Part shown: piece by piece, positions 1 to 64,000 of the stretch | Layout of the letters: the number at the start of each line of letters is the position of its first letter | How positions within the stretch are numbered: position 1 is the stretch's first letter | Source: Alcaligenes aquatilis | Lineage (GTDB): Bacteria > Pseudomonadota > Gammaproteobacteria > Burkholderiales > Burkholderiaceae_B | Direction of reading: 5' to 3' | DNA length: 64,000 bases | NCBI RefSeq assembly: GCF_003076515.1 | Contig: NZ_CP022390.1 | Coordinates: 3,604,572-3,668,571, forward strand | Position numbers and translations under genes: made by a program | Notes under the pieces: generated by a model | Database searches by the model: none | What the model was told of the DNA's origin: nothing | What the model saw: the letters and a program-made list of their open reading frames with translations, nothing else

Positions 1-234
1 ATCACTCCATTTGGGGTCGCCCAGTTGCAGCTCCTCATAAGGTGTTCCTTTTTGGCGCAGGACTTCGCGCACGCTCAGGCCGCAGTCTGTTATCAGCCTG
101 ATCAGTGTGGCGCGGTCTGGTGGTGTTTGCAGGTACTCGATGATGGTGGGCTCTTGACCACTATTGCGGATCAGGCCCAGGGTATTGCGCGAGGTGCCGC
201 AGGCGGGGTTGTGATAGATGGTGATGTTGCTCAT
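1..234 (-). CDS. arsC: Arsenate reductase ArsC, glutaredoxin-dependent (partial, 3' end outside window)
   Basis: Reduces arsenate to arsenite in the cytoplasm with glutathione/glutaredoxin, supplying substrate to the ArsB pump. The 78 visible codons begin with a thioredoxin-like strand and the family motif HNPACGTSRNTL, in which Cys12 is the catalytic cysteine. A second recognisable stretch, GTPYEEL, lies near the cut. The ATG lies 24 bases after the arsB stop on the same strand, so it is the third gene of an arsR-arsB-arsC operon. The remaining roughly 40 residues are beyond the left edge. Confidence in family is high. Confidence 0.93.
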   Translation of the reverse strand, partial: MSNITIYHNPACGTSRNTLGLIRNSGQEPTIIEYLQTPPDRATLIRLITDCGLSVREVLRQKGTPYEELQLGDPKWSD

Positions 235-258
235 GGCCTTGTGCTCGATGTCAGGGGG

Positions 259-1548
259 TTAGTGGGCGATACCTAGCCGTAGGGCCAAGGCCGCCAGAGT
301 GATCAGCAAGACGGGGGTGGTCAGGATGGCTCCTACCTTGAAGTAGTAGCCCCAGCTGATTTTTGTGCCTTTCTGGGCCAGTACGTGCAGCCAGAGCAAG
401 GTGGCCAGACTGCCTATGGGTGTGAATTTGGGCCCCAGGTCACTGCCGATGACATTGGCGTAGATCATGGCTTCTTTGACGGCGCCCTGGGCGCTGGAAG
501 CATCAATTGACAGGGCCGTGACCAGGACCGTGGGCATATTGTTCATGACCGAGGACAACAGGGCAGACAGGACGCCTGTGCCCATGGCGGCTCCCCACAC
601 GCCAGCCTGGGCGAACTCATCGAGCAGCAGGGCCAGATGGTTGGTCAGCCCGGCATTACGTAGGCCATACACCACCAGATACATGCCCAGCGAGAACACG
701 ACGATTTGCCAGGGCGCACCGCGCAGCACTTTCCTTGTGCTGATGACTGTGCCACGAGCGGCAACCGTCAGCACAATGATGGCTCCGGCAGCGGCAACGA
801 CACTGACGGGAATCCCCAAGGGCTCCAGTGCGAAAAAACCGGTCAGCAGTAAAGCCAGCACGATCCAGCCTGCCTTGAAGGTCGCCATGTCCGTAATGGC
901 TTGTGCGGGTGGTTTCAACTGCTCAAGGCGATATTGGGCAGGAATGTCACGTCGGAAATACAAGATCAAGACGAGCAGGCTGGCCAGCACGGACACGATA
1001 TTGACGGGCACCATGATGGCGGCGTAGTCCGTGAAGCCCAGTTTGAAATAGTCGGCCGAGACAATGTTGACCAGGTTGGAGACGACCAGTGGCAAGCTGG
1101 CCGTGTCGGCAATAAACCCTGCCGCCATGACAAAGGCCAAGGTCGCGGCGGGCGAGAAGCCCAAGGCCAGCAACATGGCCATGACAATAGGCGTCAGAAT
1201 CAGGGCAGCGCCATCGTTGGCAAACAGGGCAGACACGGCAGCGCCCAGAATCACGATAAATGCAAAAAGCCTGCGTCCACTGCCTGCCCCCCAACGGGCA
1301 ACGTGCAGTGCGGCCCATTCAAAGAAACCGGCTTCATCCAGCACCAGGCTGATGATAATGATTGCTATAAAAGTAGCGGTTGCATTCCAGACGATACCCC
1401 ACACCACATCCAGATCGCTCCACTGCACCACACCTGAAAGTAGGGCCGCGGCCGCGCCCAGAGAGGCGCTCCAGCCTATGCCCAAGCCTTTGGGCTGCCA
1501 GATGACCAAGATCAGGGTGGCAAGGAAAATCAGGACAGATGTGAGCAT
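259..1548 (-). CDS. arsB: Arsenite efflux permease, ArsB/NhaD superfamily
   Basis: Inner-membrane protein of 429 residues, the usual ArsB length, with about 11-12 hydrophobic segments. It exports arsenite (or antimonite) as an ion-coupled carrier. The family region around residues 100-125 ([18 protein letters not shown]) and the C-terminal [10 protein letters not shown] segment match the ArsB/Na-H antiporter fold. It sits between arsR (92 bases upstream) and arsC (24 bases downstream), which supports arsenite rather than another substrate. No clear Shine-Dalgarno sequence precedes the ATG. A different ion specificity within the superfamily is possible but unlikely given the neighbours. Confidence 0.9.
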
Positions 1549-1639
1549 GGCAAATTTTGTCGTCAGGGGCAGGCGGTCAGGCCTTGGGTATTAGGCCAAC
1601 AAGCGGTTGGTTGATTTGAATCGGTGTTAGTTGGCTTTT

Positions 1640-1963
1640 TTAGGGGCGTTGGCACAAGTTGGGCGCTGTAAGGCAGTTTTCACCCTGACAGCAGTTCTCT
1701 GTCAGGTAGGCCAGTAGATCGTTCATGGCGGGAAAGGTGGCGCTGTAGAGCAGGTTGCGGCCTTGGCGCTCGCTATGAATCAAGCCGGCATTACTGAGTT
1801 CTTTCAAATGAAAGGACAGGGCATTGGGAGCGATGCTTAACTGTTCGGCCAAGGTGCCGGGTGTCAGCCCGGACGCACCGGCTACAACCAGTGCGCGAAA
1901 TACCCGCAGGCGGGCTTCGTGGGCCAAGGCGGCCAGGGAGCGGATAACGTGAGATTCTTCCAT
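1640..1963 (-). CDS. arsR: Arsenic-responsive repressor ArsR (ArsR/SmtB family)
   Basis: Winged-helix repressor of about 107 residues that releases DNA on binding arsenite. The DNA-binding part contains LAEQLSIAPNALSFHLKELS. The C-terminal tail ENCCQGENC provides vicinal and nearby cysteines, the kind of As(III) site used by ArsR types that bind metal at the C-terminus rather than in the recognition helix. I place the start at the ATG giving MEESHV, because homologues begin there; in-frame ATG at 1969 and TTG at 1978 are alternatives. It is the first gene of the ars operon and faces an overlapping pair of palindromes at 1976-1998. Confidence 0.9.
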   Translation of the reverse strand: MEESHVIRSLAALAHEARLRVFRALVVAGASGLTPGTLAEQLSIAPNALSFHLKELSNAGLIHSERQGRNLLYSATFPAMNDLLAYLTENCCQGENCLTAPNLCQRP

Positions 1964-1975
1964 GGGCATATAATA

Positions 1976-1998
1976 CAATAATTCAACAATTATTGAAT
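1976..1998. promoter_or_regulatory. Probable ArsR operator (two nested palindromes)
   Basis: Two perfect inverted repeats overlap directly upstream of arsR: CAATAATT-4-AATTATTG (1976-1995) and ATTCAA-6-TTGAAT (1981-1998). ArsR/SmtB repressors bind AT-rich imperfect 12-2-12 type palindromes at their own promoters, so this is the natural operator for ars autoregulation. The match is by eye; the exact promoter hexamers were not assigned. Confidence 0.6.
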
Positions 1999-2117
1999 AG
2001 TTGATTTGTGTACTGGTGGTTTTTTCAGACTATTTGTCTACGCGGATGGCAAAGGCAAAGCCATGATTGTGTTTTGGGAGGGCACCGTAAGGTGTCTGGT
2101 GCTGTCTGTGAGTAGGG

Positions 2118-2975
2118 CTATGTCGCCATCTGCTCGCTCAACCAGTCAGCAAAGACTTCTGCACGTGGGTTTTGATCCAGAGCCTGCGGGGAGAGCAGAT
2201 AGTACGCCGAGCCGTCGGGGATAAAACCCTGCGGGGCGATAAGCTGGCCGCTTTGCAATTCGTCCTCCACCATCAGATGCGACACGATCGCCATGCCTTG
2301 CCCGGACAAGGCCGCCTGAATACACAAATAAAAATGTTCCAGTTCCAGCTTGTTGGCAGCGCGTATGGGCTGGCCACTAAGTCGCGCCCAAGTGGCCCAG
2401 GCCTGGGGTCGAGAACTGCTCTGTATCAGCACCTGTTGGGCCGTGTCCTGCGTGTGAGGGTATTGCGCTTGGCAGACAGGCCCTATTCGCTCCTCGCATA
2501 ACTTCAGGCCGCAGACCGAGTCCGCCCAATGAAAGTCGTCGCGGCGTATGGCCAGATCCACCCCCATTTGCGCGAAGTTCACCGGCCCTCCGGCTGTAAT
2601 CAGATGCACGGTGATATTGGGGTGCAAGGCCTGGAACCCCCCCAGACGCGGAATCAGCCACTTCATGGCAATAGTGGGCTCGCAGGAGACGGCCAAGGCA
2701 TGTTCGCGCTGGCTTTGTTGCAGTTGGTGAACAACATCTTCCAGGCGTTCAAACATAGGGGCGGTGACATGCAAGAGCTGGCGACCTGCAGGCGTCAGAA
2801 ATACGGCCCGATTGCGCCTTTCAAACAGCTCGACTCCCAGCGATTCTTCCAGTGCACGAATTTGTCGGCTGACAGCGCCGTGCGTGACATGGAGTACTTG
2901 CGCTGCCTGCACAAAACTGCCTGCCTGAGCCGCCGTATCAAAGTAGCGAAAAGCCGTGAGGTTGGGAATTTGCAT
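2118..2975 (-). CDS. LysR-type transcriptional regulator, GcvA-like
   Basis: Regulator of 285 residues with the standard N-terminal helix-turn-helix (residues 5-65, including GSFVQAAQVLHVTHGAVSRQ) and a C-terminal effector-binding domain. The ...HGAVSRQIRALEESLGVELFERR pattern, with VSR rather than the more common TVS, is typical of the GcvA/AmpR branch. LysR proteins usually control a divergent or nearby gene; here the next gene on the other strand is the LysE-type exporter 360 bases away across AT-rich DNA, so that exporter is a possible target. The ligand cannot be predicted. Confidence 0.85.
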   Translation of the reverse strand: MQIPNLTAFRYFDTAAQAGSFVQAAQVLHVTHGAVSRQIRALEESLGVELFERRNRAVFLTPAGRQLLHVTAPMFERLEDVVHQLQQSQREHALAVSCEPTIAMKWLIPRLGGFQALHPNITVHLITAGGPVNFAQMGVDLAIRRDDFHWADSVCGLKLCEERIGPVCQAQYPHTQDTAQQVLIQSSSRPQAWATWARLSGQPIRAANKLELEHFYLCIQAALSGQGMAIVSHLMVEDELQSGQLIAPQGFIPDGSAYYLLSPQALDQNPRAEVFADWLSEQMAT

Positions 2976-3337
2976 AGTCGATGAAAACTCACAGAAATGA
3001 TGCAGTAATTATCGTTTTTAAATTAGCACAGGATTATCAATAATGACATCCTTTGATGGCGAGATTGGGACGAAATAAATAATTTTTTGGTTAATGAATT
3101 TTCTGGGTTTGACGAAATATTCGTTGTTGGAGCAGGAATAAAAAATAACTTGAAAGTTAGATGTAGCCATAAATTATCTGAAAATATTCTCTGTTTCTGA
3201 GAGAAATTTTTTTTTCGACAGTGAGGTCCTGTGGGCAGAGATTTTTCCATTAGTAGGAGTGTAGGACTGATACTGCATTCTGGCTGTATGAACAGTCGTT
3301 CATAACGCCGATTTCATCAAACTTAGGCTTGTTAAAT
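2976..3337. other. AT-rich intergenic region, no gene seen
   Basis: This 360-bp stretch between the LysR gene and the LysE-type exporter is much richer in A and T than its surroundings (for example runs around 3070-3215). I see no convincing coding frame; the short reading frame at 3023-3250 has no ribosome site and a non-protein-like composition. It probably carries the divergent promoters, but I could not assign clear hexamers. Confidence 0.5.
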
Positions 3338-3955
3338 ATGCATGAACTGTTGGCGGTTGCCACCATTACTATCCTGGCTGTGATCAGCCCAGGCCCAGAC
3401 TTTGCCATGGTCACTCGTAATGGCTATTCCTTTGGTCGCAAGACTGGTCTGATTTCAGCCTTGGGCATTGCGGCCGGCGTGCAAGTGCACGTGGTTTACA
3501 CGGTGTTGGGGGTAGCGATTCTGATTACTCAATCTCCCACTCTGTTTTGGATGATGAAGGTGGTGGGGGCGGCGTACTTGATGTACCTGGGCTATCAGTC
3601 TTTCAGTAACCGCGCTGTGCCTGATACCGATGGTCAAGCAGTTTGTGTGCCCACCGCCTGGCAGGCGTTTGGTATGGGTTTTTTAACCAATGCCTTGAAT
3701 CCTAAAACCATGTTGTTTGTGGTGGCGACTTTTACTCAGTTGGTACAGCCGGATGCACCATTCTGGCTGAATTTTGCCTATGGTTTCTGGATGTCCTTTG
3801 CTCATTGGGTCTGGTTCAGCGTGGTGGCACTGGTGTTTTCAGATAAACGCTTGCGGGCCGCCATGCTGGCTCGGCAAAGATGGCTGGACAAGGGAATTGG
3901 TGCAGCCTTGCTGGGTCTGGGTGCATCACTGCTATTTGCCAATTCTGTCTCCTAG
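3338..3955 (+). CDS. LysE/RhtB-family amino-acid exporter
   Basis: Inner-membrane exporter of 205 residues with six predicted transmembrane segments, the family norm. The N-terminal SPGPDFAMVTRNGYSFGRKTG is the hallmark of the RhtB branch (SPGPD then a conserved glycine-rich loop). Proteins of this type export homoserine, threonine, lysine or related compounds; the substrate is not predictable. I prefer the ATG at 3338 over the TTG at 3329 because a weak TTAGG lies about 10 bases before it. It stands alone between AT-rich flanks, opposite a LysR gene that may regulate it. Confidence 0.85.
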   Translation: MHELLAVATITILAVISPGPDFAMVTRNGYSFGRKTGLISALGIAAGVQVHVVYTVLGVAILITQSPTLFWMMKVVGAAYLMYLGYQSFSNRAVPDTDGQAVCVPTAWQAFGMGFLTNALNPKTMLFVVATFTQLVQPDAPFWLNFAYGFWMSFAHWVWFSVVALVFSDKRLRAAMLARQRWLDKGIGAALLGLGASLLFANSVS

Positions 3956-4254
3956 GGGCGGCTTGCTTGATGGCGTTGAGTTGGATAGCCAAGCGGTGTG
4001 AGTAGCCTGATTGTTCAGGTTTTAATAAGTTGTTGTTAATTGTTTTTTGAAATTATGGTTGGGTTTTTTTGTTATTGTGGTGATCTTTTTTGTATGGCAA
4101 TTAATATTGAAAATTTAAATAGATAGAAAATAATATAAATAAAGTTTAAAAAAGAATATCTGTTATTTTTTGCTATTTATGGATGAGTGTGTCGGTATTA
4201 TCGACAAGTTGCAGTATCAGGCTTTGCACACGACTTGTAGATAGGGAGACACGA
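3956..4254. other. AT-rich intergenic region upstream of amidohydrolase
   Basis: Roughly 300 bp with strong A/T bias (4020-4180 has many runs of T and A), similar to the region on the other side of the LysE-type gene. No coding frame is convincing. It must contain the amidohydrolase promoter; a ribosome site AGGGAG at 4243-4248 is clear at its right end. Confidence 0.5.
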
Positions 4255-5559
4255 ATGACTTGTCATCATATAAACGCAAAAACAGTAGCGGGTTACGGTC
4301 TGATTTTATTGGCTGCCTTGCAGGGCCATGCTGTGGCCCAAAGCCCGGAACCCAGGCTGGATACCAGCCAGCTTTATGCCGACGTACATTTCCATGCATC
4401 CAACTATGCCATGCAGGGGATTCCTTTAAAGGAATATGCAGAAAGGTATATGGGCGGCAATTTGCAGCAGATTGTGCGCTCGACCATCATGCCTATTCCT
4501 TTGCAGCAGCGTTGGGATGGGTTCGAGCTCTATCAGGCTCAGGGCCCTGGCAATCAGATGTACGGGCCCAATTACTATATTGGCCCTAAGGCCGACCTGT
4601 ATTACTACTCCTTTGTCGATGCCATGTTTGCCCGCGAGTACGAGCGGCTGCCACCCCAGTATCAGGAAAAACTGGATGTCATGATCACGGCGTTCAATCC
4701 AATGGACGTCTATGCCTCGCAACATATCAAGCGTGCGGTGCTTAGTTTTCCAGGCGTGTTTGCCGGGGTGGGCGAATTCACCATTCACAAGGAGCTGGTG
4801 TCCAGCAAACTAGCCGGTGAAACGGTAGAGCAAACCAAGGCGCCCTCCGTGCCCTTGCCTCCGGACGCGGGTGATGGCAGCAAGGTGTCGCTCTATTCCG
4901 AATCCCTGGAGTATCTGTTCAAAACGATCGAGGAAATTGGCCTGGTCGCGATTTTGCACAACGATATGTACCGGGTAGAGGTCAATTATCAGGGTGAGCT
5001 GGAGCATGTCTATCCCGACCAGGACTATGTGGAGGGTTTGAAACATGTGTGCGGACATGCACCCAAGGCCAGAGTGGTATGGGCGCATACTGGATTGGGG
5101 CGTTTTGTGAAGCCGACTCAGGATCACATTACGCGCGTAAAGAAAGTGTTGGATGCTTGCCCAAGCTGGTCTACCGATATTTCCTGGGATCTGGTGCAGG
5201 ACTATATGCTTCACCCCGAACCCGGAATGCCCAGCCGCCAGGATTGGCTTAATTTCTTCAAGGAATACCAAAACCGGATTCTGTGGGGCTCGGATGTGGT
5301 GATCTTCACGCGTAACCGCTTTGAATCGACCCCTCCCACGTCTGTGACGCCGGGTGGCTTGATGTCGCCAGAGCAGTATCACGCGGACTTGTCCAAGATG
5401 CGGGACTTCCTGGGAGAACTGCCTGTGGAAGTCGGTAACAAGATTCGCTATGAAAACTATCTGGGCCTGTTCAACCGTGCCAAGTTCTCTGTAAGGGCTT
5501 GGGAGCGTGAGAACGCGGGCCTGAATATCTGGGACATTCCTACCCCTGTTCATCCTTGA
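4255..5559 (+). CDS. Exported amidohydrolase-family metal-dependent hydrolase
   Basis: Protein of 434 residues with a Sec signal peptide ending near AVA-QS (residue about 30), so probably periplasmic. The mature part looks like an amidohydrolase-2 TIM barrel: HxH in DVHFHAS near the N-terminus, a later AILHND, VWAHTG, and the terminal GSDV that supplies the catalytic/metal Asp. The start at 4255 is fixed by AGGGAG six bases upstream; the longer frame from 4183 would bury the signal sequence. Family members cleave amide, lactone or C-C bonds of small organic acids; the substrate here is unknown. It is followed by a long intergenic region and faces the acyl-CoA ligase. Confidence 0.75.
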   Translation: MTCHHINAKTVAGYGLILLAALQGHAVAQSPEPRLDTSQLYADVHFHASNYAMQGIPLKEYAERYMGGNLQQIVRSTIMPIPLQQRWDGFELYQAQGPGNQMYGPNYYIGPKADLYYYSFVDAMFAREYERLPPQYQEKLDVMITAFNPMDVYASQHIKRAVLSFPGVFAGVGEFTIHKELVSSKLAGETVEQTKAPSVPLPPDAGDGSKVSLYSESLEYLFKTIEEIGLVAILHNDMYRVEVNYQGELEHVYPDQDYVEGLKHVCGHAPKARVVWAHTGLGRFVKPTQDHITRVKKVLDACPSWSTDISWDLVQDYMLHPEPGMPSRQDWLNFFKEYQNRILWGSDVVIFTRNRFESTPPTSVTPGGLMSPEQYHADLSKMRDFLGELPVEVGNKIRYENYLGLFNRAKFSVRAWERENAGLNIWDIPTPVHP

Positions 5560-5760
5560 AAAGGCCCTGCTGTTGAGGCTGGTCATCAGCAGCGTGAATG
5601 CAGCGGGTAATTTGCAGGAAAGACGTGGGTTAGCAGTAGCAAGCGCAGCAGTCTGAGTCTTCCATTTGCACAAAAATGAATTATGTTCAGGCTGCTGCTA
5701 AAGCGGTGTTCTTCACAAAAGCCTTGCTATTTCAGTGCTAAGTGCCTTGAAACTGAGCGA

Positions 5761-5780
5761 CCATAGCCATAGCCATAGCC
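5761..5780. repeat. Short tandem repeat (CCATAG)3
   Basis: Three exact copies of the hexamer CCATAG followed by CC, in the otherwise empty 410-bp gap (5560-5970) between two convergent genes. It is a simple microsatellite-like repeat with no associated gene; length polymorphism would be its only expected property. Apart from it and the terminator at 5839-5889, I see nothing in this gap. Confidence 0.8.
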
Positions 5781-5838
5781 AGAACCCAAGTCTATGTCTC
5801 TGATCCTGGCAAAAGCCAAGGTAAAGGTAAAAGCAAAA

Positions 5839-5889
5839 AAACTGCCCCCCGAAAGTTGGATAACTATCCACACCTTCGGAGGGCAGTTT
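5839..5889 (-). terminator. Long hairpin terminator after the acyl-CoA ligase
   Basis: Near-perfect inverted repeat with arms of about 24 bases (5839-5862 and 5865-5889; one C/T and one A/G difference plus one extra base) and a tiny loop. Read on the minus strand it is followed by seven Ts, which fits an intrinsic terminator for the leftward ligase gene ending at 5971. The right-hand arm also ends in TTT for rightward transcription, so it may act both ways. The arms begin AACTGCCC and also resemble IS3-family terminal repeats. Confidence 0.7.
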
Positions 5890-5970
5890 GCTATCGCACT
5901 TCAAGGCCGCCTAGATTGGCTCCTTGATTGTGCTGTCTGACGCTGGGTTTGATGCCTGCCTAGGCGTCGC

Positions 5971-7617
5971 TTAAACCACCTTGTTTTGCGTAGCCAGTTT
6001 GTCCAGATCTTCTTGAATCAGCTTGCGAATAGCGGTTTTCAAGAGTTTGCCGGTTGCCGTGTGGGGCAGTTCATCTACCACGATCAGCTCGTCAGGAATG
6101 CTCCATTTGGAGACTTGTTCTGTAAACAGATCAATCATGTCCTGCTTGGTGAAGGTGGCATCGTCTTGCAATTGCACCACCAGAACCGGGCGCTCGCCCC
6201 AGCGCTCGTCAGGCTTGGCCACCACGGCGGCTTCCTTGATTGCCGGGTGAGCCTGAGCAATGTTTTCCAGCTCGATCGAGCTGATCCATTCACCACCGGA
6301 TTTCACCACGTCTTTTGTGCGGTCCACGATCTGGATAAATCCGTCTTTATCGATGGTGACCACATCGCCTGTATTGAACCAGCCATCTTTTGTGTGGGCG
6401 GAACTGTCCTGATTGTTGAAGTAAGCGCTGGCAATCCAGGGGCCGCGCACCATCATGGCACCAAACATTTTGCCGTCGCGCGCAATGGGCTGGCCATCGT
6501 CGCCATCTACCCGGAACTCGACGCCAAAGAGCGGACGCCCTTGTTTGGCCAGCAGTTTGAGTTTTTCGTTCTCAGGCAAGGATTCGTGCTGGGGCAGCAA
6601 GGCGGCGGCCAGACCGACGGGGCTGGTTTCAGTCATGCCCCAGGCGTGGCGCACTTTTACGCCCAGCTTCTGGAAGCGGGTAATCATGACGGGTGGTGCA
6701 GATGAACCGCCAATGACCAGACGTTGCAGGCTGCTGAAGGTTTTGCCATTGGCCTGCATCCAGTCCAGCAGACCTAGCCAGACGGTAGGTACACCGGCCG
6801 TCATGGTGACGCCTTCGTTTTCAAACAAGGTGTGCAGGCTAGCGCCGTCCAGTTTGGGGCCGGGCAAGACCAGTTTGGCGCCCACCATCAAGGCAGCGTA
6901 AGGCAGGCCCCAGGCGTTGACGTGGAACATGGGCACAATCGGGGTAATGGTATCGGAGGCCGACAGGCACAGAGCATCGGGCAGGCTCAAGGCAAAGGCG
7001 TGCAAGATGGTGGAGCGATGGCTGTAGAGCACGCCCTTGGGGTTGCCGGTGGTGCCGGAGGTATAGCACAGGCCCGATGCAGTGTTCTCGTCAAACACGG
7101 GCCAGTCGAAATGATCGGACTCGGCGGCAATCAGGGTTTCATAGCACTTCAGATTGGGCAGCAAGTCCGACTTGGGCATGTGCTCTTCGTCGGTCATGAT
7201 GACCACGGCTTTCAGCTTGGACAGTTGCTCGGCCAGGGCCTCCAGAATTGGCATGAAGCTCAGATCGGCAAACAGGACACTGTCGCCAGCGTGTTCAATG
7301 ATGTAGCCGATTTGATCCTGAAACAGACGCGGGTTGATGGTATGACATACCAGCCCGGAGCCTGAGACGCCGTAATACAGCTCCAGGTGACGATAGCCGT
7401 TCCAGGCCAGGGTGCCTACGCGGTCTCCTTGCTGCAAGCCCATTTTCTGAAGCGCATTGGCCAGTTTTTGGCTGCGCTTGGACAGGTCTGCATAGGTGTA
7501 GCGGTGGATATGGCCTTCTACCGTTTGTGAGACAACTTCGCGGTCTGCGTGGTAGTTGGCCGCATGACGCAGTATGGATGACACTAACAGCGGGGTATTC
7601 ATCATCATGCCAAGCAT
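5971..7617 (-). CDS. Medium/long-chain acyl-CoA ligase (AMP-forming)
   Basis: Acyl-activating enzyme of 548 residues, of the subgroup annotated as fatty-acid or 3-(methylthio)propionyl-CoA ligase. It forms an acyl-adenylate and then the CoA thioester. The P-loop-like motif [12 protein letters not shown] is near residue 190, WGMTETSP near 335, and the hinge DGWFNTGDV followed by [15 protein letters not shown] near 425-445; the C-terminal catalytic lysine motif TATGKLLK is present. GGGAGG lies nine bases before the ATG. It is transcribed alone, toward a strong terminator. Chain-length preference cannot be read from the sequence. Confidence 0.88.
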
Positions 7618-7757
7618 GGTTCTCGTCCTCCCTGGGGGTCAATCAAACAAAACTGACGGGCCTTCAGACGGTGAGTCTACGCGCAGAAAATGGACGAAAC
7701 ACATCGCTGACTGTCATGGCCTTCTTATGCACAGTAGCCGAAAGCTCACAAATACGT

Positions 7758-8642
7758 CTATGTCGACGTTTGTATTTGCTTGCGTAATCCCAAAGCCTCA
7801 GTGAAAAATTGTGTGATCATTCGGCTCTCCCGGCGTTCGGTCAGGCAATACAAATAGGTGTCGGTGCGCACGGGATCGCCTTGAATACGAACCGCTTTGA
7901 AACGATGGTCCGGGATGAACTCTGCCTCGGACACTGTCCCCACGCCTAGTCCCCGGGCGACGGCTTCACGCAAGGCTTCCCGGCTGCCGATTTCCATGAC
8001 GGCGCGGGGCCGGATATTTTCTTTTTCCAGTGCTGCTTCCAGGCAGGCGCGTGTGGTCGAGCCCGATTCCCGCTGCAGCAAGGGAGCGTCCTGCAAGGCA
8101 GCTAAAGGCACACTGTCGTGTTGGGCCAAAGGATGCGACAAGGGGGCGAACAAAATGACAGCATGGCTGGCGTAGTGTTCGGTGTGAAAGGCCGGGTCCT
8201 CGCTGGCTCCGGCCAGCACGGCAATGTCGGTGGCGTAGTCGGCCAGATCGGCCAGCACCTGTGCCGAGTTTCCCATATGAATAGAGATGTCCACGCCGGG
8301 AAACAGTCGGTGATAGGCCTCCACCATTTCAATGACATGAAAAGGGCCGACTGCGCCAATACGCAGTCGGCCTACATGTAGTTTCCCACTGTCATGCAGC
8401 AGGTTGAAGGCATCGACCTCCAGCGCGCCCAGTTGTTGCGCGACCGGCAGCAGCGCCATCCCCACCTGGGTCAGTTGGACACCTCTGCCCCGGCGATGAA
8501 ACAACTCCACATCATGTTGCTGTTCCAGCCCCTGTACTTGCTTGGTCACGGTGGGTTGGGCCAATCCCAGGGCGCGGGCCCCGGCGCTGAAACTGCCATG
8601 TCGGGCAACAGCCAGAAAGGCACGTAGGCGTGCGGCAGACAT
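7758..8642 (-). CDS. LysR-type regulator flanking the phosphonate genes (copy 1)
   Basis: Regulator of 294 residues, divergent from phnD with 113 bases between the start codons, so it probably controls the phosphonate operon. The helix-turn-helix lies at residues 4-62 (GSFSAGARALGLAQPTVTKQ). The effector domain contains GSREALREAVARGLGVGTVS and a C-terminal TERRESRMITQFF, both nearly repeated in the regulator at 13389-14282, so the two are paralogues flanking one catabolic block. A perfect interrupted palindrome overlaps its start codon, suggesting autoregulation. Confidence 0.88.
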   Translation of the reverse strand: MSAARLRAFLAVARHGSFSAGARALGLAQPTVTKQVQGLEQQHDVELFHRRGRGVQLTQVGMALLPVAQQLGALEVDAFNLLHDSGKLHVGRLRIGAVGPFHVIEMVEAYHRLFPGVDISIHMGNSAQVLADLADYATDIAVLAGASEDPAFHTEHYASHAVILFAPLSHPLAQHDSVPLAALQDAPLLQRESGSTTRACLEAALEKENIRPRAVMEIGSREALREAVARGLGVGTVSEAEFIPDHRFKAVRIQGDPVRTDTYLYCLTERRESRMITQFFTEALGLRKQIQTST

Positions 8643-8658
8643 ATAGACTCCATCTATA
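8642..8658. promoter_or_regulatory. Likely LysR binding site in the phnD/LysR divergent promoter
   Basis: The sequence TATAGA-CTCCA-TCTATA is a perfect 6-5-6 palindrome of the T-N11-A form used by LysR regulators. It overlaps the LysR start codon and lies about 100 bases before phnD, a position suited to autoregulation plus activation. No footprint data; assignment by pattern only. Confidence 0.55.
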
Positions 8659-8755
8659 GATAACTGATGTTTTGAATCTTAAATCCATAATATGAAGGCA
8701 ATGTGATCTTTCTACTATGTCGGTATTCCTCCCAGCAACCTTCAGGACGACTGCC

Positions 8756-9646
8756 ATGAACAAGAACGTATTTCAGACAGCCCGCCGCTCTTTTATCGCG
8801 GCAAGTGCCGCCACCATTGTCTTTTCGGTGTTTGGAACTGCCGCCCAGGCCGCCCAGGACACTTTGACGATTGGTCTTATTCCTGCCGAAGACTCGCAGG
8901 CCATGATCGAATCGAGCAAGCAGGTGATTGAACAACTGGAGCGCGAGTCCGGCATGAAGGTCGAGCCTTTTGTGGCTACGGACTACAACGGCATTATCGA
9001 AGCCCTGCGTGCCAAGAAGCTGGACGTGGCCTATCTGGGGCCGTTTTCCTACGTGCTGGCCAACTCGGTGGCGGATGTAGAAGCCTTCGCAGTCGCTGTT
9101 ACCAAGAAAACAGGTAAAAGCGCCTACAAGAGCTTGATTGTGGTGCGTGCCGATAGCGGGATTGACACGGTGGATCAGTTGAAAGATCGCACCTTCGCCT
9201 TTGTAGACCCTAGCTCGACGTCCGGCCATCTGTTCCCTAAAGCCGGTCTGGAAAACGATGGTTACAAGCCTGAAGAGCTGTTCTCCCGTGTGGTGTTCTC
9301 CGGTTCGCACGATGCCAGCTTGCTGGCGGTAGCCAACAAGAAAGTGGATGCTGCTGCTGTGGCCGACCGCATTTACGCCAGCGCGATTTCCAAAGGCCAA
9401 TTGGCTCAGGATGATTTGAAAGTGGTGTGGTCTTCCAACGATATTCCCGAGTCGCCCATGGTCTGGCGCAAGGATCTGGACCCCAGTGTGAAAGAGAAAG
9501 TGGCCAAGGCCTTGGCCAACATCAAAGATGTACCTTGGGGTGATCAGGGCATGTTGAATGGTTTTCAGGCGACTGACGATGCTGCTTACAACGTAGTGCG
9601 TGATACCGCCAAGGTGCTGAACCTGGATCTGCGGAGCATGAAATGA
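8756..9646 (+). CDS. phnD: Phosphonate ABC transporter, periplasmic binding protein PhnD
   Basis: Substrate-binding protein of 296 residues with a signal peptide ending near AQA-AQD. It captures a phosphonate in the periplasm. Family features: IGLIPAEDSQAM at the mature N-terminus, YNGIIEALRAKKLDVAYLGPFSYV around residues 85-105, and FVDPSSTSGHLFP, which lines the phosphonate pocket. AGGA eight bases upstream supports the ATG at 8756, not the upstream in-frame ATG at 8717. Its stop overlaps phnC (ATGA). With PhnX nearby, the ligand is probably a two-carbon phosphonate such as 2-aminoethyl- or 2-hydroxyethylphosphonate. Confidence 0.92.
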   Translation: MNKNVFQTARRSFIAASAATIVFSVFGTAAQAAQDTLTIGLIPAEDSQAMIESSKQVIEQLERESGMKVEPFVATDYNGIIEALRAKKLDVAYLGPFSYVLANSVADVEAFAVAVTKKTGKSAYKSLIVVRADSGIDTVDQLKDRTFAFVDPSSTSGHLFPKAGLENDGYKPEELFSRVVFSGSHDASLLAVANKKVDAAAVADRIYASAISKGQLAQDDLKVVWSSNDIPESPMVWRKDLDPSVKEKVAKALANIKDVPWGDQGMLNGFQATDDAAYNVVRDTAKVLNLDLRSMK

Positions 9647-10464
9647 TCCGTTTGCGTGGCCTGAACAAAAGCTATGGCTCCAATGATGTCCTGTGCGGTG
9701 TGGACATGGATGCACAAGCCGGTGAGTTTCTGGTTGTGCTGGGTCAGTCCGGAGCGGGCAAGTCCACCTTGCTGCGCTGCATGAATCGGTTGGCGCAGGC
9801 CGATACAGGAGAGATGTCGGTGGCTGGTATTGATGCCATGTCGGCTCAGGATACTCGGGCCTTGCGTCGCCAGGTTGCCATGATTTTCCAGCATCACGAT
9901 GTGGTGCCTCGTTTGTCAGTGCTGCGCAATGTATTGACCGGGCGTTTGGGGGCGGTTCCCGTGTGGAGCTCGATCCTGCAACTGTTCAGCCGTGCTGATA
10001 TTGCCTTGGCCAAAGACTGTCTGGAGCGGGTGGGGCTGGCGCATAAAGCCCAGGCCCGCACGGATTCCTTGTCGGGTGGCCAGCGTCAGCGTGTGGGCAT
10101 TGCCCGTGCCCTGGCGCAGCGTCCCCGCATCATTCTGGCTGATGAACCGGTTGCCAGCCTGGACCCTAAAACAGCCCGTCTGGTGATGCGTTATTTGCAC
10201 GACGCCAGTCGGGAACTGGGTATTACCGTGGTGTGCAACCTGCATCAGGTCGATTACGCCCGTGAGTTTGCCGACCGTATTGTGGGCCTGGCCCATGGTC
10301 GGGTGGTTTATAACGGCGCTCCTGATCTGATGACGGAAGATGATCTGACCCGTATCTATCCTGGCCCGGAGCCAGGGCAGGGCGGTGCGCACTCCCAAGA
10401 GGTCAATGAGGCCGCGGCCTCTTTCCTGAACGAACCACTGACCATTGCGACCAAGGGAGCCTGA
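9643..10464 (+). CDS. phnC: Phosphonate ABC transporter, ATP-binding protein PhnC
   Basis: ATPase of 273 residues that powers the importer. Walker A is GQSGAGKST (about residues 34-42), the signature is LSGGQRQRVGIARAL and Walker B is IILADEPVASLD, all intact; a switch histidine follows in CNLHQVD. The sequence IFQHHDVVPRLSVLRNVL is characteristic of PhnC rather than other ABC ATPases. It overlaps phnD by four bases (ATGA) and is followed by phnE after two bases, indicating translational coupling. Confidence 0.93.
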   Translation: MIRLRGLNKSYGSNDVLCGVDMDAQAGEFLVVLGQSGAGKSTLLRCMNRLAQADTGEMSVAGIDAMSAQDTRALRRQVAMIFQHHDVVPRLSVLRNVLTGRLGAVPVWSSILQLFSRADIALAKDCLERVGLAHKAQARTDSLSGGQRQRVGIARALAQRPRIILADEPVASLDPKTARLVMRYLHDASRELGITVVCNLHQVDYAREFADRIVGLAHGRVVYNGAPDLMTEDDLTRIYPGPEPGQGGAHSQEVNEAAASFLNEPLTIATKGA

Positions 10465-10466
10465 TC

Positions 10467-11282
10467 ATGGAACATAAGTATTCCTGGGTCATGTCCACGC
10501 CTACGAGTGTTAAAAGCTGGGTCACTACGGCTGTGTTGGTCGCGGCGATTGTCGTGGGGCTGCAATGGAGTGCGCAAGGCGCACAGTTAAGCGCCGCCGA
10601 GTTTGCGGCTGGCCTGCCGCAGATTGCTGACTTTTTAAGCCGCACCTTCCCGCCTGACTGGAGTATTTTGGGCAGTCTGGTCCCGCCTGCTATCGAGACG
10701 ATTCAGATCGCAATTTGGGGCACGGTACTAGGTGTGCTGGGAGCCGTTCCGGTGTCGTTTCTGGCGGCCCGTAACTTGAATGTCAACCGTTATCTGTACA
10801 GTTTTACCCGTCAAAGCTTGAACGTGATACGCAGTATCAACGAACTTATCCTGGCTTTGGTGTTTGTGGCCGCGGTGGGGCTTGGTCCTTTCCCGGGTGT
10901 GCTGGCTCTGGCTGTCCACGGTGTGGGGATGCTGGGCAAGTTTTTTGCGGAAAGCATAGAAGAGATTGACCAAGGTCCGCTGGATGCCTTGCGCGCTACT
11001 GGTGCCCGTCCCTTGCAAGTGATTGTGTTCGGGGTGTTGCCTCAGGTGATTACGGCCTGGATTGCGGTGATTCTGTATCGTTTTGAGGTCAATCTGCGTT
11101 CGGCCACCGTGCTGGGCATGGTGGGGGCCGGTGGTTTGGGCTTTGAGCTGGTCAGCAGCCTGAAACTGTTCAAGTATCAGGAAACCGCAACCTGCATCGT
11201 GGTCATTACGGTGATGGTAGTAGTGGCTGACCTGATTTCCAATCGCCTGCGCGAGGCTATTCGCAACAACGGCCGCGATTGA
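10467..11282 (+). CDS. phnE: Phosphonate ABC transporter, permease PhnE
   Basis: Inner-membrane permease of 271 residues with about six hydrophobic segments. The coupling loop that contacts PhnC is visible as DALRATGARPLQVIVFGVLPQ-like EAA motif near residue 175. A single PhnE is present, so it presumably acts as a homodimer; some phosphonate loci have two permease genes. Third gene of the phnDCE set, 24 bases before the alcohol dehydrogenase. Confidence 0.92.
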   Translation: MEHKYSWVMSTPTSVKSWVTTAVLVAAIVVGLQWSAQGAQLSAAEFAAGLPQIADFLSRTFPPDWSILGSLVPPAIETIQIAIWGTVLGVLGAVPVSFLAARNLNVNRYLYSFTRQSLNVIRSINELILALVFVAAVGLGPFPGVLALAVHGVGMLGKFFAESIEEIDQGPLDALRATGARPLQVIVFGVLPQVITAWIAVILYRFEVNLRSATVLGMVGAGGLGFELVSSLKLFKYQETATCIVVITVMVVVADLISNRLREAIRNNGRD

Positions 11283-11306
11283 TCGCCGTTTTTATTCGAG
11301 ATTCTT

Positions 11307-12419
11307 ATGTGGCATTTTTTCAATCCCGTTCAGATTGATGCTGGCAATGGTGCGTTCGAGCGTTTGCCTGAACGCTTGGGCGGCCGCCGGGCCATTCTGA
11401 TTGCCTTTCCGCAGGCTCGGGAGCTGGGGCAGTGCGAGCGCCTGCAAGCCTTGTTGGGTGAGCAACTGGTTGCGATTGAAACCGATATTCAACCGAATCC
11501 GGATGTGTCCTGGTTGGCGCCGTTGTACGAGCGTCTGTGGCGTGACTACCCTGAGGCCGAGTGCATTATCGCCTTGGGAGGCGGCAGTGTGATTGATTGC
11601 GCCAAAGCCATGTTGACCAGCACCCCTTCGGGGACGTTTGCCGAACTGCTCTACTGCTTGTCGGGCAATACCAGCCTGAGCCAGCCTCCAGGGCGGGTGC
11701 GCAGCCTGATTGCCGTGCCCACCACGGCAGGAACCGGGAGCGAAGTGACCCCCTGGGCAACCATTTGGGATAAGGGGCAGGGGCGCAAGTACTCCCTGCA
11801 TCTGCCCTGGACCTGGCCTCAGGCCGCGATTATTGATCCGGCCTTGATGTGCAGCCTGCCCGCTGGCGCTACTTTGGCCAGTGGTCTGGATGCCTTGTCG
11901 CATGCGCTGGAGTCCTTATGGAACGTGAATCGCAATCCCGTGTCGGCCAGCCTGGCGGTATCGGCAGCACGACAAGTGATCAGCAGTTTGCCTTTGTTGA
12001 TGCAGGATCTGTCCAACCTGGAGCTGCGTGCTCAACTGGCTGTGGCAGCAGCGATGGCGGGCCTGGCTTTTTCCAATACCAAGACAGCTCTGGCGCACTC
12101 CCTGTCCTATGACCTGACTCTGGAGCAAGGCTTGCCACACGGCATTGCATGCTCCTTTAGCTTGCCGCACGTCATGCAGATGGCCTTGGGCCAGGATGAA
12201 CAGCTGGATCAGTTTTTATTGTCGATTTTTGACGCTCGCAACGGACCACAAGCCGTCTCGGCCTTAAGTGGTTTTTTGCAAAGTCTGGGGGTCAGCATTG
12301 ATCCGGCCAGCTACGGGGTATCGCCCGAACAGTGGCAACAGCGCATTGCCCAGGCACTGCAAGGACCACGCGGACGTAATTTTATTGGTGCACATGCTCT
12401 GGATGCGGTGCAGGTATAA
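11307..12419 (+). CDS. Iron-containing alcohol dehydrogenase in the phosphonate operon
   Basis: Group III (iron-dependent) alcohol dehydrogenase of 370 residues. The NAD(P)-binding motif IALGGGSVIDCAK is near residue 90 and the metal-site segments GLDALSHALES (Asp, His) and HSLSYDL...LPHG (two His) are intact. Relatives next to phnX are annotated as phosphonoacetaldehyde reductase, interconverting phosphonoacetaldehyde and 2-hydroxyethylphosphonate. Located between phnE and phnX with no phnW in the window, it may act in the oxidative direction, making phosphonoacetaldehyde from imported hydroxyethylphosphonate. Direction of reaction is inference; a detoxifying reductase role is the alternative. 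Confidence 0.8.
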   Translation: MWHFFNPVQIDAGNGAFERLPERLGGRRAILIAFPQARELGQCERLQALLGEQLVAIETDIQPNPDVSWLAPLYERLWRDYPEAECIIALGGGSVIDCAKAMLTSTPSGTFAELLYCLSGNTSLSQPPGRVRSLIAVPTTAGTGSEVTPWATIWDKGQGRKYSLHLPWTWPQAAIIDPALMCSLPAGATLASGLDALSHALESLWNVNRNPVSASLAVSAARQVISSLPLLMQDLSNLELRAQLAVAAAMAGLAFSNTKTALAHSLSYDLTLEQGLPHGIACSFSLPHVMQMALGQDEQLDQFLLSIFDARNGPQAVSALSGFLQSLGVSIDPASYGVSPEQWQQRIAQALQGPRGRNFIGAHALDAVQV

Positions 12420-12465
12420 ATCGGTTTTTAAGCCGGCTTGTTTTTAGGACTGAAGGTTGCAAACA

Positions 12466-13308
12466 ATGACTCAGAATTTCAATGCGCTCAATACGCTGAT
12501 GTCGGACAAGGTCGAAGCTGTCATTTTTGACTGGGCAGGCACGCTGGTCGATTTCAGCTCCTTGGCACCGACGCAGATTTTTGTGGATGCCTTTGCCACA
12601 TTTGGCATTCAAATCAGCCTGGAGCAGGCCCGTGGTCCGATGGGTTTGTCCAAGCGTGATCACATCCGTACCTTGCTGGCCACCGAGTCGATTCAGAATC
12701 AGTGGTTGGCTCAGTTCGATCGTGCGTCTACCGATGCCGACATTGACGCTATCTATGAGCGTTTTATGCCTATGCAGATCGAGAAGGTAGCGGAATACTC
12801 GGCCCCGATTGAAGGTGCGGCTGCTGTGCTGGAAGAGTTACGTGCCAAGGGTATCAAAATTGGCTCTTGCTCCGGCTATCCGCGTCAGGTGCTGGATGTC
12901 TTGTTGCCCGCCGCTGCCAGCCAAGGCATTGCGCCGGACTGCATTATTGCCGGTGATGAGTTGCCTGCTGGTGGCCGACCTGGCCCCTTCATGGCACTGG
13001 CCAATGTGCTGGCTTTGGGTGTGGGCGATGTGCGTCGCTGCATCAAAGTGGACGATACCGTACCGGGTATTGAAGAAGGCCGCCGCGCCGGTATGTGGAC
13101 GGTAGGGTTGAGCCTGTCGGGCAATGAAGTGGGGCTGTCCCTGGAGGAACTGGCCCAAACGGATCCGGCAGAGGTACAAGCGCGGGTGGAGCGTGCCAGC
13201 GAACGTTTGCGTCAGTCGGGTGCTCATTACGTGATTGAAACCGTGGCCGATTTCCCGGCTGTGGTGCAGGCGATCCAGGCACGTCTGGCACAAGGCGAGA
13301 CACCTTGA
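12466..13308 (+). CDS. phnX: Phosphonoacetaldehyde hydrolase PhnX (phosphonatase)
   Basis: HAD-superfamily enzyme of 280 residues that cleaves the C-P bond of phosphonoacetaldehyde to acetaldehyde and phosphate. The nucleophile motif is FDWAGTLVD (Asp22 with the phosphonatase-specific Trp-Ala), and the cap-domain Schiff-base lysine is Lys63 in GPMGLSKRDH. Other HAD motifs are SCSGYPRQ and KVDDTVPGIEEG. The ATG at 12466 follows GAAGG by nine bases; the TTG at 12457 is less likely. It ends the operon, just before a strong terminator. Confidence 0.95.
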   Translation: MTQNFNALNTLMSDKVEAVIFDWAGTLVDFSSLAPTQIFVDAFATFGIQISLEQARGPMGLSKRDHIRTLLATESIQNQWLAQFDRASTDADIDAIYERFMPMQIEKVAEYSAPIEGAAAVLEELRAKGIKIGSCSGYPRQVLDVLLPAAASQGIAPDCIIAGDELPAGGRPGPFMALANVLALGVGDVRRCIKVDDTVPGIEEGRRAGMWTVGLSLSGNEVGLSLEELAQTDPAEVQARVERASERLRQSGAHYVIETVADFPAVVQAIQARLAQGETP

Positions 13309-13340
13309 TTCTGTGGGGGCATTGAATCAGGCCTGGTAAG

Positions 13341-13372
13341 AAGGGCGGGGCGACAAGCCCCGCCCTTTTTTT
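13341..13372 (+). terminator. Intrinsic terminator of the phosphonate operon
   Basis: AAGGGCGGGGC (13341-13351), loop GACAA, GCCCCGCCCTT (13357-13367), then a run of seven Ts. A textbook rho-independent terminator 32 bases after the phnX stop. Its reverse reading can also stop leftward transcription only weakly. Confidence 0.93.
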
Positions 13373-13388
13373 GCTGCCTGCTTGTTTT

Positions 13389-14282
13389 TCAGGCAACGGT
13401 ACTGGCGACGGGCAGGGCGCTTTGATGATGAGCGATTGCATCAAAAAAGGCAGCGACCAAACGAGATTCCCGACGCTCATGCAAACAGCAGACGTGGATC
13501 TGCGTCCAGACCGGCTCGTTTTGAATACGCACCACACGCAAGCGCGGATCTGGCACGTATTCGGATTCGGAGACCGTGCCCACTCCCAGGCCGCGAATAA
13601 CCGATTCGCGCAGGGCTTCGCGGCTGCCGATTTCCATGGCCACATCTACCTTGATCTTGCGTTCGTGTAAGGCGTCTTCCAGTGCCTTGCGCGTTGTTGA
13701 ACCTTCTTCGCGCATCAGCAAGGGCTCACCGGCCAGCTCCTCCAGTGCAATGCTATTGCGTCGGGCGAAAGGGTGGTCTTGGCGCACAAAGGCGATGACC
13801 GGGTAGCGAGCGTAAGGTTGCATGTAATAGCGGCGCTGTGGCTGGCAACTGGCAACCACGCCAACATCGCAGATGTATTGATCCAGATCGTCCAGTACCA
13901 ATTCCGAGTTGCCCAGTTTGACGGACTGCTTGATGCGCGGATATACCGCATGAAAGGATGCGATCAGCTCGGTGACGTGATAGGGGCTGACGGCACCCAG
14001 CTTCAAGGTGCCGTAATGCAGTTTGCCACTGCCATCGAGCATCTGGCGCATGTCGGATTCCAACGAGATCATGCGCCTGGCCATGGGCAGCATTTCCAGC
14101 CCCAGGGTAGAGAGCTCGACGCGTCGGCCGCGGCGGTGAAACAGCTCGGCCCCATAGTCGCGTTCAATGATTTGAATTTGTGAACTAAGCGTGGTGTGGC
14201 TCATGTTCAAGGCCCGCGCGGCGGCTGAAAAGCCGCCGTGCTGGGCCACCATGACGAAGGCCCGTAATTGGTTGAGCGTCAT
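13389..14282 (-). CDS. LysR-type regulator flanking the phosphonate genes (copy 2)
   Basis: Regulator of 297 residues, paralogous to the one at 7758-8642: shared segments include LGVGTVSE, the RRGR(R/G)VEL-type stretch after the DNA-binding helix, GSREALRE and HERRESRL near the C-terminus. The helix-turn-helix is at residues 4-62 (GGFSAAARALNMSHTTLSSQ). It converges on phnX and shares the terminator region. The gene upstream on the same strand is phospholipase C, 59 bases away. Whether it answers to phosphonates, phosphate or choline compounds is unknown. Confidence 0.87.
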   Translation of the reverse strand: MTLNQLRAFVMVAQHGGFSAAARALNMSHTTLSSQIQIIERDYGAELFHRRGRRVELSTLGLEMLPMARRMISLESDMRQMLDGSGKLHYGTLKLGAVSPYHVTELIASFHAVYPRIKQSVKLGNSELVLDDLDQYICDVGVVASCQPQRRYYMQPYARYPVIAFVRQDHPFARRNSIALEELAGEPLLMREEGSTTRKALEDALHERKIKVDVAMEIGSREALRESVIRGLGVGTVSESEYVPDPRLRVVRIQNEPVWTQIHVCCLHERRESRLVAAFFDAIAHHQSALPVASTVA

Positions 14283-14341
14283 CGTACTTCTCTAACAGTG
14301 CTTTCCGGAACGGACCTTGACATTGTGCCTGGGCAGTATGA

Positions 14342-16489
14342 CTAGCGTGCGACACCCATGGCCGGATCGCTGATGCCATCCCGGCCAGTTTCCAGGCGAC
14401 CGGCAAAGCGGCGCTCGAAGGACTCACCCATGGTGGCGGTGAAGTCGTACCAGTTGCCCGAGACTTCCAGCGACCAGCGCGCATCGATTTGCATGCCCGG
14501 ATCAACGGTGTAGACCCAGGGGCCATCCTCGCGATAGGCGTTGGCGCTCACCGTGACGGTCGCGGCCTGATCCCCCATATTCATGATGGTCAAGGACACG
14601 GCATTGGCCTGGGGCTCGTAGCACACACGCACTTCTGGTTTGGGGCCTTGGCGCAGCGCGTGGATGTTGCCCTTGAAGTGGCGATGGTAGCCGTTTGGCC
14701 CCAACACCCACAGGCTGTAGTTGCCCTTGTGATCCGCATGGACGGTCCAGGCGTCCGAGATGATCTTGTTGGCCTCCACCGTAAAGCGTCGTGGATAGTC
14801 CGAGAGTTGCAGCTCGTCGTACACATGGAACACGGTGCCTTGCGTGCCGGTATTGCTGAACGTTAACCAGACCTGCTCTTTGTCCAGGTCCACATTGGCG
14901 CTGGTGTGCAATTGGTAGGGCAGGGCGCGTGAAGGGCGCAGCATTAAGTCCTGGCTGGGCATGGGCTCTGTGCCCACAGGGGGCATGGGCACCTTGCCTG
15001 CACCGGCTTGCTGGCTCAAGGTTGCGTCTGCCTGTTCGCGCGTCGGTGCTGGACTCAAGGCGGGTTTGGAGGCATTGGGCGATTTGAAATCAAAGCAGGA
15101 ACGCATATCGCCGAATACGGCGCGGCGCCAGGGGCTGATATTGGGTTCTTGCACACCAAAGCGTTGCTCCAGAAAGCGCAGTACCGAGGTGTGGTCAAAC
15201 TGTTGGGAGTTGACCCAGCCACCCACGCTCCACGGGGAAATAATCAGGGTGGGCAGACGTGGGCCGGCCCCGAAAGGGCGGCCATCGGGTGCTACCTTGC
15301 GTGAGTCCCCGTCAGGGGCAGGCATGGTGTAGTACTCATTGGAGACATCTACCGTGGACTTGCCTTCCAATGAGCCATCTCGATTGCGCCACGGAGGGGC
15401 AGGAGGGGGCATGTGGTCAAAGAAGCAGTCGTTCTCGTCGTAGTTCACGATCAGGACGGTCTTGCTCCAGATCTCGGGCTTTTCGGTCAGAATGTTCAGC
15501 AGTCGCTCCAGATACCAGGCGCCCTGGCCGGGCACACCCATGCTGGGGTGTTCACTGTAGGGGCCGGGGGCCACAATCCAACTGACCTGTGGCAATTGGC
15601 CCATGTTGATGTCATCGGCAATGGCTTGCAAAAACCCGCCGTCAGGCATGGTGTTGCCAAAACCCTTGTACAAGGGGGAGAGAGCTTCCATTTGAGGGGA
15701 GTATTCGGCATCAGGAGAGCCTAGTGCGGCCAGGTCCTCATTCACCTTGCGGTAGGACGCAAAGGCCACGAGCTGGTTGTTATTGCTGTTGTTGCCGGGG
15801 CGGTTGTACACCTTCCAGCGCACACCGGCCTCTTGCAGCCGCTCTGGGTACGTCGTCCAATCCAGACCATCGTCGGACGGGCCCAGGCGACCCCAGTTGG
15901 AGTTGGTCACGCAGGCGCGATCAATCAGATTGGCCCCGTTACTGCCACTCCACAAGAACATGCGGTTGGTGAAGGTGCCGGTATTGATAGAGGTGTGGTA
16001 GGCGTCGCAAATAGTAAAGGCATTAGCCAGTGACCAATGAAAGGGCAAGTCGGACTCTTTCAGGTAGCCCATAGCGACGTTGGTGTACTTGGCTTTGGGC
16101 CAGTTTGCCATGCGACCGCCATCCCAGGCCTCCTGCTGGTCGTTCCAGTCGTGTGCGCCGCCAACACGCAAGGCATTGCCTTTGGTCGCATCCAGGTAAT
16201 AGGGCTGCACCATGCCATTGGTGCCTTGCTGACGCCAGACCGATTCGCCCGATGCCATCGGGATGGTGATACGGTCGCTGAAACCGCGCACGCCTGGCAT
16301 GGTGCCGTAGTAGTGATCAAAAGAGCGGTTTTCCTGCATCAGGATAATGACGTGCTCGACGTCATTAATCGTTCCCGTGGCGTTATTGGCGGGGATAGCC
16401 AGCGCCTTTTGAATAGCAGGCGGAAAGGGGCCCAAAGCGGCCGCACTGGCAGCCAGTCGCAGAAAATTACGGCGATTGATGTGAGTCAT
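14342..16489 (-). CDS. Tat-exported phospholipase C, phosphocholine-specific type
   Basis: Protein of 715 residues, close to the usual 700-730. It hydrolyses phosphatidylcholine or sphingomyelin, releasing phosphocholine outside the cytoplasm. A twin-arginine signal begins NRRNFLRLAASAAALG. The acid-phosphatase/PLC catalytic domain starts at EHVIILMQENRSFDHYYGT and includes NYDENDCFFDHMPPP and the His motif QFDHTSVLRFLEQRFG; two C-terminal beta domains (DUF756 type) follow from about residue 500. I moved the start to the ATG at 16489 because the upstream extension is not signal-like. Third gene of a surface operon behind two lipoproteins. Confidence 0.9.
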   Translation of the reverse strand: MTHINRRNFLRLAASAAALGPFPPAIQKALAIPANNATGTINDVEHVIILMQENRSFDHYYGTMPGVRGFSDRITIPMASGESVWRQQGTNGMVQPYYLDATKGNALRVGGAHDWNDQQEAWDGGRMANWPKAKYTNVAMGYLKESDLPFHWSLANAFTICDAYHTSINTGTFTNRMFLWSGSNGANLIDRACVTNSNWGRLGPSDDGLDWTTYPERLQEAGVRWKVYNRPGNNSNNNQLVAFASYRKVNEDLAALGSPDAEYSPQMEALSPLYKGFGNTMPDGGFLQAIADDINMGQLPQVSWIVAPGPYSEHPSMGVPGQGAWYLERLLNILTEKPEIWSKTVLIVNYDENDCFFDHMPPPAPPWRNRDGSLEGKSTVDVSNEYYTMPAPDGDSRKVAPDGRPFGAGPRLPTLIISPWSVGGWVNSQQFDHTSVLRFLEQRFGVQEPNISPWRRAVFGDMRSCFDFKSPNASKPALSPAPTREQADATLSQQAGAGKVPMPPVGTEPMPSQDLMLRPSRALPYQLHTSANVDLDKEQVWLTFSNTGTQGTVFHVYDELQLSDYPRRFTVEANKIISDAWTVHADHKGNYSLWVLGPNGYHRHFKGNIHALRQGPKPEVRVCYEPQANAVSLTIMNMGDQAATVTVSANAYREDGPWVYTVDPGMQIDARWSLEVSGNWYDFTATMGESFERRFAGRLETGRDGISDPAMGVAR

Positions 16490-16562
16490 GGGGAAAGCCT
16501 TGTCGATAAGTGGTTGGAGTGGAGCCAGGCAAGGACATCTGTCGTGCCGGGCTGCCATGCGC

Positions 16563-16802
16563 TTAAGGTGCGCAGTCCAATTGCGAGTTCGGGGTGGGTG
16601 GCGTGCCAAGGTCCGTGCCTTGCTCCCCTTGAGAGCCCGTGGCCGGGGGCGTCACAATAGGCACCTGCTCGCTGCTCGAGCCTCCTGTGCCGGGCGGGGG
16701 TTCGGCAGCGCTGGAGCCTCCGTCACTGCAGGCGCTCAATAGCAAAGCAGTCATGCCGATGGCCAGGGCACTGCGTACAGCGCGTAAATCAAGAACGTTC
16801 AT
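16563..16802 (-). CDS. Small proline/serine-rich lipoprotein
   Basis: 79-residue protein with a lipoprotein signal peptide; the lipobox is LLSAC with Cys25 as the acylated residue. The mature 55 residues are low-complexity, rich in Gly, Ser, Pro and Thr, ending in CAP, with no recognised domain. It lies 11 bases after the large lipoprotein gene and 73 before phospholipase C, so it is very likely cotranscribed. A role as a membrane tether or spacer is only a guess. Confidence 0.7.
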   Translation of the reverse strand: MNVLDLRAVRSALAIGMTALLLSACSDGGSSAAEPPPGTGGSSSEQVPIVTPPATGSQGEQGTDLGTPPTPNSQLDCAP

Positions 16803-16813
16803 GGTGGCCTCGC

Positions 16814-19060
16814 TCAGTGTGTGCTCAGGCTGGACAGGGGTTTCTTGGACCAGTAGATCGAGCTCAGCTCCTGCTCACTCAGGACGCGGTTCCACATGGC
16901 CAGGTCACCAAACATTTGCTGGGTGGGCGGAGCAACCGAGCATTGGCCAACCGTATAGGGAGGTTTGACCGAGCCATTGCACTTGTTCATCAGGAACGTG
17001 CCGGTGCCATCGTCGCCAATACCCCATTGTGGGTAGGGCGAGAGCTTGGAGACATCCACTGCACCCGTGGATTTGTTGGTAGCCACGCGCGTAACCTGCT
17101 CGGTAGAGGGATCAAACACGCGCATGTTCATGGTCTTGGCAACACCGTCCACCGAGAAAGCAAGGTGTACCCACTTACCTACTGGAATCTGGGTGTAGGG
17201 ATTGGTTGGGCCGTCGGCACGTACTCCACCCGAGCCAATATTGAAGGCAATGCCGCACTGGTTTTGGATGCCACTGTTGAACAAGCCAATGGCGACACCG
17301 GCATTGGCACCACTGACGTAGTTCTTGTTGGATAGGACCGTGACGTTGTTGCGATCGATGCACTTGGGCACCTGATACCAAAAGCCAATGGTGAATTGCG
17401 GGTTGCTGCCCGTGGAGATGTCAAAGCCTTGGGCCGGCGTCATGCGATAGCCTTCCAGACCTTCTTCGGTGACATAGTTGGTGTCAACCAGCAAGCCATG
17501 CGTGCCTGTAAAGGGACCGGGCACGACCAGACCGGCCGCATTGGGCAGGTCGTTGGAGGCCGGTGCCATGGTGCTGTTTTTCTGCGCGTCTACAGGGGGC
17601 AGGTTGGCGCTAAAGGGATAGTAGGAGACCAGGCCATTGAGCAGGGAGGCTTCCAGAGGGACGGGAGGCAAATACGAGATGGGCGGGCTAAACAGACTGC
17701 GCCAGGCGGCATCGGTGCCTGAACCGGCCTGCACGGTGTAGTCAAACTGGTAGGTGCCTCGGTCAGACAGGCCAGCGGTGGCCTGGTTGTCGGTATAGCT
17801 TTGTGTGCCAGCCGGTAGGCGTGACGCGATTACCTGGCCGTCCCGCAAAATGTCGATAGAGGCATCGGCGGGGGCTTTCCAGTCCAGTTTGATTGCAACG
17901 GCAGAGGAGTGGTTGTCCAGCACCGTGGCTTGCAGACTCGTGACCGCTTGTGGGCCTAGCAGGCTGCTGCCATCGAGCTTGTAGTCGGCAGCCGGGGGTA
18001 GCTTGTCCAGATACCGCATGATGGTAGGGGCCACATCCACCAGGCTGTTGTACTGATACAGCTCGGGCAGCGTAGCAGGTACGCTGGCGCCAATGCCCTG
18101 TTCTCCTGTGTTGACGGCCTGATTGATGGCCAGGAAGGTGGTGGATTGGGGCAGCAAAGGCAAGCCATTATCCTGGCCGTGTTCGCTCAGGCCATGGCTG
18201 CCGGTCACGATCACCAGCCACTCGCGGTCTTTTTGCTTGGCAGCAGCGTCCAGCAAGGTGCCGATTTCCTTGTCCAGCTTGCTTAAGGTAGCGTTGTAGC
18301 CCGGTGATTCAATGCCGAAGTCCAGCGCAGCATCTTTGGCAGCGCGATACTGAACCAGAACCTTGCGGTAGTCCCCTTTGATCATCGTCAGGGCCTGGCT
18401 GGAGACGCAGGACAGGGTGACGGTTTGTGGAGAACAGTCGGCCAGCTCATGCAGACGCTCGGCATCGTGGTCGGCCTTGAGCAAGTGTGCCAAGCCTTTG
18501 GATGCCACGGCTGCAGCATTCTGTCCGTTTTGCTCGGAGTGGAACAGGCTGTTTTGGCGCAGCACCTGATCCGGCGCGGTAGACACGACGCCATGACGGT
18601 TGGCCCAGGTTCCGGTCAGCAGGCTGGCCCAGCTGGGCATATCCAGATTGGCTTGTTGGCTGGGGGTGCCGGCGACGCCACCGCTGTAGGCCAGTTGTAC
18701 TTGCAGCTTGGCCAGATTGGGCAGGCTGCCATCGGCAATGCCTTGCTGCACGGCCTGGTAGGTTGCCCCATTCAAATTGATGATCAGGGCGTGGCGGGTG
18801 CTAGGGGTATCCGGCTTGTCCGGGTTGACGGGTGTTTCGGGCTCCGCTTCCTGGCCGTTGCCTGTGCCGGACCCGCTGCAAGCGGCCAAGGTAGCCGATA
18901 GGGTGGCCACCGCGAGGGCTTTGAGCAGACCGGGTTTACCAAAGACAGGCCGGGACAGGCCTTGGAATGGCAACGCATGGCTGCTCGGATGGGAATTTTC
19001 AGAGGGATAAGGAAAGCCGGGCCGCTGGGAGGCGGAGCGGGCCGTGTGCGCATGTCTCAT
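16814..19060 (-). CDS. Large lipoprotein: degenerate phosphodiesterase-like domain plus LamG domain
   Basis: Protein of 748 residues. A lipoprotein signal ends at LAACSGSG (Cys61), preceded by an unusually long N-terminal extension; a TTG near residue 30 would give a normal signal. Residues about 88-350 have an alkaline-phosphatase/nucleotide-pyrophosphatase layout (ALIINLNGA, MPSWASLLTGTWANRHGV, VIVTGSHG), about 370-450 an Fn3-like beta segment, and about 470-748 a LamG/concanavalin-like fold. Key positions look substituted: Asn97 where a metal Asp is expected, Asp140 at the nucleophile position, Ser before the last His. So it may bind rather than cleave a phosphoester. First gene of the phospholipase operon. 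Confidence 0.72.
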   Translation of the reverse strand: MRHAHTARSASQRPGFPYPSENSHPSSHALPFQGLSRPVFGKPGLLKALAVATLSATLAACSGSGTGNGQEAEPETPVNPDKPDTPSTRHALIINLNGATYQAVQQGIADGSLPNLAKLQVQLAYSGGVAGTPSQQANLDMPSWASLLTGTWANRHGVVSTAPDQVLRQNSLFHSEQNGQNAAAVASKGLAHLLKADHDAERLHELADCSPQTVTLSCVSSQALTMIKGDYRKVLVQYRAAKDAALDFGIESPGYNATLSKLDKEIGTLLDAAAKQKDREWLVIVTGSHGLSEHGQDNGLPLLPQSTTFLAINQAVNTGEQGIGASVPATLPELYQYNSLVDVAPTIMRYLDKLPPAADYKLDGSSLLGPQAVTSLQATVLDNHSSAVAIKLDWKAPADASIDILRDGQVIASRLPAGTQSYTDNQATAGLSDRGTYQFDYTVQAGSGTDAAWRSLFSPPISYLPPVPLEASLLNGLVSYYPFSANLPPVDAQKNSTMAPASNDLPNAAGLVVPGPFTGTHGLLVDTNYVTEEGLEGYRMTPAQGFDISTGSNPQFTIGFWYQVPKCIDRNNVTVLSNKNYVSGANAGVAIGLFNSGIQNQCGIAFNIGSGGVRADGPTNPYTQIPVGKWVHLAFSVDGVAKTMNMRVFDPSTEQVTRVATNKSTGAVDVSKLSPYPQWGIGDDGTGTFLMNKCNGSVKPPYTVGQCSVAPPTQQMFGDLAMWNRVLSEQELSSIYWSKKPLSSLSTH

Positions 19061-19244
19061 GATTCGATAGCCTTGTCACTGATGTTGGGGAAAGGGTCGA
19101 TCGAATTAGAGCAAGGCAGGATGACGGCCTTGGGTCGATATCCTAGACGTTCATCGTCGTTCCTGTGTGCTTTTTCGGCAGATCTCTTGACGGTTTTGGG
19201 TCGGAAGTCGAAAAGTGGAGCAGTGTCGGCTTGGGAGTGTGAAC

Positions 19245-19265
19245 AAGCCCGCTGTTAGCGGGTTT
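19245..19265 (-). terminator. Hairpin after the alpha/beta hydrolase gene
   Basis: AAGCCCGCT-GTT-AGCGGGTTT forms a nine-base stem with one G-T wobble, 22 bases downstream of the hydrolase stop on the minus strand. The T run after it on that strand is short, so it may be a weak terminator. The rest of the 226-bp gap (19061-19286) presumably holds the lipoprotein promoter; no hexamers were assigned. Confidence 0.5.
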
Positions 19266-19286
19266 GTCTGGTTAAAGAGGGAACGT

Positions 19287-20021
19287 TTAAACAATAGGGG
19301 GTGCGCAGGAGAGGTAGGGTTCCAGAATGTGCAGTGTTTCGAGGGGGTGGGAAATCATGCAGTCATGGCCAGCTTGTAGTTCCAGATAAGGCCAGCCCAG
19401 TTGGCGGGCATATAACTTGCTGCTTTCCAGGGCGCTGAGAGCAGGTTGAGTACAGTCCACGTAGATGCCGGGATATAAGTCTGGGTCTACATTCTGTATG
19501 TCTGTGTAGCTGCGGGTGGGGTGCGGTGTCAGCAAGCTATCCGCCCAGCGAATGTGAGCTGGGTCATTCACCCCCATATTCGCAACCGTGGGAACAGGAA
19601 AGACCGTTGTGTCGTTGCTGCCTTGATAGCTTGAAGCCAAGCGCTGTCGGCGTGTCGCCGGGGGATGTGAGTAGGCCCAGCTTTGACCGCCAGGGACCAG
19701 GACTGCATCGAGATAGACGGCACGTTGAATGTGCGTGCTGCCGGTGATATGCAGTTGTTCTTGCAAGCCGGGCATGATCAGTCCCGCATAACTGTGTCCG
19801 ATCAGGACGCATTCATCGAGTTCCTGATATTGAAAGAACGCCACAATATCTTGTATGTGAGTGTGTATCCCAACCTGGGGGGTCAGAAGATGGGCGCGGT
19901 CTCCCAAACCGGTGAAGGTGGGGGTGAAAACCCGGTGTCCGTGTTGCTCTAGCAAGGCCTGTAGGTTGCCCCAGCTCCAACCTCCGTGCCAAGCTCCATG
20001 TAGTAAAACGATATTCGACAT
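19287..20021 (-). CDS. Alpha/beta hydrolase, plant-esterase/hydroxynitrile-lyase-like
   Basis: Cytoplasmic-looking hydrolase of 244 residues with no signal peptide. The oxyanion strand LLHGAWHGGWSW, nucleophile elbow GHSYAG (Ser77) and late His in QAGHDCMISHP make up a complete triad; the overall pattern resembles the methylesterase/hydroxynitrile-lyase group. It is the last gene of the cupin-Liv transporter operon, 12 bases after the second ATPase gene, so it probably cleaves the imported compound, perhaps an ester or lactone. The substrate is unknown. Confidence 0.82.
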   Translation of the reverse strand: MSNIVLLHGAWHGGWSWGNLQALLEQHGHRVFTPTFTGLGDRAHLLTPQVGIHTHIQDIVAFFQYQELDECVLIGHSYAGLIMPGLQEQLHITGSTHIQRAVYLDAVLVPGGQSWAYSHPPATRRQRLASSYQGSNDTTVFPVPTVANMGVNDPAHIRWADSLLTPHPTRSYTDIQNVDPDLYPGIYVDCTQPALSALESSKLYARQLGWPYLELQAGHDCMISHPLETLHILEPYLSCAPPIV

Positions 20022-20033
20022 AACAGTTTCTGT

Positions 20034-20771
20034 TTACACTGCGCAGTAGCGGTCCTGCATCTCCTGATCGGCCAGGAGCTCGGCAGCACTGGCGCGGTGC
20101 ACAACCGCCCCATTGTCTATAATCACCGCCCGGTCTGCGATCTCCAAAGCGAGGGCCACGTTTTGTTCGACCAACACCACGGTTTTTCCTTGCTGGCGTA
20201 GCTCGGTAAACAACGTAAACATTTCATCGACCAGTTTGGGCATAATCCCTTCTGAGGGCTCATCCAGCAAAATAAGCTTCGGATTGCTCATCAGGGCACG
20301 CGCAATTGCGAGCATTTGCTGTTCCCCTCCAGACATCGTGCTGGCCGTTTGCTTAAAGCGTTCTTTCAGGCGGGGGAAAGTTTGGGCAATTTCCTCAATA
20401 CGCTCTGCCTGCTTGTACTGGCCAGGTATAGCTGCCAGACCTAACTGCAAGTTTTCCAGCACCGTCAGTCCGGGGACGATTCTGCGCTCTTCGGGAACGT
20501 AGCCCAGACCGTAGCGGAAGCGTTGATGGGCAGGGCGAGCTAGTAGTTCTTGCCCTCCATACACTACTGATCCTTGAACTTTCGGTACCAGCCCCATAAT
20601 TGCCTTCAAAGTGGTGGTTTTGCCAGCGCCATTTCGACCGAGAATAGCCAATAGCTCACCCTCTTGAACGCAGAGGTCAAGGCCTTGCAGAATGTGGCTG
20701 GGCCCGTACCAGGCTTGCAGATTGGTGATGTGTAGCGATGTGTTTTTCGATAGGCTAGTGGTGGGCGACAT
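20034..20771 (-). CDS. Branched-chain-amino-acid-type ABC transporter ATPase (LivF-like)
   Basis: ATPase of 245 residues, one of two energising a HAAT-family importer. Walker A GRNGAGKTT, signature MSGGEQQMLAIARAL, Walker B LILLDEPSEGI are intact, and YVPEERRIVPGLTVLENL is typical of LivF. It overlaps the LivG-like gene by 17 bases and is followed after 12 bases by the hydrolase. Despite the Liv name, members of this family import many organic acids, amides and aromatics. Confidence 0.9.
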   Translation of the reverse strand: MSPTTSLSKNTSLHITNLQAWYGPSHILQGLDLCVQEGELLAILGRNGAGKTTTLKAIMGLVPKVQGSVVYGGQELLARPAHQRFRYGLGYVPEERRIVPGLTVLENLQLGLAAIPGQYKQAERIEEIAQTFPRLKERFKQTASTMSGGEQQMLAIARALMSNPKLILLDEPSEGIMPKLVDEMFTLFTELRQQGKTVVLVEQNVALALEIADRAVIIDNGAVVHRASAAELLADQEMQDRYCAV

Positions 20772-21516
20772 GCTTTTCCCCTAAATAGACACGCTTGACC
20801 TCGGCATTGTTCATGATTTCGGTTGGTGAGCCTTCTGCGAGCAGGGCTCCGTGGTGCAGGACAAGAACCCGGTCGCTTATATCCATGACCATCTTCATCT
20901 TGTGCTCGACCAGCGCAATGGTGCGTTGTTGGCGCAATGCCTGGATCAATTCGATAATTTGTACCGTCTCTTGTGGCCCCATGCCGGCCGTGGGTTCGTC
21001 CATCAAAAGCAGTTCGGGATCGCTGGCCAGTGCCATGGCAATCTCGAGTGCACGCTGCTCCCCGTGTGATAGGGCACCCGCCAGCAGGTCGGCTTTGTGA
21101 TCCAGTCTGACCATGGCTAGCAGTTCTGTAATGCGCTTTTGAGCTTTGGGGCGCTCGTCACGTACAGTCCAGAAATTTAGGGAGGTTTTGGGAGTCTCTA
21201 ACGCTAGAAAAACATTTTCAGCCAACGTGCTTTCCAGAAAGAGGCTGGTGATCTGATGAGACTTGGCAATGCCAATATTGACAAACCGATGCCGGGGGAT
21301 AGGCCGGGTGTTTTGCCCTTTAAACAAAAGTTGTCCAGCATCCGGTTTGATGGTGCCGCTCAACATATTGAACAGTGTGCTTTTTCCCGCCCCATTGGGG
21401 CCGATAATTGAAAGCAGCTCTCCGCGTCGGATGGTAAAGCTGATGTCCTTATTGGCGACATAGCCACTGTAAATTTTGCTCAAACCTTGGGCGGAAAGAA
21501 TGATGTCGTGTGTCAT
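20755..21516 (-). CDS. Branched-chain-amino-acid-type ABC transporter ATPase (LivG-like)
   Basis: ATPase of 253 residues from the ATG at 21516, which overlaps the permease stop as ATGA. Walker A GPNGAGKST, signature LSHGEQRALEIAMAL (an S-H-G variant usual in LivG) and Walker B LLLMDEPTAGM are present; ALVEHKMKMVMDISDRVLVL is the LivG-type C-terminal region. The upstream extension to 21567 lies inside the permease gene and is not protein-like. Second ATPase of the importer. Confidence 0.9.
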   Translation of the reverse strand: MTHDIILSAQGLSKIYSGYVANKDISFTIRRGELLSIIGPNGAGKSTLFNMLSGTIKPDAGQLLFKGQNTRPIPRHRFVNIGIAKSHQITSLFLESTLAENVFLALETPKTSLNFWTVRDERPKAQKRITELLAMVRLDHKADLLAGALSHGEQRALEIAMALASDPELLLMDEPTAGMGPQETVQIIELIQALRQQRTIALVEHKMKMVMDISDRVLVLHHGALLAEGSPTEIMNNAEVKRVYLGEKHVAHH

Positions 21517-22523
21517 GGCTTTGGCTCCGCAGGACGGCCCTGTCCTATTGTTTGAACACCACCCCAAATACCTTTTGAGAAAAACAGGACCAGCAGCATG
21601 AACAAAATACCGCTGATCATTTGCCAGTAGTCAGTCAGGTCAGAAAGAAGATTTTCAGCGCCCAGAAAGACAACGGCTCCCACCACCGGGCCAACAAAGG
21701 TAGCCATGCCCCCTAGCAGTACCATCATCACGACTTGTCCAGAAAGGTGAACTGAGAGCGTCTCTAACGGAACTGTACCGATGTGATAGGCGTACAGAGC
21801 TCCCGCTAAACCGGACAGTAAACCGGAGATTGCAAAGGTAAGCTGCCGAACTCGTAGAACAGGCACACCGCAGGCGGCTGCACGTTGCTCATTTTGACGA
21901 ATCATGGATAAGGAGCGGCCCAAAGGGGTGTAGAGCAAGGCGCGTAGCAGGCCCAAGGCGCCCGCAACAATTATAAAAATCAGGTAGTACTTGCTCAGTG
22001 GGTCGGCACTGGATAGTTGTAAAAACTCCCAGTCTATTTGCAAGGGGGGGACGCCCCGCAAGCCGTTGTCACCCCCGGTCCAGTTTGCATTACGGTAAGC
22101 AAAAAAGTACGCACATTGTGCCAATGCTAATGTGATCATGGCAAAGTAGATGCCACGCACCCGTAGAGATAAAAAAGCAAAGATCACGCCGATTCCCAAA
22201 CCTACCACGGCGCCAAACAGTAAAGACAGCCCCCAAGGTAATTGAGCGTGGACAGCTGCGATACCTGCCGCGTAGGCTCCCCCTCCAAATAAGGCTGCGT
22301 GTCCTAGCGATAGCATGCCGCCATAACCGAAGACTAAATTGTATGCACTGGCAAACAATGCAAAAATCAGCATCGAGGTAGCCAGGGATTGATGGGGCAC
22401 CAGCCAAGGAAGCAGGCTCAGGAAGGCCAGTGTTCCAAGCAGGTCAAGCCATCGTTTGGGGCGCTGTAGACGGGCAGAAGGTCTTGCGCCGTGGTGAGAT
22501 CTCGTAAGAGTTGATGTTTGCAT
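21513..22523 (-). CDS. Branched-chain-amino-acid-type ABC permease (LivM-like)
   Basis: Membrane permease of 336 residues with roughly eight to ten hydrophobic segments and the family motif GYGGMLSLGHAALFGGGAY near residue 75. I start it at the ATG at 22523, five bases after the LivH-like stop; the much longer upstream frame merely reads the neighbouring gene out of frame. Partner of the LivH-like permease in the importer encoded at 20034-24662. Confidence 0.88.
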   Translation of the reverse strand: MQTSTLTRSHHGARPSARLQRPKRWLDLLGTLAFLSLLPWLVPHQSLATSMLIFALFASAYNLVFGYGGMLSLGHAALFGGGAYAAGIAAVHAQLPWGLSLLFGAVVGLGIGVIFAFLSLRVRGIYFAMITLALAQCAYFFAYRNANWTGGDNGLRGVPPLQIDWEFLQLSSADPLSKYYLIFIIVAGALGLLRALLYTPLGRSLSMIRQNEQRAAACGVPVLRVRQLTFAISGLLSGLAGALYAYHIGTVPLETLSVHLSGQVVMMVLLGGMATFVGPVVGAVVFLGAENLLSDLTDYWQMISGILFMLLVLFFSKGIWGGVQTIGQGRPAEPKP

Positions 22524-22528
22524 TGTTT

Positions 22529-23410
22529 TTATCCTAAAGCTCCGCGTCGTCCCAGGAGACCTTGGGGACGTGCTAGTAGCATCAGAGTCATCAGCACATA
22601 AATGGAGAGTTCTTGGAATTCGGGTGCGAGCAAGGTTACGAAACTGACAACCATGCCGATAAGCAGTCCGGCCAGCACCGCACCAGATAAGGAACCCATC
22701 CCTCCCACTACCGTCACAACAAAGGCATCGACCAAGATGGCTGAGCCCATATCGGGATGTACTCCACGCATGGGCGCTGCCAGAATGCCTGATAAGGCAG
22801 CCAGCCCTGACCCTAGGGAAAAGGCCATGAGCCAGACTCGGGAAATGTCGATGCCTAGAATGCGAATAATGGTGCCATCTTGAGCTCCGGCGCGGATAAT
22901 CAGCCCCCAGCGTGTGCGCTCCAGAAGCAGCCACAATAACAAGACGAGTCCCAGACAAAGACCGATTAAAAAGAGCCGGTATCCCGGTAAGAGGCCAAAC
23001 CCAAGATCGATCACCTCGCTTAGCGCATCGGGAGTATCAACGTGAACGCCTTCCCGCCCGAAAATCATGCGTACAGCATCGACGATGACATACGCCGCTC
23101 CAAATGTAAGCAGAAGGGGGTAGTCGATGCCTTTGCCGTACAGACGCCGAATTAGAAAACGCTCGAAGAGCCCTCCGATGGCGGCACCGCCTAGTGCCGC
23201 GACAACGATGGCTGCAGTAAAGCTCTGTGTGTATTCCAGTGTGACAAACCCAAGATAGGCGCCTAGCATGTAAAAGGCACCATGCGAGAAGTTCACCACG
23301 TTAAGTAGGCCAAAAATCAGTGTTAGCCCGACAGCCAGCAGAACATAAATGGAGCCGAGTGCCAGTCCAGCAGCGGCTTGTTGGAAAATCAGGTCTATAG
23401 TCCATTGCAT
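22529..23410 (-). CDS. Branched-chain-amino-acid-type ABC permease (LivH-like)
   Basis: Membrane permease of 293 residues with the LivH N-terminal pattern GLALGSIYVLLAVGLTLIFG followed by VNFSHGAFYMLGAY. The coupling segment LAALSGILAAPMRGV and GMGSLSGAVLAGLLIG are conserved family features. It lies 10 bases after the binding-protein gene. Substrate specificity is set by the binding protein, not by this gene. Confidence 0.9.
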   Translation of the reverse strand: MQWTIDLIFQQAAAGLALGSIYVLLAVGLTLIFGLLNVVNFSHGAFYMLGAYLGFVTLEYTQSFTAAIVVAALGGAAIGGLFERFLIRRLYGKGIDYPLLLTFGAAYVIVDAVRMIFGREGVHVDTPDALSEVIDLGFGLLPGYRLFLIGLCLGLVLLLWLLLERTRWGLIIRAGAQDGTIIRILGIDISRVWLMAFSLGSGLAALSGILAAPMRGVHPDMGSAILVDAFVVTVVGGMGSLSGAVLAGLLIGMVVSFVTLLAPEFQELSIYVLMTLMLLARPQGLLGRRGALG

Positions 23411-23420
23411 AATGTTGCCC

Positions 23421-24662
23421 CTACGCGGGAAAGCCCAGGTTCTGGCAAGACATCAAACGATTTTCCGCCGCCTCTTCGGTTGCCAAAATCTCGAAGAAAT
23501 CATCGTCAGTCTTGGCTTGCTCGGGAGCTTTGGACTGCACGACAAAAACAGATTGCACGGATTGATGGTCGCAGCGACGGTAGAACTGAGGGCCTTTGTA
23601 ATAGTCGTACTGCATGGAGCTGAGTGTGTGAACAAGTGCGTCAGCCTCAACGGATTGAGCCTGGAGAGCGGCTTTCAGGGGAGACAGTACGCTGGCATAA
23701 CCCAAGGCCGCGTAATCAGACGGATTGGCACCGTGCGCAATGGCACGAAAACCAGCGTTAAATTTGGCCGCGCTAGGCACTGAGTCTTCAATGCCCCAGT
23801 AGTAGCCGATGCAGCCTAAAACGTCTTCATAGACCTTATGTCCGTCCACTTGTCTGGCGGTATGCACCATAAGAGGCACAGCCAGTTTCATTTTGCGTTT
23901 CAAGCCGAACTCCCGGGCTTGCTTTAAAGCGACTTGTTGGTCTCTACCAAAGTTATTAATGACCAGAAGGTCGGGTTTGAGCGCCAGAATGCGTGGGAAC
24001 AGCGTGGAGTAATCATTGACGCCTAAAGGGTGGCGAATATCTTCGACAATTTCTGCTCCTTGCTGTTCGGCAGCCAGCCTGAAACCCGCTGCCATTTCTT
24101 GCCCATAGATATATTCGGCCGTCAGCATGACGATACGCTTGGCACCGCGTGGCACCACGTAGCGAGCCAATGCGCCCGCAGTGGCTGTTGGTGTTAGTCC
24201 CTCATGAAACAGGTATTTGCTCCATTCTGCTGCCTGGTTTATTGAATCGGAGTTGGCAATAGGGGTGTACGGTACGCTTTTGGCTTTGATGACGCTGTTG
24301 ATCGAGAAGGCGGCGGGGCCAAATGGGCCCGCGATTAAACTCACCTTTTCGGTTTCGACCAACTCCAGTGCGCGCGTTGCACCTTCCCCAGCATTTAGCC
24401 TGCAATCGCGTACCAGCAATTCGGCCATACGGCCATTCAGACCACCAGCTTCATTGAATTGCTGGATGGCTAATTGGGCACCCAGTACCTCCAGGCGAGC
24501 GTCGGCGCCGTAAGGGCCTGTAAGCGGTGCGATGAAACCGATCTTTATGGGTGGGTTGGCTTGTGCCCGTGTCCAGCTAGGCAAGGATAAAGCCGTGAGT
24601 GAGGCCGCCGAAAACTGGAGTAGTCGACGACGCTTGGGGGAGCAAATAGCGTTCTTATCCAT
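23421..24662 (-). CDS. ABC transporter substrate-binding protein, LivK/amide-binding type
   Basis: Periplasmic receptor of 413 residues. An arginine-rich signal (KRRRLLQFSAASL) with a cleavage site near TRA-QAN suggests Tat-like or Sec export. The mature start IKIGFIAPLTGPYGADA is the Peripla_BP_6 signature, and GGLNGRMAELLVRDC follows. I chose the ATG at 24662 because AAGGA lies eight bases upstream. Ligand unknown; relatives bind branched amino acids, amides, aromatics and urea. The cupin and hydrolase in the same operon argue for a catabolised organic compound. Confidence 0.87.
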   Translation of the reverse strand: MDKNAICSPKRRRLLQFSAASLTALSLPSWTRAQANPPIKIGFIAPLTGPYGADARLEVLGAQLAIQQFNEAGGLNGRMAELLVRDCRLNAGEGATRALELVETEKVSLIAGPFGPAAFSINSVIKAKSVPYTPIANSDSINQAAEWSKYLFHEGLTPTATAGALARYVVPRGAKRIVMLTAEYIYGQEMAAGFRLAAEQQGAEIVEDIRHPLGVNDYSTLFPRILALKPDLLVINNFGRDQQVALKQAREFGLKRKMKLAVPLMVHTARQVDGHKVYEDVLGCIGYYWGIEDSVPSAAKFNAGFRAIAHGANPSDYAALGYASVLSPLKAALQAQSVEADALVHTLSSMQYDYYKGPQFYRRCDHQSVQSVFVVQSKAPEQAKTDDDFFEILATEEAAENRLMSCQNLGFPA

Positions 24663-24702
24663 AAGAGGAGTCCTTGAGAGCATGGGCCGGGCAACTGGAG
24701 TA

Positions 24703-25281
24703 CTACTGGGTATTGGACTGGTAGGGGGCGAACCGCTGCGTTGCGTTTTCGGTGTATTCGACTTTGGGTTGGGTTCCGGCAATGACATAGAGCAGCAAAG
24801 ACTCCTCCAGTGGGTCTCCCTCGCTGATATTTTCAAATCCGCGAGCAATACCGGCAGGCATGGAAATCACGTCGTAAGGGCCTAGATCTACATGCTCTTG
24901 TTCAGGGCCCTCGTTAAAGAAAAACCGCCAACGGCCTGTCAGAGGCATAAAGGTTTCGTTGGTGTCATGTACATGGGCAAAGGCCCCGCAGCCAGGCTTG
25001 GCCCACGCAAAGCCCAGGTTAAATCCTTCATTGATCGCAATGGCGGCAGCTGCTGAGGCCGCAGAGCCGACAGGAGAAAGTCCTCCTTTTTCGGGCGCAG
25101 AAAAGCCGATGACGTTCATCAGTGTGCGGGCACCTGAAGGGTGCTTCATATCGGGTAGCCCGGTGCTGGCTCCATGCAGATCTGCGAATCGGGCGACGCG
25201 AGCCAGCATTTCCTGGCGGGAAGCAACTCTGCAGGGAATGATTCGGTTCGAATCAGTGGGATGTTGGTTATGCTCAATCAT
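24703..25281 (-). CDS. Cupin-domain protein heading the transporter operon
   Basis: Single-domain cupin of 192 residues. Cupin motif 1 is intact: HVHDTNETFMPLTG gives H-x-H-x3-E-x6-G. Motif 2, MPAGIARGFEN, has Arg where the third metal His is expected, so metal binding may be altered or absent. Possible roles are a small-molecule dioxygenase, an isomerase or an effector-binding protein. It is the first gene downstream of the TetR-type operators and lies 40 bases before the binding-protein gene. Confidence 0.75.
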   Translation of the reverse strand: MIEHNQHPTDSNRIIPCRVASRQEMLARVARFADLHGASTGLPDMKHPSGARTLMNVIGFSAPEKGGLSPVGSAASAAAAIAINEGFNLGFAWAKPGCGAFAHVHDTNETFMPLTGRWRFFFNEGPEQEHVDLGPYDVISMPAGIARGFENISEGDPLEESLLLYVIAGTQPKVEYTENATQRFAPYQSNTQ

Positions 25282-25299
25282 TGTGTGCTTTCCTTGAAG

Positions 25300-25315
25300 T
25301 TTATCAATCGATAAA
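25300..25315. promoter_or_regulatory. TetR-type operator, site 1
   Basis: TTTATC-AATC-GATAAA, a perfect 6-4-6 palindrome 18 bases upstream of the cupin start codon. Its centre is exactly 20 bp from that of the second palindrome, so two repressor dimers could bind on the same face of the helix. Very likely the binding site of the divergent TetR protein. Confidence 0.7.
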
Positions 25316-25319
25316 AAAG

Positions 25320-25335
25320 ATTATCATGCGATAAT
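25320..25335. promoter_or_regulatory. TetR-type operator, site 2
   Basis: ATTATC-ATGC-GATAAT, a perfect 6-4-6 palindrome sharing the form wTTATC-4-GATAAw with site 1. It lies 41 bases before the TetR start codon, so the pair can control both the leftward operon and the regulator itself. Confidence 0.7.
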
Positions 25336-25376
25336 TTAAGTTCCGCAATTTAATTTCGATGAGGGGTTTCCCTAGC

Positions 25377-26030
25377 ATGGCTGAACACTTACCGCCTTCA
25401 GACACACCCAAAAAAGAGGCCGATATTCCACGAAGGCATTTGTCTGGAGTAGACCGACGGGATCAAATTGTGGAGCAGGCCATTGAGCTTTTTGCTCAAA
25501 AGGGATTTGCCTTGACGACTCGAGAGTTAGCGCGTGAGCTGCGCATTACGCAACCATTGATGTATCGGTACTTCCCTAGCAAGCAGGATCTGATTGAACA
25601 GGTGTATGAGCGGGTTTTTTTAAGTCGCTGGAATCCGCTTTGGGAGGTCTGGTTAGCTGACCGCAGTCGTCCATTCCGGGATCGCTTAGTGCAGTATTTT
25701 TCCGACTACACCCAGGCAATATTGACCAGCGAGTGGGTGCGGATTTTTCTTTATGCAGGCTTACAAGACCCGTCTTTGAACCAACGTTATCTACAAATGC
25801 TCCATGAGCGGATCTTCAGGATCCTTAGCCAGGAGTTGCAGTACGACTTGGGGCGGGAGCAGGCCTTGACACCGAGACAGGCCATGTTGGAGAACGAGGC
25901 CTGGTGGGGATTACACAGTAGTTTTTTTTACATGGGCGTGCGCAAGTGGGTTTATCAGCTTGAGGTGCCCGATGAACTTGAAGCTGTTATTGCCTATCGA
26001 GTTGATGCTTTTCTGGACGGATTAAGGTAA
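25377..26030 (+). CDS. TetR-family repressor of the cupin/Liv-transporter operon
   Basis: Regulator of 217 residues. The helix-turn-helix is near residues 30-75: RRDQIVEQAIELFAQKGFA then TTRELARELRITQPLMYRYF, the TetR pattern. The C-terminal domain binds an unknown ligand, presumably the transported compound. GAGGGG ten bases upstream supports the ATG at 25377 over the one at 25359. It is divergent from the operon at 19287-25281 and separated from it by two palindromic operators. Confidence 0.87.
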   Translation: MAEHLPPSDTPKKEADIPRRHLSGVDRRDQIVEQAIELFAQKGFALTTRELARELRITQPLMYRYFPSKQDLIEQVYERVFLSRWNPLWEVWLADRSRPFRDRLVQYFSDYTQAILTSEWVRIFLYAGLQDPSLNQRYLQMLHERIFRILSQELQYDLGREQALTPRQAMLENEAWWGLHSSFFYMGVRKWVYQLEVPDELEAVIAYRVDAFLDGLR

Positions 26031-26071
26031 ATACTTGCGCGGGTGCGTCCAGTGTAGTTTGACCGACACGC

Positions 26072-26986
26072 TCAAACAGAGGGTGTCGGTTGCCATGTCT
26101 CGATACGCTGGACAATAAATCTGTGCAGCTCGCGCAATAGTGGCGTGATCTGCTGGCGGCCGGCCGCCAGCAGGTAAAGGGGCGAGGCTTCAAATCCCCA
26201 GTCTTGGCAAAGCGGAAGTAAACGGCCGTTGGCCAGATCGTCTGCTACATCAAAGTAGGCTTTATAAGCAATGCCTTTGCCCAATAAGGCCCAGCGCCTG
26301 ACAACATCCCCATCATTGGACACATTGACGGCTCGGACATCGACGGTCATTGCTGGCTCTCCGGCTCGTTCAAAACGCCAGCGATCATGTACGTCCCCAC
26401 CTAGCATAAAACACAGGCAGTCATGCTCTTTTAGTTCATACGGGGTTGTGGGGAGGCCGCGACGGCTCAGGTAAGACGGTGCGGCACACAGAACGCGGCG
26501 GTGCTGGGTGGCAATAGGCATCGCCACCAGATTGGAGTCAGCTGGATGGCCATAGCGAAAGGCGGCGTCAATGGGTTCGCTGTACACGTTGGCCAGCCGG
26601 TCGGACAGATGCAGGCGTATGTCTATGCCCGGATTGGCATCCTGAAATTCGTTTAACCAAGGCAACAGCACGTTGCGTCCCAGGTCAGACGGTGCGGCCA
26701 GCTTCAGTTGGCCACGGGAGCCGGGGCCACCGCTGGCCAGTTGCAGGCTGGCCTGTTGCAGGGCGGACAGGGCGGGACGGCATTGAGCCAGGAACACTTC
26801 GCCTTCAGAGGTCAGCCGCAAATGGCGGGTGGAGCGCAGGAAAAGCTGTACGCCCACTTCCGCCTCCAGGCGCTTGAGTGCCGCGCTGGCCGCTGCCGGT
26901 GTAATGCCCAACCCTCGCGCTGTGGCCGATAGGCTGGCAGTGTCTGCGGTGCGAACAAAAATTTCCAGATCCTGCAGTGCTTTCAT
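26072..26986 (-). CDS. LysR-type regulator divergent from Old Yellow Enzyme
   Basis: Regulator of 304 residues; the DNA-binding region (residues 5-65) contains SATARGLGITPAAASAALKRLE, typical of the CrgA/DmlR-like branch that often controls quinone or enone reductases. It is divergent from the flavin reductase at 27169 with a 27-bp palindrome in between, so it most likely regulates that gene and the dehydrogenase after it. The inducer may be a reactive electrophile or quinone; this is inference from the target. Confidence 0.87.
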   Translation of the reverse strand: MKALQDLEIFVRTADTASLSATARGLGITPAAASAALKRLEAEVGVQLFLRSTRHLRLTSEGEVFLAQCRPALSALQQASLQLASGGPGSRGQLKLAAPSDLGRNVLLPWLNEFQDANPGIDIRLHLSDRLANVYSEPIDAAFRYGHPADSNLVAMPIATQHRRVLCAAPSYLSRRGLPTTPYELKEHDCLCFMLGGDVHDRWRFERAGEPAMTVDVRAVNVSNDGDVVRRWALLGKGIAYKAYFDVADDLANGRLLPLCQDWGFEASPLYLLAAGRQQITPLLRELHRFIVQRIETWQPTPSV

Positions 26987-27055
26987 GGCGTGTCTCGCTG
27001 GGCTGAGTTCAACGTGTTTATGCTGAAAAGTGAACTAATGGGATTAATTATGATG

Positions 27056-27082
27056 CGATTTTCAAAATATTTTTGAAAATCG
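27056..27082. promoter_or_regulatory. 27-bp palindrome between LysR and Old Yellow Enzyme genes
   Basis: Two perfect 12-base arms, CGATTTTCAAAA and TTTTGAAAATCG, around a central TAT. The position, 70 bases from the LysR start and 87 from the reductase start, suits a LysR operator for both genes. No T run follows, so a terminator is unlikely. Confidence 0.65.
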
Positions 27083-27168
27083 TTTCAAGCAAAGGCCTGT
27101 TTTTCTAAAGAGTCTGAAAAGGCACACTGTGATCCACACTTCCACTTTCTTGATGAGGGTTGCAAATC

Positions 27169-28269
27169 ATGGCTTTAGAGACATCTGTTTTGTTTTCGGC
27201 GTTAAACGTGGGCAGCTTGCAGCTACCGAACCGTATCGTGATGGCTCCCATGACGCGTAGCCGTACCGATCAGCCGGGGGATATTCCGAATGCGTTGATG
27301 GTCCAGTATTACGCTCAGCGTGCCAGTGCGGGTTTATTGATCAGCGAAGCCACGCAAATTTCTCGGCAAGGGCAAGGCTATAGCTTCACTCCCGGTATTT
27401 ACACTCAGCAGCAGGTGCAGGGCTGGCGTCTGGTAACGGATGCCGTGCACCAGGCCGGTGGTCGGATTGTCTTGCAACTGTGGCATGTAGGCCGGATGTC
27501 TCATGCCAGCTTTCATGCCGATGGGCAGACTGTGGCTCCCTCGGCCTTATCGCCTCAGGCCCAGGTTTGGGTCGTGGGGGAGGATGGGGTGGGGCGGATG
27601 CTGGATTGCCCCGTGCCGCGTGCTCTGACCGAGCAAGAGATTGCCGCCGTGATTGAGGACTATCGCCAGGCCGCCGCCAAGGCGATACAAGCCGGTTTTG
27701 ATGGCGTGGAAATCCATGGGGCCAATGGTTACCTGATTGATCAGTTCCTGCGTACCACCTCTAACCATCGTGAAGATGCGTATGGCGGCAGTGTGGAAAA
27801 TCGTGTTCGCTTTGCCAGAGAAGTGGTCGAAGCGGTAGCGGGCGAGATCGGGGCAGAACGCACCGGTATCCGTTTGGCTCCCTTTATTACGCAGCGCGCC
27901 ATGAACTGCCCCGAAATCATCCCCACCATTTTGCATTTGGCGAAGGTATTGGACGGCAAGGGTTTGGCCTATATCCACTTGTCAGAGGCGGATTGGGAGG
28001 ATGCGCCTGAGATTCCTGATGATTTTCGTCACGCCTTGCGTGCCCATTTCTCGGGCCGAATTATCGTTGCGGGCAAATACGACGCACACAGAGCCGAGCA
28101 GATTGTAAAGAGTGGCCTGGCGGATCTGGTGGCATTTGGCCGCCCCTTTATTGCCAATCCAGATTTGCCAGCACGCTTGCGTCATCAGCTTCCCTTAGCC
28201 AGCTTCGACCCCCACACCTTGTTTGGAGGTGGCGCACACGGCTACACCGATTATCCGAGCATGGCCTAA
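27169..28269 (+). CDS. Old Yellow Enzyme-family ene-reductase (NemA-like)
   Basis: FMN-dependent oxidoreductase of 366 residues that reduces activated C=C bonds of enones, maleimides or nitro compounds with NAD(P)H. Conserved: NRIVMAPMTRSR at the N-terminus, LWHVGRMSH near residue 105, the substrate-binding pair in VEIHGANGYLIDQFL (His and Asn), NHREDAYGGSVENR, and VAFGRPFIANPDLP near the end. The ATG at 27169 follows GAGGG; the TTG at 27160 is too close to it. It is followed by a quinone-reductase-like gene 31 bases on, forming an electrophile-reducing pair. Confidence 0.9.
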   Translation: MALETSVLFSALNVGSLQLPNRIVMAPMTRSRTDQPGDIPNALMVQYYAQRASAGLLISEATQISRQGQGYSFTPGIYTQQQVQGWRLVTDAVHQAGGRIVLQLWHVGRMSHASFHADGQTVAPSALSPQAQVWVVGEDGVGRMLDCPVPRALTEQEIAAVIEDYRQAAAKAIQAGFDGVEIHGANGYLIDQFLRTTSNHREDAYGGSVENRVRFAREVVEAVAGEIGAERTGIRLAPFITQRAMNCPEIIPTILHLAKVLDGKGLAYIHLSEADWEDAPEIPDDFRHALRAHFSGRIIVAGKYDAHRAEQIVKSGLADLVAFGRPFIANPDLPARLRHQLPLASFDPHTLFGGGAHGYTDYPSMA

Positions 28270-28300
28270 GACAGACGACTGATTTTAAAAAGGAAAAAAG

Positions 28301-29323
28301 ATGAAAGCGATTGCCTACAAAGTCCCTCAAGCGATTGAGCAGCCCGAGTCCCTGTTGGATGTTGAGTTGCCCGACCCGGTGGCCACAGGCCGTGATCTGT
28401 TGGTGCACGTACAGGCGGTGTCGGTTAATCCGGTCGATACCAAGGTTCGGGAATCGGCTCAACCTGCGGAGGGTGAACAATACAAGGTGCTGGGTTGGGA
28501 TGCCTGCGGGATTGTGCAGGCGGTAGGACCACAAGTGAGCTTGTTTCAGCCTGGTGATCGCGTCTGGTATGCCGGTTCCATTGCGCGCCCTGGCACCAAT
28601 AGCCAACTGCATTTGGTGGACGAGCGTATTGTGGCGCATGCGCCCAAAACGCTGAATTCTGCGGCGGCGGCTGCCTTGCCCCTGACCACCATTACGGCCT
28701 GGGAGATGCTGTTTGACCGCTTGGGCGTAGCCCCAGGAAAGGCTCCTGCTGGCAAGACTTTACTGATTGTGGGGGCGTCTGGTGGTGTGGGTTCTATTTT
28801 GACGCAGTTGGCTTCCCGCTTGACTGCTTTGACCGTCATTGGCACTGCTTCCCGCCCTGAAACCCAAGCTTGGGTGAAGGAGCTGGGCGCGCATCATGTC
28901 ATTGACCACAGCCAGCCTTTGGCAGCGCAACTGGAGCGCATCGGGCATCCGGAAGTGGATTATGTCGTCAGCCTGACGCATACCGATCAGCATTTTGACC
29001 AGCTCGTGCAGGTCATTGCCCCGCAGGGGAAATTCGGTTTGATTGATGACCCGGCCAGTCTTGATGTGGGCAAGCTCAAACGCAAATCTGTGTCTTTGCA
29101 TTGGGAATTCATGTTTACCCGTTCCTTGTTTGGCACGGACGATATGCAGGCCCAGCACCGTTTGTTAAGCGAAGTCGCAGCCCTTATTGATGCGGGCTTG
29201 ATACGTACTACCATGACGGAGCGTTTTGGCAGTATCAATGCCAGCAATATGAAGAAAGCCCATGCCTTGATCGAGTCGGGCAAGGCAAGGGGCAAACTGG
29301 TTCTGGAGGGGTGGGGCCAGTAG
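28301..29323 (+). CDS. Zinc-less medium-chain dehydrogenase, quinone-oxidoreductase-like
   Basis: Protein of 340 residues of the MDR superfamily. GroES-like part at residues 1-130, then the Rossmann nucleotide loop LIVGASGGVGSILTQLA near residue 155. The cysteine-rich structural-zinc loop is absent, which fits the NADPH:quinone reductase/enone reductase group often called zinc-binding ADH family protein. AAGGA precedes the ATG. Probably cotranscribed with the Old Yellow Enzyme gene; both reduce conjugated carbonyls. Exact substrate unknown. Confidence 0.85.
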   Translation: MKAIAYKVPQAIEQPESLLDVELPDPVATGRDLLVHVQAVSVNPVDTKVRESAQPAEGEQYKVLGWDACGIVQAVGPQVSLFQPGDRVWYAGSIARPGTNSQLHLVDERIVAHAPKTLNSAAAAALPLTTITAWEMLFDRLGVAPGKAPAGKTLLIVGASGGVGSILTQLASRLTALTVIGTASRPETQAWVKELGAHHVIDHSQPLAAQLERIGHPEVDYVVSLTHTDQHFDQLVQVIAPQGKFGLIDDPASLDVGKLKRKSVSLHWEFMFTRSLFGTDDMQAQHRLLSEVAALIDAGLIRTTMTERFGSINASNMKKAHALIESGKARGKLVLEGWGQ

Positions 29324-29459
29324 CACCAAGCTGTGTTCTAGCCTTTAGCAGGCTGTAGGCTTACTGCTGTTCAGGCGTGGAGCTAGTTGATAAGGGCCGG
29401 CCGCATGGCCTTGGGTGGCTTTGCAGGTTTTGTGAGGGCAATCGTGTCAGGTGGCCGAT

Positions 29460-29987
29460 TCAGGCTGCCTGACGGCTACTCTCGAACCAGTTCCACAGTG
29501 CCTGGCGCTCTGGCGCCAGCTCCACGGCCAGCCCACCCGTAAACTCACGCCAGGCAGGCAAATAGGTGTGGGCGACCACGGTCAACACCGGGTAGCCTTG
29601 GTCGATCAAGGCCATGATTTCATTGTTAAAACCCTGGCCGTCTGCTTCCATGATGCCAAAGCGATTCACAATCACCAGATCGGCAGGGCTTTCCAGCGCC
29701 TGCCGTAGCACTTCGCTGGCTTCCAGCAAGGCGCCAATATCCAGACAGCAAGCCGTGGATTCCGAACCCAGGTTCTGGGTGATGGGATAGAGCGTGCCCT
29801 TGTCCAGATCCTGCACGGTGCGCAGGCTATGACCTTCCTTCTGGATTTCCGGGCCTTGCACCAGACCACAGACGCGGTAGTTTTTCGCGCGCAACTCCTG
29901 CACGAATTCCAGCAGCAAGGCGTCGGCACTGCCTTTGCCTGCATGCACGATGGCCGCAAGGGCAAAGGGCGTAGAAGGGGTGTCCAT
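29460..29987 (-). CDS. DUF2478-type protein, nucleotide-binding-like
   Basis: Cytoplasmic protein of 175 residues resembling the DUF2478 family, which is often found near molybdate or metal uptake genes. The N-terminal AAIVHAGKGSADALLLEF is P-loop-like but not a clean Walker A; the conserved central ADLVIVNRFGIMEADGQGF matches the family. No molybdenum gene is visible nearby, so its role here is unclear. It stands alone, convergent with the dehydrogenase gene on the left. Confidence 0.7.
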   Translation of the reverse strand: MDTPSTPFALAAIVHAGKGSADALLLEFVQELRAKNYRVCGLVQGPEIQKEGHSLRTVQDLDKGTLYPITQNLGSESTACCLDIGALLEASEVLRQALESPADLVIVNRFGIMEADGQGFNNEIMALIDQGYPVLTVVAHTYLPAWREFTGGLAVELAPERQALWNWFESSRQAA

Positions 29988-30328
29988 CGGGGTTGGGCTC
30001 CAGGCGACGGTTGAGTTTATGGATTAAAGACACGTTGTACACGCTTTTAGTAATCGCTGGGAAGCGGCAAGTGGGCCTGGGTTTGCTGCCGCACTGCATG
30101 GGCCTAGATGGGTATTCAGACTGAAGTACGTTCAACACTGACGATCCTGATACCTGAATATCATGACCTGTTCAGGCTGGTGTTCACCCATGTCAGGGGC
30201 ACTGAAGAATAAGTAGGGCCAGGGCTGCTTGCTTGTTTCGATTTTGAATCAGTCTTGTCACCACCAAGGGCGTAGGCCCGGTTCCATGAGACAATTCATG
30301 CACTTTTAGTGATTGATGGGATATTCGA
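29988..30328. other. Divergent intergenic region before IclR
   Basis: 340 bp between the divergent DUF2478 and IclR genes. No further gene or clear inverted repeat was found. It does not contain a copy of the 26-bp element found at 34380-34405 and 34625-34650. It must hold both promoters, which I could not assign with confidence. Confidence 0.4.
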
Positions 30329-31078
30329 TTGGACAAGACTTTTGTTAAGGGCCTGGTGCTCCTGGAAGCCCTGGCCAAGCACGAACGAGGCTCGGGTGTG
30401 ACCGAGCTGGCCAATCAACTGATGCTCAATAAAAGCAATGTGCATCGACTGTTGCAGGCGCTGGTTCACCAGGGCTTTGCGCGCAAGAACGAAGACACCG
30501 GGCGCTACGAGCTGACCATGAAACTGTGGGAGTTGGGCTCGGGCTTGGCCAATCGGCTGGATGTACGCGTGGAGGCTTTGCCCTTCATGAAAGAGCTGGC
30601 CGAGCAAACCCAGGAAACAGTGCATTTGTCGCTGCTTGATGGGGTCGAGGTGCTGTATATCGAAAAGATCGACAGCCCGCAGCCTGTGCGTGCCTACACC
30701 ACTGTGGGCGGACGCTCGCCTGCGCAATGTGTGGCAACGGGCAAAGCGATGTTGGCCTGGGCCAGTGAAGATACCTTGAATCTGATCAAGAACCGTCTCA
30801 AACCTTATACGCCGCGTAGCCTGGTCAAGTTTGGTGATTTGCGCCGTGAACTGGAACAAGTGCGCGAACAGGGGTATGCGATTAACCGGGGCGAGTGGCG
30901 TGAGCAGGTCGTGGGTGCGGCTGCACCTATTTACGACAGTCGGGCAATGGTGGTGGCGGCGTTGGGCATTTCCGGGCCTGCCGAGCGCCTGGAAGAAGCG
31001 CGACTGATTCAGGCCGGTAAAACCTTGATGACGGCAGCGGCGCAGATCTCGCGCCGCTTGGGTTATAGCGGTCGCTAA
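30329..31078 (+). CDS. IclR-family transcriptional regulator
   Basis: Regulator of 249 residues with an N-terminal winged helix (residues 1-65; VTELANQLMLNKSNVHRLLQAL) and a C-terminal effector domain (VGGRSPAQCVATGKAML then AVAAPI-like AAAPIYDSR). The start is a TTG because the only upstream in-frame codons before a stop are ATT and GAT. IclR proteins usually respond to organic acids or aromatic intermediates. It is the only regulator next to the acyl-CoA gene block at 31414-39236 and the likeliest ligand of the paired 26-bp elements there. Confidence 0.87.
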   Translation: MDKTFVKGLVLLEALAKHERGSGVTELANQLMLNKSNVHRLLQALVHQGFARKNEDTGRYELTMKLWELGSGLANRLDVRVEALPFMKELAEQTQETVHLSLLDGVEVLYIEKIDSPQPVRAYTTVGGRSPAQCVATGKAMLAWASEDTLNLIKNRLKPYTPRSLVKFGDLRRELEQVREQGYAINRGEWREQVVGAAAPIYDSRAMVVAALGISGPAERLEEARLIQAGKTLMTAAAQISRRLGYSGR

Positions 31079-31160
31079 ACCGTTATAGAAGACAGGTTCC
31101 GGGCTGGATGAAACAGCCCGGATTGGAACTGCTGTTAAAACTTGGATGGCTTCGCCCATG

Positions 31161-31392
31161 TTTTGTCGCCGGGCCGCCCCAAGACAAAAACTCCCCCTTG
31201 GGGGGCAGCAAGCCGAAGGCGTAGCGTGGGGGCTTTTTTTGTCGCCGGGCCGCCCCAAGACAAGAACTCCCCCTCGGGGGGCAGCAAGCCGAAGGTGCAG
31301 CGTGGAGGCTTTTTTTGTCGCCGGGCCGCCCCAAGGCAAAAACTCCCCCTCGGGGGGCAGCAAGCCGAAGGCGCAGCGTGGGGGCTTTTTTT
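31161..31392 (+). repeat. Three tandem 76-bp repeats with terminator features
   Basis: Units at 31161-31236, 31237-31312 and 31313-31388 (plus four extra Ts), differing at only a few positions. Each holds CCCCC...GGGGG complements, AGCCGAAGGC and ends in GGGGGC followed by seven Ts, so each can form a rho-independent terminator on the plus strand. They lie between the convergent IclR and crotonase genes. Similar GC-rich sequences are common between genes in Burkholderiales. Protein-like readings through them are artefacts. Confidence 0.9.
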
Positions 31393-31413
31393 GGGGCCGT
31401 TCAATATCAGCGT

Positions 31414-32166
31414 TCAAGACTTTGCGGCCTGCCTGAAGGCCGCGATTCTTTCCTTGATGCCGGGTGCGGAAGCCGAGCGCACCAAGGCTGCCATATCCCG
31501 ATCAGCCTGTTGTGGGCAACCCGTTAACTGATGCAGATAGGTGCGACTGCTCGCGTCCAGCAAGCCTGCTGTTTGTTGAGCTTGCTCGATGACCGCAGGC
31601 CACGCGTCGGACTCTTGCGTGTCGTCAATAAATCCTAGTTGTTTTGCTGTGGCAGCATCAAAAACCTGGCTTCCTGCCAAAAGTTGATGAGCCTGCTGAC
31701 CGCCGATCAGGGCCGCCAGTCTGCCAGTTCCCAAGGCTAGCCCAAACTGCAGTCCAGGCATGCGAAAGCGCGCGTCCGCGCTGGCCACGCGCTGACGGCA
31801 GACAGCAATCAAATCCACGCCTGCGCCGAAGTTTTGCCCATGCGCCAGGGCCAGGGTGGCGCACGGTGTGTGGGCCAGCCTCTGCAAGAGGGTTTCGATG
31901 CGGATAAAGCGCAGCACCAGATCCCCCTCGCTTTGCTGCTCGTAGTCGCTGAAGTCAAAACCGGCACTGAAGTTACGGCCTTCACCGCGCAAGATCAGCA
32001 GATCGGCCTGGGCCTGTTCTGCGGCCTGCACGGCCGCGATCAGGGCTTCGACTAGCTCGGCCGACAAGGCATTGCGTTTGTCGGGCCGGTTTAGCGTCAG
32101 GGTCCAGACTTTGCTCGCGCAGTCCACGTTCAGGCTGGGGCTGCGGCTGCAATACGGCGCTGTCAT
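31414..32166 (-). CDS. Crotonase (enoyl-CoA hydratase/isomerase) family protein, atypical
   Basis: Protein of 250 residues with the crotonase fold; the oxyanion-hole segments GRNFSAGFDFSDY (about 65) and GQNFGAGVDL (about 110) are present. Compared with classical enoyl-CoA hydratase, the first catalytic Glu is Asp (GAGVDL) and the second is Gly (FRMPGLQFG), so ordinary hydratase chemistry is doubtful; isomerase, hydrolase or C-S/C-C bond chemistry is possible. Its start overlaps the CoA-transferase stop (ATGA). Third gene of the leftward acyl-CoA operon. Confidence 0.83.
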   Translation of the reverse strand: MTAPYCSRSPSLNVDCASKVWTLTLNRPDKRNALSAELVEALIAAVQAAEQAQADLLILRGEGRNFSAGFDFSDYEQQSEGDLVLRFIRIETLLQRLAHTPCATLALAHGQNFGAGVDLIAVCRQRVASADARFRMPGLQFGLALGTGRLAALIGGQQAHQLLAGSQVFDAATAKQLGFIDDTQESDAWPAVIEQAQQTAGLLDASSRTYLHQLTGCPQQADRDMAALVRSASAPGIKERIAAFRQAAKS

Positions 32167-33314
32167 GGGGTGACTCCGTGCAAGATGCTGTCGTTATGTT
32201 CGCCCAGCGCGGGGGGGGGCAGACGGACGGGCAAGCCCACCCCATTAATACGCAGGGGCGAGATAAAGCTGCGGGTGTCCGTATCCGTACCCGGCAGGCG
32301 AATGTTTTGCACCCATTCCATATGTTCGACCTGCGGGTCGCGCAAGACGTCGGAATAGCGGTTGATGGGGCTGCAGGGTACGCCTTGGGCACGGAATTGG
32401 GCCAGCCAATGTTCGCAGTCGTGCTGCACAAAAATGGCTTCCAGCAATTCACGCAAGGCGTCTTGATGTTTGGCGCGCAGGGTGGTGCTGGTAAAGCGTT
32501 CATCCTCGGTCAGATCCGGGCGTTCAACAACCTGACAGACAGAGCGCCACAGCGCGTCGTTGCCTGCGGCCATGGCGAAGTAGCCGCCTTTGCACTGGAA
32601 GGCCTGGTAGGGCGCATTGCGTGGATGGGCGGAGCCCAGCTTGTCCGGGTCGCGGCCACTGCCGAAATACTCCGAGGTTTGCAATGCAGCGATGGCTAGT
32701 GTGGTCCCCAGCATGGGTACGTCTATATGCGCGCCCTGGCCGGTGGCACGAGCTTGTGGCAAGGCGGCGCTGATGGCAAAAGCCGCATATAAACCGGCAG
32801 CAAAATCGGCCAATGGGACCCCGCATTTAACCGGGGCACCGCCTGCCTCGCCAGTGACGCTCATCACCCCGCTCATGGCCTGAATCGTCAGATCGAAACC
32901 GCCTTCTTGCGAGCGTGGGCCGCTTTGTCCATAGGCGGAAATGGAGCAGTACAGCAGTCTGGGGTTAATAGCTTTCAGACTCTCGTAGTCCAGTCCTAAA
33001 CGTTGCATGACGCCGGGCCGGTTGTTCTCCAGCAAGACATCGGCATTCAGCACCAGTTGGCGTGCCTTGGCCACATCGTCAGGGTTTTTCAGATCCAGCG
33101 TCACCGAGCGCTTGTTGCGGTTTAGCGAAGCAAAGTTCTCGCTGTAGCCCTGGTTGATGGGCGGCCAGCTTCGTAAGGTGTCTCCCCCTTTGGGGTGTTC
33201 GATTTTGATGACGTCAGCCCCCATATCGGCCAACAACATACCGCAGTACGGGCCAGCGGCCACATTGCAAAATTCCAGTATCCGAACCCCGTTCAGGGGC
33301 AATGTCGTATCCAT
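32163..33314 (-). CDS. Class III (CaiB/BaiF) CoA-transferase
   Basis: Protein of 383 residues, the normal family length, that moves CoA between organic acids through mixed anhydride and thioester intermediates. Signature segments: GPYCGMLLADMGADVIKIE near residue 20-40, NRNKRSVTLDL near 65, NNRPGVMQRLGLDY near 95, and the catalytic Asp in PLADFAAGLYAAFAI near 170. The family includes succinyl-CoA:3-sulfinopropionate CoA-transferase of Alcaligenaceae, a tempting function given the thiol dioxygenase at 38676, but other acids are equally possible. Middle gene of the operon. Confidence 0.88.
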   Translation of the reverse strand: MDTTLPLNGVRILEFCNVAAGPYCGMLLADMGADVIKIEHPKGGDTLRSWPPINQGYSENFASLNRNKRSVTLDLKNPDDVAKARQLVLNADVLLENNRPGVMQRLGLDYESLKAINPRLLYCSISAYGQSGPRSQEGGFDLTIQAMSGVMSVTGEAGGAPVKCGVPLADFAAGLYAAFAISAALPQARATGQGAHIDVPMLGTTLAIAALQTSEYFGSGRDPDKLGSAHPRNAPYQAFQCKGGYFAMAAGNDALWRSVCQVVERPDLTEDERFTSTTLRAKHQDALRELLEAIFVQHDCEHWLAQFRAQGVPCSPINRYSDVLRDPQVEHMEWVQNIRLPGTDTDTRSFISPLRINGVGLPVRLPPPALGEHNDSILHGVTP

Positions 33315-33361
33315 GAATCAGCTCCAGAGCGTGATATAGGTAGATGGGGGCCGACAGGGCC

Positions 33362-34348
33362 TTAGGCGTTCACATCAACCACGATGCGGCCGCGTACTTT
33401 GCCCTCCAGTAGCTGGCCGGCCTGATCAATGGCTTGGGAAAGCGTGATGGTGCTGGCACCGATGCGCTCCAGGGCCTCGATGGACAAATGCTTGGCCAGC
33501 AAGTCCCAGGCCGCCAGACGCTCGGGTTTGGGGCAATGGACGCTGTCCACACCGATCAATTGAACGCCGCGCAAAATGAAGGGGGCCACAGAAGCGGGGA
33601 AGTCCATGCCCTGGGCCAGACCGCAGGCGGCCACTGCGCCCAGATATTGTGTGCCTGCGCAGACATTGGCCAGGGTGTGGCTACCCACGCTGTCAATGGC
33701 TCCAGCCCAGCGTTCCTTGCCCAGCGGTTTACCAGGTTCGCTTAAGGTATTGCGGTCCACAATCTCGTTGGCGCCCAGGGCCTTCAGATAGCTTTCTTCC
33801 TGAGGACGGCCCGTGCTGGCCATCACGGTGTAGCCCAAGGCATGCAGCAGGGCTACGCTGACACTGCCTACGCCACCGGCGGCACCCGTCACCAGAATGG
33901 GGCCTTTGTCGGGTGTCACGCCTTGGCGTTGCAAGGCACGCACGCACAGGGCAGCGGTGTAGCCGGCGGTACCAATCATCATGGCTTGCTGGGTGGAGAA
34001 GGCTTCGGGCAGGGGAATCAGCCAATCGCCTTTCACGCGGGCCAACTGTGCCAGACCGCCCCAATGCACTTCGCCCACGCCCCAGCCGTTCAGCACCACT
34101 TTTTGGCCGGCGTTGAAATTCGGATCGCTGCTGTCGGTGACCGTACCGGCAAAGTCGATGCCGGGCACCATGGGGAACTGGCGCACTACGGGGGATTTAC
34201 CCGTCATGGCCAGGCCGTCTTTGAAGTTCAAGGTGGAGTAGTCGATGCGAACCGTGACCGAGCCGTCGGGTAGAGCAGATTCGTCCAGGGATTGCAGGCT
34301 GGCCTTGTATTGGCCGTCGGTTTTGTCGATGACGATGGCAGAGAACAT
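33362..34348 (-). CDS. acuI: Acryloyl-CoA reductase AcuI/YhdH-type MDR oxidoreductase
   Basis: Zinc-less medium-chain reductase of 328 residues. Members of the AcuI/YhdH branch reduce acryloyl-CoA to propionyl-CoA with NADPH. Features: DYSTLNFKDGLAMTG near residue 40, PMVPGIDFAGTV, GWGVGEVHWGGLAQ and the nucleotide loop ILVTGAAGGVGSVSVALL near residue 155, all characteristic of this branch. First gene of a leftward operon with the CoA-transferase (47 bases on) and a crotonase. A 26-bp element at 34380-34405 lies 32 bases upstream of its start. Confidence 0.88.
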   Translation of the reverse strand: MFSAIVIDKTDGQYKASLQSLDESALPDGSVTVRIDYSTLNFKDGLAMTGKSPVVRQFPMVPGIDFAGTVTDSSDPNFNAGQKVVLNGWGVGEVHWGGLAQLARVKGDWLIPLPEAFSTQQAMMIGTAGYTAALCVRALQRQGVTPDKGPILVTGAAGGVGSVSVALLHALGYTVMASTGRPQEESYLKALGANEIVDRNTLSEPGKPLGKERWAGAIDSVGSHTLANVCAGTQYLGAVAACGLAQGMDFPASVAPFILRGVQLIGVDSVHCPKPERLAAWDLLAKHLSIEALERIGASTITLSQAIDQAGQLLEGKVRGRIVVDVNA

Positions 34349-34379
34349 GAATGATTCCTTCGATCAGTTAAAGGGTTTT

Positions 34380-34405
34380 GTTCTGATATTTGGAACGGCG
34401 TTCTT
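34380..34405 (-). promoter_or_regulatory. 26-bp regulatory element, copy A (before acuI)
   Basis: Read on the minus strand: three half-sites GAAC-GCC-GTTC-8-GAAC, preceded by AA. It matches copy B at 34625-34650 at 19 of 26 positions, including every half-site base. The three-half-site GAAC/GTTC arrangement suits an IclR-type dimer or tetramer. Located 32 bases from the acuI start codon. Confidence 0.65.
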
Positions 34406-34624
34406 AAAAATGACGTAAAAAATCGGTGTTTTCATTGTATCTAGAAGTGCGTTGCGGTCAAGCCCAACGCGACATGATGATTGAACTGGGGAAATCCCGG
34501 AGGGGATTAATAGTTGACACTTGAAATCAAATCTCCCACTATTTGAACCGTTGTCCTCAGTTGCTTGTGTTGTTGCTGTCTGTTGTACTCGCGCCGTTTT
34601 CACGGCATTTTTAAGATCAAAAAC

Positions 34625-34650
34625 AAGAACAGCGTTCTATATAGTGGAAC
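34625..34650 (+). promoter_or_regulatory. 26-bp regulatory element, copy B (before the Bug receptor)
   Basis: Half-sites GAAC-AGC-GTTC-8-GAAC on the plus strand, the mirror arrangement of copy A. It lies 38 bases before the receptor start codon, almost the same distance as copy A from acuI. The two copies therefore mark both divergent promoters in the 340-bp gap 34349-34688 as one regulon. A TTGACA at 34514-34519 lies between them without a convincing -10. Confidence 0.65.
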
Positions 34651-34688
34651 AATAAGAGAGAAAAACTCTCACACAGGAGGCAAGGATC

Positions 34689-35687
34689 ATGTCTAATTCT
34701 TTTTTTTCGCGTACAGGGTTTTTACGCACAATGCTGGTTTCGGGACTGGTGGCAGTGAGCAGCTTTTCTGCCCCGGCGGCCATCGCGGCCGATACCTATC
34801 CCAGCCGTGAAGTCACTTTTGTGGTTCCCTATCCCCCCGGCGGCAATAGCGACAATCTGGCGCGCGTGTTTGCCGACCGTTTGCGCGTCAAGCTAGGCGT
34901 TCCCATCGTCATTGAGAATCGACCCGGTGGCACGACGTCGATTGGGACTTCCATCGTAGGTCGTGCCAAACCTGATGGCTATACCTTGTTGCTGGCCACC
35001 AGCACGGCTTTTACGGTGCTGCCCTATATACGCGATGTGCCGTATGACCCGGTCCAGGGCTTTGAGTTTATTGGCAGCCTGGCGGGTTATCTGCCCATCA
35101 TGACGGTACGTAATGACTTGCCTGTCTCCAATCTGAAAGAGTTTGTTGAGTTGGCGCGCAAAGAGCCTGGAACCTTGACCTTTGGCTCTGCAGGCATTGC
35201 GTCGGGAGGTCATTTGGCCGGCGAGATCTTGAAAAATTCGCAAAAACTGGATCTATTGCACGTCCCCTTCAAGGGGTCAGCGGACACCATGACGGCCTTG
35301 CTGGGCAAGCATGTTGATTTTTTTATTGATGGTGTCGGGCTGGAACTGGTGAAAAGTGGTAAAGCCAAGGCCTTGGTCACGTATGCCAGTGTGCGCCACC
35401 CCGAATTGCCAGATGTGCCCACTCCCGGTGAAGAGGGTTTTGAGCTCGCTTTGCCTTTTGAAGGTTTCTGGGGGCTGGCTGCGCCCGCCGGCACGCCCGA
35501 GCCGGTCATACAGAAATTGGCCAAAGCCACGGAAGAAATCCTGGCCGAGCCGCAAACCCAGGAGCGTTTTCATCGCATCAGTGTCAGCGCCAGCTGGAAA
35601 GATGGGCAAGCCTATGCCAAAGATCTGGAAAAAAGCCGCGCCTATTACCGCGAGCTCCTTAAGACCATCAAGATGAGCGATGAGTAA
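34689..35687 (+). CDS. Bug/TctC-family periplasmic solute-binding protein
   Basis: Receptor of 332 residues with a signal peptide ending near IAA-DTY. The Bug signature is clear: YPSREVTFVVPYPPGGNSD at the mature start, GVPIVIENRPGGTTSIG, KPDGYTLLLAT and VPFKGSADTMTALLGKHVD. Such proteins bind carboxylic acids and are greatly expanded in Alcaligenaceae; no TctAB membrane partners are encoded here, so it may work with distant ones or in signalling. GGAGG lies upstream of the ATG. First gene of a rightward operon with an acyl-CoA synthetase, crotonase and thiol dioxygenase. Confidence 0.9.
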   Translation: MSNSFFSRTGFLRTMLVSGLVAVSSFSAPAAIAADTYPSREVTFVVPYPPGGNSDNLARVFADRLRVKLGVPIVIENRPGGTTSIGTSIVGRAKPDGYTLLLATSTAFTVLPYIRDVPYDPVQGFEFIGSLAGYLPIMTVRNDLPVSNLKEFVELARKEPGTLTFGSAGIASGGHLAGEILKNSQKLDLLHVPFKGSADTMTALLGKHVDFFIDGVGLELVKSGKAKALVTYASVRHPELPDVPTPGEEGFELALPFEGFWGLAAPAGTPEPVIQKLAKATEEILAEPQTQERFHRISVSASWKDGQAYAKDLEKSRAYYRELLKTIKMSDE

Positions 35688-35721
35688 ACGCTCACAGAAC
35701 CCCCAACAGGAGAAACATGGG

Positions 35722-37824
35722 ATGGAGACCGTCACTTGCGTCAGCGCACTGGACGCGTTGCTGGACCCGGCATCCATAGCCTTGGTCGGCGCCTCGGAGG
35801 ATCAGTCCAAGTTTGGTGGGCGACTGTTTCGCATGTTGCTCAAGCACGGTTATGGCGGCAAGGTCCTACCCATCAATCCCAGCCGCAGCAGTCTGTTTGG
35901 TTTGTCTGCTGTGCCCGGTCTGGCTGCGCTGGACAGTGCTCCGGATCTGGCCGTGTTTACGGTGGGAGCCGATACCGTTCTGGAGCAGGCACAGATTGCG
36001 GCCCAAATGGGGGTGCGCGGTCTGCTGGTGATCTCTGCAGGCTTTGCCGATGCAGGCGAGCGAGGGCTGGAGCGTGAGCACGCTTTGCTGCGTATCTGTC
36101 GTGACTCGGGCATGCGCCTGATCGGCCCTAATTGTTTGGGCATGATCAGCCCCAGCCGCAATCTGGTGCTGTGTTCTTCGCCGGTGCTGGACAGAGACAG
36201 CCTGCCGGAGCGGCCTATTGGTTTTGTCAGCCAAAGCGGTGCCTTGATGACCACGTATTTTGATCGGGCATGGGCGATGGGCGGCGGCTTTACCTATGGC
36301 TTCTCGGTGGGCAATCAGGCGGACCTGGACCTGTGCGACTTTGTGGATTTCCTGATTGATGATCCCCAGACGCAGGTGATCTGTACCTATATAGAGGGCA
36401 TTAAAGATACCCAGGCTTTGCGTCGTACGGCTCGCCGGGCTCAAGCCGCAGGCAAGCCCTGGCTGGCCGTCAAGGCCGGGCGTTCCAGTGCGGGCAAGGC
36501 GGCCGCCTTTTCGCATACCGCCAGCGTAGCGGGGGACCATGATGTGTTTGCCAGTGTCTGCCGCGATGAAGGCATCAGCCTGATGGACGATATGGGAGCC
36601 ATGCTTTTGTTGGCAAACAGCATGGTGCGCTTTACCAGCAACAAGATTTCCAAGGTCGCGATTGTGACACCGTCAGGTGGTGGAGGGGCCTTGGCTGCCG
36701 ATGCCTTGGCAGACCACGGCGTGGAGCTGTCCAACTTTTCTGCTTCTACCAAGCATGCTTTGGCCGCCCACTACCCGGCCGGGCAGGCGGATAACCCGGT
36801 GGATTTGGGAGCGCGTCTGACTCAGGACTCCACCGAGGTAGCCCGCGCCACCTTGGATGCCTTGATGCAGGATCAGCAAAGCGATGCGGTATTGATTACG
36901 GCCTCCATGTGTCCGCAGGAATGGATGGCGGCTCTGATTGAAAAAATCATCCATCCCGAACCGCACTGGGCCAAGCCCGTCATGGTGGCCTTTGATGCCG
37001 GTGCAACGTCCGAGCCTTTGCGGCAGAAGCTGGCCCAGCACGGCCATGCGTATGCCAGCTCCAGTCTGGAGGCGGCCTTGGCCTTGTCGGCCTGGAAACG
37101 TCATGGGCAGTTTGTGCCGCGTCAGGCGGCTTTGCGCCCCAGCGCTTGCCAGGCTCCTACCGTGATGCCGCGTGGTGTCCTTAATGAAGACCAGTCCAAG
37201 CGTTTGCTGGCGCATTACGGTTTGCCGGTGAATCTGGGTCAGGTATGCGAGGACGTGGAGCAGGCCGTGGCGCAAGCGGAGCAGATGGGCTATCCGGTGG
37301 TGATGAAGATCGTCTCTCCCGACATCGTCCATAAAACCGAAGCGGGCGGGGTGGCGCTGGATGTGGCCGACGAGGCCAGCTTGCGACGTGATTTTGCCCG
37401 GCTCTACGCGAATGCCAAAGCCTATAAAGCGGATGCCCGTCTGGAAGGTGTTTTGGTGCAGGCCATGGCCAAGGGCGATGTGGAACTGCTGATCGGCGCG
37501 CGCCAGGATGCGCAGTTTGGCCCGGTGGTGGTGTTTGGTGCGGGCGGCATTCTGGTGGAAATGTTGTCAGACCGGGTCATTGCGGCCGCACCGCTAACCT
37601 TGGCTGATGCGGACCGGCTCTTGTCCACCTTGATGATCGACAAATTGTTGAAGGGGTACCGGGGGCGCATGCTGGATCGGGCCGGTGTGCTCGATGCGAT
37701 TGTGCGTGTCAGCTTTCTGGCCCACGACTTGCGCGATACCGAGTTTGAATTGGACATCAACCCATTGATTGTGGCGGCCACCCGTTGTCATGCTGTCGAT
37801 GCCCGCCTGTCCATAGGCACATAA
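35722..37824 (+). CDS. ADP-forming acyl-CoA synthetase (fused alpha-beta type)
   Basis: Protein of 700 residues that activates an organic acid with ATP and CoA, giving acyl-CoA, ADP and phosphate. Order: CoA-binding Rossmann domain (residues 5-130; ALVGASEDQSKFGG), succinyl-CoA-synthetase-like domains with the phosphohistidine loop AFSHTASVAGD near 275, and a C-terminal ATP-grasp domain (residues 485-700; PVVMKIVSPDIVHKTEAGGV). AGGAG nine bases before the ATG at 35722 supports this start; the ATG at 35680 overlaps the receptor stop and has no site. It presumably activates the acid delivered by the receptor. Confidence 0.9.
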   Translation: METVTCVSALDALLDPASIALVGASEDQSKFGGRLFRMLLKHGYGGKVLPINPSRSSLFGLSAVPGLAALDSAPDLAVFTVGADTVLEQAQIAAQMGVRGLLVISAGFADAGERGLEREHALLRICRDSGMRLIGPNCLGMISPSRNLVLCSSPVLDRDSLPERPIGFVSQSGALMTTYFDRAWAMGGGFTYGFSVGNQADLDLCDFVDFLIDDPQTQVICTYIEGIKDTQALRRTARRAQAAGKPWLAVKAGRSSAGKAAAFSHTASVAGDHDVFASVCRDEGISLMDDMGAMLLLANSMVRFTSNKISKVAIVTPSGGGGALAADALADHGVELSNFSASTKHALAAHYPAGQADNPVDLGARLTQDSTEVARATLDALMQDQQSDAVLITASMCPQEWMAALIEKIIHPEPHWAKPVMVAFDAGATSEPLRQKLAQHGHAYASSSLEAALALSAWKRHGQFVPRQAALRPSACQAPTVMPRGVLNEDQSKRLLAHYGLPVNLGQVCEDVEQAVAQAEQMGYPVVMKIVSPDIVHKTEAGGVALDVADEASLRRDFARLYANAKAYKADARLEGVLVQAMAKGDVELLIGARQDAQFGPVVVFGAGGILVEMLSDRVIAAAPLTLADADRLLSTLMIDKLLKGYRGRMLDRAGVLDAIVRVSFLAHDLRDTEFELDINPLIVAATRCHAVDARLSIGT

Positions 37825-37867
37825 AACCAATACTTATTCTTTGAAAAATACCCAGGAGGAGTCAACC

Positions 37868-38620
37868 ATGTCGGATTATCAGTGCATTCTTGTAGAAAAC
37901 CACGATGACGGTGTTTCCATCTTTACGATCAATCGACCTGATCGCCGCAATGCCTTGAGTGCCACCGTGGTCAAGGAATTACAGCAGGCTTTTCTGGCCT
38001 TTGATGAAGATCCCACACGCCGCGTAGCCGTGCTGACCGGGGCAGGGAACGATGCCTTTTCAGCCGGTGCTGACGTCAATGAGTGGCCCGAATTGTGGCG
38101 TGCTATTCCCACGGTAGGCTTTGAAACCGACAAGCCCATTATTGCGGCCGTCAGTGGCTGGTGCGTGGGTGGGGCCTTGGTGATGGCCATGATGACGGAC
38201 TTGCTGGTAGCTTCCGAGAGTGCCAAGTTTTCTTACCCTGAAGCCAAGCTGGGCTTTACGGGGGGCATCATTTCCGGGCTGGCCTCGCGCATTCCCCATC
38301 ACGCTGCCATGGAAGTGATCTTGTTGTGTCGCACTCTGGAAGCCCGTCGTGCCTACGATCTGGGCTTTGCCAATGAGGTGGTGCCGGTCGGGGAGCACGT
38401 CCAGGCGGCGGTGCGCATGGCGCAGGATCTGGCCAAGATGTCGCCGCGCGTGCTGCAAACCTTGAAGCGCTTTATCAATAATGAGGTGCTCACGCGTGGT
38501 CCGTCTGAGCAAATGGCGCGTACCATGCGACACCTGAAAGCAATCGAGGATAGTTATGATGCCAAGGAAGGGATGAACGCGTTCAAAGAAAAACGCGCCC
38601 CGGTGTATCTGAACAAATAA
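37868..38620 (+). CDS. Crotonase-family protein, second copy, atypical active site
   Basis: Crotonase-fold protein of 250 residues. Oxyanion-hole segments NDAFSAGADVNEW and SGWCVGGALVMAM are present. The first classical catalytic Glu is Val here (GGALVM), while the second is kept (FSYPEAKLG), a pattern seen in isomerases, hydrolases and lyases of the superfamily rather than in textbook hydratases. AGGAGG precedes the ATG at 37868, a very strong ribosome site. It lies between the acyl-CoA synthetase and the thiol dioxygenase, so it should act on the CoA thioester made by the former. Confidence 0.85.
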   Translation: MSDYQCILVENHDDGVSIFTINRPDRRNALSATVVKELQQAFLAFDEDPTRRVAVLTGAGNDAFSAGADVNEWPELWRAIPTVGFETDKPIIAAVSGWCVGGALVMAMMTDLLVASESAKFSYPEAKLGFTGGIISGLASRIPHHAAMEVILLCRTLEARRAYDLGFANEVVPVGEHVQAAVRMAQDLAKMSPRVLQTLKRFINNEVLTRGPSEQMARTMRHLKAIEDSYDAKEGMNAFKEKRAPVYLNK

Positions 38621-38675
38621 GAATTGATTCACGCATTGGGCCGCAAGGCCCAGTCAACGATGGAGACATCCCCGT

Positions 38676-39236
38676 ATGCACCCCCGTTTTGAGCGCTTTA
38701 TCCAAGGGATGAATGAACTGACGGCCCGCCCTGCGGTGGGCGAGGCGGATATCTTGGGTGATGGCCGCGTTTTGCTGGGCGAGCTGGTGGCCCAGGACGA
38801 CTGGCTGGCCCCGGAGTACACCCAGCCCCATCCGCAGTTCTATCAGCAGTACTTGCTGTATTGCTGTCCGCAGGAACGCTTTTCCGTGGTCAGCTTTGTG
38901 TGGGGCCCCGGCCAGAAAACGCCCATTCACGACCATACGGTGTGGGGCTTGATTGGCATGTTGCGTGGCGCCGAACGTTCCCGGCCTTTTGACCGTGATC
39001 CTGATACCGGCCATATGACAGAAGAAGAGACACAGATTCTGGAGCCGGGCGTGGTGGAAGTGGTGTCACCCACGGTGGGCGATATACACGAGGTCTCCAA
39101 TGTGTATGACGACCAGGTGTCCATCAGCATTCACGTTTATGGCGCCGATATCGGCAAGGTACGCCGCCATGTGTTTGACCCGCAGACCGGGCAGGCCAAG
39201 GAGTTTATCTCCGGCTATGTCAACCGGCCTGCATAA
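38676..39236 (+). CDS. Cupin thiol dioxygenase, 3-mercaptopropionate/cysteine dioxygenase type
   Basis: Single-domain Fe(II) cupin of 186 residues that adds O2 to a thiol, giving a sulfinic acid. Iron ligands His85 and His87 in TPIHDHTVWGLIGMLRGAE and His138 in VGDIHEVSN form the three-His site of this family. The segment FYQQYLLYC has Gln where animal cysteine dioxygenase has a substrate-binding Arg, the pattern associated with 3-mercaptopropionate preference; the crosslinking Cys of the animal enzyme is absent. Last gene of the receptor-synthetase-crotonase operon. Substrate choice between cysteine and mercaptopropionate is inferred. Confidence 0.85.
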   Translation: MHPRFERFIQGMNELTARPAVGEADILGDGRVLLGELVAQDDWLAPEYTQPHPQFYQQYLLYCCPQERFSVVSFVWGPGQKTPIHDHTVWGLIGMLRGAERSRPFDRDPDTGHMTEEETQILEPGVVEVVSPTVGDIHEVSNVYDDQVSISIHVYGADIGKVRRHVFDPQTGQAKEFISGYVNRPA

Positions 39237-39244
39237 GTCTAGGT

Positions 39245-39270
39245 CCTGCCCGGGGGCTTGCCCCCTCAGG
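39245..39270. terminator. Hairpin between convergent genes
   Basis: CCTG..GGGGGC-TT-GCCCCC..CAGG forms a compact hairpin just after the thiol dioxygenase stop and overlapping the stop of the YbaK-like gene. There is no T run on either strand, so if it terminates transcription it does so weakly or with help from Rho. Confidence 0.4.
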
Positions 39271-39751
39271 ATGCCTGTTCAAGCATGACAGGTGGCTGGG
39301 TCACATCAATCCATTGTGCGCTGGTCAGCTCGGCCAGGCGTTGTGGGGTGATGCGTACCGCAGAATTAATAGAACCTGCTGCAGGCAGCACTGTGTCGTA
39401 GTCCTGCAAGGACAGGTCGCAGTAGATCTCCAGCGGGGTGGCCAGACCAAAGGGGCAGACCCCGCCGACAGGGTGGCCCGTCAAGGCTTCGGTGCTTTCC
39501 AGGTCCAGCATTTTCACACGCGTACCAAAGGCATTGCGCAGCTTCTTGTTGTCCAGGCGGGCATCACCGCGAGCGACCAGCAAGACCACTTTATCGCCTG
39601 CTTTCAGACTCAGTGTTTTGGCAATCTGCCCAGGTTCGACTTGGTGCACTTGCGCGGCCAGCACCACGGTGGCGGTGCTTTCGGTGGTTTCAATCACCTG
39701 CAGATCGGCAGCGTGTTCGTTAAAGAACTGTTTGACGGAATCAAGACTCAT
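39266..39751 (-). CDS. YbaK/ProX-type aminoacyl-tRNA deacylase
   Basis: Cytoplasmic protein of 161 residues of the YbaK/EbsC family, which hydrolyses mischarged aminoacyl-tRNAs such as Cys- or Ala-tRNA(Pro). Family features: QIAKTLSLKAGDKVVLLVARGDARLDNKKL with the conserved lysine, and the late GHPVGGVCPFGL loop that shapes the active site. The start at 39751 is the ATG of MSLDSV; the upstream extension lacks conservation-like features. Stand-alone gene. Confidence 0.88.
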   Translation of the reverse strand: MSLDSVKQFFNEHAADLQVIETTESTATVVLAAQVHQVEPGQIAKTLSLKAGDKVVLLVARGDARLDNKKLRNAFGTRVKMLDLESTEALTGHPVGGVCPFGLATPLEIYCDLSLQDYDTVLPAAGSINSAVRITPQRLAELTSAQWIDVTQPPVMLEQAS

Positions 39752-39868
39752 AGCGGATCGGGAAGGATTAGTGTGTTTTGTTAAACTTTTTTGCGAGTGC
39801 CTAGTCTTAGCCAAGTGCATCAGAGTGTCAACCAGAGCGCCGTGGCGCTGCAAAACAGGAATGTAATT

Positions 39869-40288
39869 GTGATTAAACCTTTATTGTTGACGGCCAGTTT
39901 GATGGTCTTTAGTTCCGTGGCATTGGCACAGGGGCCCGCTATTACGATGTACCAGGATCCGAACTGTGGTTGTTGTGGGGGGTGGGCACAGCACATGCGC
40001 GATGAGGGCTTTGAGGTCAAAGAGGTCAAGGTCGTGAAGATTCAAGACGTGAAGCGGCTTTTTAAAGTCCCGGAGGACCTGGCTTCTTGCCATACAGCGA
40101 TGATTGAGGAGACGGGCCAACTGATTGAAGGCCATGTGCCCGCCAAGGTCGTCAAACGCATGATGAACGATGGCAGTGTGCGTGGAGTTGCCGCGCCTGG
40201 CATGCCTGTCAATTCACCCGGCATGGGCCAGATGGATGGCAATTTAGTTACCGTGGACTTTGATGGGCGTCCTTACTCGCGCGACTGA
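39869..40288 (+). CDS. Exported DUF411 metal-binding-like protein
   Basis: Protein of 139 residues with a signal peptide ending near ALA-QGP. The DUF411 hallmark YQDPNCGCCGGW gives a C-x-C-C cluster early in the mature protein, followed by Cys in DLASCHTA. DUF411 proteins occur with copper or silver resistance genes and are thought to bind Cu(I) in the periplasm; no copper gene is visible here. The start is GTG at 39869 with AGGA eight bases before it, missed if only ATG is considered. Confidence 0.78.
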   Translation: MIKPLLLTASLMVFSSVALAQGPAITMYQDPNCGCCGGWAQHMRDEGFEVKEVKVVKIQDVKRLFKVPEDLASCHTAMIEETGQLIEGHVPAKVVKRMMNDGSVRGVAAPGMPVNSPGMGQMDGNLVTVDFDGRPYSRD

Positions 40289-40404
40289 AAACTGTAACGG
40301 GACAGGTGGCATGCAGATACACGAAACTACATAGCGAAACTTGTAAGCGGCCGCCGCACTTGTCATGATGACCATTCATTGACTCTGTTCAGGAGGTTCT
40401 ATCC

Positions 40405-40788
40405 ATGCAGCCCTCAATTAAAGCTTTTCTTGCTGCTACCGCAGTCGCATTTGGCATGTACAGCCCTTTTGCGATGGCCCAGGGCAATGCGGCTCCGGCC
40501 AACTCGGCAGCCCCTGCGGCTACCCAGATCGTTAAACCTACGGATTCTCAACTGGAGCAATATGCGCGCACCTACAAGAAGGTAGCCCAGACCGCTTCGG
40601 AATATCAGCCGCGTCTGGATGCGGCCAAAAGTGATGCAGAGCGCCAATCCATCGTGCAGGAGGCCGACCAGCGTTTGGTGGGTGTGGTGACTGCCAATGG
40701 TATGGATCTGGCCGATTACAACGGGATCAGTCTGGCTATTCAACAGGACCCGGCCTTGCGCCAGCGAGTTGAAGGGATGATCAAGTAA
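40405..40788 (+). CDS. Exported DUF4168-family protein
   Basis: Protein of 127 residues with a signal peptide ending near AMA-QGN. The mature part is an alanine-rich linker followed by a helical DUF4168-like domain (DSQLEQYARTYKKVAQTASEYQPRL ... split here as DSQLEQYARTYKK and a later DLADYNGISLAIQ). Function unknown; members are periplasmic or surface helical proteins. AGGAGG lies before the ATG, and a strong terminator follows at 40856. It may or may not be cotranscribed with the DUF411 gene 116 bases upstream. Confidence 0.75.
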   Translation: MQPSIKAFLAATAVAFGMYSPFAMAQGNAAPANSAAPAATQIVKPTDSQLEQYARTYKKVAQTASEYQPRLDAAKSDAERQSIVQEADQRLVGVVTANGMDLADYNGISLAIQQDPALRQRVEGMIK

Positions 40789-40855
40789 GGTTTTTGATCC
40801 TCGGGTTTGACAGAGCACCGAGTGTCATTGTGTAGTGACCGTAGTGGGTAAATGT

Positions 40856-40893
40856 AAACCCCCAGGCCCTGAAAAGGCTTGGGGGTTTTTTTT
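40856..40893 (+). terminator. Intrinsic terminator after the DUF4168 gene
   Basis: AAACCCCCAGGCC (from 40856), a short CTGAAA loop, then GGCTTGGGGGTTT with one mismatch and a run of eight Ts. It also lies near the end of the convergent YdjM-like gene, for which the A run on the left supplies a T run on the minus strand. Confidence 0.9.
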
Positions 40894-40937
40894 GACCGTC
40901 CCCAGCGTGGGTGCTGGGCTCAGTCTAGGCATCCGGC

Positions 40938-42032
40938 TTATGGAAAATCCGCTTGGGCGCGTGGAATAGGGACGCCGGCATCAATGCGTTTGGCCCATTC
41001 TTGTAATGGCAGCGGCGGGACCGGCTCCCAGATACGGCGCAAAATGGGTTTGAGCAACGCGATATCGTGGCCACTGGCCCAGCGATATGGAATCACCGGC
41101 AGCCAGGTATCGTTGGCAATGCGCTCAGCGACGACAAAGCGAAAACTATATTGACCAGGGCCCATGCTCATGCGTATATCGCTGACCACCAGCAGGTCAT
41201 CGATGATGTCATAGCGCAGCCAATTGTCAGAGAACCAGCGCAGTTGCTCTAACTGCTTCAAGGGTGGGAACAAGCGGGTGTAGTCGCTGTGGACGGGCAG
41301 GCACAGGGATTCGTACTGATGGCCTTTGGGGGCACGCAGGCGATCGAGCAAACCCACAACGACTTCGCATTCCCGGTCTTGCGTATCGCGTACCAGTACA
41401 CGCCAGAGCAGGATGTTCATGGGTTGAGCGGCTGAATACACCCGCTCAATGTCTACCTGCTGTTGTTTGAGTTGCTCTGTTGCCTGCTGCTCGGCCCAGA
41501 ACTTGGCACCGACTGAGGCAGCCAGATACAGGCTACTCAAGAGCAAGGCCCAGGTGCAGGCCCGCACCGTGGCAGGCACTGGACCGCGTATCAGGCCTAT
41601 GACTGTGGCAATGAACAAGGGAAGGGTGTAGAGCGGGTCAATAATGAAGACGCTGGACCAGGTTGCCGGTGTGGCGGCCAATGGCCACAGCAGCTGTGTT
41701 CCGTAACTGGTAAAGGCATCGAGCAGAGGATGGGTAATCAAGGTCAGCCAGATTGCCAGTCCCAGCCGCCCGGCGCTGGCGCGTGCTTGTGGAAACAACA
41801 GTCGCCACAAAATAGTGACCAGTATGGCTGCCGCGCTCAGCACGAATAACGAGTGCGAGAAACCGCGATGGCTGACCATCGCGGTAATGGGGTCGCCATA
41901 TTGAATGAAGACATCCAGATCAGGCAGGGTGGCGATGATGGCACCGGATAGGACCGCCTTGCGGCCATACTGCCGCCCCAGTAGGGAGCCGCAGATGCTG
42001 GCACCGAGGACTGCTTGTGTTACGGAATCCAT
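40938..42032 (-). CDS. YdjM-like inner-membrane metal-dependent hydrolase family protein
   Basis: Membrane protein of 364 residues of the LexA-regulated YdjM family (metal-dependent hydrolase, DUF457 type). The N-terminal DSVTQAVLGASICGSLLGR, ATLPDLDVF, and MVSHRGFSHSLF match the family, with Asp and His residues that could bind metal; four to five membrane helices are followed by a soluble C-terminal domain from about residue 190. Function is not established. No LexA box was recognised upstream. Divergent from trhO. Confidence 0.82.
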   Translation of the reverse strand: MDSVTQAVLGASICGSLLGRQYGRKAVLSGAIIATLPDLDVFIQYGDPITAMVSHRGFSHSLFVLSAAAILVTILWRLLFPQARASAGRLGLAIWLTLITHPLLDAFTSYGTQLLWPLAATPATWSSVFIIDPLYTLPLFIATVIGLIRGPVPATVRACTWALLLSSLYLAASVGAKFWAEQQATEQLKQQQVDIERVYSAAQPMNILLWRVLVRDTQDRECEVVVGLLDRLRAPKGHQYESLCLPVHSDYTRLFPPLKQLEQLRWFSDNWLRYDIIDDLLVVSDIRMSMGPGQYSFRFVVAERIANDTWLPVIPYRWASGHDIALLKPILRRIWEPVPPLPLQEWAKRIDAGVPIPRAQADFP

Positions 42033-42245
42033 AGCTCTCGTGCAAAGTAAAACAGATACCGGGGCCAGATGCGGCCTGACGGCTTTAGCGTTATGATTTT
42101 AAAGTTGAATCCCCGGCGTGCCCCGTTTTTTTTGACAGGCGTCAAAGGTCCAAGGGGTATCAGTCGCGTATAGTGTACGACGGCCTACGTTATCCTTGCG
42201 CCTGCGGGCTACGCCACCGCTTCTATCCAGAGAATTCGTTTACCT

Positions 42246-43253
42246 ATGTCTACCTACCTGATCGCGGCTTTATATAAGTTCGTGGAATTGCCCGATTTCG
42301 CCCAAATGCGCGACCCCTTGTTTGCTTTTTGTGAACAGCACGAGGTCAAAGGCACGCTGTTGCTGGCGCGCGAAGGGATTAACGGCACTATTGCCGGCCC
42401 TCAGGAGGGTATCCGTGCCGTCTTGGCGTATCTGAACTCCGATCCACGCATTGCTGGCCTGGTGCATAAAGAATCCTATGCCGACAAGGCACCGTTTTAC
42501 CGCCTCAAGGTGAAGCTGAAAAAAGAGATTGTCACCTTGGGTGTGCCAGATCTGAAAACCGCCGAAATGGTGGGCGAGTATGTTGCCCCCGAAGACTGGA
42601 ATGCCCTGATCAGCGATCCGGATGTAGTGGTGGTGGATACGCGTAACGATTACGAAGTGGGCATTGGCACCTTTAACCGCGCCATCAACCCCAAGACCCA
42701 AAGCTTTACCGAGTTTCCGCAGTGGGTAGCCGAACAGTCCAAGGAAGGGGGGGTTTTGCATGGCAAACCTCGCGTGGCCATGTTCTGTACGGGCGGCATC
42801 CGCTGTGAAAAATCCACGGCCTTCATGCGCTCGCAAGGCTTTGATCAGGTTTATCACCTGCAAGGCGGCATTCTGAAATATCTGGAAGACATTCCAGCCG
42901 CAGAAAGCCTGTGGGACGGCGACTGCTTCGTGTTCGATGAGCGTGTCTCGGTACGCCACGGTCTGGAACCCGGCGATTACGATTTCTGCCGTGCCTGCCG
43001 CATGCCCATTAACGAGGAAGAAAAAGCCTCGCCCCAGTTCGAGGAGGGCGTCAGTTGCCCTTACTGCCATGGCCATAGCTCTCCCGAGCAGGTCGAGCGT
43101 TTTCGTGAGCGCCAAAAGCAAGTGGCCCTGGCGCGCGAGCGTGAAGAGCGTCACATCGGCGTCAGCATGGACGAGCTGACCGAGCGCCGCGAAGCCGCCC
43201 GTCGCAAGGCCGAAGAGCAACGCCTGCTGGCTCAGCAAGGCAAGGACGCCTAG
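42246..43253 (+). CDS. trhO: tRNA uridine(34) hydroxylase TrhO (YceA), rhodanese family
   Basis: Protein of 335 residues that hydroxylates wobble uridine-34 of tRNAs in an O2-dependent manner. Acylphosphatase-like N-terminal part (residues 1-95, [11 protein letters not shown]), rhodanese domain (about 120-215) with the active cysteine in [11 protein letters not shown], then a Cys-rich zinc-like segment CRACRMPI...SCPYCHG and a charged coiled-coil C-terminus. All family landmarks are present. Monocistronic, divergent from the YdjM-like gene. Confidence 0.93.
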
Positions 43254-43344
43254 CCCTGATCGGGCAGCTGTGTTACCTCTACTAGCTTGATTCTGACGCT
43301 GCGTCGTTTATAGTCCGCCCTTCTGCTGAAGAAGGGCGCTTTGC

Positions 43345-44085
43345 ATGAACGCTAGCGTGTTAAGTCCGTGCCCGCAGCATGGCTTTCTAATGGTATCGAG
43401 CATGTCCTTATCTGATCTGCCCATTTTGTATTCCTTTCGCCGTTGCCCCTATGCCATGCGGGCACGCTTGGCCATTGCAGCCAGCGGCGTTAGCTGCCAG
43501 TTGCGCGAAGTTGTACTGCGTGACAAACCCGAGGCCCTGCGTCTGGCCTCTCCCAAAGCCACCGTCCCCGTGCTGGTCTTGCCCGATGGTAAGGTCATTG
43601 ATGAAAGCCTGGACATTATGCGTTGGGCTTTGAGCACTCACGATCCCAAACAGTATTTGCAGCCTGAGCAGGGCGATGCCCAGCAAATGTTGGCTCTGAT
43701 TGCGGTCAATGATGGTCCATTCAAACGGCACCTGGATTGTTATAAATACCCGGATCGCCATACCGAGGATGAACAGTTCACGGATGCTGCCAGTTTCTCG
43801 GTCCTGCATCGGGGGCAGGCCAGTGAGTGGCTGATGGACCTGAATGCCCGCATTGAGCAGCAGGCTTACCTGATGGGGCCGCGCCCTTGTCTGGCAGATG
43901 TGGCGATTGCGCCGTTTGTGCGGCAATTCGCACAAGTGGACAGGGCCTGGTTTGATGCGCAGCCTTGGACGGCACTCTCAACCTGGTTATTGAACTTTCA
44001 GTCCAGCCCCTTGTTCCTGAGCATTATGGATAAGTATCCTGCCTGGACGTCAGAAAGTGAGGTGGTGCGTTTTCCTGCTGTCTGA
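43345..44085 (+). CDS. Glutathione S-transferase-family protein
   Basis: Protein of up to 246 residues. The thioredoxin-like N-terminal domain begins PILYSFRRCPYAMRARLAI, with CPYA in place of the glutaredoxin CPYC, then the glutathione-contact segment TVPVLVLPDG...DESLDIMRW. The helical C-terminal domain includes MGPRPCLADVAIAPFVRQF. AAGG nine bases before the ATG at 43345 supports that start, but the ATG at 43390 or 43402 would give a more typical N-terminus. Substrate unknown; followed by a terminator. Confidence 0.85.
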   Translation: MNASVLSPCPQHGFLMVSSMSLSDLPILYSFRRCPYAMRARLAIAASGVSCQLREVVLRDKPEALRLASPKATVPVLVLPDGKVIDESLDIMRWALSTHDPKQYLQPEQGDAQQMLALIAVNDGPFKRHLDCYKYPDRHTEDEQFTDAASFSVLHRGQASEWLMDLNARIEQQAYLMGPRPCLADVAIAPFVRQFAQVDRAWFDAQPWTALSTWLLNFQSSPLFLSIMDKYPAWTSESEVVRFPAV

Positions 44086-44303
44086 CCATGCTCTTCATCA
44101 GCCCGTTCAGTGCTGGCTTGAGCATGTGATGGCGATTGACTGGATGGCTGATCGAGTCATCGATGGTTGCGTTCAATGATTCAGAGCTAGACGCCCAGTG
44201 ACGATGAAAGGGCAGGGAAAGTGACGTGAAACGGCTAAAGCAGGCAAGAATGAGCCTGTCAGAACAGTCAGCAGGAAGCCGTTTGTAAGAGCGGACAAAC
44301 AAG

Positions 44304-44338
44304 AAAGGCCGGTTTTCAATTGAAAACCGGCCTTTTTT
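44304..44338 (+). terminator. Bidirectional terminator between GST and dctA
   Basis: Perfect 32-base palindrome AAAGGCCGGTTTTCAA / TTGAAAACCGGCCTTT (44304-44335) with a T run after it on the plus strand and a shorter one on the minus strand. It separates the convergent GST and dctA genes. Nothing else was found in 44086-44303. Confidence 0.93.
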
Positions 44339-44353
44339 ATTAATGTGCCCGGA

Positions 44354-45745
44354 TCAGGCCGTAGCAGTAGCGCGTGGCTCGCTGGCCTCGTGTGCGGGAA
44401 TCCCCACTTCACCATGTTGATGCAAGGTGACACTGGTATCCAGCGGAGGCAGTTCGCCATTCATGGCGCTGTTGAGCTGATCGGTATCCAGCTCGCCTTC
44501 CCAACGGGCAACCACAATGGTGGCAACGGCATTGCCCACCAGATTGGTCAGCGCACGGCATTCGGACATGAAGCGGTCAATGCCCAGGATCAGGGTCATA
44601 CCGGCAATCGGTACCGAAGGCACCACGGACAGAGTGGCTGCCAGGGTAATGAAACCGGCCCCGGTTACACCGGCTGCTCCTTTGGAGCTGAGCATGGCAA
44701 CCAGCAAGAGCAGAATCTGCTGCTGTAAGGTCAGTGGAATATCACATGCCTGGGCGATAAACAGGGCCGCCATGGTCATATAGATGTTGGTGCCGTCCAG
44801 ATTGAAGGAGTAGCCGGTTGGCACAACCAGGCCCACCACTGACTTGGCACACCCGGCGCGCTCCATCTTCTGCATCAAGGTGGGCAACGCTGCTTCCGAG
44901 GAACTGGTGCCCAGCACCAGCAGCAATTCTTCGCGGATGTAGCGAATCAGCTTGGTAATGGAAAAGCCGTTGTAGCGGGCAACCGCGCCCAGAATGATCA
45001 GCACAAAGAGCACGGAGGTGACGTAGAAGGTCACCACTAGCAGCGCCAGGCTGGAAACGGATTCAATGCCGTACTTGCCAATGGTGAAGGAGATGGCCCC
45101 GAAGGCGCCGATGGGGGCGGCTTTCATCAGGATGGACACCAGTTTGAAAATGGGTGTCATCAAGGCTTGCAGCAGTTTCAGCACGGGTTTGCCGTGATCG
45201 CCTACCGCCGCCAAGGCAATACCGAACAAGATCGCCACAAACAGCACCTGCAAGATGTCGCCGCCGGTAAAGGGGCTGATCAGGGTGGCCGGGATGATGT
45301 TCATCAAAAAGCCCGTCAATGTGCTGTCGTGGGCTTGCTGCACGTAGCCCTGAATGGAGCTGGGGTCCAGGGTGCTGGGATCAATGTGCATGCCACTGCC
45401 GGGCTGCACGATATTGCTGACCACCAAGCCTACAATCAGGGCCAGCGTTGAGAAGGTCAGAAAATAAATCATGGCCTTGCCCACCACACGACCGACTTTT
45501 TGCAAATCTGTCATGGCGGCAATGCCGGTGGCCACCGTCAGGAAAATAACGGGCGCAATAATCATCTTGACCAGCTTGATGAAGGCATCGCCCAAGGGCT
45601 TCATGCTCTCGCCCAGCGAGGGGTAGAAATGGCCCAGCAAAATCCCGATAGTGATGGCGATGATGACCTGCACGTACAAAATCCGATACCACTTGATTTT
45701 GATGATCTGCGGTACCGGACGGTCTCCTGTGCTTATATCCATCAT
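44354..45745 (-). CDS. dctA: C4-dicarboxylate transporter DctA
   Basis: Sodium- or proton-coupled carrier of 463 residues for succinate, fumarate, malate and related acids, in the inner membrane. Family landmarks: [34 protein letters not shown] (the serine-rich re-entrant loop), [17 protein letters not shown] and the transport-site helix [18 protein letters not shown]. The start at 45745 follows GGAGA by eight bases; the longer frame runs into the promoter region. Transcribed from a sigma-54 promoter at 45872-45886 and divergent from dctBD, its two-component regulators. Confidence 0.95.
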
Positions 45746-45871
45746 GATGTCGTCTCCGTGACTTGATGTTGCCGACCTGCCAGTCGGCGGCTGGCCTGCT
45801 TGGAATTGTGTGTAGGCAGGCGGTTTACGCTCGCCGGAATCCTTGTTCCGGCCCATAAGCTCATGACTAAA

Positions 45872-45886
45872 GCAACATCCGTGCCA
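45872..45886 (-). promoter_or_regulatory. Sigma-54 promoter of dctA
   Basis: On the minus strand TGGCAC-GGATG-TTGC matches the sigma-54 consensus TGGCAC-N5-TTGC exactly. Predicted start of transcription is near 45860, about 115 bases before the dctA start codon. The NtrC-type activator DctD is encoded nearby, and two probable DctD sites lie about 105 and 135 bases upstream. Confidence 0.92.
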
Positions 45887-45957
45887 ATCTGTGCTCAGCG
45901 GGGAAGTCAGCAAGCAGGCGGCTTGCAGGCAGGAGATTTGCCCGCTTGCTGCTAATG

Positions 45958-45975
45958 TGTGCGAAAATCCGCACA
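45958..45975. promoter_or_regulatory. DctD upstream activator site 1
   Basis: TGTGCG-AAAATC-CGCACA, a perfect 6-6-6 palindrome very close to the site described for rhizobial DctD. About 105 bases upstream of the predicted dctA transcription start, the expected distance for an enhancer-like site. Confidence 0.85.
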
Positions 45976-45988
45976 ATCATTATTTTTT

Positions 45989-46006
45989 TTGGCGATATTT
46001 CGCACA
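45989..46006. promoter_or_regulatory. DctD upstream activator site 2
   Basis: TTGGCG-ATATTT-CGCACA, matching site 1 at 10 of 12 arm positions. Its centre is 31 bp from that of site 1, close to three helical turns, as expected for cooperative DctD binding. It ends six bases before the assigned dctB start codon. Confidence 0.7.
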
Positions 46007-46012
46007 AATTTC

Positions 46013-47869
46013 ATGAATTCCAATCCAGTTTCTTCGGGCATGCGGCGGCGCTTCAGGCTTGAATGGTTGCTGTTGTTGAGCTTGGCCGTGGTGCTGGGAC
46101 TGTTTGCCTTCTGGCGTTCGGCCGATTTGGGTACGACCCGCCTGCTGACACAAAGCGAACAGCGGCTGGATTCCTTGATGCGCGGGAACGCGGGCTGGAT
46201 CAGGACGATTCGCGATAAGTTCCGTACCTTGTCCTTTGCCCTGGCCCAGGACGAGGCCCTGCGCCAATATCTGATGGGCAATCCTGCTTATGGAGATGCC
46301 CAGGCGTTGAACCGCAAGTTCGAGCAGTTGGCTGAAGATACAGGTGCTCCCGTTCTGTACTTGCTGGATACTCACTCGCAGACGTTGGTGTCCAGTAACT
46401 GGCAGGCGCCCGACAGCTTTGTGGGCAATCATTACGGCTTTCGGCCTTACTTCACCAAAGCCTTGGAGCAAGGGCACGCCGAATATTTCGCCTTGGGGAC
46501 TTCCAGCGGTAAGGCGGGTTTGTATATCTCCCGCATGGTGCCGGGCCAGGACGGCAAAGCCGTTGGCGTCGTTGTGATCAAGCTGGTGTTCGATCTGCTG
46601 GAAAAAGAATGGGAAGGTTATGGGGATCGCATGTTTGTCAGCGATCCAAACGGTGTGATCTTGTTAAGTGGTGAACCGGGCTGGCGTTTGCATAGCCTGG
46701 ATCAAACCTCAGCCGAGCACTTGGCCAAGCTTCGGGCTAGCCAGCAGTTTGGTGATGAGCCGTTGAGGCCGGTGGGTTTGAGCATGTCGGATTCCGGCGA
46801 ACGGGCCTCTTTCTGGAAACTGGGGCAGGAACGCTTCTTGCATGTGCAACAGCCGGTGGTGGGCAGCGATTGGACCTTGCACGCGATGGCACCGATGGAT
46901 GCCGCCTTGCAGACGCAGGCGGTTCAATCTCGTTTGATGGTGATGGGGCTGTTATGTGCGGCGCTGGTTCTGGCGGCACTGGCGTTGCAACGCAATCAAC
47001 AGCGACGCGAAGCTCAGGCACGCCAGGAGTTACTTCGTGATGCCCTGGAAGAAGCGGTGGAGTCTCGCACGGCCCAGTTGCAGGTGGCGCGTCGTCGCCT
47101 GGAGCAGGAGATGCAGGCTCTGCAAGAGGCTCGCTCGCGTGCCCGCGATCTGCGTGAACAATTGGAGCAGGCCGAGAAATTGTCCTTTCTGGGGCAGGTG
47201 ACCGCCGGGGTCGCCCATGAGATCAATCAGCCCGTGGCGGCAATTGAGGTCTACGCCGACAACACCTTGCGTTTGCTGGAGCAGGGCCAGACGGAAACAG
47301 CGCGTCAAAACCTGTCCCGCATCCAGACGCTGACTCAGCGCATAGGCAGTATCACCTCTCAGCTGTGTCATTACGCCCGCAAGCCGCAAGAGCAGGAAGG
47401 TCCGGTACAAGTGCGCTCGGCCGTGGACAGTGCCTGGCAATTGCTGGAGCACCGGGCACGGGCCCAAGGGGTAGACCTGGAATTGGAAGGTGTGAACGAA
47501 TCTGTCCGTGTCTGGGCTCTGCCCGTACGCTTAGAACAGGTTCTGGTGAATTTATTGCGTAATGCGCTCGATGCTCTGGAAGGGGGCCGTCAGGGGCGCA
47601 TTCGTATTGAAGTCATGAGCGAGCAGCAGCATGTGCGCATTGTGGTTTCCGACAACGGCCCCGGCCTGAGTCCGGAAATCCGCCAGCGTCTGTTTACCCC
47701 CTTTAGTTCCAGCCGTCGGCAAGGCCTGGGCTTGGGGCTGGTGATCGCGCACGATATTGTTGCGGCCCTGGGTGGCCGTTTGGAAGAGGGGCCTTCGCGC
47801 CTGGGGGGAGCCACATTTCATATCGTGCTGCGCAATGCCGATAGCAAGCTGGACCAGGGAGAGAGATAA
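46013..47869 (+). CDS. dctB: C4-dicarboxylate sensor histidine kinase DctB
   Basis: Membrane sensor of about 618 residues. Two transmembrane helices (near residues 18-38 and 300-325 of this start) enclose a periplasmic double-PAS sensor with the DctB-like stretch NHYGFRPYFTKALEQGHAEYFALG. A coiled coil leads to the kinase core: phospho-acceptor His in AGVAHEINQPVAAIEVYADN, N-box NLLRNALDALEG, and G-boxes DNGPGLS and GLGLGLVIA. The GTG at 45959 would overlap both DctD sites, so ATG 46013 (or 46040) is preferred. dctD follows after two bases. Confidence 0.93.
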   Translation: MNSNPVSSGMRRRFRLEWLLLLSLAVVLGLFAFWRSADLGTTRLLTQSEQRLDSLMRGNAGWIRTIRDKFRTLSFALAQDEALRQYLMGNPAYGDAQALNRKFEQLAEDTGAPVLYLLDTHSQTLVSSNWQAPDSFVGNHYGFRPYFTKALEQGHAEYFALGTSSGKAGLYISRMVPGQDGKAVGVVVIKLVFDLLEKEWEGYGDRMFVSDPNGVILLSGEPGWRLHSLDQTSAEHLAKLRASQQFGDEPLRPVGLSMSDSGERASFWKLGQERFLHVQQPVVGSDWTLHAMAPMDAALQTQAVQSRLMVMGLLCAALVLAALALQRNQQRREAQARQELLRDALEEAVESRTAQLQVARRRLEQEMQALQEARSRARDLREQLEQAEKLSFLGQVTAGVAHEINQPVAAIEVYADNTLRLLEQGQTETARQNLSRIQTLTQRIGSITSQLCHYARKPQEQEGPVQVRSAVDSAWQLLEHRARAQGVDLELEGVNESVRVWALPVRLEQVLVNLLRNALDALEGGRQGRIRIEVMSEQQHVRIVVSDNGPGLSPEIRQRLFTPFSSSRRQGLGLGLVIAHDIVAALGGRLEEGPSRLGGATFHIVLRNADSKLDQGER

Positions 47870-47871
47870 GA

Positions 47872-49212
47872 ATGGAAGTCGCATTTGTCGATGATGATGC
47901 GGATCTGCGTGCTGCGGTCGTGCAAAGTCTGGAACTGGCGGGTCTGAAGGTGGTGGCCTGTGCCAGCGGGCAGGAGGCCCTGAGCCGCCTGCCCAAGGAC
48001 TATCCCGGCGTGGTGGTAACGGATATTCGCATGCCGGGTATGGATGGGTTGGCGCTGATGCAGGCTTTGCATGCTCGCGATCCCGAGCAGCCCGTCGTGC
48101 TGATTACCGGCCACGGGGATATTGATATGGCCGTGCAAGCCATGCGCGATGGCGCCTTTGATTTTCTGACCAAGCCTTACCAAGCCGAACGCTTGCTGAC
48201 GGTGATACGCCATGCCGCCATGCAGCGCAGCCTGGTTTTGCAAAACCGTGCCTTGCGCCAGGAGTTGGACGAGGACGGCCAAGGCCCGGCGCTCTTGGGG
48301 AATTCAGAGGTCATGGTCAATTTGCGAACCACTTTGCGGCATTTGGCTCAGTCCGATGTGGACGTGCTGGTGGAAGGGGAAACCGGTACAGGCAAGGAAG
48401 TCGTGGCCATGTTGCTGCACCGCTGGAGCGCCCGAGCACAGCATCATTTTGTGGCGCTGAACTGTGGTGCCTTGCCCGAAACCATTATTGAAAGCGAGCT
48501 GTTCGGTCACGAAGCCGGGGCGTTCACCGGCGCGCAGCGCAAACGTGTGGGCAGTGTCGAACATGCGCATCAGGGCACACTGTTTCTGGATGAAATCGAA
48601 AGCATGCCCATGATTGCGCAGGTGCGCTTGCTGCGCGTGTTGGAAACGCGTTGTGTCACTCCCCTGGGCTCCAACGAAGAGCACCCGGTAGATATCCGCG
48701 TCGTGGCCGCCAGCAAGGTGGATTTGTCCGACCCCGGCCAGCGTGCGAATTTCCGCGCCGATTTGTATTACCGGCTAAATGTGGTCACCTTGCGCCTGCC
48801 ACCGTTACGGGAGCGCAAGGAGGATATCCCCATGCTGTTCGCCCACTTTGCGGCGCTGGCCGCCAAGAAGTACGGCATGCCTCAGAAGATGCCCGATGCG
48901 CGCAGTCTGGCCTATATGCAGTCTCATCACTGGCCGGGAAATGTGCGCGAATTGGCACACTTTGCCCAACGTGAAGTGCTGGGTGTGCAGCATCCGCAGA
49001 TCAAGGAATTGGAAAGCGAGGATTTGAGTTTGCCTGCCCGTGTGGAGCAATTCGAGTCTCAACAGATACGTCAGGCTCTGGCGCGTCATCGTGGCGATAT
49101 CAAGGCGACCTTGCAGGATCTGCGTATTCCGCGCAAAACCTTTTACGACAAGCTGCAACGGCATGGCATTTTGCGTAGCGATTTTGTGCAAGAAGGGGGG
49201 CAGGGCGATTGA
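47872..49212 (+). CDS. dctD: C4-dicarboxylate response regulator DctD (NtrC family)
   Basis: Sigma-54 activator of 446 residues. Receiver domain at residues 1-120 with acidic pocket DDDAD, phospho-acceptor Asp in VVVTDIRMPGMDG and Lys in FLTKPY. AAA+ domain at 140-370 with Walker A GETGTGKE, the sigma-54 contact loop GAFTGA and Walker B GTLFLDEIE. C-terminal Fis-type helix-turn-helix (HRGDIKATLQDLRIPRKTF). Phosphorylated by DctB, it should activate the dctA promoter at 45872-45886. Confidence 0.95.
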   Translation: MEVAFVDDDADLRAAVVQSLELAGLKVVACASGQEALSRLPKDYPGVVVTDIRMPGMDGLALMQALHARDPEQPVVLITGHGDIDMAVQAMRDGAFDFLTKPYQAERLLTVIRHAAMQRSLVLQNRALRQELDEDGQGPALLGNSEVMVNLRTTLRHLAQSDVDVLVEGETGTGKEVVAMLLHRWSARAQHHFVALNCGALPETIIESELFGHEAGAFTGAQRKRVGSVEHAHQGTLFLDEIESMPMIAQVRLLRVLETRCVTPLGSNEEHPVDIRVVAASKVDLSDPGQRANFRADLYYRLNVVTLRLPPLRERKEDIPMLFAHFAALAAKKYGMPQKMPDARSLAYMQSHHWPGNVRELAHFAQREVLGVQHPQIKELESEDLSLPARVEQFESQQIRQALARHRGDIKATLQDLRIPRKTFYDKLQRHGILRSDFVQEGGQGD

Positions 49213-49321
49213 ATCCTGAGCGTTTCAGAGGATTTTTTGTCTGTCCTGTCGGGTTTGGCGGTGTCTGGGTTCTACTCCCAGCGACACACAGCAAGCTGCG
49301 TAGGGTCTGCAAAAGTACGTA

Positions 49322-49361
49322 AGCAATAAAAATAGCGGCCTTAGCCGCTATTTTTATTGCT
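49322..49361. terminator. Bidirectional terminator between dctD and fabI
   Basis: Perfect 18-base arms (49322-49339 and 49344-49361) around loop CTTA; the GC core AGCGGC/GCCGCT is flanked by A and T runs, so it works in both directions for the convergent dctD and fabI genes. Confidence 0.93.
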
Positions 49362-49377
49362 ACCAAGGCGTGAAGCC

Positions 49378-50163
49378 TTATTCCTGCATACCCGGAACGA
49401 TGCAGTTAAAGCCGGCGTCAACGTGCGTGATCTCGCCCGTGATACCGCTGGCCAATTCGGACATCAGGAAGGAGGCCACATTGCCCACTTCTTCGATAGT
49501 GACGTTGCGCTGCAAGGGAGCGTGCGTCTCGACGAATTTCAGGATCGTGGAGAAATCCTTGATGCCGCTGGCAGCCAGGGTTTTGATGGGACCGGCCGAG
49601 ATGGCGTTGGCACGAATGCCGTATTCGCCCAGCGCCACAGCCAGGTAGCGCACGGAGGCTTCCAAGGCGGCTTTGGCCACGCCCATGGTGTTGTAGTTGG
49701 GGATGGCTTTTTCAGCGCCCAGGTAAGTCAGGGTCAGCACCGAGCTCTTGCGGCCTTTGAGCAAAGGCAGAGCAGCCTTGGCCAGCGCGGGGAAGCTGTA
49801 GGCGGAAATGTCGTGAGCAACACGGAACGATTCGCGCGACAGGCCTTCCAGGAAGTTGCCTGCAATGGCTTCACGAGGCGCAAAGCCGATGGAGTGAACC
49901 AGGCCGTCCAGACCATCCCAGCGCTCGCCCAGCGAAGCCATGGCTTGTTCGATCTGATCGTCTTCGGACACGTCACAGGGCAGGACGATATCCGTGCCCA
50001 GTTCTTGAGCAAAGCCTTCAACACGTTCTTTAAAACGCTCGCCCACATAAGTCAGGGCAATATCAGCACCTTGTTGGCGACATGCTTGCGCAATCCCGTA
50101 AGCAATAGAGCGATTCGAGAGGACGCCTGTGACCAGGATGCGTTTTCCTTGCAGGAAACCCAT
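49378..50163 (-). CDS. fabI: Enoyl-[acyl-carrier-protein] reductase FabI
   Basis: NADH-dependent reductase of 261 residues performing the last step of each fatty-acid elongation cycle; target of triclosan. Typical landmarks: GKRILVTGVLSNRSIAYGIA at the N-terminus, HSIGFAPR, and the catalytic pair Tyr and Lys in YNTMGVAKAALE (Y-x6-K including the preceding Tyr of the motif). C-terminal GEITHVDAGFNCIVPGM matches the family end. Transcribed alone or behind mltD, whose stop is 33 bases upstream on the same strand. Confidence 0.96.
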   Translation of the reverse strand: MGFLQGKRILVTGVLSNRSIAYGIAQACRQQGADIALTYVGERFKERVEGFAQELGTDIVLPCDVSEDDQIEQAMASLGERWDGLDGLVHSIGFAPREAIAGNFLEGLSRESFRVAHDISAYSFPALAKAALPLLKGRKSSVLTLTYLGAEKAIPNYNTMGVAKAALEASVRYLAVALGEYGIRANAISAGPIKTLAASGIKDFSTILKFVETHAPLQRNVTIEEVGNVASFLMSELASGITGEITHVDAGFNCIVPGMQE

Positions 50164-50196
50164 GCTGAAAATCCTTTATGTAATTAGTGGGTGGAC

Positions 50197-51606
50197 TTAG
50201 CCACGAATATTGGAACCGGGAACACGCAAACGTGTACCCCTGGAAAGAGTGCTGCCTTTGATATTGTTCAAGCGTCGCAGTTCAGCCACCGACGTGTCGT
50301 ACCGTTTGGCCAAGGCGTAGAGTGTATCGCCTCGTCGAACGGTATGGGTACGCACGTTGGCGCCACGACGCAAAACAACGGTATCGTTTTTGCGGTTGAC
50401 GCTGGCCGTTTGCGTACGCGCCCGGCGTGTGCTTTGCGCGACCGGCGCGGCCGGTGTGTTGGTCAGGGAAGCCAGTTGCAGGCTGCCTTCACCCAGGGTG
50501 GTGCTGGGCACCAGCAGCGTCTGGGCAACGGCTTTGGTGCTCTTGCGGCTTAAACCATTGATGGAGCGCAGTTGCGACACGGTAATGCCGTGGCGCTGAG
50601 CAATGGATAGGTAGCTTTCACCGCGCTTGGACTGGTAGGCCTTCCAGTTGCTGAGCTTGCCCTGATAGGCAGCCAGATTGGCATTGAAAATATCAACCTT
50701 GTTGGCAGGCAACAGCAAGGTGCCGCGATCTGCCGGGATGGTGGGGCGATTGTGGGCGGCATTCAAGGCTTTGAATTCGTCCACAGAGATTTCGGCCAGC
50801 TCGGCAGCCAGGGCAACGTCAATGTCCTTGTTCTTGCGCACAGCAGTGAAATACGGGGTGTTGCTGACCGGGGGCAGGGTAATGCCGTAACGCTCCGGGT
50901 TGGCCACAATATTCTTGATCGCTTGCAGTTTGGGGACGTAATTGCGCGTTTCGTCCGGCATCTTCAGGGATAAGTAGTCAACGCCCAAATCAGCCTGTTC
51001 GTTGCGTTCCATGGCGCGGCGCACGGAGCCTTCCCCCCAATTGTAGGAAGCCAGAGCCAAATACCAGTCGCCCTGGAATTCGTACAGGTAAGACAGGTAG
51101 TCCAAGGCAGCGCGGGTGGATTCGACTGGGTCGCGTCGCTGGTCTACCCACCAGTTCTGCTCCAGCTTGTACTGCGTTCCGGTGCTGGGGATGAATTGCC
51201 ACAGGCCCGCTGCATGGGCGCGGGAATAGGCTCCCGGGTTATAGGCACTTTCTACAAAAGGCAGCAAGGCCAGTTCGGAGGGCAGGCCGCGTGCATCGAG
51301 CTCGTCCATGATGTGGTACAGATAGCGCGAGGCGCGCTGGCTCATGGTACGGATGGATTCGGGGTGCGACGCGTAGTAATTGGTCCAGTAATCAACCAGA
51401 TCGGTATGCAGGTTGGGGATGGAGAAACCCCGGCGCATCCGGTCCCACGCGTCTTTGGGTGGGTGGGTCAGATCAATGGTGCGAGACGTATCGGCGGCAA
51501 TGCTGGTGGAGGTCTTGGCGGCTTTCTGGGGGCTGACCTTGGGGCCTGTGGCGCAGCCTGCCAGCACGAAAGCGCATAGCAGCGCAAAAAGTCTCATTAG
51601 GTTCAT
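50197..51606 (-). CDS. mltD: Membrane-bound lytic murein transglycosylase, MltD-type with LysM repeats
   Basis: Lipoprotein of 469 residues that cleaves peptidoglycan, anchored to the outer membrane. The lipobox is FVLAGC near residue 18. The SLT domain (about 110-230) has catalytic Glu in LPFVESAYNPGAYS and the motifs AAGLWQFIPSTG and YNWGEGSVRRAM. Two clear LysM modules follow (KRGESYLSIAQRHGITVSQL and RRGDTLYALAKRYDTSVAEL) after a degenerate first one. The start at 51606 places the signal correctly; the ATG nine bases later is an alternative. It follows gloB on the same strand. Confidence 0.92.
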   Translation of the reverse strand: MNLMRLFALLCAFVLAGCATGPKVSPQKAAKTSTSIAADTSRTIDLTHPPKDAWDRMRRGFSIPNLHTDLVDYWTNYYASHPESIRTMSQRASRYLYHIMDELDARGLPSELALLPFVESAYNPGAYSRAHAAGLWQFIPSTGTQYKLEQNWWVDQRRDPVESTRAALDYLSYLYEFQGDWYLALASYNWGEGSVRRAMERNEQADLGVDYLSLKMPDETRNYVPKLQAIKNIVANPERYGITLPPVSNTPYFTAVRKNKDIDVALAAELAEISVDEFKALNAAHNRPTIPADRGTLLLPANKVDIFNANLAAYQGKLSNWKAYQSKRGESYLSIAQRHGITVSQLRSINGLSRKSTKAVAQTLLVPSTTLGEGSLQLASLTNTPAAPVAQSTRRARTQTASVNRKNDTVVLRRGANVRTHTVRRGDTLYALAKRYDTSVAELRRLNNIKGSTLSRGTRLRVPGSNIRG

Positions 51607-51616
51607 TGCGGAATCT

Positions 51617-52429
51617 TTAGAAATTGTTTTTCCAGTCGCGCAGGCTGGCAAATACCTCGACAGGATTATTCAGGGATTGGGCGCCATAGTGCTCGGCAGC
51701 CTGAATAACAGCAGTCGTCTCGCAACGCAGAAAGGGATTGGTAGCCAATTCTGTTTTCAAGGTGGAGGGCACCGTAGGCAAGTTTTGCTGACGTTTGAGG
51801 GTATCCTGTTCCCAACGTTGGTGCAGTTGGGGATTGTCCGGCTCTACCTGTAGAGCCCAACGTAAATTGGATAAGGTGTACTCGTGCGCACAGCAGATCA
51901 GGGTGTCCGATGGCAGTTTCGCCAACTTGCCCAGGGAATCCGTCATTTGTGCCGGGGTGCCTTCAAAGAGACGTCCGCAACCAGCAGCAAACAAGGTATC
52001 ACCACAGAAAACAAAGGGCTGTTTTACCTCATTTTGACCAAAGTACGCAACGTGTCCGGCGGTATGGCCGGGGATGTCCAGGACGTGCAGCGTCAGTTCC
52101 AGAGTAGGTAATTCGACCTTGTCGGACTGGCCGACTCGGACATCACAGGCGGGTAGAGGCTCATGGGCCGGGCCCCACACGCGGGCCGGATGCTTAGCCA
52201 GGATATCTTTGACACCACCAACATGGTCACCATGGTGGTGTGTCAGTAAAATGGCATCCAGTTGTAAGGACTCGCGCTCCAGCCAATCCAGAACCGGAGT
52301 GGCCTGGCCGGGGTCCACCACCAGGGCGTGACCGTTTCGACTTAGCGCCCATATATAGTTGTCGTTCAGGGCAGGTAGTGGAATCAGGCGAACATCGCTT
52401 GGCACAGGCCAGGTAAATGCATTCATCAT
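51617..52429 (-). CDS. gloB: Hydroxyacylglutathione hydrolase (glyoxalase II) GloB
   Basis: Metallo-beta-lactamase-fold enzyme of 270 residues that hydrolyses S-lactoylglutathione to lactate and glutathione. Metal-binding motif THHHGDHVGG near residue 65, HTAGHVAY, CGDTLFAAGCGRLFEG and HEYTLSN give the complete binuclear site. Start codon MM at 52429 or 52426. It is divergent from the methyltransferase gene with only 20 bases between start codons, so the two promoters must overlap the opposing genes or each other. Confidence 0.95.
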   Translation of the reverse strand: MMNAFTWPVPSDVRLIPLPALNDNYIWALSRNGHALVVDPGQATPVLDWLERESLQLDAILLTHHHGDHVGGVKDILAKHPARVWGPAHEPLPACDVRVGQSDKVELPTLELTLHVLDIPGHTAGHVAYFGQNEVKQPFVFCGDTLFAAGCGRLFEGTPAQMTDSLGKLAKLPSDTLICCAHEYTLSNLRWALQVEPDNPQLHQRWEQDTLKRQQNLPTVPSTLKTELATNPFLRCETTAVIQAAEHYGAQSLNNPVEVFASLRDWKNNF

Positions 52430-52449
52430 GGTAGAGGGAGAAAGCGCCA

Positions 52450-53211
52450 GTGGAGCAGACTTTGAATGATCAATTTGCCCAGTGGTTGGAAACCGTACCG
52501 GGGCGATATGTGCGGGCTTGGGAACAAGCCGGAATCGATGCGGAGGTGGTCAACACCTTCGGGTATCATGCCATACAAATTGGATTGCCGCATTGGGACC
52601 TCCTGGCGCAAAGCCGCATCTCTTGCAAGGTATGTACGGCTCAGTCCGGCGTCTTGCCTGCCCAGCAGCAAAACCTGGTGTATGCCGAGCCCGAGCATCT
52701 GCCTTTTGATACGCAAAGCATTGATCTTTTAATTCTGCCCCATACGCTCGAGAGCGCCAGTGACCCGCATCAGGTGTTGCGAGAGGCTGAACGCGTGCTG
52801 GTGCCGGAAGGGCGCATTCTTCTGACGGGCTTTAATCCCTTGAGCTTATGGGGGGCCCATGACTGGATTCCAGGGCTGGAGCGGGGCACGCCGACCTTGC
52901 CGGGAGATGTGATGTCCCCCTCGCGTTTGCGCGACTGGTTAAAGCTCTTGTCCTTTGATGTGCAAAGCACGCAGATGGGCTGTTATGCACCGTTGTGTCG
53001 TCAGCAGGCATGGCTGGATCGCTGGTCCTGGATAGAGCAAAGCGGAGCGCGCTGGTGGAGCTTTGCGGGCGCCGTCTATATGATTAGTGCGGTCAAACGC
53101 ACGCCTGCCTTACGCCTGGTCGGGCCTAAGTGGAAGAAAAACCGTCGGCGTGTGCGTCGGCCTATGGTGGTAGCAGGACGCGCTGCCGATGAAGGAATAA
53201 GCAAGACATGA
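52450..53211 (+). CDS. Class I SAM-dependent methyltransferase next to gloB/rnhA
   Basis: Protein of 253 residues of the Methyltransf_11 type, with a late part of the fold visible as [28 protein letters not shown], usual for these enzymes, and [16 protein letters not shown] clear glycine-rich SAM loop is not obvious. This gene is conserved between gloB and rnhA in many betaproteobacteria but its substrate is not established. The start is a GTG with AGGGAG upstream. It overlaps rnhA by four bases (ATGA). Confidence 0.82.
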
Positions 53212-53651
53212 CAGATGTTGTTGATATTTGGACCGATGGCGCCTGCAAGGGCAATCCGGGTTTGGGTGGTTGGGGGGCGTTGTTGCGTCATGGCGGCCGA
53301 GAAAAAGCCATTTGTGGCGGCGAGGCGGATACCACGAATAATCGTATGGAACTGATGGCGGTGATCGAGGCTCTCAAGGCCTTGAAGCGCCCTTGTCAGG
53401 TGCGAGTCCACACTGATTCGCAATACGTACAAAAAGGGATGAATGAATGGCTGCCCGGCTGGAAAGCGCGTGGTTGGCGTACTGCGGATAAAAAACCCGT
53501 CAAAAATGCCGATCTGTGGCAGGAGCTGGATCAACAGGCGGCCAAGCACGAGTTGACCTGGTTATGGGTGCGTGGTCACGCAGGCGACCCTGGTAATGAG
53601 CGGGCGGACCAATTGGCCAATGAAGGGGTGGAAATAGCCAGGCAGTTATAA
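53208..53651 (+). CDS. rnhA: Ribonuclease HI RnhA
   Basis: Enzyme of 147 residues that removes RNA from RNA-DNA hybrids. All four catalytic acids are visible: Asp in [12 protein letters not shown], Glu in NNRMELMAV, Asp in HTDSQYV, and Asp in GNERADQLA. The basic handle loop [20 protein letters not shown] is also present. Coupled to the methyltransferase by ATGA overlap. In many relatives dnaQ follows directly; here an RND efflux pair intervenes. Confidence 0.97.
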
Positions 53652-53750
53652 AGGCCCGGGCGAAGGTCGAACTCGCTGATAGTACTATTAGCCACCCGTC
53701 ATATTTTGTCAGATAGCTTTACCGGCCTGGCCGGTCAGGATAAGCCGCCC

Positions 53751-54797
53751 ATGATTCTCACGCTGCGCCTCACGATTTTTTCTTTGTTCATCGTACTGTT
53801 TGTCAGTAGTACGCCCAGTTGGGCGCAGTCTGACGCCACGCGGGTGGAAGTGCTGCCAGTGCGGCAAACTGAATTGATTCGTGATGTGGCGGCGGTCGGG
53901 ACCCTGGTTGCCAGAGAGTCCGTCATGTTGCGCCCCGAGATCAGTGGTCGTATTTCAGCCATCAGTTTTGAAGAGGGCCAGCCCATCAAGAAAGGGCAGG
54001 TACTGATTCAGTTGGACCCGGCCATGGCGCAGGCGCAGTTAAATCAGGCACAGGCAAATTTGAATCTGGCGAATAGCCAGCACAAGCGCTCTTCGGAGCT
54101 GAGCCGTCAGGGCTTTATTAGTCAGCAGGCAAAAGATGAGTCGGGCAGTCGTTTGGCTGTCCAGCAAGCCGAAGTGCAATTGGCGCGCGTGCATCTGGAC
54201 AAGACCCGTATCCGTGCGCCGTTCGATGGTGTCACCGGCTTGCGCAATGTGTCGGTGGGTGACTACGTGGGGCCCGGCACGGATCTGGTGCAGTTGGAAG
54301 CGGTTTCTACCTTGAACGTGGACTTTCGTATCCCTGAACAATATCTGGCCGATGTGAAGGCTGGCATGCCGGTCGAGCTGCGCTTTGATGCGTTCCAGGG
54401 CCAAACCCGCCAGGGTTCGGTTCTGGCGGTCAGCCCGGCAGTGGATACGGCAGGCCGTTCGATTTTATTACGCGCGCAGGTGCCCAATGAAGATGGTGTC
54501 TTGCGCCCTGGTTTGTTCAGCCGCGTACGCCTGGAGCTGTCTCGCTATCAGGCCTTGATGGTGCCTGAAACCGCCTTGGCTCCTTCGGGGCAGGATCAGT
54601 ATATCTATATTGTGAAAGATGGCCGGGCAGAGCGTCGACAGGTGCAGATTGGAGTCCGCGAACAAGGCTGGGTGCACGTAACTGGCGATCTGCAAGCCGG
54701 CGACAATGTGCTGGTGGCCGGATTGCAAAAGGTGCGTGATGGCGTACCAGTCGATATCCAGGAAGTGATCGACGTCCAAACACAGCCGCAGCGCTAG
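53751..54797 (+). CDS. RND efflux membrane-fusion (periplasmic adaptor) protein
   Basis: Adaptor of 348 residues with a signal peptide ending near SWA-QSD. It has the lipoyl-like half motifs (VMLRPEISGRISAISFEEGQ and DKTRIRAPFDGVTGLRNV), a coiled-coil hairpin between them (about residues 85-140) and a beta-barrel domain. It bridges the RND pump and an outer-membrane channel. ATG at 53751 places the signal at the N-terminus. The pump gene follows after nine bases; no outer-membrane channel gene is present, so it probably uses one encoded elsewhere. Confidence 0.9.
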   Translation: MILTLRLTIFSLFIVLFVSSTPSWAQSDATRVEVLPVRQTELIRDVAAVGTLVARESVMLRPEISGRISAISFEEGQPIKKGQVLIQLDPAMAQAQLNQAQANLNLANSQHKRSSELSRQGFISQQAKDESGSRLAVQQAEVQLARVHLDKTRIRAPFDGVTGLRNVSVGDYVGPGTDLVQLEAVSTLNVDFRIPEQYLADVKAGMPVELRFDAFQGQTRQGSVLAVSPAVDTAGRSILLRAQVPNEDGVLRPGLFSRVRLELSRYQALMVPETALAPSGQDQYIYIVKDGRAERRQVQIGVREQGWVHVTGDLQAGDNVLVAGLQKVRDGVPVDIQEVIDVQTQPQR

Positions 54798-54806
54798 GGC
54801 ACAGTC

Positions 54807-57800
54807 ATGGTTCTCTCCGATTTATGCATCCGTCGCCCGGTTTTTGCCACGGTTCTGTCTTTGGTGATTGTGCTGGTCGGTTTCATTTCCTATGAACGCC
54901 TGACCGTACGCGAATATCCTGCCATTGATGAACCGGTGGTCTCGGTCATCACCAACTATAAAGGGGCCTCACCGGAGGTGATCGAGTCCCAGGTGACCAA
55001 GCCGTTGGAAGACCAGTTGTCCGGTATTGAGGGCGTGAACGTGATGACCTCGCGCAGCCGTTCCGAACGCAGTCTGATTAACATTAAATTCAATCTGGAC
55101 CGAGCCCCCGATGCGGCCGCCGCAGATGTGCGTGACAAGGTTTCGCGCGCCCGCCGTTTCTTGCCCGATGAGGTGGACGAGCCGATCATCAACAAGGTAG
55201 AGGCGGACTCCACCCCGATTATTTATGTCGGTGTGGATACCGGCGACTACAGCATGCTGGAGGCCTCGGACTACATTAAGCGCTATATCAAAACGCGCTT
55301 ATCCGTCTTGCCCGGTGCAGCCGAAGTACGCGTATTTGGCGAACGCCTGCCCGCCATGCGGATCGACCTGGACCGTACCCGATTGGGGGCCTATCAGTTG
55401 ACCGTGCAGGACGTGGAAGACGCGTTGCGTAAACAAAACGTGTTGATTCCGGCGGGCCGCATCGAGTCCGATGCGCGTGAGTTTTCCGTGGTGTCCTCCA
55501 CCGATCTGGAAACGCCCGAGGAGTTTCGCAACATCATCATCAGTCAGGCCGCCGGTTATCCGGTGCGTATCTCCGACATTGCTCAAGTGCGTATTGGGCC
55601 TGCCGAGGAACGGGTGTTGGCTCGCTTCAATGGGCAAAACAGTTTGAACATTGGCGTGACCAAGCAGTCCACCGCCAACCCGCTGGATTTGTCCAAAGCG
55701 GTGCGTGCCGAGGTGGAGCGCATCAACGAAAGCATGCCGGGCAATATGAAGCTGACCGTGTCTTACGACAGCTCCATCTTCATTCAGAAATCCATTGATT
55801 CGGTCTACACCACCATTGCCGAGGCTATCTTGCTGGTGGTGCTGGTGATCGTGTTTTTCCTGCGCAGTTTCCGTGCCAGCCTCATCCCTATCGTGACGAT
55901 TCCGATCTCTCTGATCGGAGCCTTTGCCATCATGTACATGCTGGGCTTTTCCATCAACACTCTGACTTTGTTGGCCATGGTGTTGGCGATTGGTCTGGTG
56001 GTGGACGATGCGATTGTGGTGCTGGAGAACGTTTATCGCCATATTGAAGAAGGCAAAACGGCCATGCAGGCGGCTTTTTTGGGCGTGCGTGAAATTGCCT
56101 TTGCCGTGATTGCCATGACGCTGACCCTGGTGGCGGTGTATGCGCCGTTGGCGTTTGCCACAGGCCGTACCGGGCGATTGTTTATCGAATTTGCCCTGAC
56201 CTTGGCGGCTGCCGTACTGGTGTCCGGTTTCGTGGCCCTGACCTTGACCCCCATGATGTGTTCGCGCATGTTGCGTCCGCACGGCACCAAAGTGGGCCGT
56301 GTCAGCCAGGGGATCGAGAACTTTCTGGTCTGGCTGACGCGTGGCTATCGTCGTGTCCTGATTCGCGCTCTGCGTTGGCGCTGGCTGGTCTTGTTGATCG
56401 GTGTGGCCGTTGCCGCCACCAGTGCGCTGCTGTTTACGGTTATCAAAAGCGAGCTGGCTCCGATTGAAGACCGGGGGGTCATTTTCGGGATTGTGAATTC
56501 GCCTGAAGGCGCCACGCTGGATTACACCTTGCACAATGTGGAACGGGTGGAAGCGCTGTATCGCGGCATACCGGAGACCGAGGGTTACCAGTCCATTATT
56601 GGTTTTCCAACCGTGACCGATTCCTTTGCGATTCTGCGTTTGAAGCCTTGGGAGGAGCGCACGCGTAACCAGCAGTCCATCGCGCGTGAGCTACAGCCGC
56701 ATTTCTCGGCCATTCCTGGTGCGCGTGCCTTTCCGACTAATCCGCCCTCCCTGGGGCAGCGCGCGACCTCCAAGCCGGTGGAGTTTGTGATCATGAGTCA
56801 GGCTCCATATCCGGAGCTGGCCAAGATCGTGGACGGTTTTCTGGCTGAGTTGCGAGACTATCCGGGGCTGTTGAATGTGGATACGGACTTGCGCTTGAAT
56901 ACGCCGGAAATCCGTATTGATGTAGACCGCGACAAGCTGGCTGACACCGGCGTTTCGGTGGATGCTGTAGGCCGCACACTGGAGTCCATGCTGGGTGGGC
57001 GTCAGGTCACACGCTACCAGAGTGACGGCGAACAATATGATGTGATTGTGCAGGTGGATAAACAGGCTCGCTCCAGTCCGCAAAATATTCTGGATATTTA
57101 CGTGCGTACCCAGGACGGTGGCATGGTGCAGGCTTCCAACTTCCTGAAAGTGCGCGAAAGCGTGTCACCGCAATCGCTGAACCACTTCAACCGTTTGCGG
57201 GCCGTGATTGTGGAAGCCTCGGTGGCACCCGGCTATGCCCTGGGTGAAGTTCTTGAACACATGAATGAGGTGGCTCGCAAGACCTTGCCTGAAACCGTGC
57301 AGACGGATCTGGACGGCCAGTCACGCGAGTTCCGGGACTCCTCGGGCAGCATTTATGTCGTGTTCCTGATGGCATTGGCCTTTATTTATCTGGTGCTGGC
57401 CGCCCAGTTTGAAAGCTGGCGCAATCCGCTCATCATCATGCTGTCCGTGCCCTTGTCCATGACCGGAGCCTTGCTGGCCCTGTGGCTGTCGGGCGGGACT
57501 TTGTCCATTTATAGTCAGATCGGTTTGATTACCCTGGTAGGCCTGATTACCAAACACGGTATCTTGATTGTGGAATTTGCCACCCAACAACGCGAAGCGG
57601 GGGCCAGTTTGTACAATGCCGTGGTGCGCGCTTGCGAGATGCGCTTGCGCCCCATCTTGATGACAACCGGCGCGATGGTGCTGGGTGTCTTGCCGCTGGC
57701 CTACGCTTCCGGGGCAGGTGCCGAATCCCGCCAGCAAATTGGCTGGGTGCTGGTAGGCGGCTTGTCCCTGGGTACCTTGCTGACCTTGTTTGTGGTGCCC

Positions 57801-57884
57801 GTGGCCTACACGCTGATTGCAGGCAAGCAAGAAGGGCAGGACAAGCAACTGGAATTGATTGACAAGCCCCAGGCCTCTGTCTGA
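54807..57884 (+). CDS. RND multidrug efflux permease (HAE1 family)
   Basis: Inner-membrane pump of 1025 residues with twelve helices and two large periplasmic loops. N-terminal IRRPVFATVLSLVIVLVG, the proton-relay Asp pair in GLVVDDAIVVLENVYRH near residue 405, and SEL-APIEDRGVIFG in the second loop are characteristic. It exports hydrophobic or cationic compounds by proton exchange. Pairs with the adaptor at 53751. Substrates cannot be predicted, and there is no local regulator. Confidence 0.92.
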   Translation: MVLSDLCIRRPVFATVLSLVIVLVGFISYERLTVREYPAIDEPVVSVITNYKGASPEVIESQVTKPLEDQLSGIEGVNVMTSRSRSERSLINIKFNLDRAPDAAAADVRDKVSRARRFLPDEVDEPIINKVEADSTPIIYVGVDTGDYSMLEASDYIKRYIKTRLSVLPGAAEVRVFGERLPAMRIDLDRTRLGAYQLTVQDVEDALRKQNVLIPAGRIESDAREFSVVSSTDLETPEEFRNIIISQAAGYPVRISDIAQVRIGPAEERVLARFNGQNSLNIGVTKQSTANPLDLSKAVRAEVERINESMPGNMKLTVSYDSSIFIQKSIDSVYTTIAEAILLVVLVIVFFLRSFRASLIPIVTIPISLIGAFAIMYMLGFSINTLTLLAMVLAIGLVVDDAIVVLENVYRHIEEGKTAMQAAFLGVREIAFAVIAMTLTLVAVYAPLAFATGRTGRLFIEFALTLAAAVLVSGFVALTLTPMMCSRMLRPHGTKVGRVSQGIENFLVWLTRGYRRVLIRALRWRWLVLLIGVAVAATSALLFTVIKSELAPIEDRGVIFGIVNSPEGATLDYTLHNVERVEALYRGIPETEGYQSIIGFPTVTDSFAILRLKPWEERTRNQQSIARELQPHFSAIPGARAFPTNPPSLGQRATSKPVEFVIMSQAPYPELAKIVDGFLAELRDYPGLLNVDTDLRLNTPEIRIDVDRDKLADTGVSVDAVGRTLESMLGGRQVTRYQSDGEQYDVIVQVDKQARSSPQNILDIYVRTQDGGMVQASNFLKVRESVSPQSLNHFNRLRAVIVEASVAPGYALGEVLEHMNEVARKTLPETVQTDLDGQSREFRDSSGSIYVVFLMALAFIYLVLAAQFESWRNPLIIMLSVPLSMTGALLALWLSGGTLSIYSQIGLITLVGLITKHGILIVEFATQQREAGASLYNAVVRACEMRLRPILMTTGAMVLGVLPLAYASGAGAESRQQIGWVLVGGLSLGTLLTLFVVPVAYTLIAGKQEGQDKQLELIDKPQASV

Positions 57885-57970
57885 ACCTGTGGTTCTGGTC
57901 TGCGGGGAAGCGGCTCGTACCGCCTCCTTGTTCAGTGCCATTACCGTGATTGAATATGTAGGGAAAGTGA

Positions 57971-58696
57971 ATGCGTCAAATTATTCTGGATACTGAAACC
58001 ACCGGTCTGGAGCCACGCGAGGGGCACCGAATTGTTGAAGTGGGTGGGGTCGAGTTGTTCAACCGTAAATTGACGGGCCGCCATCTGCACTTGTATCTGA
58101 ATCCGGATAGGGACTCTGATCCCGAGGCCTTGGCCATTCATGGTCTGACCACGGAATTTCTGGCCGGCCATCCACGTTTCAAGGATGTGGTCGATCAGGT
58201 GCTGGATTTTGTGCAGGGCGCGGAAGTCATTATTCATAACGCCTCCTTTGATACCCGCTTTCTGGACGCTGAATTGCAGAAGTTAGGCAAGGGACCGTTC
58301 TCGCAATACTGCGACAGCATTACTGACTCCTTGCTGGTGGCGCGGGAAATGCACCCCGGCAAGCGCAACTCTCTGGATGCCTTGTGCGAACGCTACGGTA
58401 TTTCCAACTCTCACCGTACCTTGCACGGCGCTTTGCTGGACTCGGAATTGTTGGCCGACGTCTGGCTGGCCATGACGCGGGGTCAGGATGCGTTGTTGAT
58501 GGACTTTGACGAGTCCGACAGTCAAGGTGGTGACGGCAGCGATTTGAGCCTGGGCAAGTTTGATCCCAGCGTGCTTAAAGTGCTGCGTGCGTCCGAAGCT
58601 GATCAGGCCGAGCACGAGAAATACATGGACGTGTTGGAAAAACAGAACAAGAAGCCGCCCATGTGGCGCGAGATGCTCAATCCAGCAGCAGAGTAA
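57971..58696 (+). CDS. dnaQ: DNA polymerase III epsilon subunit DnaQ (3'-5' exonuclease)
   Basis: Proofreading subunit of 241 residues. The DEDDh active site is visible: LDTETTGLEP (Asp, Glu), HNASFDTRFLDAEL (Asp) and HRTLHGALLDSELLADVW (His, Asp). The C-terminal tail (about 190-241) would contact the polymerase subunit. It is preceded by an RND pump gene rather than rnhA, and followed by tRNA-Val. Confidence 0.95.
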   Translation: MRQIILDTETTGLEPREGHRIVEVGGVELFNRKLTGRHLHLYLNPDRDSDPEALAIHGLTTEFLAGHPRFKDVVDQVLDFVQGAEVIIHNASFDTRFLDAELQKLGKGPFSQYCDSITDSLLVAREMHPGKRNSLDALCERYGISNSHRTLHGALLDSELLADVWLAMTRGQDALLMDFDESDSQGGDGSDLSLGKFDPSVLKVLRASEADQAEHEKYMDVLEKQNKKPPMWREMLNPAAE

Positions 58697-58725
58697 CTGT
58701 TCAAGAAAAACAGCCGGCCCTGATC

Positions 58726-58754
58726 TTGTAAATCGAGCAGGGCCGTGCTATAGT
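58726..58754 (+). promoter_or_regulatory. Promoter of tRNA-Val, overlapping a hairpin
   Basis: TTGTAA (58726-58731), 17-base spacer, TATAGT (58749-58754) with an extended TG one base before it (58746-58747). The -10 start would place transcription near 58761, 31 bases before the tRNA. An 8-bp inverted repeat CGGCCCTG/CAGGGCCG (58715-58722 and 58738-58745) overlaps the -35 region and may also terminate dnaQ transcription, with a T run at 58754-58760. Confidence 0.7.
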
Positions 58755-58791
58755 TTTTTTCTTCGCAGCTTTTGCAGTTCTTAAAAGCTTC

Positions 58792-58866
58792 GGGCGGTTA
58801 ACTCAGTGGTAGAGTGCCACCTTCACACGGTGGAAGTCACAAGTTCGAACCTTGTACCGCCCACCA
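58792..58866 (+). tRNA. tRNA-Val, anticodon CAC
   Basis: 75 bases. Acceptor stem GGGCGGT pairs with ACCGCCC; anticodon stem CCACC/GGTGG encloses TTCACAC, giving anticodon CAC for GTG codons. The T loop contains GTTCGAA, and the 3' CCA is encoded in the genome at 58864-58866. D-arm AACTCAGTGGTAGAGT is standard. Confidence 0.98.
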
Positions 58867-59046
58867 TCTCTTCCTTCTTCTATTTCCCCCTGCAGTTTAT
58901 CTATTGCCTTTGTCTTGGGCGGTCTGTTCGCGTCTTGTCTTTGTGTTGAGCGCCGCGCTGACTATGGCTATAACTTGTGCAGGCAGCGTCATTCGGCAGG
59001 AAAGAGACGAGCTGGGGGGAACTTAAAACAAAATAGCTATTCTCCA

Positions 59047-59074
59047 GTTGATTGTTGATTGTTGATTGTTGATT
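59047..59074. repeat. Heptamer tandem repeat (GTTGATT)4
   Basis: Four exact copies of GTTGATT immediately before the terminator at 59077. A simple repeat, likely variable in copy number. The remaining gap 58867-59046 holds no recognisable gene. Confidence 0.85.
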
Positions 59075-59076
59075 GC

Positions 59077-59110
59077 AAAACGCCCAATGAATACTCATGG
59101 GCGTTTTTTT
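59077..59110. terminator. Bidirectional terminator between tRNA-Val and atoE-like gene
   Basis: AAAACGCCCA (59077-59086) and TGGGCGTTTT (59098-59107) form a perfect 10-bp stem with flanking A and T runs on each side, working for both the rightward tRNA transcript and the leftward transporter gene. Confidence 0.88.
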
Positions 59111-59155
59111 ATAGCTAGGGAAACGGCGATGCCAGTAAAGGCATCGGCCTGCCTC

Positions 59156-60469
59156 TTACAACCAGGTCAAACCAATCGAAATCACGATACCCGAGACAAT
59201 CAGCTGAATCAGGCAAAAACCCATGATGTCTTTGGCTTTCAGACCGGCAATGGCCAGTACGGGCAAGGCCCAGAATGGCTGCAGCATATTGGTCCAGGCG
59301 TCACCCCAGGCAACGGCCATGGCCGTGCGCGCGATATCGGCATCCAGTGCCTGGGTAGCGGCAATGACAACTGGGCTTTGAACTGCCCATTGTCCGCCGC
59401 CAGAAGGCACAAAAATATTGACCAGACCGGCGCTCAAGAAAGTCCAGAAAGGCAGGGTAGTGGCAGTGGCAAAAGACACCAGCCATTCAGACAGGCTGGT
59501 AGCCAGACCGGAGTCGATCATGATGGCCATGATGCCCGCGTAAAAGGGGAACTGGATCACAATCCCGGCCCCGCCGCGAATGGCTTCATTCAGACTTTTC
59601 AGCAGACGACGAGGGGTGCCGTGCAGCAAGATGGCCAGAATCAGGAAGGTGAAGTTGATCACGTTCAGGTTCAGCGTTGCGCCACGTAGCACGAAGTAGT
59701 CAAACAAGTAAGTCAGGCCTGCCACACCAATCACAATGGAAATCAGGCGGCTGTTTTCCAGACGGTCTGCAGGACGATCTGTGGATTGGTTGACGTCATC
59801 CGGCGCCTCTTCCAAGAGCTTGGGGTCGACATAGATGCTTTCCTGGTCGCTGGGCAGCATCAAGCGGTTGATCAGTGGCACCAGTATAAACAGGGCGATC
59901 ACAATCGCCAGGTTAAAGAAGGCGAAGATGGTGTCTGAGGTACTGATGATGCCGATCTTGCTCTCGGAAAAGTGCCCCGAGGTCGCAATGGTCAAAGGCA
60001 CTGAACCGGCCAGGCCGCCGTGCCAGACCAGAAAGCCTGAGTAGGCACTGGCAACCAGCAAGCGGTAGTCAACACGAACCTGACGGGCCAGCTCTTTGGC
60101 GAACAGGGCACCGACCACCAGACCGAACCCCCAGTTGATCCAGCTGGCTGCCAGCGAGACCAGGGTGACCAGAATAATGGCCGAACCGGCCGAGTGCGCC
60201 AAGGAGGCCAGGCCACGCAACCAGCTTTTTACCAAAGGGGTACTGGCCAGCATGTGACCAGTTAGCAAGACCAGCAACATTTGCATGGCGAAGGTCAGCA
60301 GCCCCCAAAAGCCATTACCCCAAAATTGGATGACCTCCATCGGAGAGCGCTGTTCGAACGCCATGGCCGAGACACCGGCAATTAGCGTGAGCAGGATGAC
60401 GAAGATATACGGATCGGGCAGATAGCGTTCAACCAGGCGGACTGAACCGCGCGTCATGGCTTTAAACAT
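59156..60469 (-). CDS. AtoE-type short-chain fatty-acid transporter
   Basis: Membrane carrier of 437 residues of the AtoE family, which moves acetoacetate, butyrate and similar acids. Around ten to twelve helices; N-terminal LVERYLPDPYIFVILLT and C-terminal IFVPSGGGQWAVQSP and WGDAWTNMLQPFWALP are characteristic. AGGAG precedes the ATG at 60469, and the upstream extension is not protein-like. No ato catabolic genes are adjacent, so the in vivo substrate is uncertain. Confidence 0.88.
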   Translation of the reverse strand: MFKAMTRGSVRLVERYLPDPYIFVILLTLIAGVSAMAFEQRSPMEVIQFWGNGFWGLLTFAMQMLLVLLTGHMLASTPLVKSWLRGLASLAHSAGSAIILVTLVSLAASWINWGFGLVVGALFAKELARQVRVDYRLLVASAYSGFLVWHGGLAGSVPLTIATSGHFSESKIGIISTSDTIFAFFNLAIVIALFILVPLINRLMLPSDQESIYVDPKLLEEAPDDVNQSTDRPADRLENSRLISIVIGVAGLTYLFDYFVLRGATLNLNVINFTFLILAILLHGTPRRLLKSLNEAIRGGAGIVIQFPFYAGIMAIMIDSGLATSLSEWLVSFATATTLPFWTFLSAGLVNIFVPSGGGQWAVQSPVVIAATQALDADIARTAMAVAWGDAWTNMLQPFWALPVLAIAGLKAKDIMGFCLIQLIVSGIVISIGLTWL

Positions 60470-60694
60470 AAATTGTGCTCCTGTGGATTTGCGCCGGTAT
60501 TTGCGCGGGTCCTGATGTCTTGAAATCGGATTGGGTGCCCGTTTGTATGGGCGCCCTGCTGGTCGCATTTTGATAACAATGCTCAGTGCAGCCGTATTGT
60601 TGGCGAGAAGTTGCAAATTGTGAAGACGGGAAAACCTGAACCTTAAAGTTTTTGCTTGCTTGTCATCTTTCGCTATATGCTCTACTATATAGCG
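60470..60694. other. Divergent intergenic region with a sigma-70 promoter
   Basis: Between the AtoE-like gene and the leader RNA. A plausible rightward promoter is TTGTCA (60660-60665), 17-base spacer, TACTAT (60683-60688). A 7-base inverted repeat CGCTATA/TATAGCG (about 60671-60694) overlaps it and could be an operator. I did not find a Fur box of usual form. Confidence 0.5.
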
Positions 60695-60769
60695 GTGTTT
60701 TCGAAAGAACCATCACTCATCGCTCGATGATGGGTTCTATTTATGGGCCCTTTGGGGCCCATTTTTTTT
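60695..60769 (+). ncRNA. Probable 75-nt structured leader or small RNA
   Basis: Downstream of the promoter, AGAACC (60706-60711), CATCG (60718-60722), CGATG (60725-60729) and GGTTCT (60733-60738) fold into one long hairpin. It is followed by a strong terminator: ATGGGCCC (60743-60750), TTTG, GGGCCCAT (60755-60762) and eight Ts (60762-60769). The RNA would end 58 bases before the TonB receptor gene. It may be an attenuator for that gene or an independent small RNA. It does not match a riboswitch class I recognise. Confidence 0.55.
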
Positions 60770-60827
60770 GCGCCACCGTGTGGTGTTAATTCATAAACCA
60801 ATTAGAAAGATCGAATAGGGAAGTGGA

Positions 60828-62873
60828 ATGAGACATCCGTCCAACCGCGCTACAGCAGCGCGTCAGCAGTTTGTCTGTTTAGTACCGCGCGCCTTGGTCT
60901 TGAGCATGATGGGGGCTGTGGCCCTTAACCAAGCCCATGCTCAGGACAACAAGGACCGTGTGTTTCAACTGGGCAAAGTGGTTGTTCAATCCAGCTTGGA
61001 TCGAGAGGCGCCTTTGGGTGAGAGCGCAGTCAGCCAGGAAAAAATGCAGGCTTTTGACTTGCGTAATGTCGGTGCGGCTGTCAGCGTGCAAGCGGGTGTC
61101 ACGGTTTCGGCAGGCGGTGCCCGTAATGAGCAAATGGTCTACGTGCGCGGCTTCGATTCGCGTCAGGTGCCCTTGTTCCTGGATGGTATTCCACAGTACG
61201 TACCGTACGACGGCTATGTGGACTTTACTCGTTTCACCACCATGGATCTGAGTGAAATTCGCGTGGCCAAGGGTGCAGCCTCCTTACTGTATGGCCCCAA
61301 TATTATGGGTGGTGCCATCAACCTGGTTACCCGCAAGCCGGTCAAAGCATTTGAGGGTGAGTTCCGTGCCGGTTACGCCACGGGCGATCAACGCTACAGC
61401 GCCTTGAACGTGGGTACCAATCAGGGTTCCTGGTACCTGCAGGCTGGCTTGTCCTGGTCGGGCGAACGTACCTTCCCCTTGGGCCGTGGCTTTGAAGATC
61501 AAAAAGCACGTCCTACCGATACGGGCGGTATGCGCAGCAATGCCTCGCAAATGGACAAGAAAGCGTCCTTCAAATTGGGTATCACTCCCAATGCGACGGA
61601 TGAGTACGTGATCGGCTATGTGAATCAGAAAGGTCAGAAAGACAATCCGGTCTACACCGGCGTGAACGATGCCAAGCTGGGTAAACGCTACTGGCGCTGG
61701 CCCTACTGGGACAAGGAAAGCCTGTACTTTCTGAGCTCTACCCGGGTTGGCGAGAACAACACCATCAAGACACGTGTGTACGAGGATAAGTACAAAAATG
61801 GTCTGGATATGTATAGTGATGGCCAATACGCCACCCTGACTGGCCCGACCAGTGAATACACGGACCGCACGCGTGGCGCTGCTCTGGAGTGGGTCAATAC
61901 GAGTCTGGATGATCACGAGCTGCACTTTGCCTTGCATTACAAGCAAGATCAGCACCGTGATCCCAAGTCATCGGGCACTGAACGCTACAAGGACGTGACC
62001 ACTTCACTGGCCTTTGAGGATCGCATCGCTTTGGGCGATCAGTGGCAATTGCGTGTGGGCGCCAGTCATGAGCGTCGCAAAGCCAAAGAAGCGCACAATT
62101 TTGAAACTGGCGATACCGACGCCACTAACGGTTTGCTGGAGCTGGGCTACGACTGGAGCCAGGCCATGCAGGTCTACGGCAGTGTGGCCTACAAGACTCG
62201 TTTTCCTACGATTAAAGACCGTTACTCCAGTCGTATGGGTTACGCCCAACCCAACCCGGATCTGAAACCGGAGCACGCCATTCACTATGAACTGGGCTTG
62301 CGTGGTCAACCTTGGCAGGGGGCGCAACTGGAATCGGCTCTGTTCCTGAGCCAGGTGCGCGACATGATTCAAAGCACCGTTATCCAGGCACCAGGCTGCG
62401 ACAAGTACCGTCCAGTGGGTTTTTGTGATCAGGCCACCAACGTGGGCAAGGCCCGTCAAATGGGTCTGGAACTGTCCTTGCAGCAGGAGTTTTCTGCTCA
62501 CTGGTCCGCTGGCTTGGCCTATACGTATTTGAACCGTCGCAATCAGTCTGATCCAGACGTCAAACTGGTGGACACGCCCAATCACCGTCTGTTCGCTCAC
62601 CTGAGCTGGAAGCCTAATGCACAGTGGGAAGTGATGGGTTCGGTGGAAACTGAAAGTGGCCGTTACTACTCCTACGCGAACAACAAGGGTGACCAGATTT
62701 ACGAAAAAACCCCCGGCTTTGCCTTGCTGGGTTTGAAGGGGATCTGGCGTCCTAACTCGGATATCACCCTGGAAGCCGGTGTGCGTAATCTGGGTGACAA
62801 GCTGTACCAATATAAAGAAGGCTACCCCATGCCCGGACGCGTTTGGTTTGTGGGTGGAAGCTATCGTTTCTAA
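60828..62873 (+). CDS. TonB-dependent outer-membrane receptor
   Basis: Receptor of 681 residues with a signal peptide ending near AHA-QDN. Plug-domain landmarks: RVFQLGKVVVQSS (TonB-box region), GVTVSAGGARNEQMVYVRGF, SEIRVAKGAASLLYGPN and GGAINLVTRKP. The barrel ends in VGGSYRF with a C-terminal aromatic. AGGGAA precedes the ATG. Followed by a periplasmic binding protein and the start of a permease, so it imports an iron chelate, haem or corrinoid; the ligand is not predictable from this sequence. Confidence 0.9.
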   Translation: MRHPSNRATAARQQFVCLVPRALVLSMMGAVALNQAHAQDNKDRVFQLGKVVVQSSLDREAPLGESAVSQEKMQAFDLRNVGAAVSVQAGVTVSAGGARNEQMVYVRGFDSRQVPLFLDGIPQYVPYDGYVDFTRFTTMDLSEIRVAKGAASLLYGPNIMGGAINLVTRKPVKAFEGEFRAGYATGDQRYSALNVGTNQGSWYLQAGLSWSGERTFPLGRGFEDQKARPTDTGGMRSNASQMDKKASFKLGITPNATDEYVIGYVNQKGQKDNPVYTGVNDAKLGKRYWRWPYWDKESLYFLSSTRVGENNTIKTRVYEDKYKNGLDMYSDGQYATLTGPTSEYTDRTRGAALEWVNTSLDDHELHFALHYKQDQHRDPKSSGTERYKDVTTSLAFEDRIALGDQWQLRVGASHERRKAKEAHNFETGDTDATNGLLELGYDWSQAMQVYGSVAYKTRFPTIKDRYSSRMGYAQPNPDLKPEHAIHYELGLRGQPWQGAQLESALFLSQVRDMIQSTVIQAPGCDKYRPVGFCDQATNVGKARQMGLELSLQQEFSAHWSAGLAYTYLNRRNQSDPDVKLVDTPNHRLFAHLSWKPNAQWEVMGSVETESGRYYSYANNKGDQIYEKTPGFALLGLKGIWRPNSDITLEAGVRNLGDKLYQYKEGYPMPGRVWFVGGSYRF

Positions 62874-62912
62874 AGCAGTGCTGTTATTGGCAGAAAAAGG
62901 GGGAAGGCCGGG

Positions 62913-63992
62913 ATGAAGCGTCGTGACATAGTACGTGCCTTGGCGGCACTGCCGCTTGTGGCGCCTTCTGCCCGTTTGCAGGCCCGGTCTGAGCAGGCCG
63001 GGACCAGCACCCCGATCAGTCTGCCTGTCAGCGTGGCGGGCCAACTGCCCGATCCGGCCTACGTAGGCCGAGTGGTGGCCGCTGGTCCGCCCGCTTCTGT
63101 GCTGGTGTATTGCCTGGCCCCTCATACGCTTTTAGGTTGGCCTTTTCAATTGGCTCCGGCTGCGCGCAGCATGATGGATGCCGCTGGTTTTTCTTTGCCT
63201 TATCTGGGCCGTTTGGCCGGTCGGGGCAGTACCTTGTCCCTGGAAAGCCTGCTGGCCTTAAAACCCGATATGGTGCTGGATATAGGCGATGTGAATCCTT
63301 ATTACGAGTCGGCTGCCAAGTCCGTGCAAGAGCAGACGGGCGTGCCTTATGTCTTGCTGGATGGTCGTTTGAACGACAGCCCGGCGCAGTTGCGTCAGGC
63401 CGGGCAGATTCTGGGGCAAGCCGAGCGCGGCCAGCAATTGGCCTTGCGCGCCCAAGCCATTTTAGACAGCGCATATCAAGCCGCCAGCCCCCGAGCCAAG
63501 GGCTTGAAAGCCTATTTGGCACGCGGTAATGATGGCCTGGAAACTGGTATGGGTCAGTCCATTCATACCGAGGTGCTGCGGCTTTGCGGCCTGACGGTCA
63601 TGGGTGACGAGAAAACCGATAATCGTCTGGGCCGTATTTCCTACGAACAATTTTTGGCCTGGGACCCGGACATTCTGTTTGCCCAGGACGACGTTTTCTT
63701 TGAATTGGCGCGTACCCAAGCTCCCTGGAATCAGCTCAAGGCGGTGCGAGAAGGGCGTTTGTACCGTGTGCCTGCTTTACCTTTTGGCTGGCTGGATGGC
63801 CCGCCGGGAATCAATCGCTTAGCTGGTGTGATCTGGTTGAATGCCTTGTTGGAAGGTAGTGAGGCCATACCACGCATGCTGGGAGAGTTGCAGGATTTCT
63901 ACTCAGCCTTTTATGGCATGTCTTTGGACAGCGGGCAGATCAAGCGACTGGTGCAAGGGCTGGACCCTTTGGGTTCAACGCAAAATTCATGA
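62913..63992 (+). CDS. Periplasmic binding protein of an iron/cobalamin-type ABC importer
   Basis: Protein of 359 residues with a short twin-arginine-like start (MKRRDIVRALAALPLV) and a TroA/BtuF-like fold. Landmarks: RVVAAGPPASVLVYCLAP, LSLESLLALKPDMVLDIG (substrate pocket), GVPYVLLDGRLND, and NRLAGVIWLNALL near the end. It would receive the ligand from the TonB receptor and pass it to a FecCD-type permease, whose start overlaps its stop (ATGA). Ferric chelate or corrinoid cannot be told apart here. Confidence 0.87.
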   Translation: MKRRDIVRALAALPLVAPSARLQARSEQAGTSTPISLPVSVAGQLPDPAYVGRVVAAGPPASVLVYCLAPHTLLGWPFQLAPAARSMMDAAGFSLPYLGRLAGRGSTLSLESLLALKPDMVLDIGDVNPYYESAAKSVQEQTGVPYVLLDGRLNDSPAQLRQAGQILGQAERGQQLALRAQAILDSAYQAASPRAKGLKAYLARGNDGLETGMGQSIHTEVLRLCGLTVMGDEKTDNRLGRISYEQFLAWDPDILFAQDDVFFELARTQAPWNQLKAVREGRLYRVPALPFGWLDGPPGINRLAGVIWLNALLEGSEAIPRMLGELQDFYSAFYGMSLDSGQIKRLVQGLDPLGSTQNS

Positions 63993-64000
63993 AGCTGGGT
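63989..64000 (+). CDS. Start of the next transporter gene (partial)
   Basis: ATG overlapping the binding-protein stop (ATGA) opens a frame reading MKLG to the window edge. By position it should be the permease of this importer, but only four codons are visible. Confidence 0.35.

Follow-up and report, generated by a model that had tools for sequence, protein, structure and literature searches.

Which acid might be degraded by a divergent block of eight genes that includes a predicted 3-mercaptopropionate (3MP) dioxygenase, and how would its sulfur leave when the expected desulfinase gene is missing? The block lies at positions 30329..39236 of the window, the whole 64-kb stretch of Alcaligenes aquatilis DNA analyzed here. 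Sulfur removal by the desulfinase Acd yields sulfite and propionyl-CoA. In the available portions of the literature, the described sulfur-removing enzyme for 3-sulfinopropionyl-CoA is this flavoprotein (PMC6370202, PMC5373536, PMC8102459). An earlier note on this DNA saw no desulfinase gene at the locus, and this holds genome-wide: the single-contig complete genome yielded no Acd orthologue at E <= 1e-100 (6 of 10 first-look candidates scored; 8 acyl-CoA-dehydrogenase N-domain matches). The query was the acyl-CoA dehydrogenase encoded beside mdo and a CoA-transferase in locus L127, called Acd by gene order, not by comparison with the Advenella protein; its matches in other genomes are 61-81% identical to it.

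Gene content of the divergent block

Profile searches and an ORF check confirmed all eight reading frames and the families earlier assigned to them. An IclR-family regulator (30329..31078, plus strand, TTG start; IclR_C 161 bits) is followed on the minus strand by ECHL, a member of the crotonase superfamily (31414..32166; ECH_1 86 bits), CoAT, a class III CoA-transferase (32163..33314; CoA_transf_3 427 bits), and AcuI, an NADPH-dependent acryloyl-CoA reductase (33362..34348; NF051456 acrylyl_AcuI 549 bits, curated cut-off 440) that is the sole match to this model above cut-off in the genome. The plus-strand arm encodes a Bug/TctC periplasmic receptor (34689..35687; TctC 192 bits), an ADP-forming acyl-CoA synthetase, ACS (35680..37824; Pfam ATP-grasp_5, Succ_CoA_lig and CoA_binding_2), a second crotonase, ECHR (37868..38620; ECH_1 171 bits), and the dioxygenase MDO (38676..39236; CDO_I 27 bits versus a cut-off of 23). 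The genome has two TctA genes, both located away from the receptor. For ECHR, the ATG at 37868, preceded by AGGAGG at 37854-37859, is a likelier start than the TTG at 37841. Because the ACS start overlaps the 3' end of bug, and ECHL and CoAT overlap by 4 bases, each arm looks like an operon. The same gene set, sought in relatives, is syntenic in Alcaligenes sp. SORT26, A. faecalis AU14 and A. pakistanensis, where all eight genes show 88-99% identity; thus, the neighborhood is not a chance assembly. Related loci also occur beyond Alcaligenes.

MDO scored 229 bits against PDB 4qma and 198 bits against the Azotobacter 3MP dioxygenase 6xb9. The three-His site noted earlier corresponds to the iron-ligand histidines H85, H87 and H138, and is joined by an SHY triad (S151/H153/Y155), R164 as the equivalent of Arg168 and Q58 as that of Gln63, all conserved at >=97% in a 149-row alignment. 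Positions were mapped, by adding 5 up to a one-residue gap in the alignment and 4 beyond it, onto the reference residues H90, H92, H142, Y159, R168 and Gln63 given in the available part of PMC8050391, and onto S155 and H157 of the reference triad, likewise from a partial source. With these residues kept, MDO is predicted to be a Gln-type enzyme that converts 3MP to 3-sulfinopropionate. CoAT presumably loads the latter onto CoA. Its best NCBIfam models, succinate-glutarate and succinyl-CoA:mesaconate transferases, both scored under cut-off. It is 59-97% identical to the CoATs counted beside ECHL near MDO (relatives were called at 52% identity, which excludes L041 at 36%) and 36-38% identical to CoA-transferases beside Acd, too distant for an Act orthologue.

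ACS retains its phosphohistidine, His279, in 16 of 16 aligned sequences. The idea that it is an ATP-dependent DMSP lyase like DddX, with AcuI consuming its acryloyl-CoA, draws on this histidine, a score of 253 bits to 7cm9 and the nearby acuI. We compared H292, W391, F435 and E432 of DddX, as given in the accessible part of PMC8163506. The histidine is kept; W391 aligns with G377, F435 falls in a gap, and the position of E432, in a gap-rich part of the alignment, is occupied by Glu in 6 of 16 rows. Furthermore, the nearest solved structure, the 4-hydroxybutyrate-CoA ligase 8wzu, scores higher at 312 bits. On residues and score we rejected this assignment as extremely improbable.

In rat enoyl-CoA hydratase the catalytic Glu pair is E144/E164. 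The equivalent positions, as assigned by motifs, are D118/G138 in ECHL and V114 (for E144)/E134 in ECHR, so neither protein has the two glutamates of an enoyl-CoA hydratase proper. ECHL residues D118, G138, R86, R149 and R240 are invariant in 85 of 85 aligned rows, and its nearest solved structure, 3isa, is annotated merely as 'putative'. In ECHR, E134 is present in 28 of 29 aligned rows and V114 in 21. Judged from sequence and context, ECHL is a candidate replacement for Acd in sulfur removal and ECHR a candidate thioether C-S lyase.

An operator-like palindrome before each arm

The window contains two exact copies of an operator-like palindrome, both in the gap between the arms and one before each: GGAACGGCGTTCT 5' of acuI (34392..34404, unstranded) and AGAACAGCGTTCT 5' of bug, which together with 8 nt and a GAAC half-site occupies 34626..34650 (unstranded). 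The acuI-side copy is conserved in L004-L006, and the triple-half-site layout of the bug-side copy recurs in L126, L129 and L227. Among 14 loci whose IclR protein is >=60% identical, the palindrome is exact in 8, carries one mismatch in 3 more and is absent from 3 (L132, L141, L178); exact copies precede the same gene families in 5 of the 11 such loci outside Alcaligenes. The 45 upstream stretches of the 14 loci gave 18 exact hits versus 0.11 expected, which by eye represent 11 distinct sites, 6 of them in three Alcaligenes loci. No exact palindrome was found in 67 loci with an IclR at 40-55% identity. A promoter-like TTGACC-16-TACAAT (34434..34461, minus strand, 10/12 consensus) before the left arm is weak evidence, since 4 sites of this quality were found versus 3.2 in shuffles. 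From the palindromes, the IclR protein probably controls both divergent operons as one regulon.

CoAT-ECHL, Acd and AcuI around other dioxygenases

To place the locus, we surveyed 147 distinct MDO loci, left from 158 after identical dioxygenase DNA was removed. L027 had been dropped beforehand (159 to 158), its dioxygenase sharing an open frame with another match though its gene set looks complete, and L106 was left out as a region already in the set. The named MDO set comprises the best 80 of 145 dioxygenase loci, and the family sample 80 regions of about 150 listed places, with the largest genus represented by 6 of its 43 genomes. We set the identity thresholds for calling relatives. In 79 of the 147 loci, MDO has both CoAT and ECHL within 8 kb, ECHL being within 400 bp in 48 of these, and CoAT-MDO-ECHL is a frequent compact operon. 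Acd lies within 8 kb in 5 loci, none of which also has CoAT-ECHL. These counts of neighbors are underestimates, because the sequence ends less than 8 kb from MDO on one side in 85 of 147 loci (less than 5 kb in 20).

Genome searches agree, with the proviso that they scored part of the candidates in many genomes, Acd and ECHL counts included. Among 349 genomes of the order, MDO was found in 62, ECHL in 44, both in 40 (the overlap of the two match lists) and Acd in 2. Co-occurrence of MDO and ECHL is strong (Fisher 6e-32; by genus 2e-15), with the caveats that genomes and loci share phylogenetic history and that a larger genome may carry more of everything; by coordinates, the two matches are <=300 bp apart in 20 of the 40 shared genomes. 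Acd occurs in 22 of 268 family genomes and is missing from 141 of the 163 that carry MDO; 41 of the 163 lack ECHL, 34 of these Acd also. CoAT-ECHL beside MDO is thus commoner than Acd and, in the 147 loci, never found within 8 kb together with it, making a crotonase-based ending of the pathway a serious candidate.

A quite unlikely alternative is that the left arm (AcuI, CoAT, ECHL) serves an unrelated short acid, MDO does no more than detoxify thiols and the regulator is shared by history. ECHL does occur in genomes without MDO (7 of 105 in the family, 4 of 287 in the order), CoAT-ECHL stands away from MDO in 18 of 20 hand-picked unlinked loci (ECHL lacks CoAT in the remaining two), and genome G127 has 11 kb between the two arms (L124, L227). 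Such unlinked copies rule out a CoAT-ECHL bound to MDO alone and speak against a sulfur-only role; a glutaconate-CoA-transferase-like pair in 10 of the 20 loci suggests that CoAT-ECHL may serve a non-sulfur acid. What speaks against a wholly unrelated left arm is that it co-occurs strongly with MDO and repeatedly adjoins it, and that in L129 a single operator-like site lies between mdo and CoAT-ECHL. In a tree of ECHL (99 rows, one an outgroup; several long branches make details uncertain), tight linkage to MDO needs 9 changes, of which supported branches force no fewer than 6, indicating that it was repeatedly gained or lost.

The distribution of AcuI bears on where acryloyl-CoA arises. The earlier note envisaged 3MP as substrate, oxidized by MDO to 3-sulfinopropionate, loaded by CoAT or ACS, and stripped of its sulfur by a crotonase to give acryloyl-CoA for AcuI. 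Its C3 thio-acid outline survives in the 3MP dioxygenase, CoA loading, crotonase and AcuI and the missing Acd, and draws support from the compact CoAT-MDO-ECHL operon. Release of sulfite does not survive: by redox bookkeeping, the sulfur that a sulfinate loses by beta-elimination would be sulfoxylate, S(II), and cannot be sulfite. For acryloyl-CoA the picture is mixed. AcuI heads the CoAT-ECHL arm here and adjoins CoAT-ECHL in L227, one further genome, which weakens the view that CoAT-ECHL has AcuI beside it only where MDO is near and makes acryloyl-CoA from ECHL possible. Near MDO, however, AcuI is found exclusively with ECHR (9 of 25 loci with ECHR, 0 of 122 without), including 0 of 64 CoAT-ECHL-MDO loci lacking ECHR, which points to ECHR and ACS as the acryloyl-CoA source. 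Moreover, a single input acid makes ACS and ECHR redundant, leaving two activating enzymes and two crotonases without explanation. We consider this scheme unlikely. Still less probable is that ECHL acts on 3MP-CoA to give sulfide and acryloyl-CoA, with MDO a parallel branch; chemically, sulfide is a plausible leaving group, and AcuI is in the same arm, yet the frequent joining of MDO with CoAT-ECHL would go unexplained.

Proposed route and known systems

Our tentative preference, held at somewhat less than even confidence, is for a single regulon, made up of two divergent operons and probably under IclR control, that catabolizes an S-substituted 3MP, with thiodipropionate the simplest fit. The thioether input is a guess; it would give each of the two activating enzymes and two crotonases a job, and AcuI traveling with ECHR and an acyl-CoA synthetase fits cleavage of thiodipropionyl-CoA to acryloyl-CoA and 3MP. 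An unrelated AMP-forming ligase replaces ACS beside ECHR, MDO and AcuI in L164, L176, L177, L189 and L193. On the preferred route, Bug would bind the acid for uptake, ACS would form its CoA thioester, and ECHR would take the alpha proton and expel the thiol, giving 3MP and acryloyl-CoA that AcuI would reduce to propionyl-CoA. MDO would oxidize 3MP to 3-sulfinopropionate, CoAT would place it on CoA, and ECHL would remove sulfur in place of Acd, giving propionyl-CoA and sulfite, or acryloyl-CoA and sulfoxylate subsequently oxidized by oxygen. Against the ECHL step, there is no obvious mechanism by which a crotonase could expel a beta-sulfinate. Propionyl-CoA would enter the methylcitrate cycle; the genome has a citrate-synthase-II-type gene above its cut-off, a group we take to be that of methylcitrate synthase.

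A broader and more doubtful proposal is that ECHL founds a flavin-free 3-sulfinopropionyl-CoA desulfinase or sulfinate lyase family in the crotonase superfamily, the usual pathway end in 3MP-oxidizing Burkholderiales, served by interchangeable 3MP-releasing front ends (ACS with ECHR, AMP ligase with ECHR, or a PurB/XcbD-like C-S lyase). The CoAT-ECHL pair beside MDO is a testable candidate for the missing desulfination step, possibly by unusual chemistry, while ECHR as a candidate for thioether cleavage bears on thio-acids from polymer additives, natural sulfur compounds and polythioester production. Within the open-licence PMC literature accessible to us, no description of a CoAT-MDO-crotonase module was found.

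AcuI resembles known acryloyl-CoA reductases in scoring above the curated cut-off and differs in genetic setting. With DddX, as partially available (PMC8163506, eLife 64045), ACS shares an ADP-forming synthetase, a phosphohistidine and an acryloyl-CoA route; it lacks aligned W391 and F435, and the locus has a separate crotonase. With the pathway of Advenella mimigardefordensis DPN7 and Variovorax paradoxus TBEA6 (Mdo, Act or SucCD, Acd), as portrayed in the available portions of PMC5373536, PMC6370202 and PMC8102459, the locus shares the 3MP dioxygenase, CoA activation, TctC-type receptors and a presumed propionyl-CoA end. It differs in having two crotonases, ACS and AcuI instead of Acd, a CoAT just 36-38% identical to those beside Acd, and an IclR regulator versus the LysR and XRE proteins named for Advenella. 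A further parallel in what we saw of PMC6370202 is the TBEA6 thiodipropionate cluster (Ech-20, Ech-30 and the crotonase family protein VPARA_05510), in which hydratase/crotonase genes cluster with mdo, as they do here, and are needed or helpful for thioether use; unlike the present locus, it also holds act and acdA. There, the enoyl-CoA hydratase Ech-20 is required for growth on thiodipropionate and is stabilized by its CoA ester; a first in vitro attempt gave no activity, and the authors suppose that an acyl-CoA dehydrogenase acts first. Ech-20 and Ech-30 may not be crotonases, because the paper likens both to a MaoC-like enzyme, and we liken ECHR and ECHL to them by description, not by sequence.

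Gene block and its surroundings

The Alcaligenes aquatilis genome is one contig of 3.84 Mb, of which the window represents bases 3604572-3668571. The eight genes proposed in the earlier note at 30329-39236 are borne out, in the families named there. A left operon encoding AcuI (acryloyl-CoA reductase), CoAT (class III CoA-transferase) and the crotonase ECHL diverges, from a 340-base gap (34349-34688), from a right operon encoding a Bug/TctC receptor (bug), ACS (ADP-forming acyl-CoA synthetase), the crotonase ECHR and the dioxygenase MDO, with iclR at the far left. All eight are syntenic in the nearest named records, Alcaligenes sp. SORT26, A. faecalis AU14 and A. pakistanensis. AcuI above the curated cut-off occurs once in this genome, as the block's acuI. 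The genome also encodes a citrate-synthase-II-type protein above its cut-off, of the methylcitrate synthase group, and a single Mo-co_dimer domain of the kind present in sulfite oxidases. Two membrane components of the TctA type are encoded at a distance from the block.

Between iclR and ECHL (31161-31393), a 76-base GC-rich unit with a hairpin and T-run is repeated in 3.1 tandem copies. Among 247 loci compared, its exact 20-base core recurred only in L209 (three times; another copy of this region) and L214 (once; a congener). In congener G062, a dioxygenase with 75% identity (L123, 8473-10159) is still near a YbaK-like gene; the other seven block genes were unmatched across 16.5 kb around it, and ECHL was not found in that genome at E <= 1e-28. 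The block was either lost in G062 or inserted elsewhere.

The operator-like palindrome RGAACNNNGTTCY occurs exactly at 34392-34404 and 34626-34638, both in the divergent gap, with no other exact copy in the 64 kb; a narrower pattern allowing up to one mismatch gave 3 matches versus 0.39 expected. The copy at 34626-34638 is followed, after 8 nt, by a further GAAC, a layout that three other genera share (L126, L129, L227), either ahead of bug or in the space separating mdo from CoAT; the single L129 site lies between mdo and CoAT-ECHL. Exact palindromes also precede bug in L137 and L152, and one-mismatch copies occur in L008, L225 and L226. At the 14 loci where IclR shares 60% identity or more with the protein of the window, 18 exact matches fell in 45 upstream stretches, versus 0.11 expected, where a palindrome between divergent genes scores twice; by our count these are 11 distinct sites in 8 of the 14 loci, six of them in the Alcaligenes loci, which number three. 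The palindrome is absent from L132, L141 and L178, also among the 14. At 67 loci with IclR 40-55% identical there were no exact copies, and 7 with up to one mismatch versus 4.9 expected. The palindromes, probably bound by IclR, are the best evidence that both arms serve one purpose.

Dioxygenase and the distribution of ECHL and Acd

MDO aligns with the Azotobacter 3-mercaptopropionate (3MP) dioxygenase 6xb9 at 198 bits and with mercaptosuccinate dioxygenase 8vni at 46 bits. Across an alignment of 149 rows, its three histidines, SHY triad, R168-equivalent Arg and Gln63-equivalent Gln are each kept in 97% or more, and they agree with residues described in PMC8050391. These scores and residues make 3MP a likely substrate.

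In the known pathway (PMC5373536, PMC6370202), the flavoprotein desulfinase Acd converts 3-sulfinopropionyl-CoA to propionyl-CoA and sulfite. CoA-transferase, acyl-CoA dehydrogenase and mdo genes lie side by side in the family set at L125, L127, L130 and L133, and wider spaced at L134. The L127 dehydrogenase, called Acd from gene order, served as query and matched 22 of the 268 family genomes, 2 of the 349 order genomes and nothing in the window's own genome; the earlier report of no desulfinase gene thus holds genome-wide for this query at the threshold used. ECHL is present in 129 family and 44 order genomes, MDO in 163 and 62, and both together in 122 and 40 (the latter from our overlap of lists). 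By genus, the order set comprises 21 with both, 11 with MDO only, 2 with ECHL only and 114 with neither (p 2e-15), and the family set 23, 4, 3 and 13, respectively (p 4e-5). Within 8 kb of MDO at 147 distinct loci, where neighbours are undercounted because sequence often ends sooner, CoAT and ECHL occur together at 79 and Acd at 5, the pair and Acd never at one locus. ECHL is at most 400 bp from MDO in 48 of these 79, and compact CoAT-ECHL-MDO operons occur in Variovorax, Cupriavidus, Verticiella, Rhodoferax and many metagenome bins. Two bins titled Bordetella parapertussis (L014, L017) have gene families common to unnamed Burkholderiales bins, and the label looks doubtful. A PIG3-type quinone oxidoreductase family gene, possibly an AcuI stand-in, is near ECHL in 13 of the 79 loci, all betaproteobacterial bins (L009-L025, e.g. 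L013:10413-11459).

Neither ECHL nor Acd was detected, at the thresholds used, in 34 of 163 MDO genomes of the family (25 from one genus), and ECHL occurs in 7 of 105 MDO-less family and 4 of 287 MDO-less order genomes. These distributions argue that routes other than ECHL or Acd exist. Among 20 ECHL loci away from MDO picked for inspection, CoAT adjoins ECHL in 18. Ten of the 20 have two paired small genes of CoA-transferase type, akin to glutaconate CoA-transferase (109 bits to 5mzw; names in use are AibAB and IpdAB), and most of the ten also have an AMP ligase. CoAT-ECHL is followed by this pair and ligase in L055 (14911-16750), L222, L223, L230, L232, L234 and L235, by gene content a related catabolic operon, which in L222 and L223 resides in two genomes without the dioxygenase. 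ECHL may thus act on a related acid that lacks sulfur.

ECHL residues D118, G138, R86, R149 and R240 are found in all 85 rows at least 30% identical to the window's ECHL, and are invariant in 15 rows including copies unlinked to MDO. Because Asp and Gly replace what we take to be the catalytic Glu pair of enoyl-CoA hydratases, ECHL is evidently not an ordinary enoyl-CoA hydratase.

Proposed sulfur release and comparison with the known pathway

The earlier note had sulfur leaving by crotonase elimination to acryloyl-CoA, as sulfite or sulfide. When alpha-proton abstraction expels a beta-sulfinate, both bonding electrons stay on sulfur and yield sulfoxylate, S(II); sulfite release needs electrons left on carbon, as Acd does, or a sulfonate substrate. 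By this general chemistry, the note's release of sulfite through elimination is incorrect in the form given. Elimination to sulfoxylate with oxidation afterwards is conceivable.

ECHR retains E134 in 28 of 29 rows, with Val or Thr replacing the other catalytic Glu in 26. Its neighbour is an acyl-CoA synthetase of the ADP-forming kind, replaced in L164, L176, L177, L189 and L193 by an AMP-forming ligase unrelated to it. AcuI is near MDO at 9 of 25 loci with ECHR versus 0 of 122 without. These nine loci fall into about four arrangements, and three of them are from Alcaligenes. L227, a separately retrieved locus, combines AcuI and CoAT-ECHL with two copies of ECHR. This context fits thioether cleavage, in which synthetase and ECHR would make acryloyl-CoA and free a thiol for MDO.

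A fumarase/PurB-family lyase is near MDO at 19 of 79 CoAT-ECHL loci versus 5 of 68 others (L132:8635-9984, L046:11810-13171 and 22 other loci). Because a representative scores 474 bits against XcbD, which acts on a C-S bond in making coenzyme M (below the cut-off of 600), and 361 bits against purB (above the cut-off of 326), a C-S lyase releasing 3MP from a succinyl thioether is only a suggestion.

Ech-20, an enoyl-CoA hydratase of Variovorax TBEA6, might be considered a precedent for ECHR. In PMC6370202, the authors saw no activity in a first attempt, liken Ech-20/Ech-30 to a MaoC-like enzyme and assume a dehydrogenase step, points that count against leaning on it. Collectively, with the substrate and both crotonase reactions inferred, the block is real, conserved and apparently co-regulated; undescribed in the open-licence PMC literature searched, it is a variant of 3MP/3-sulfinopropionate catabolism that proceeds without the Acd of the known pathway.
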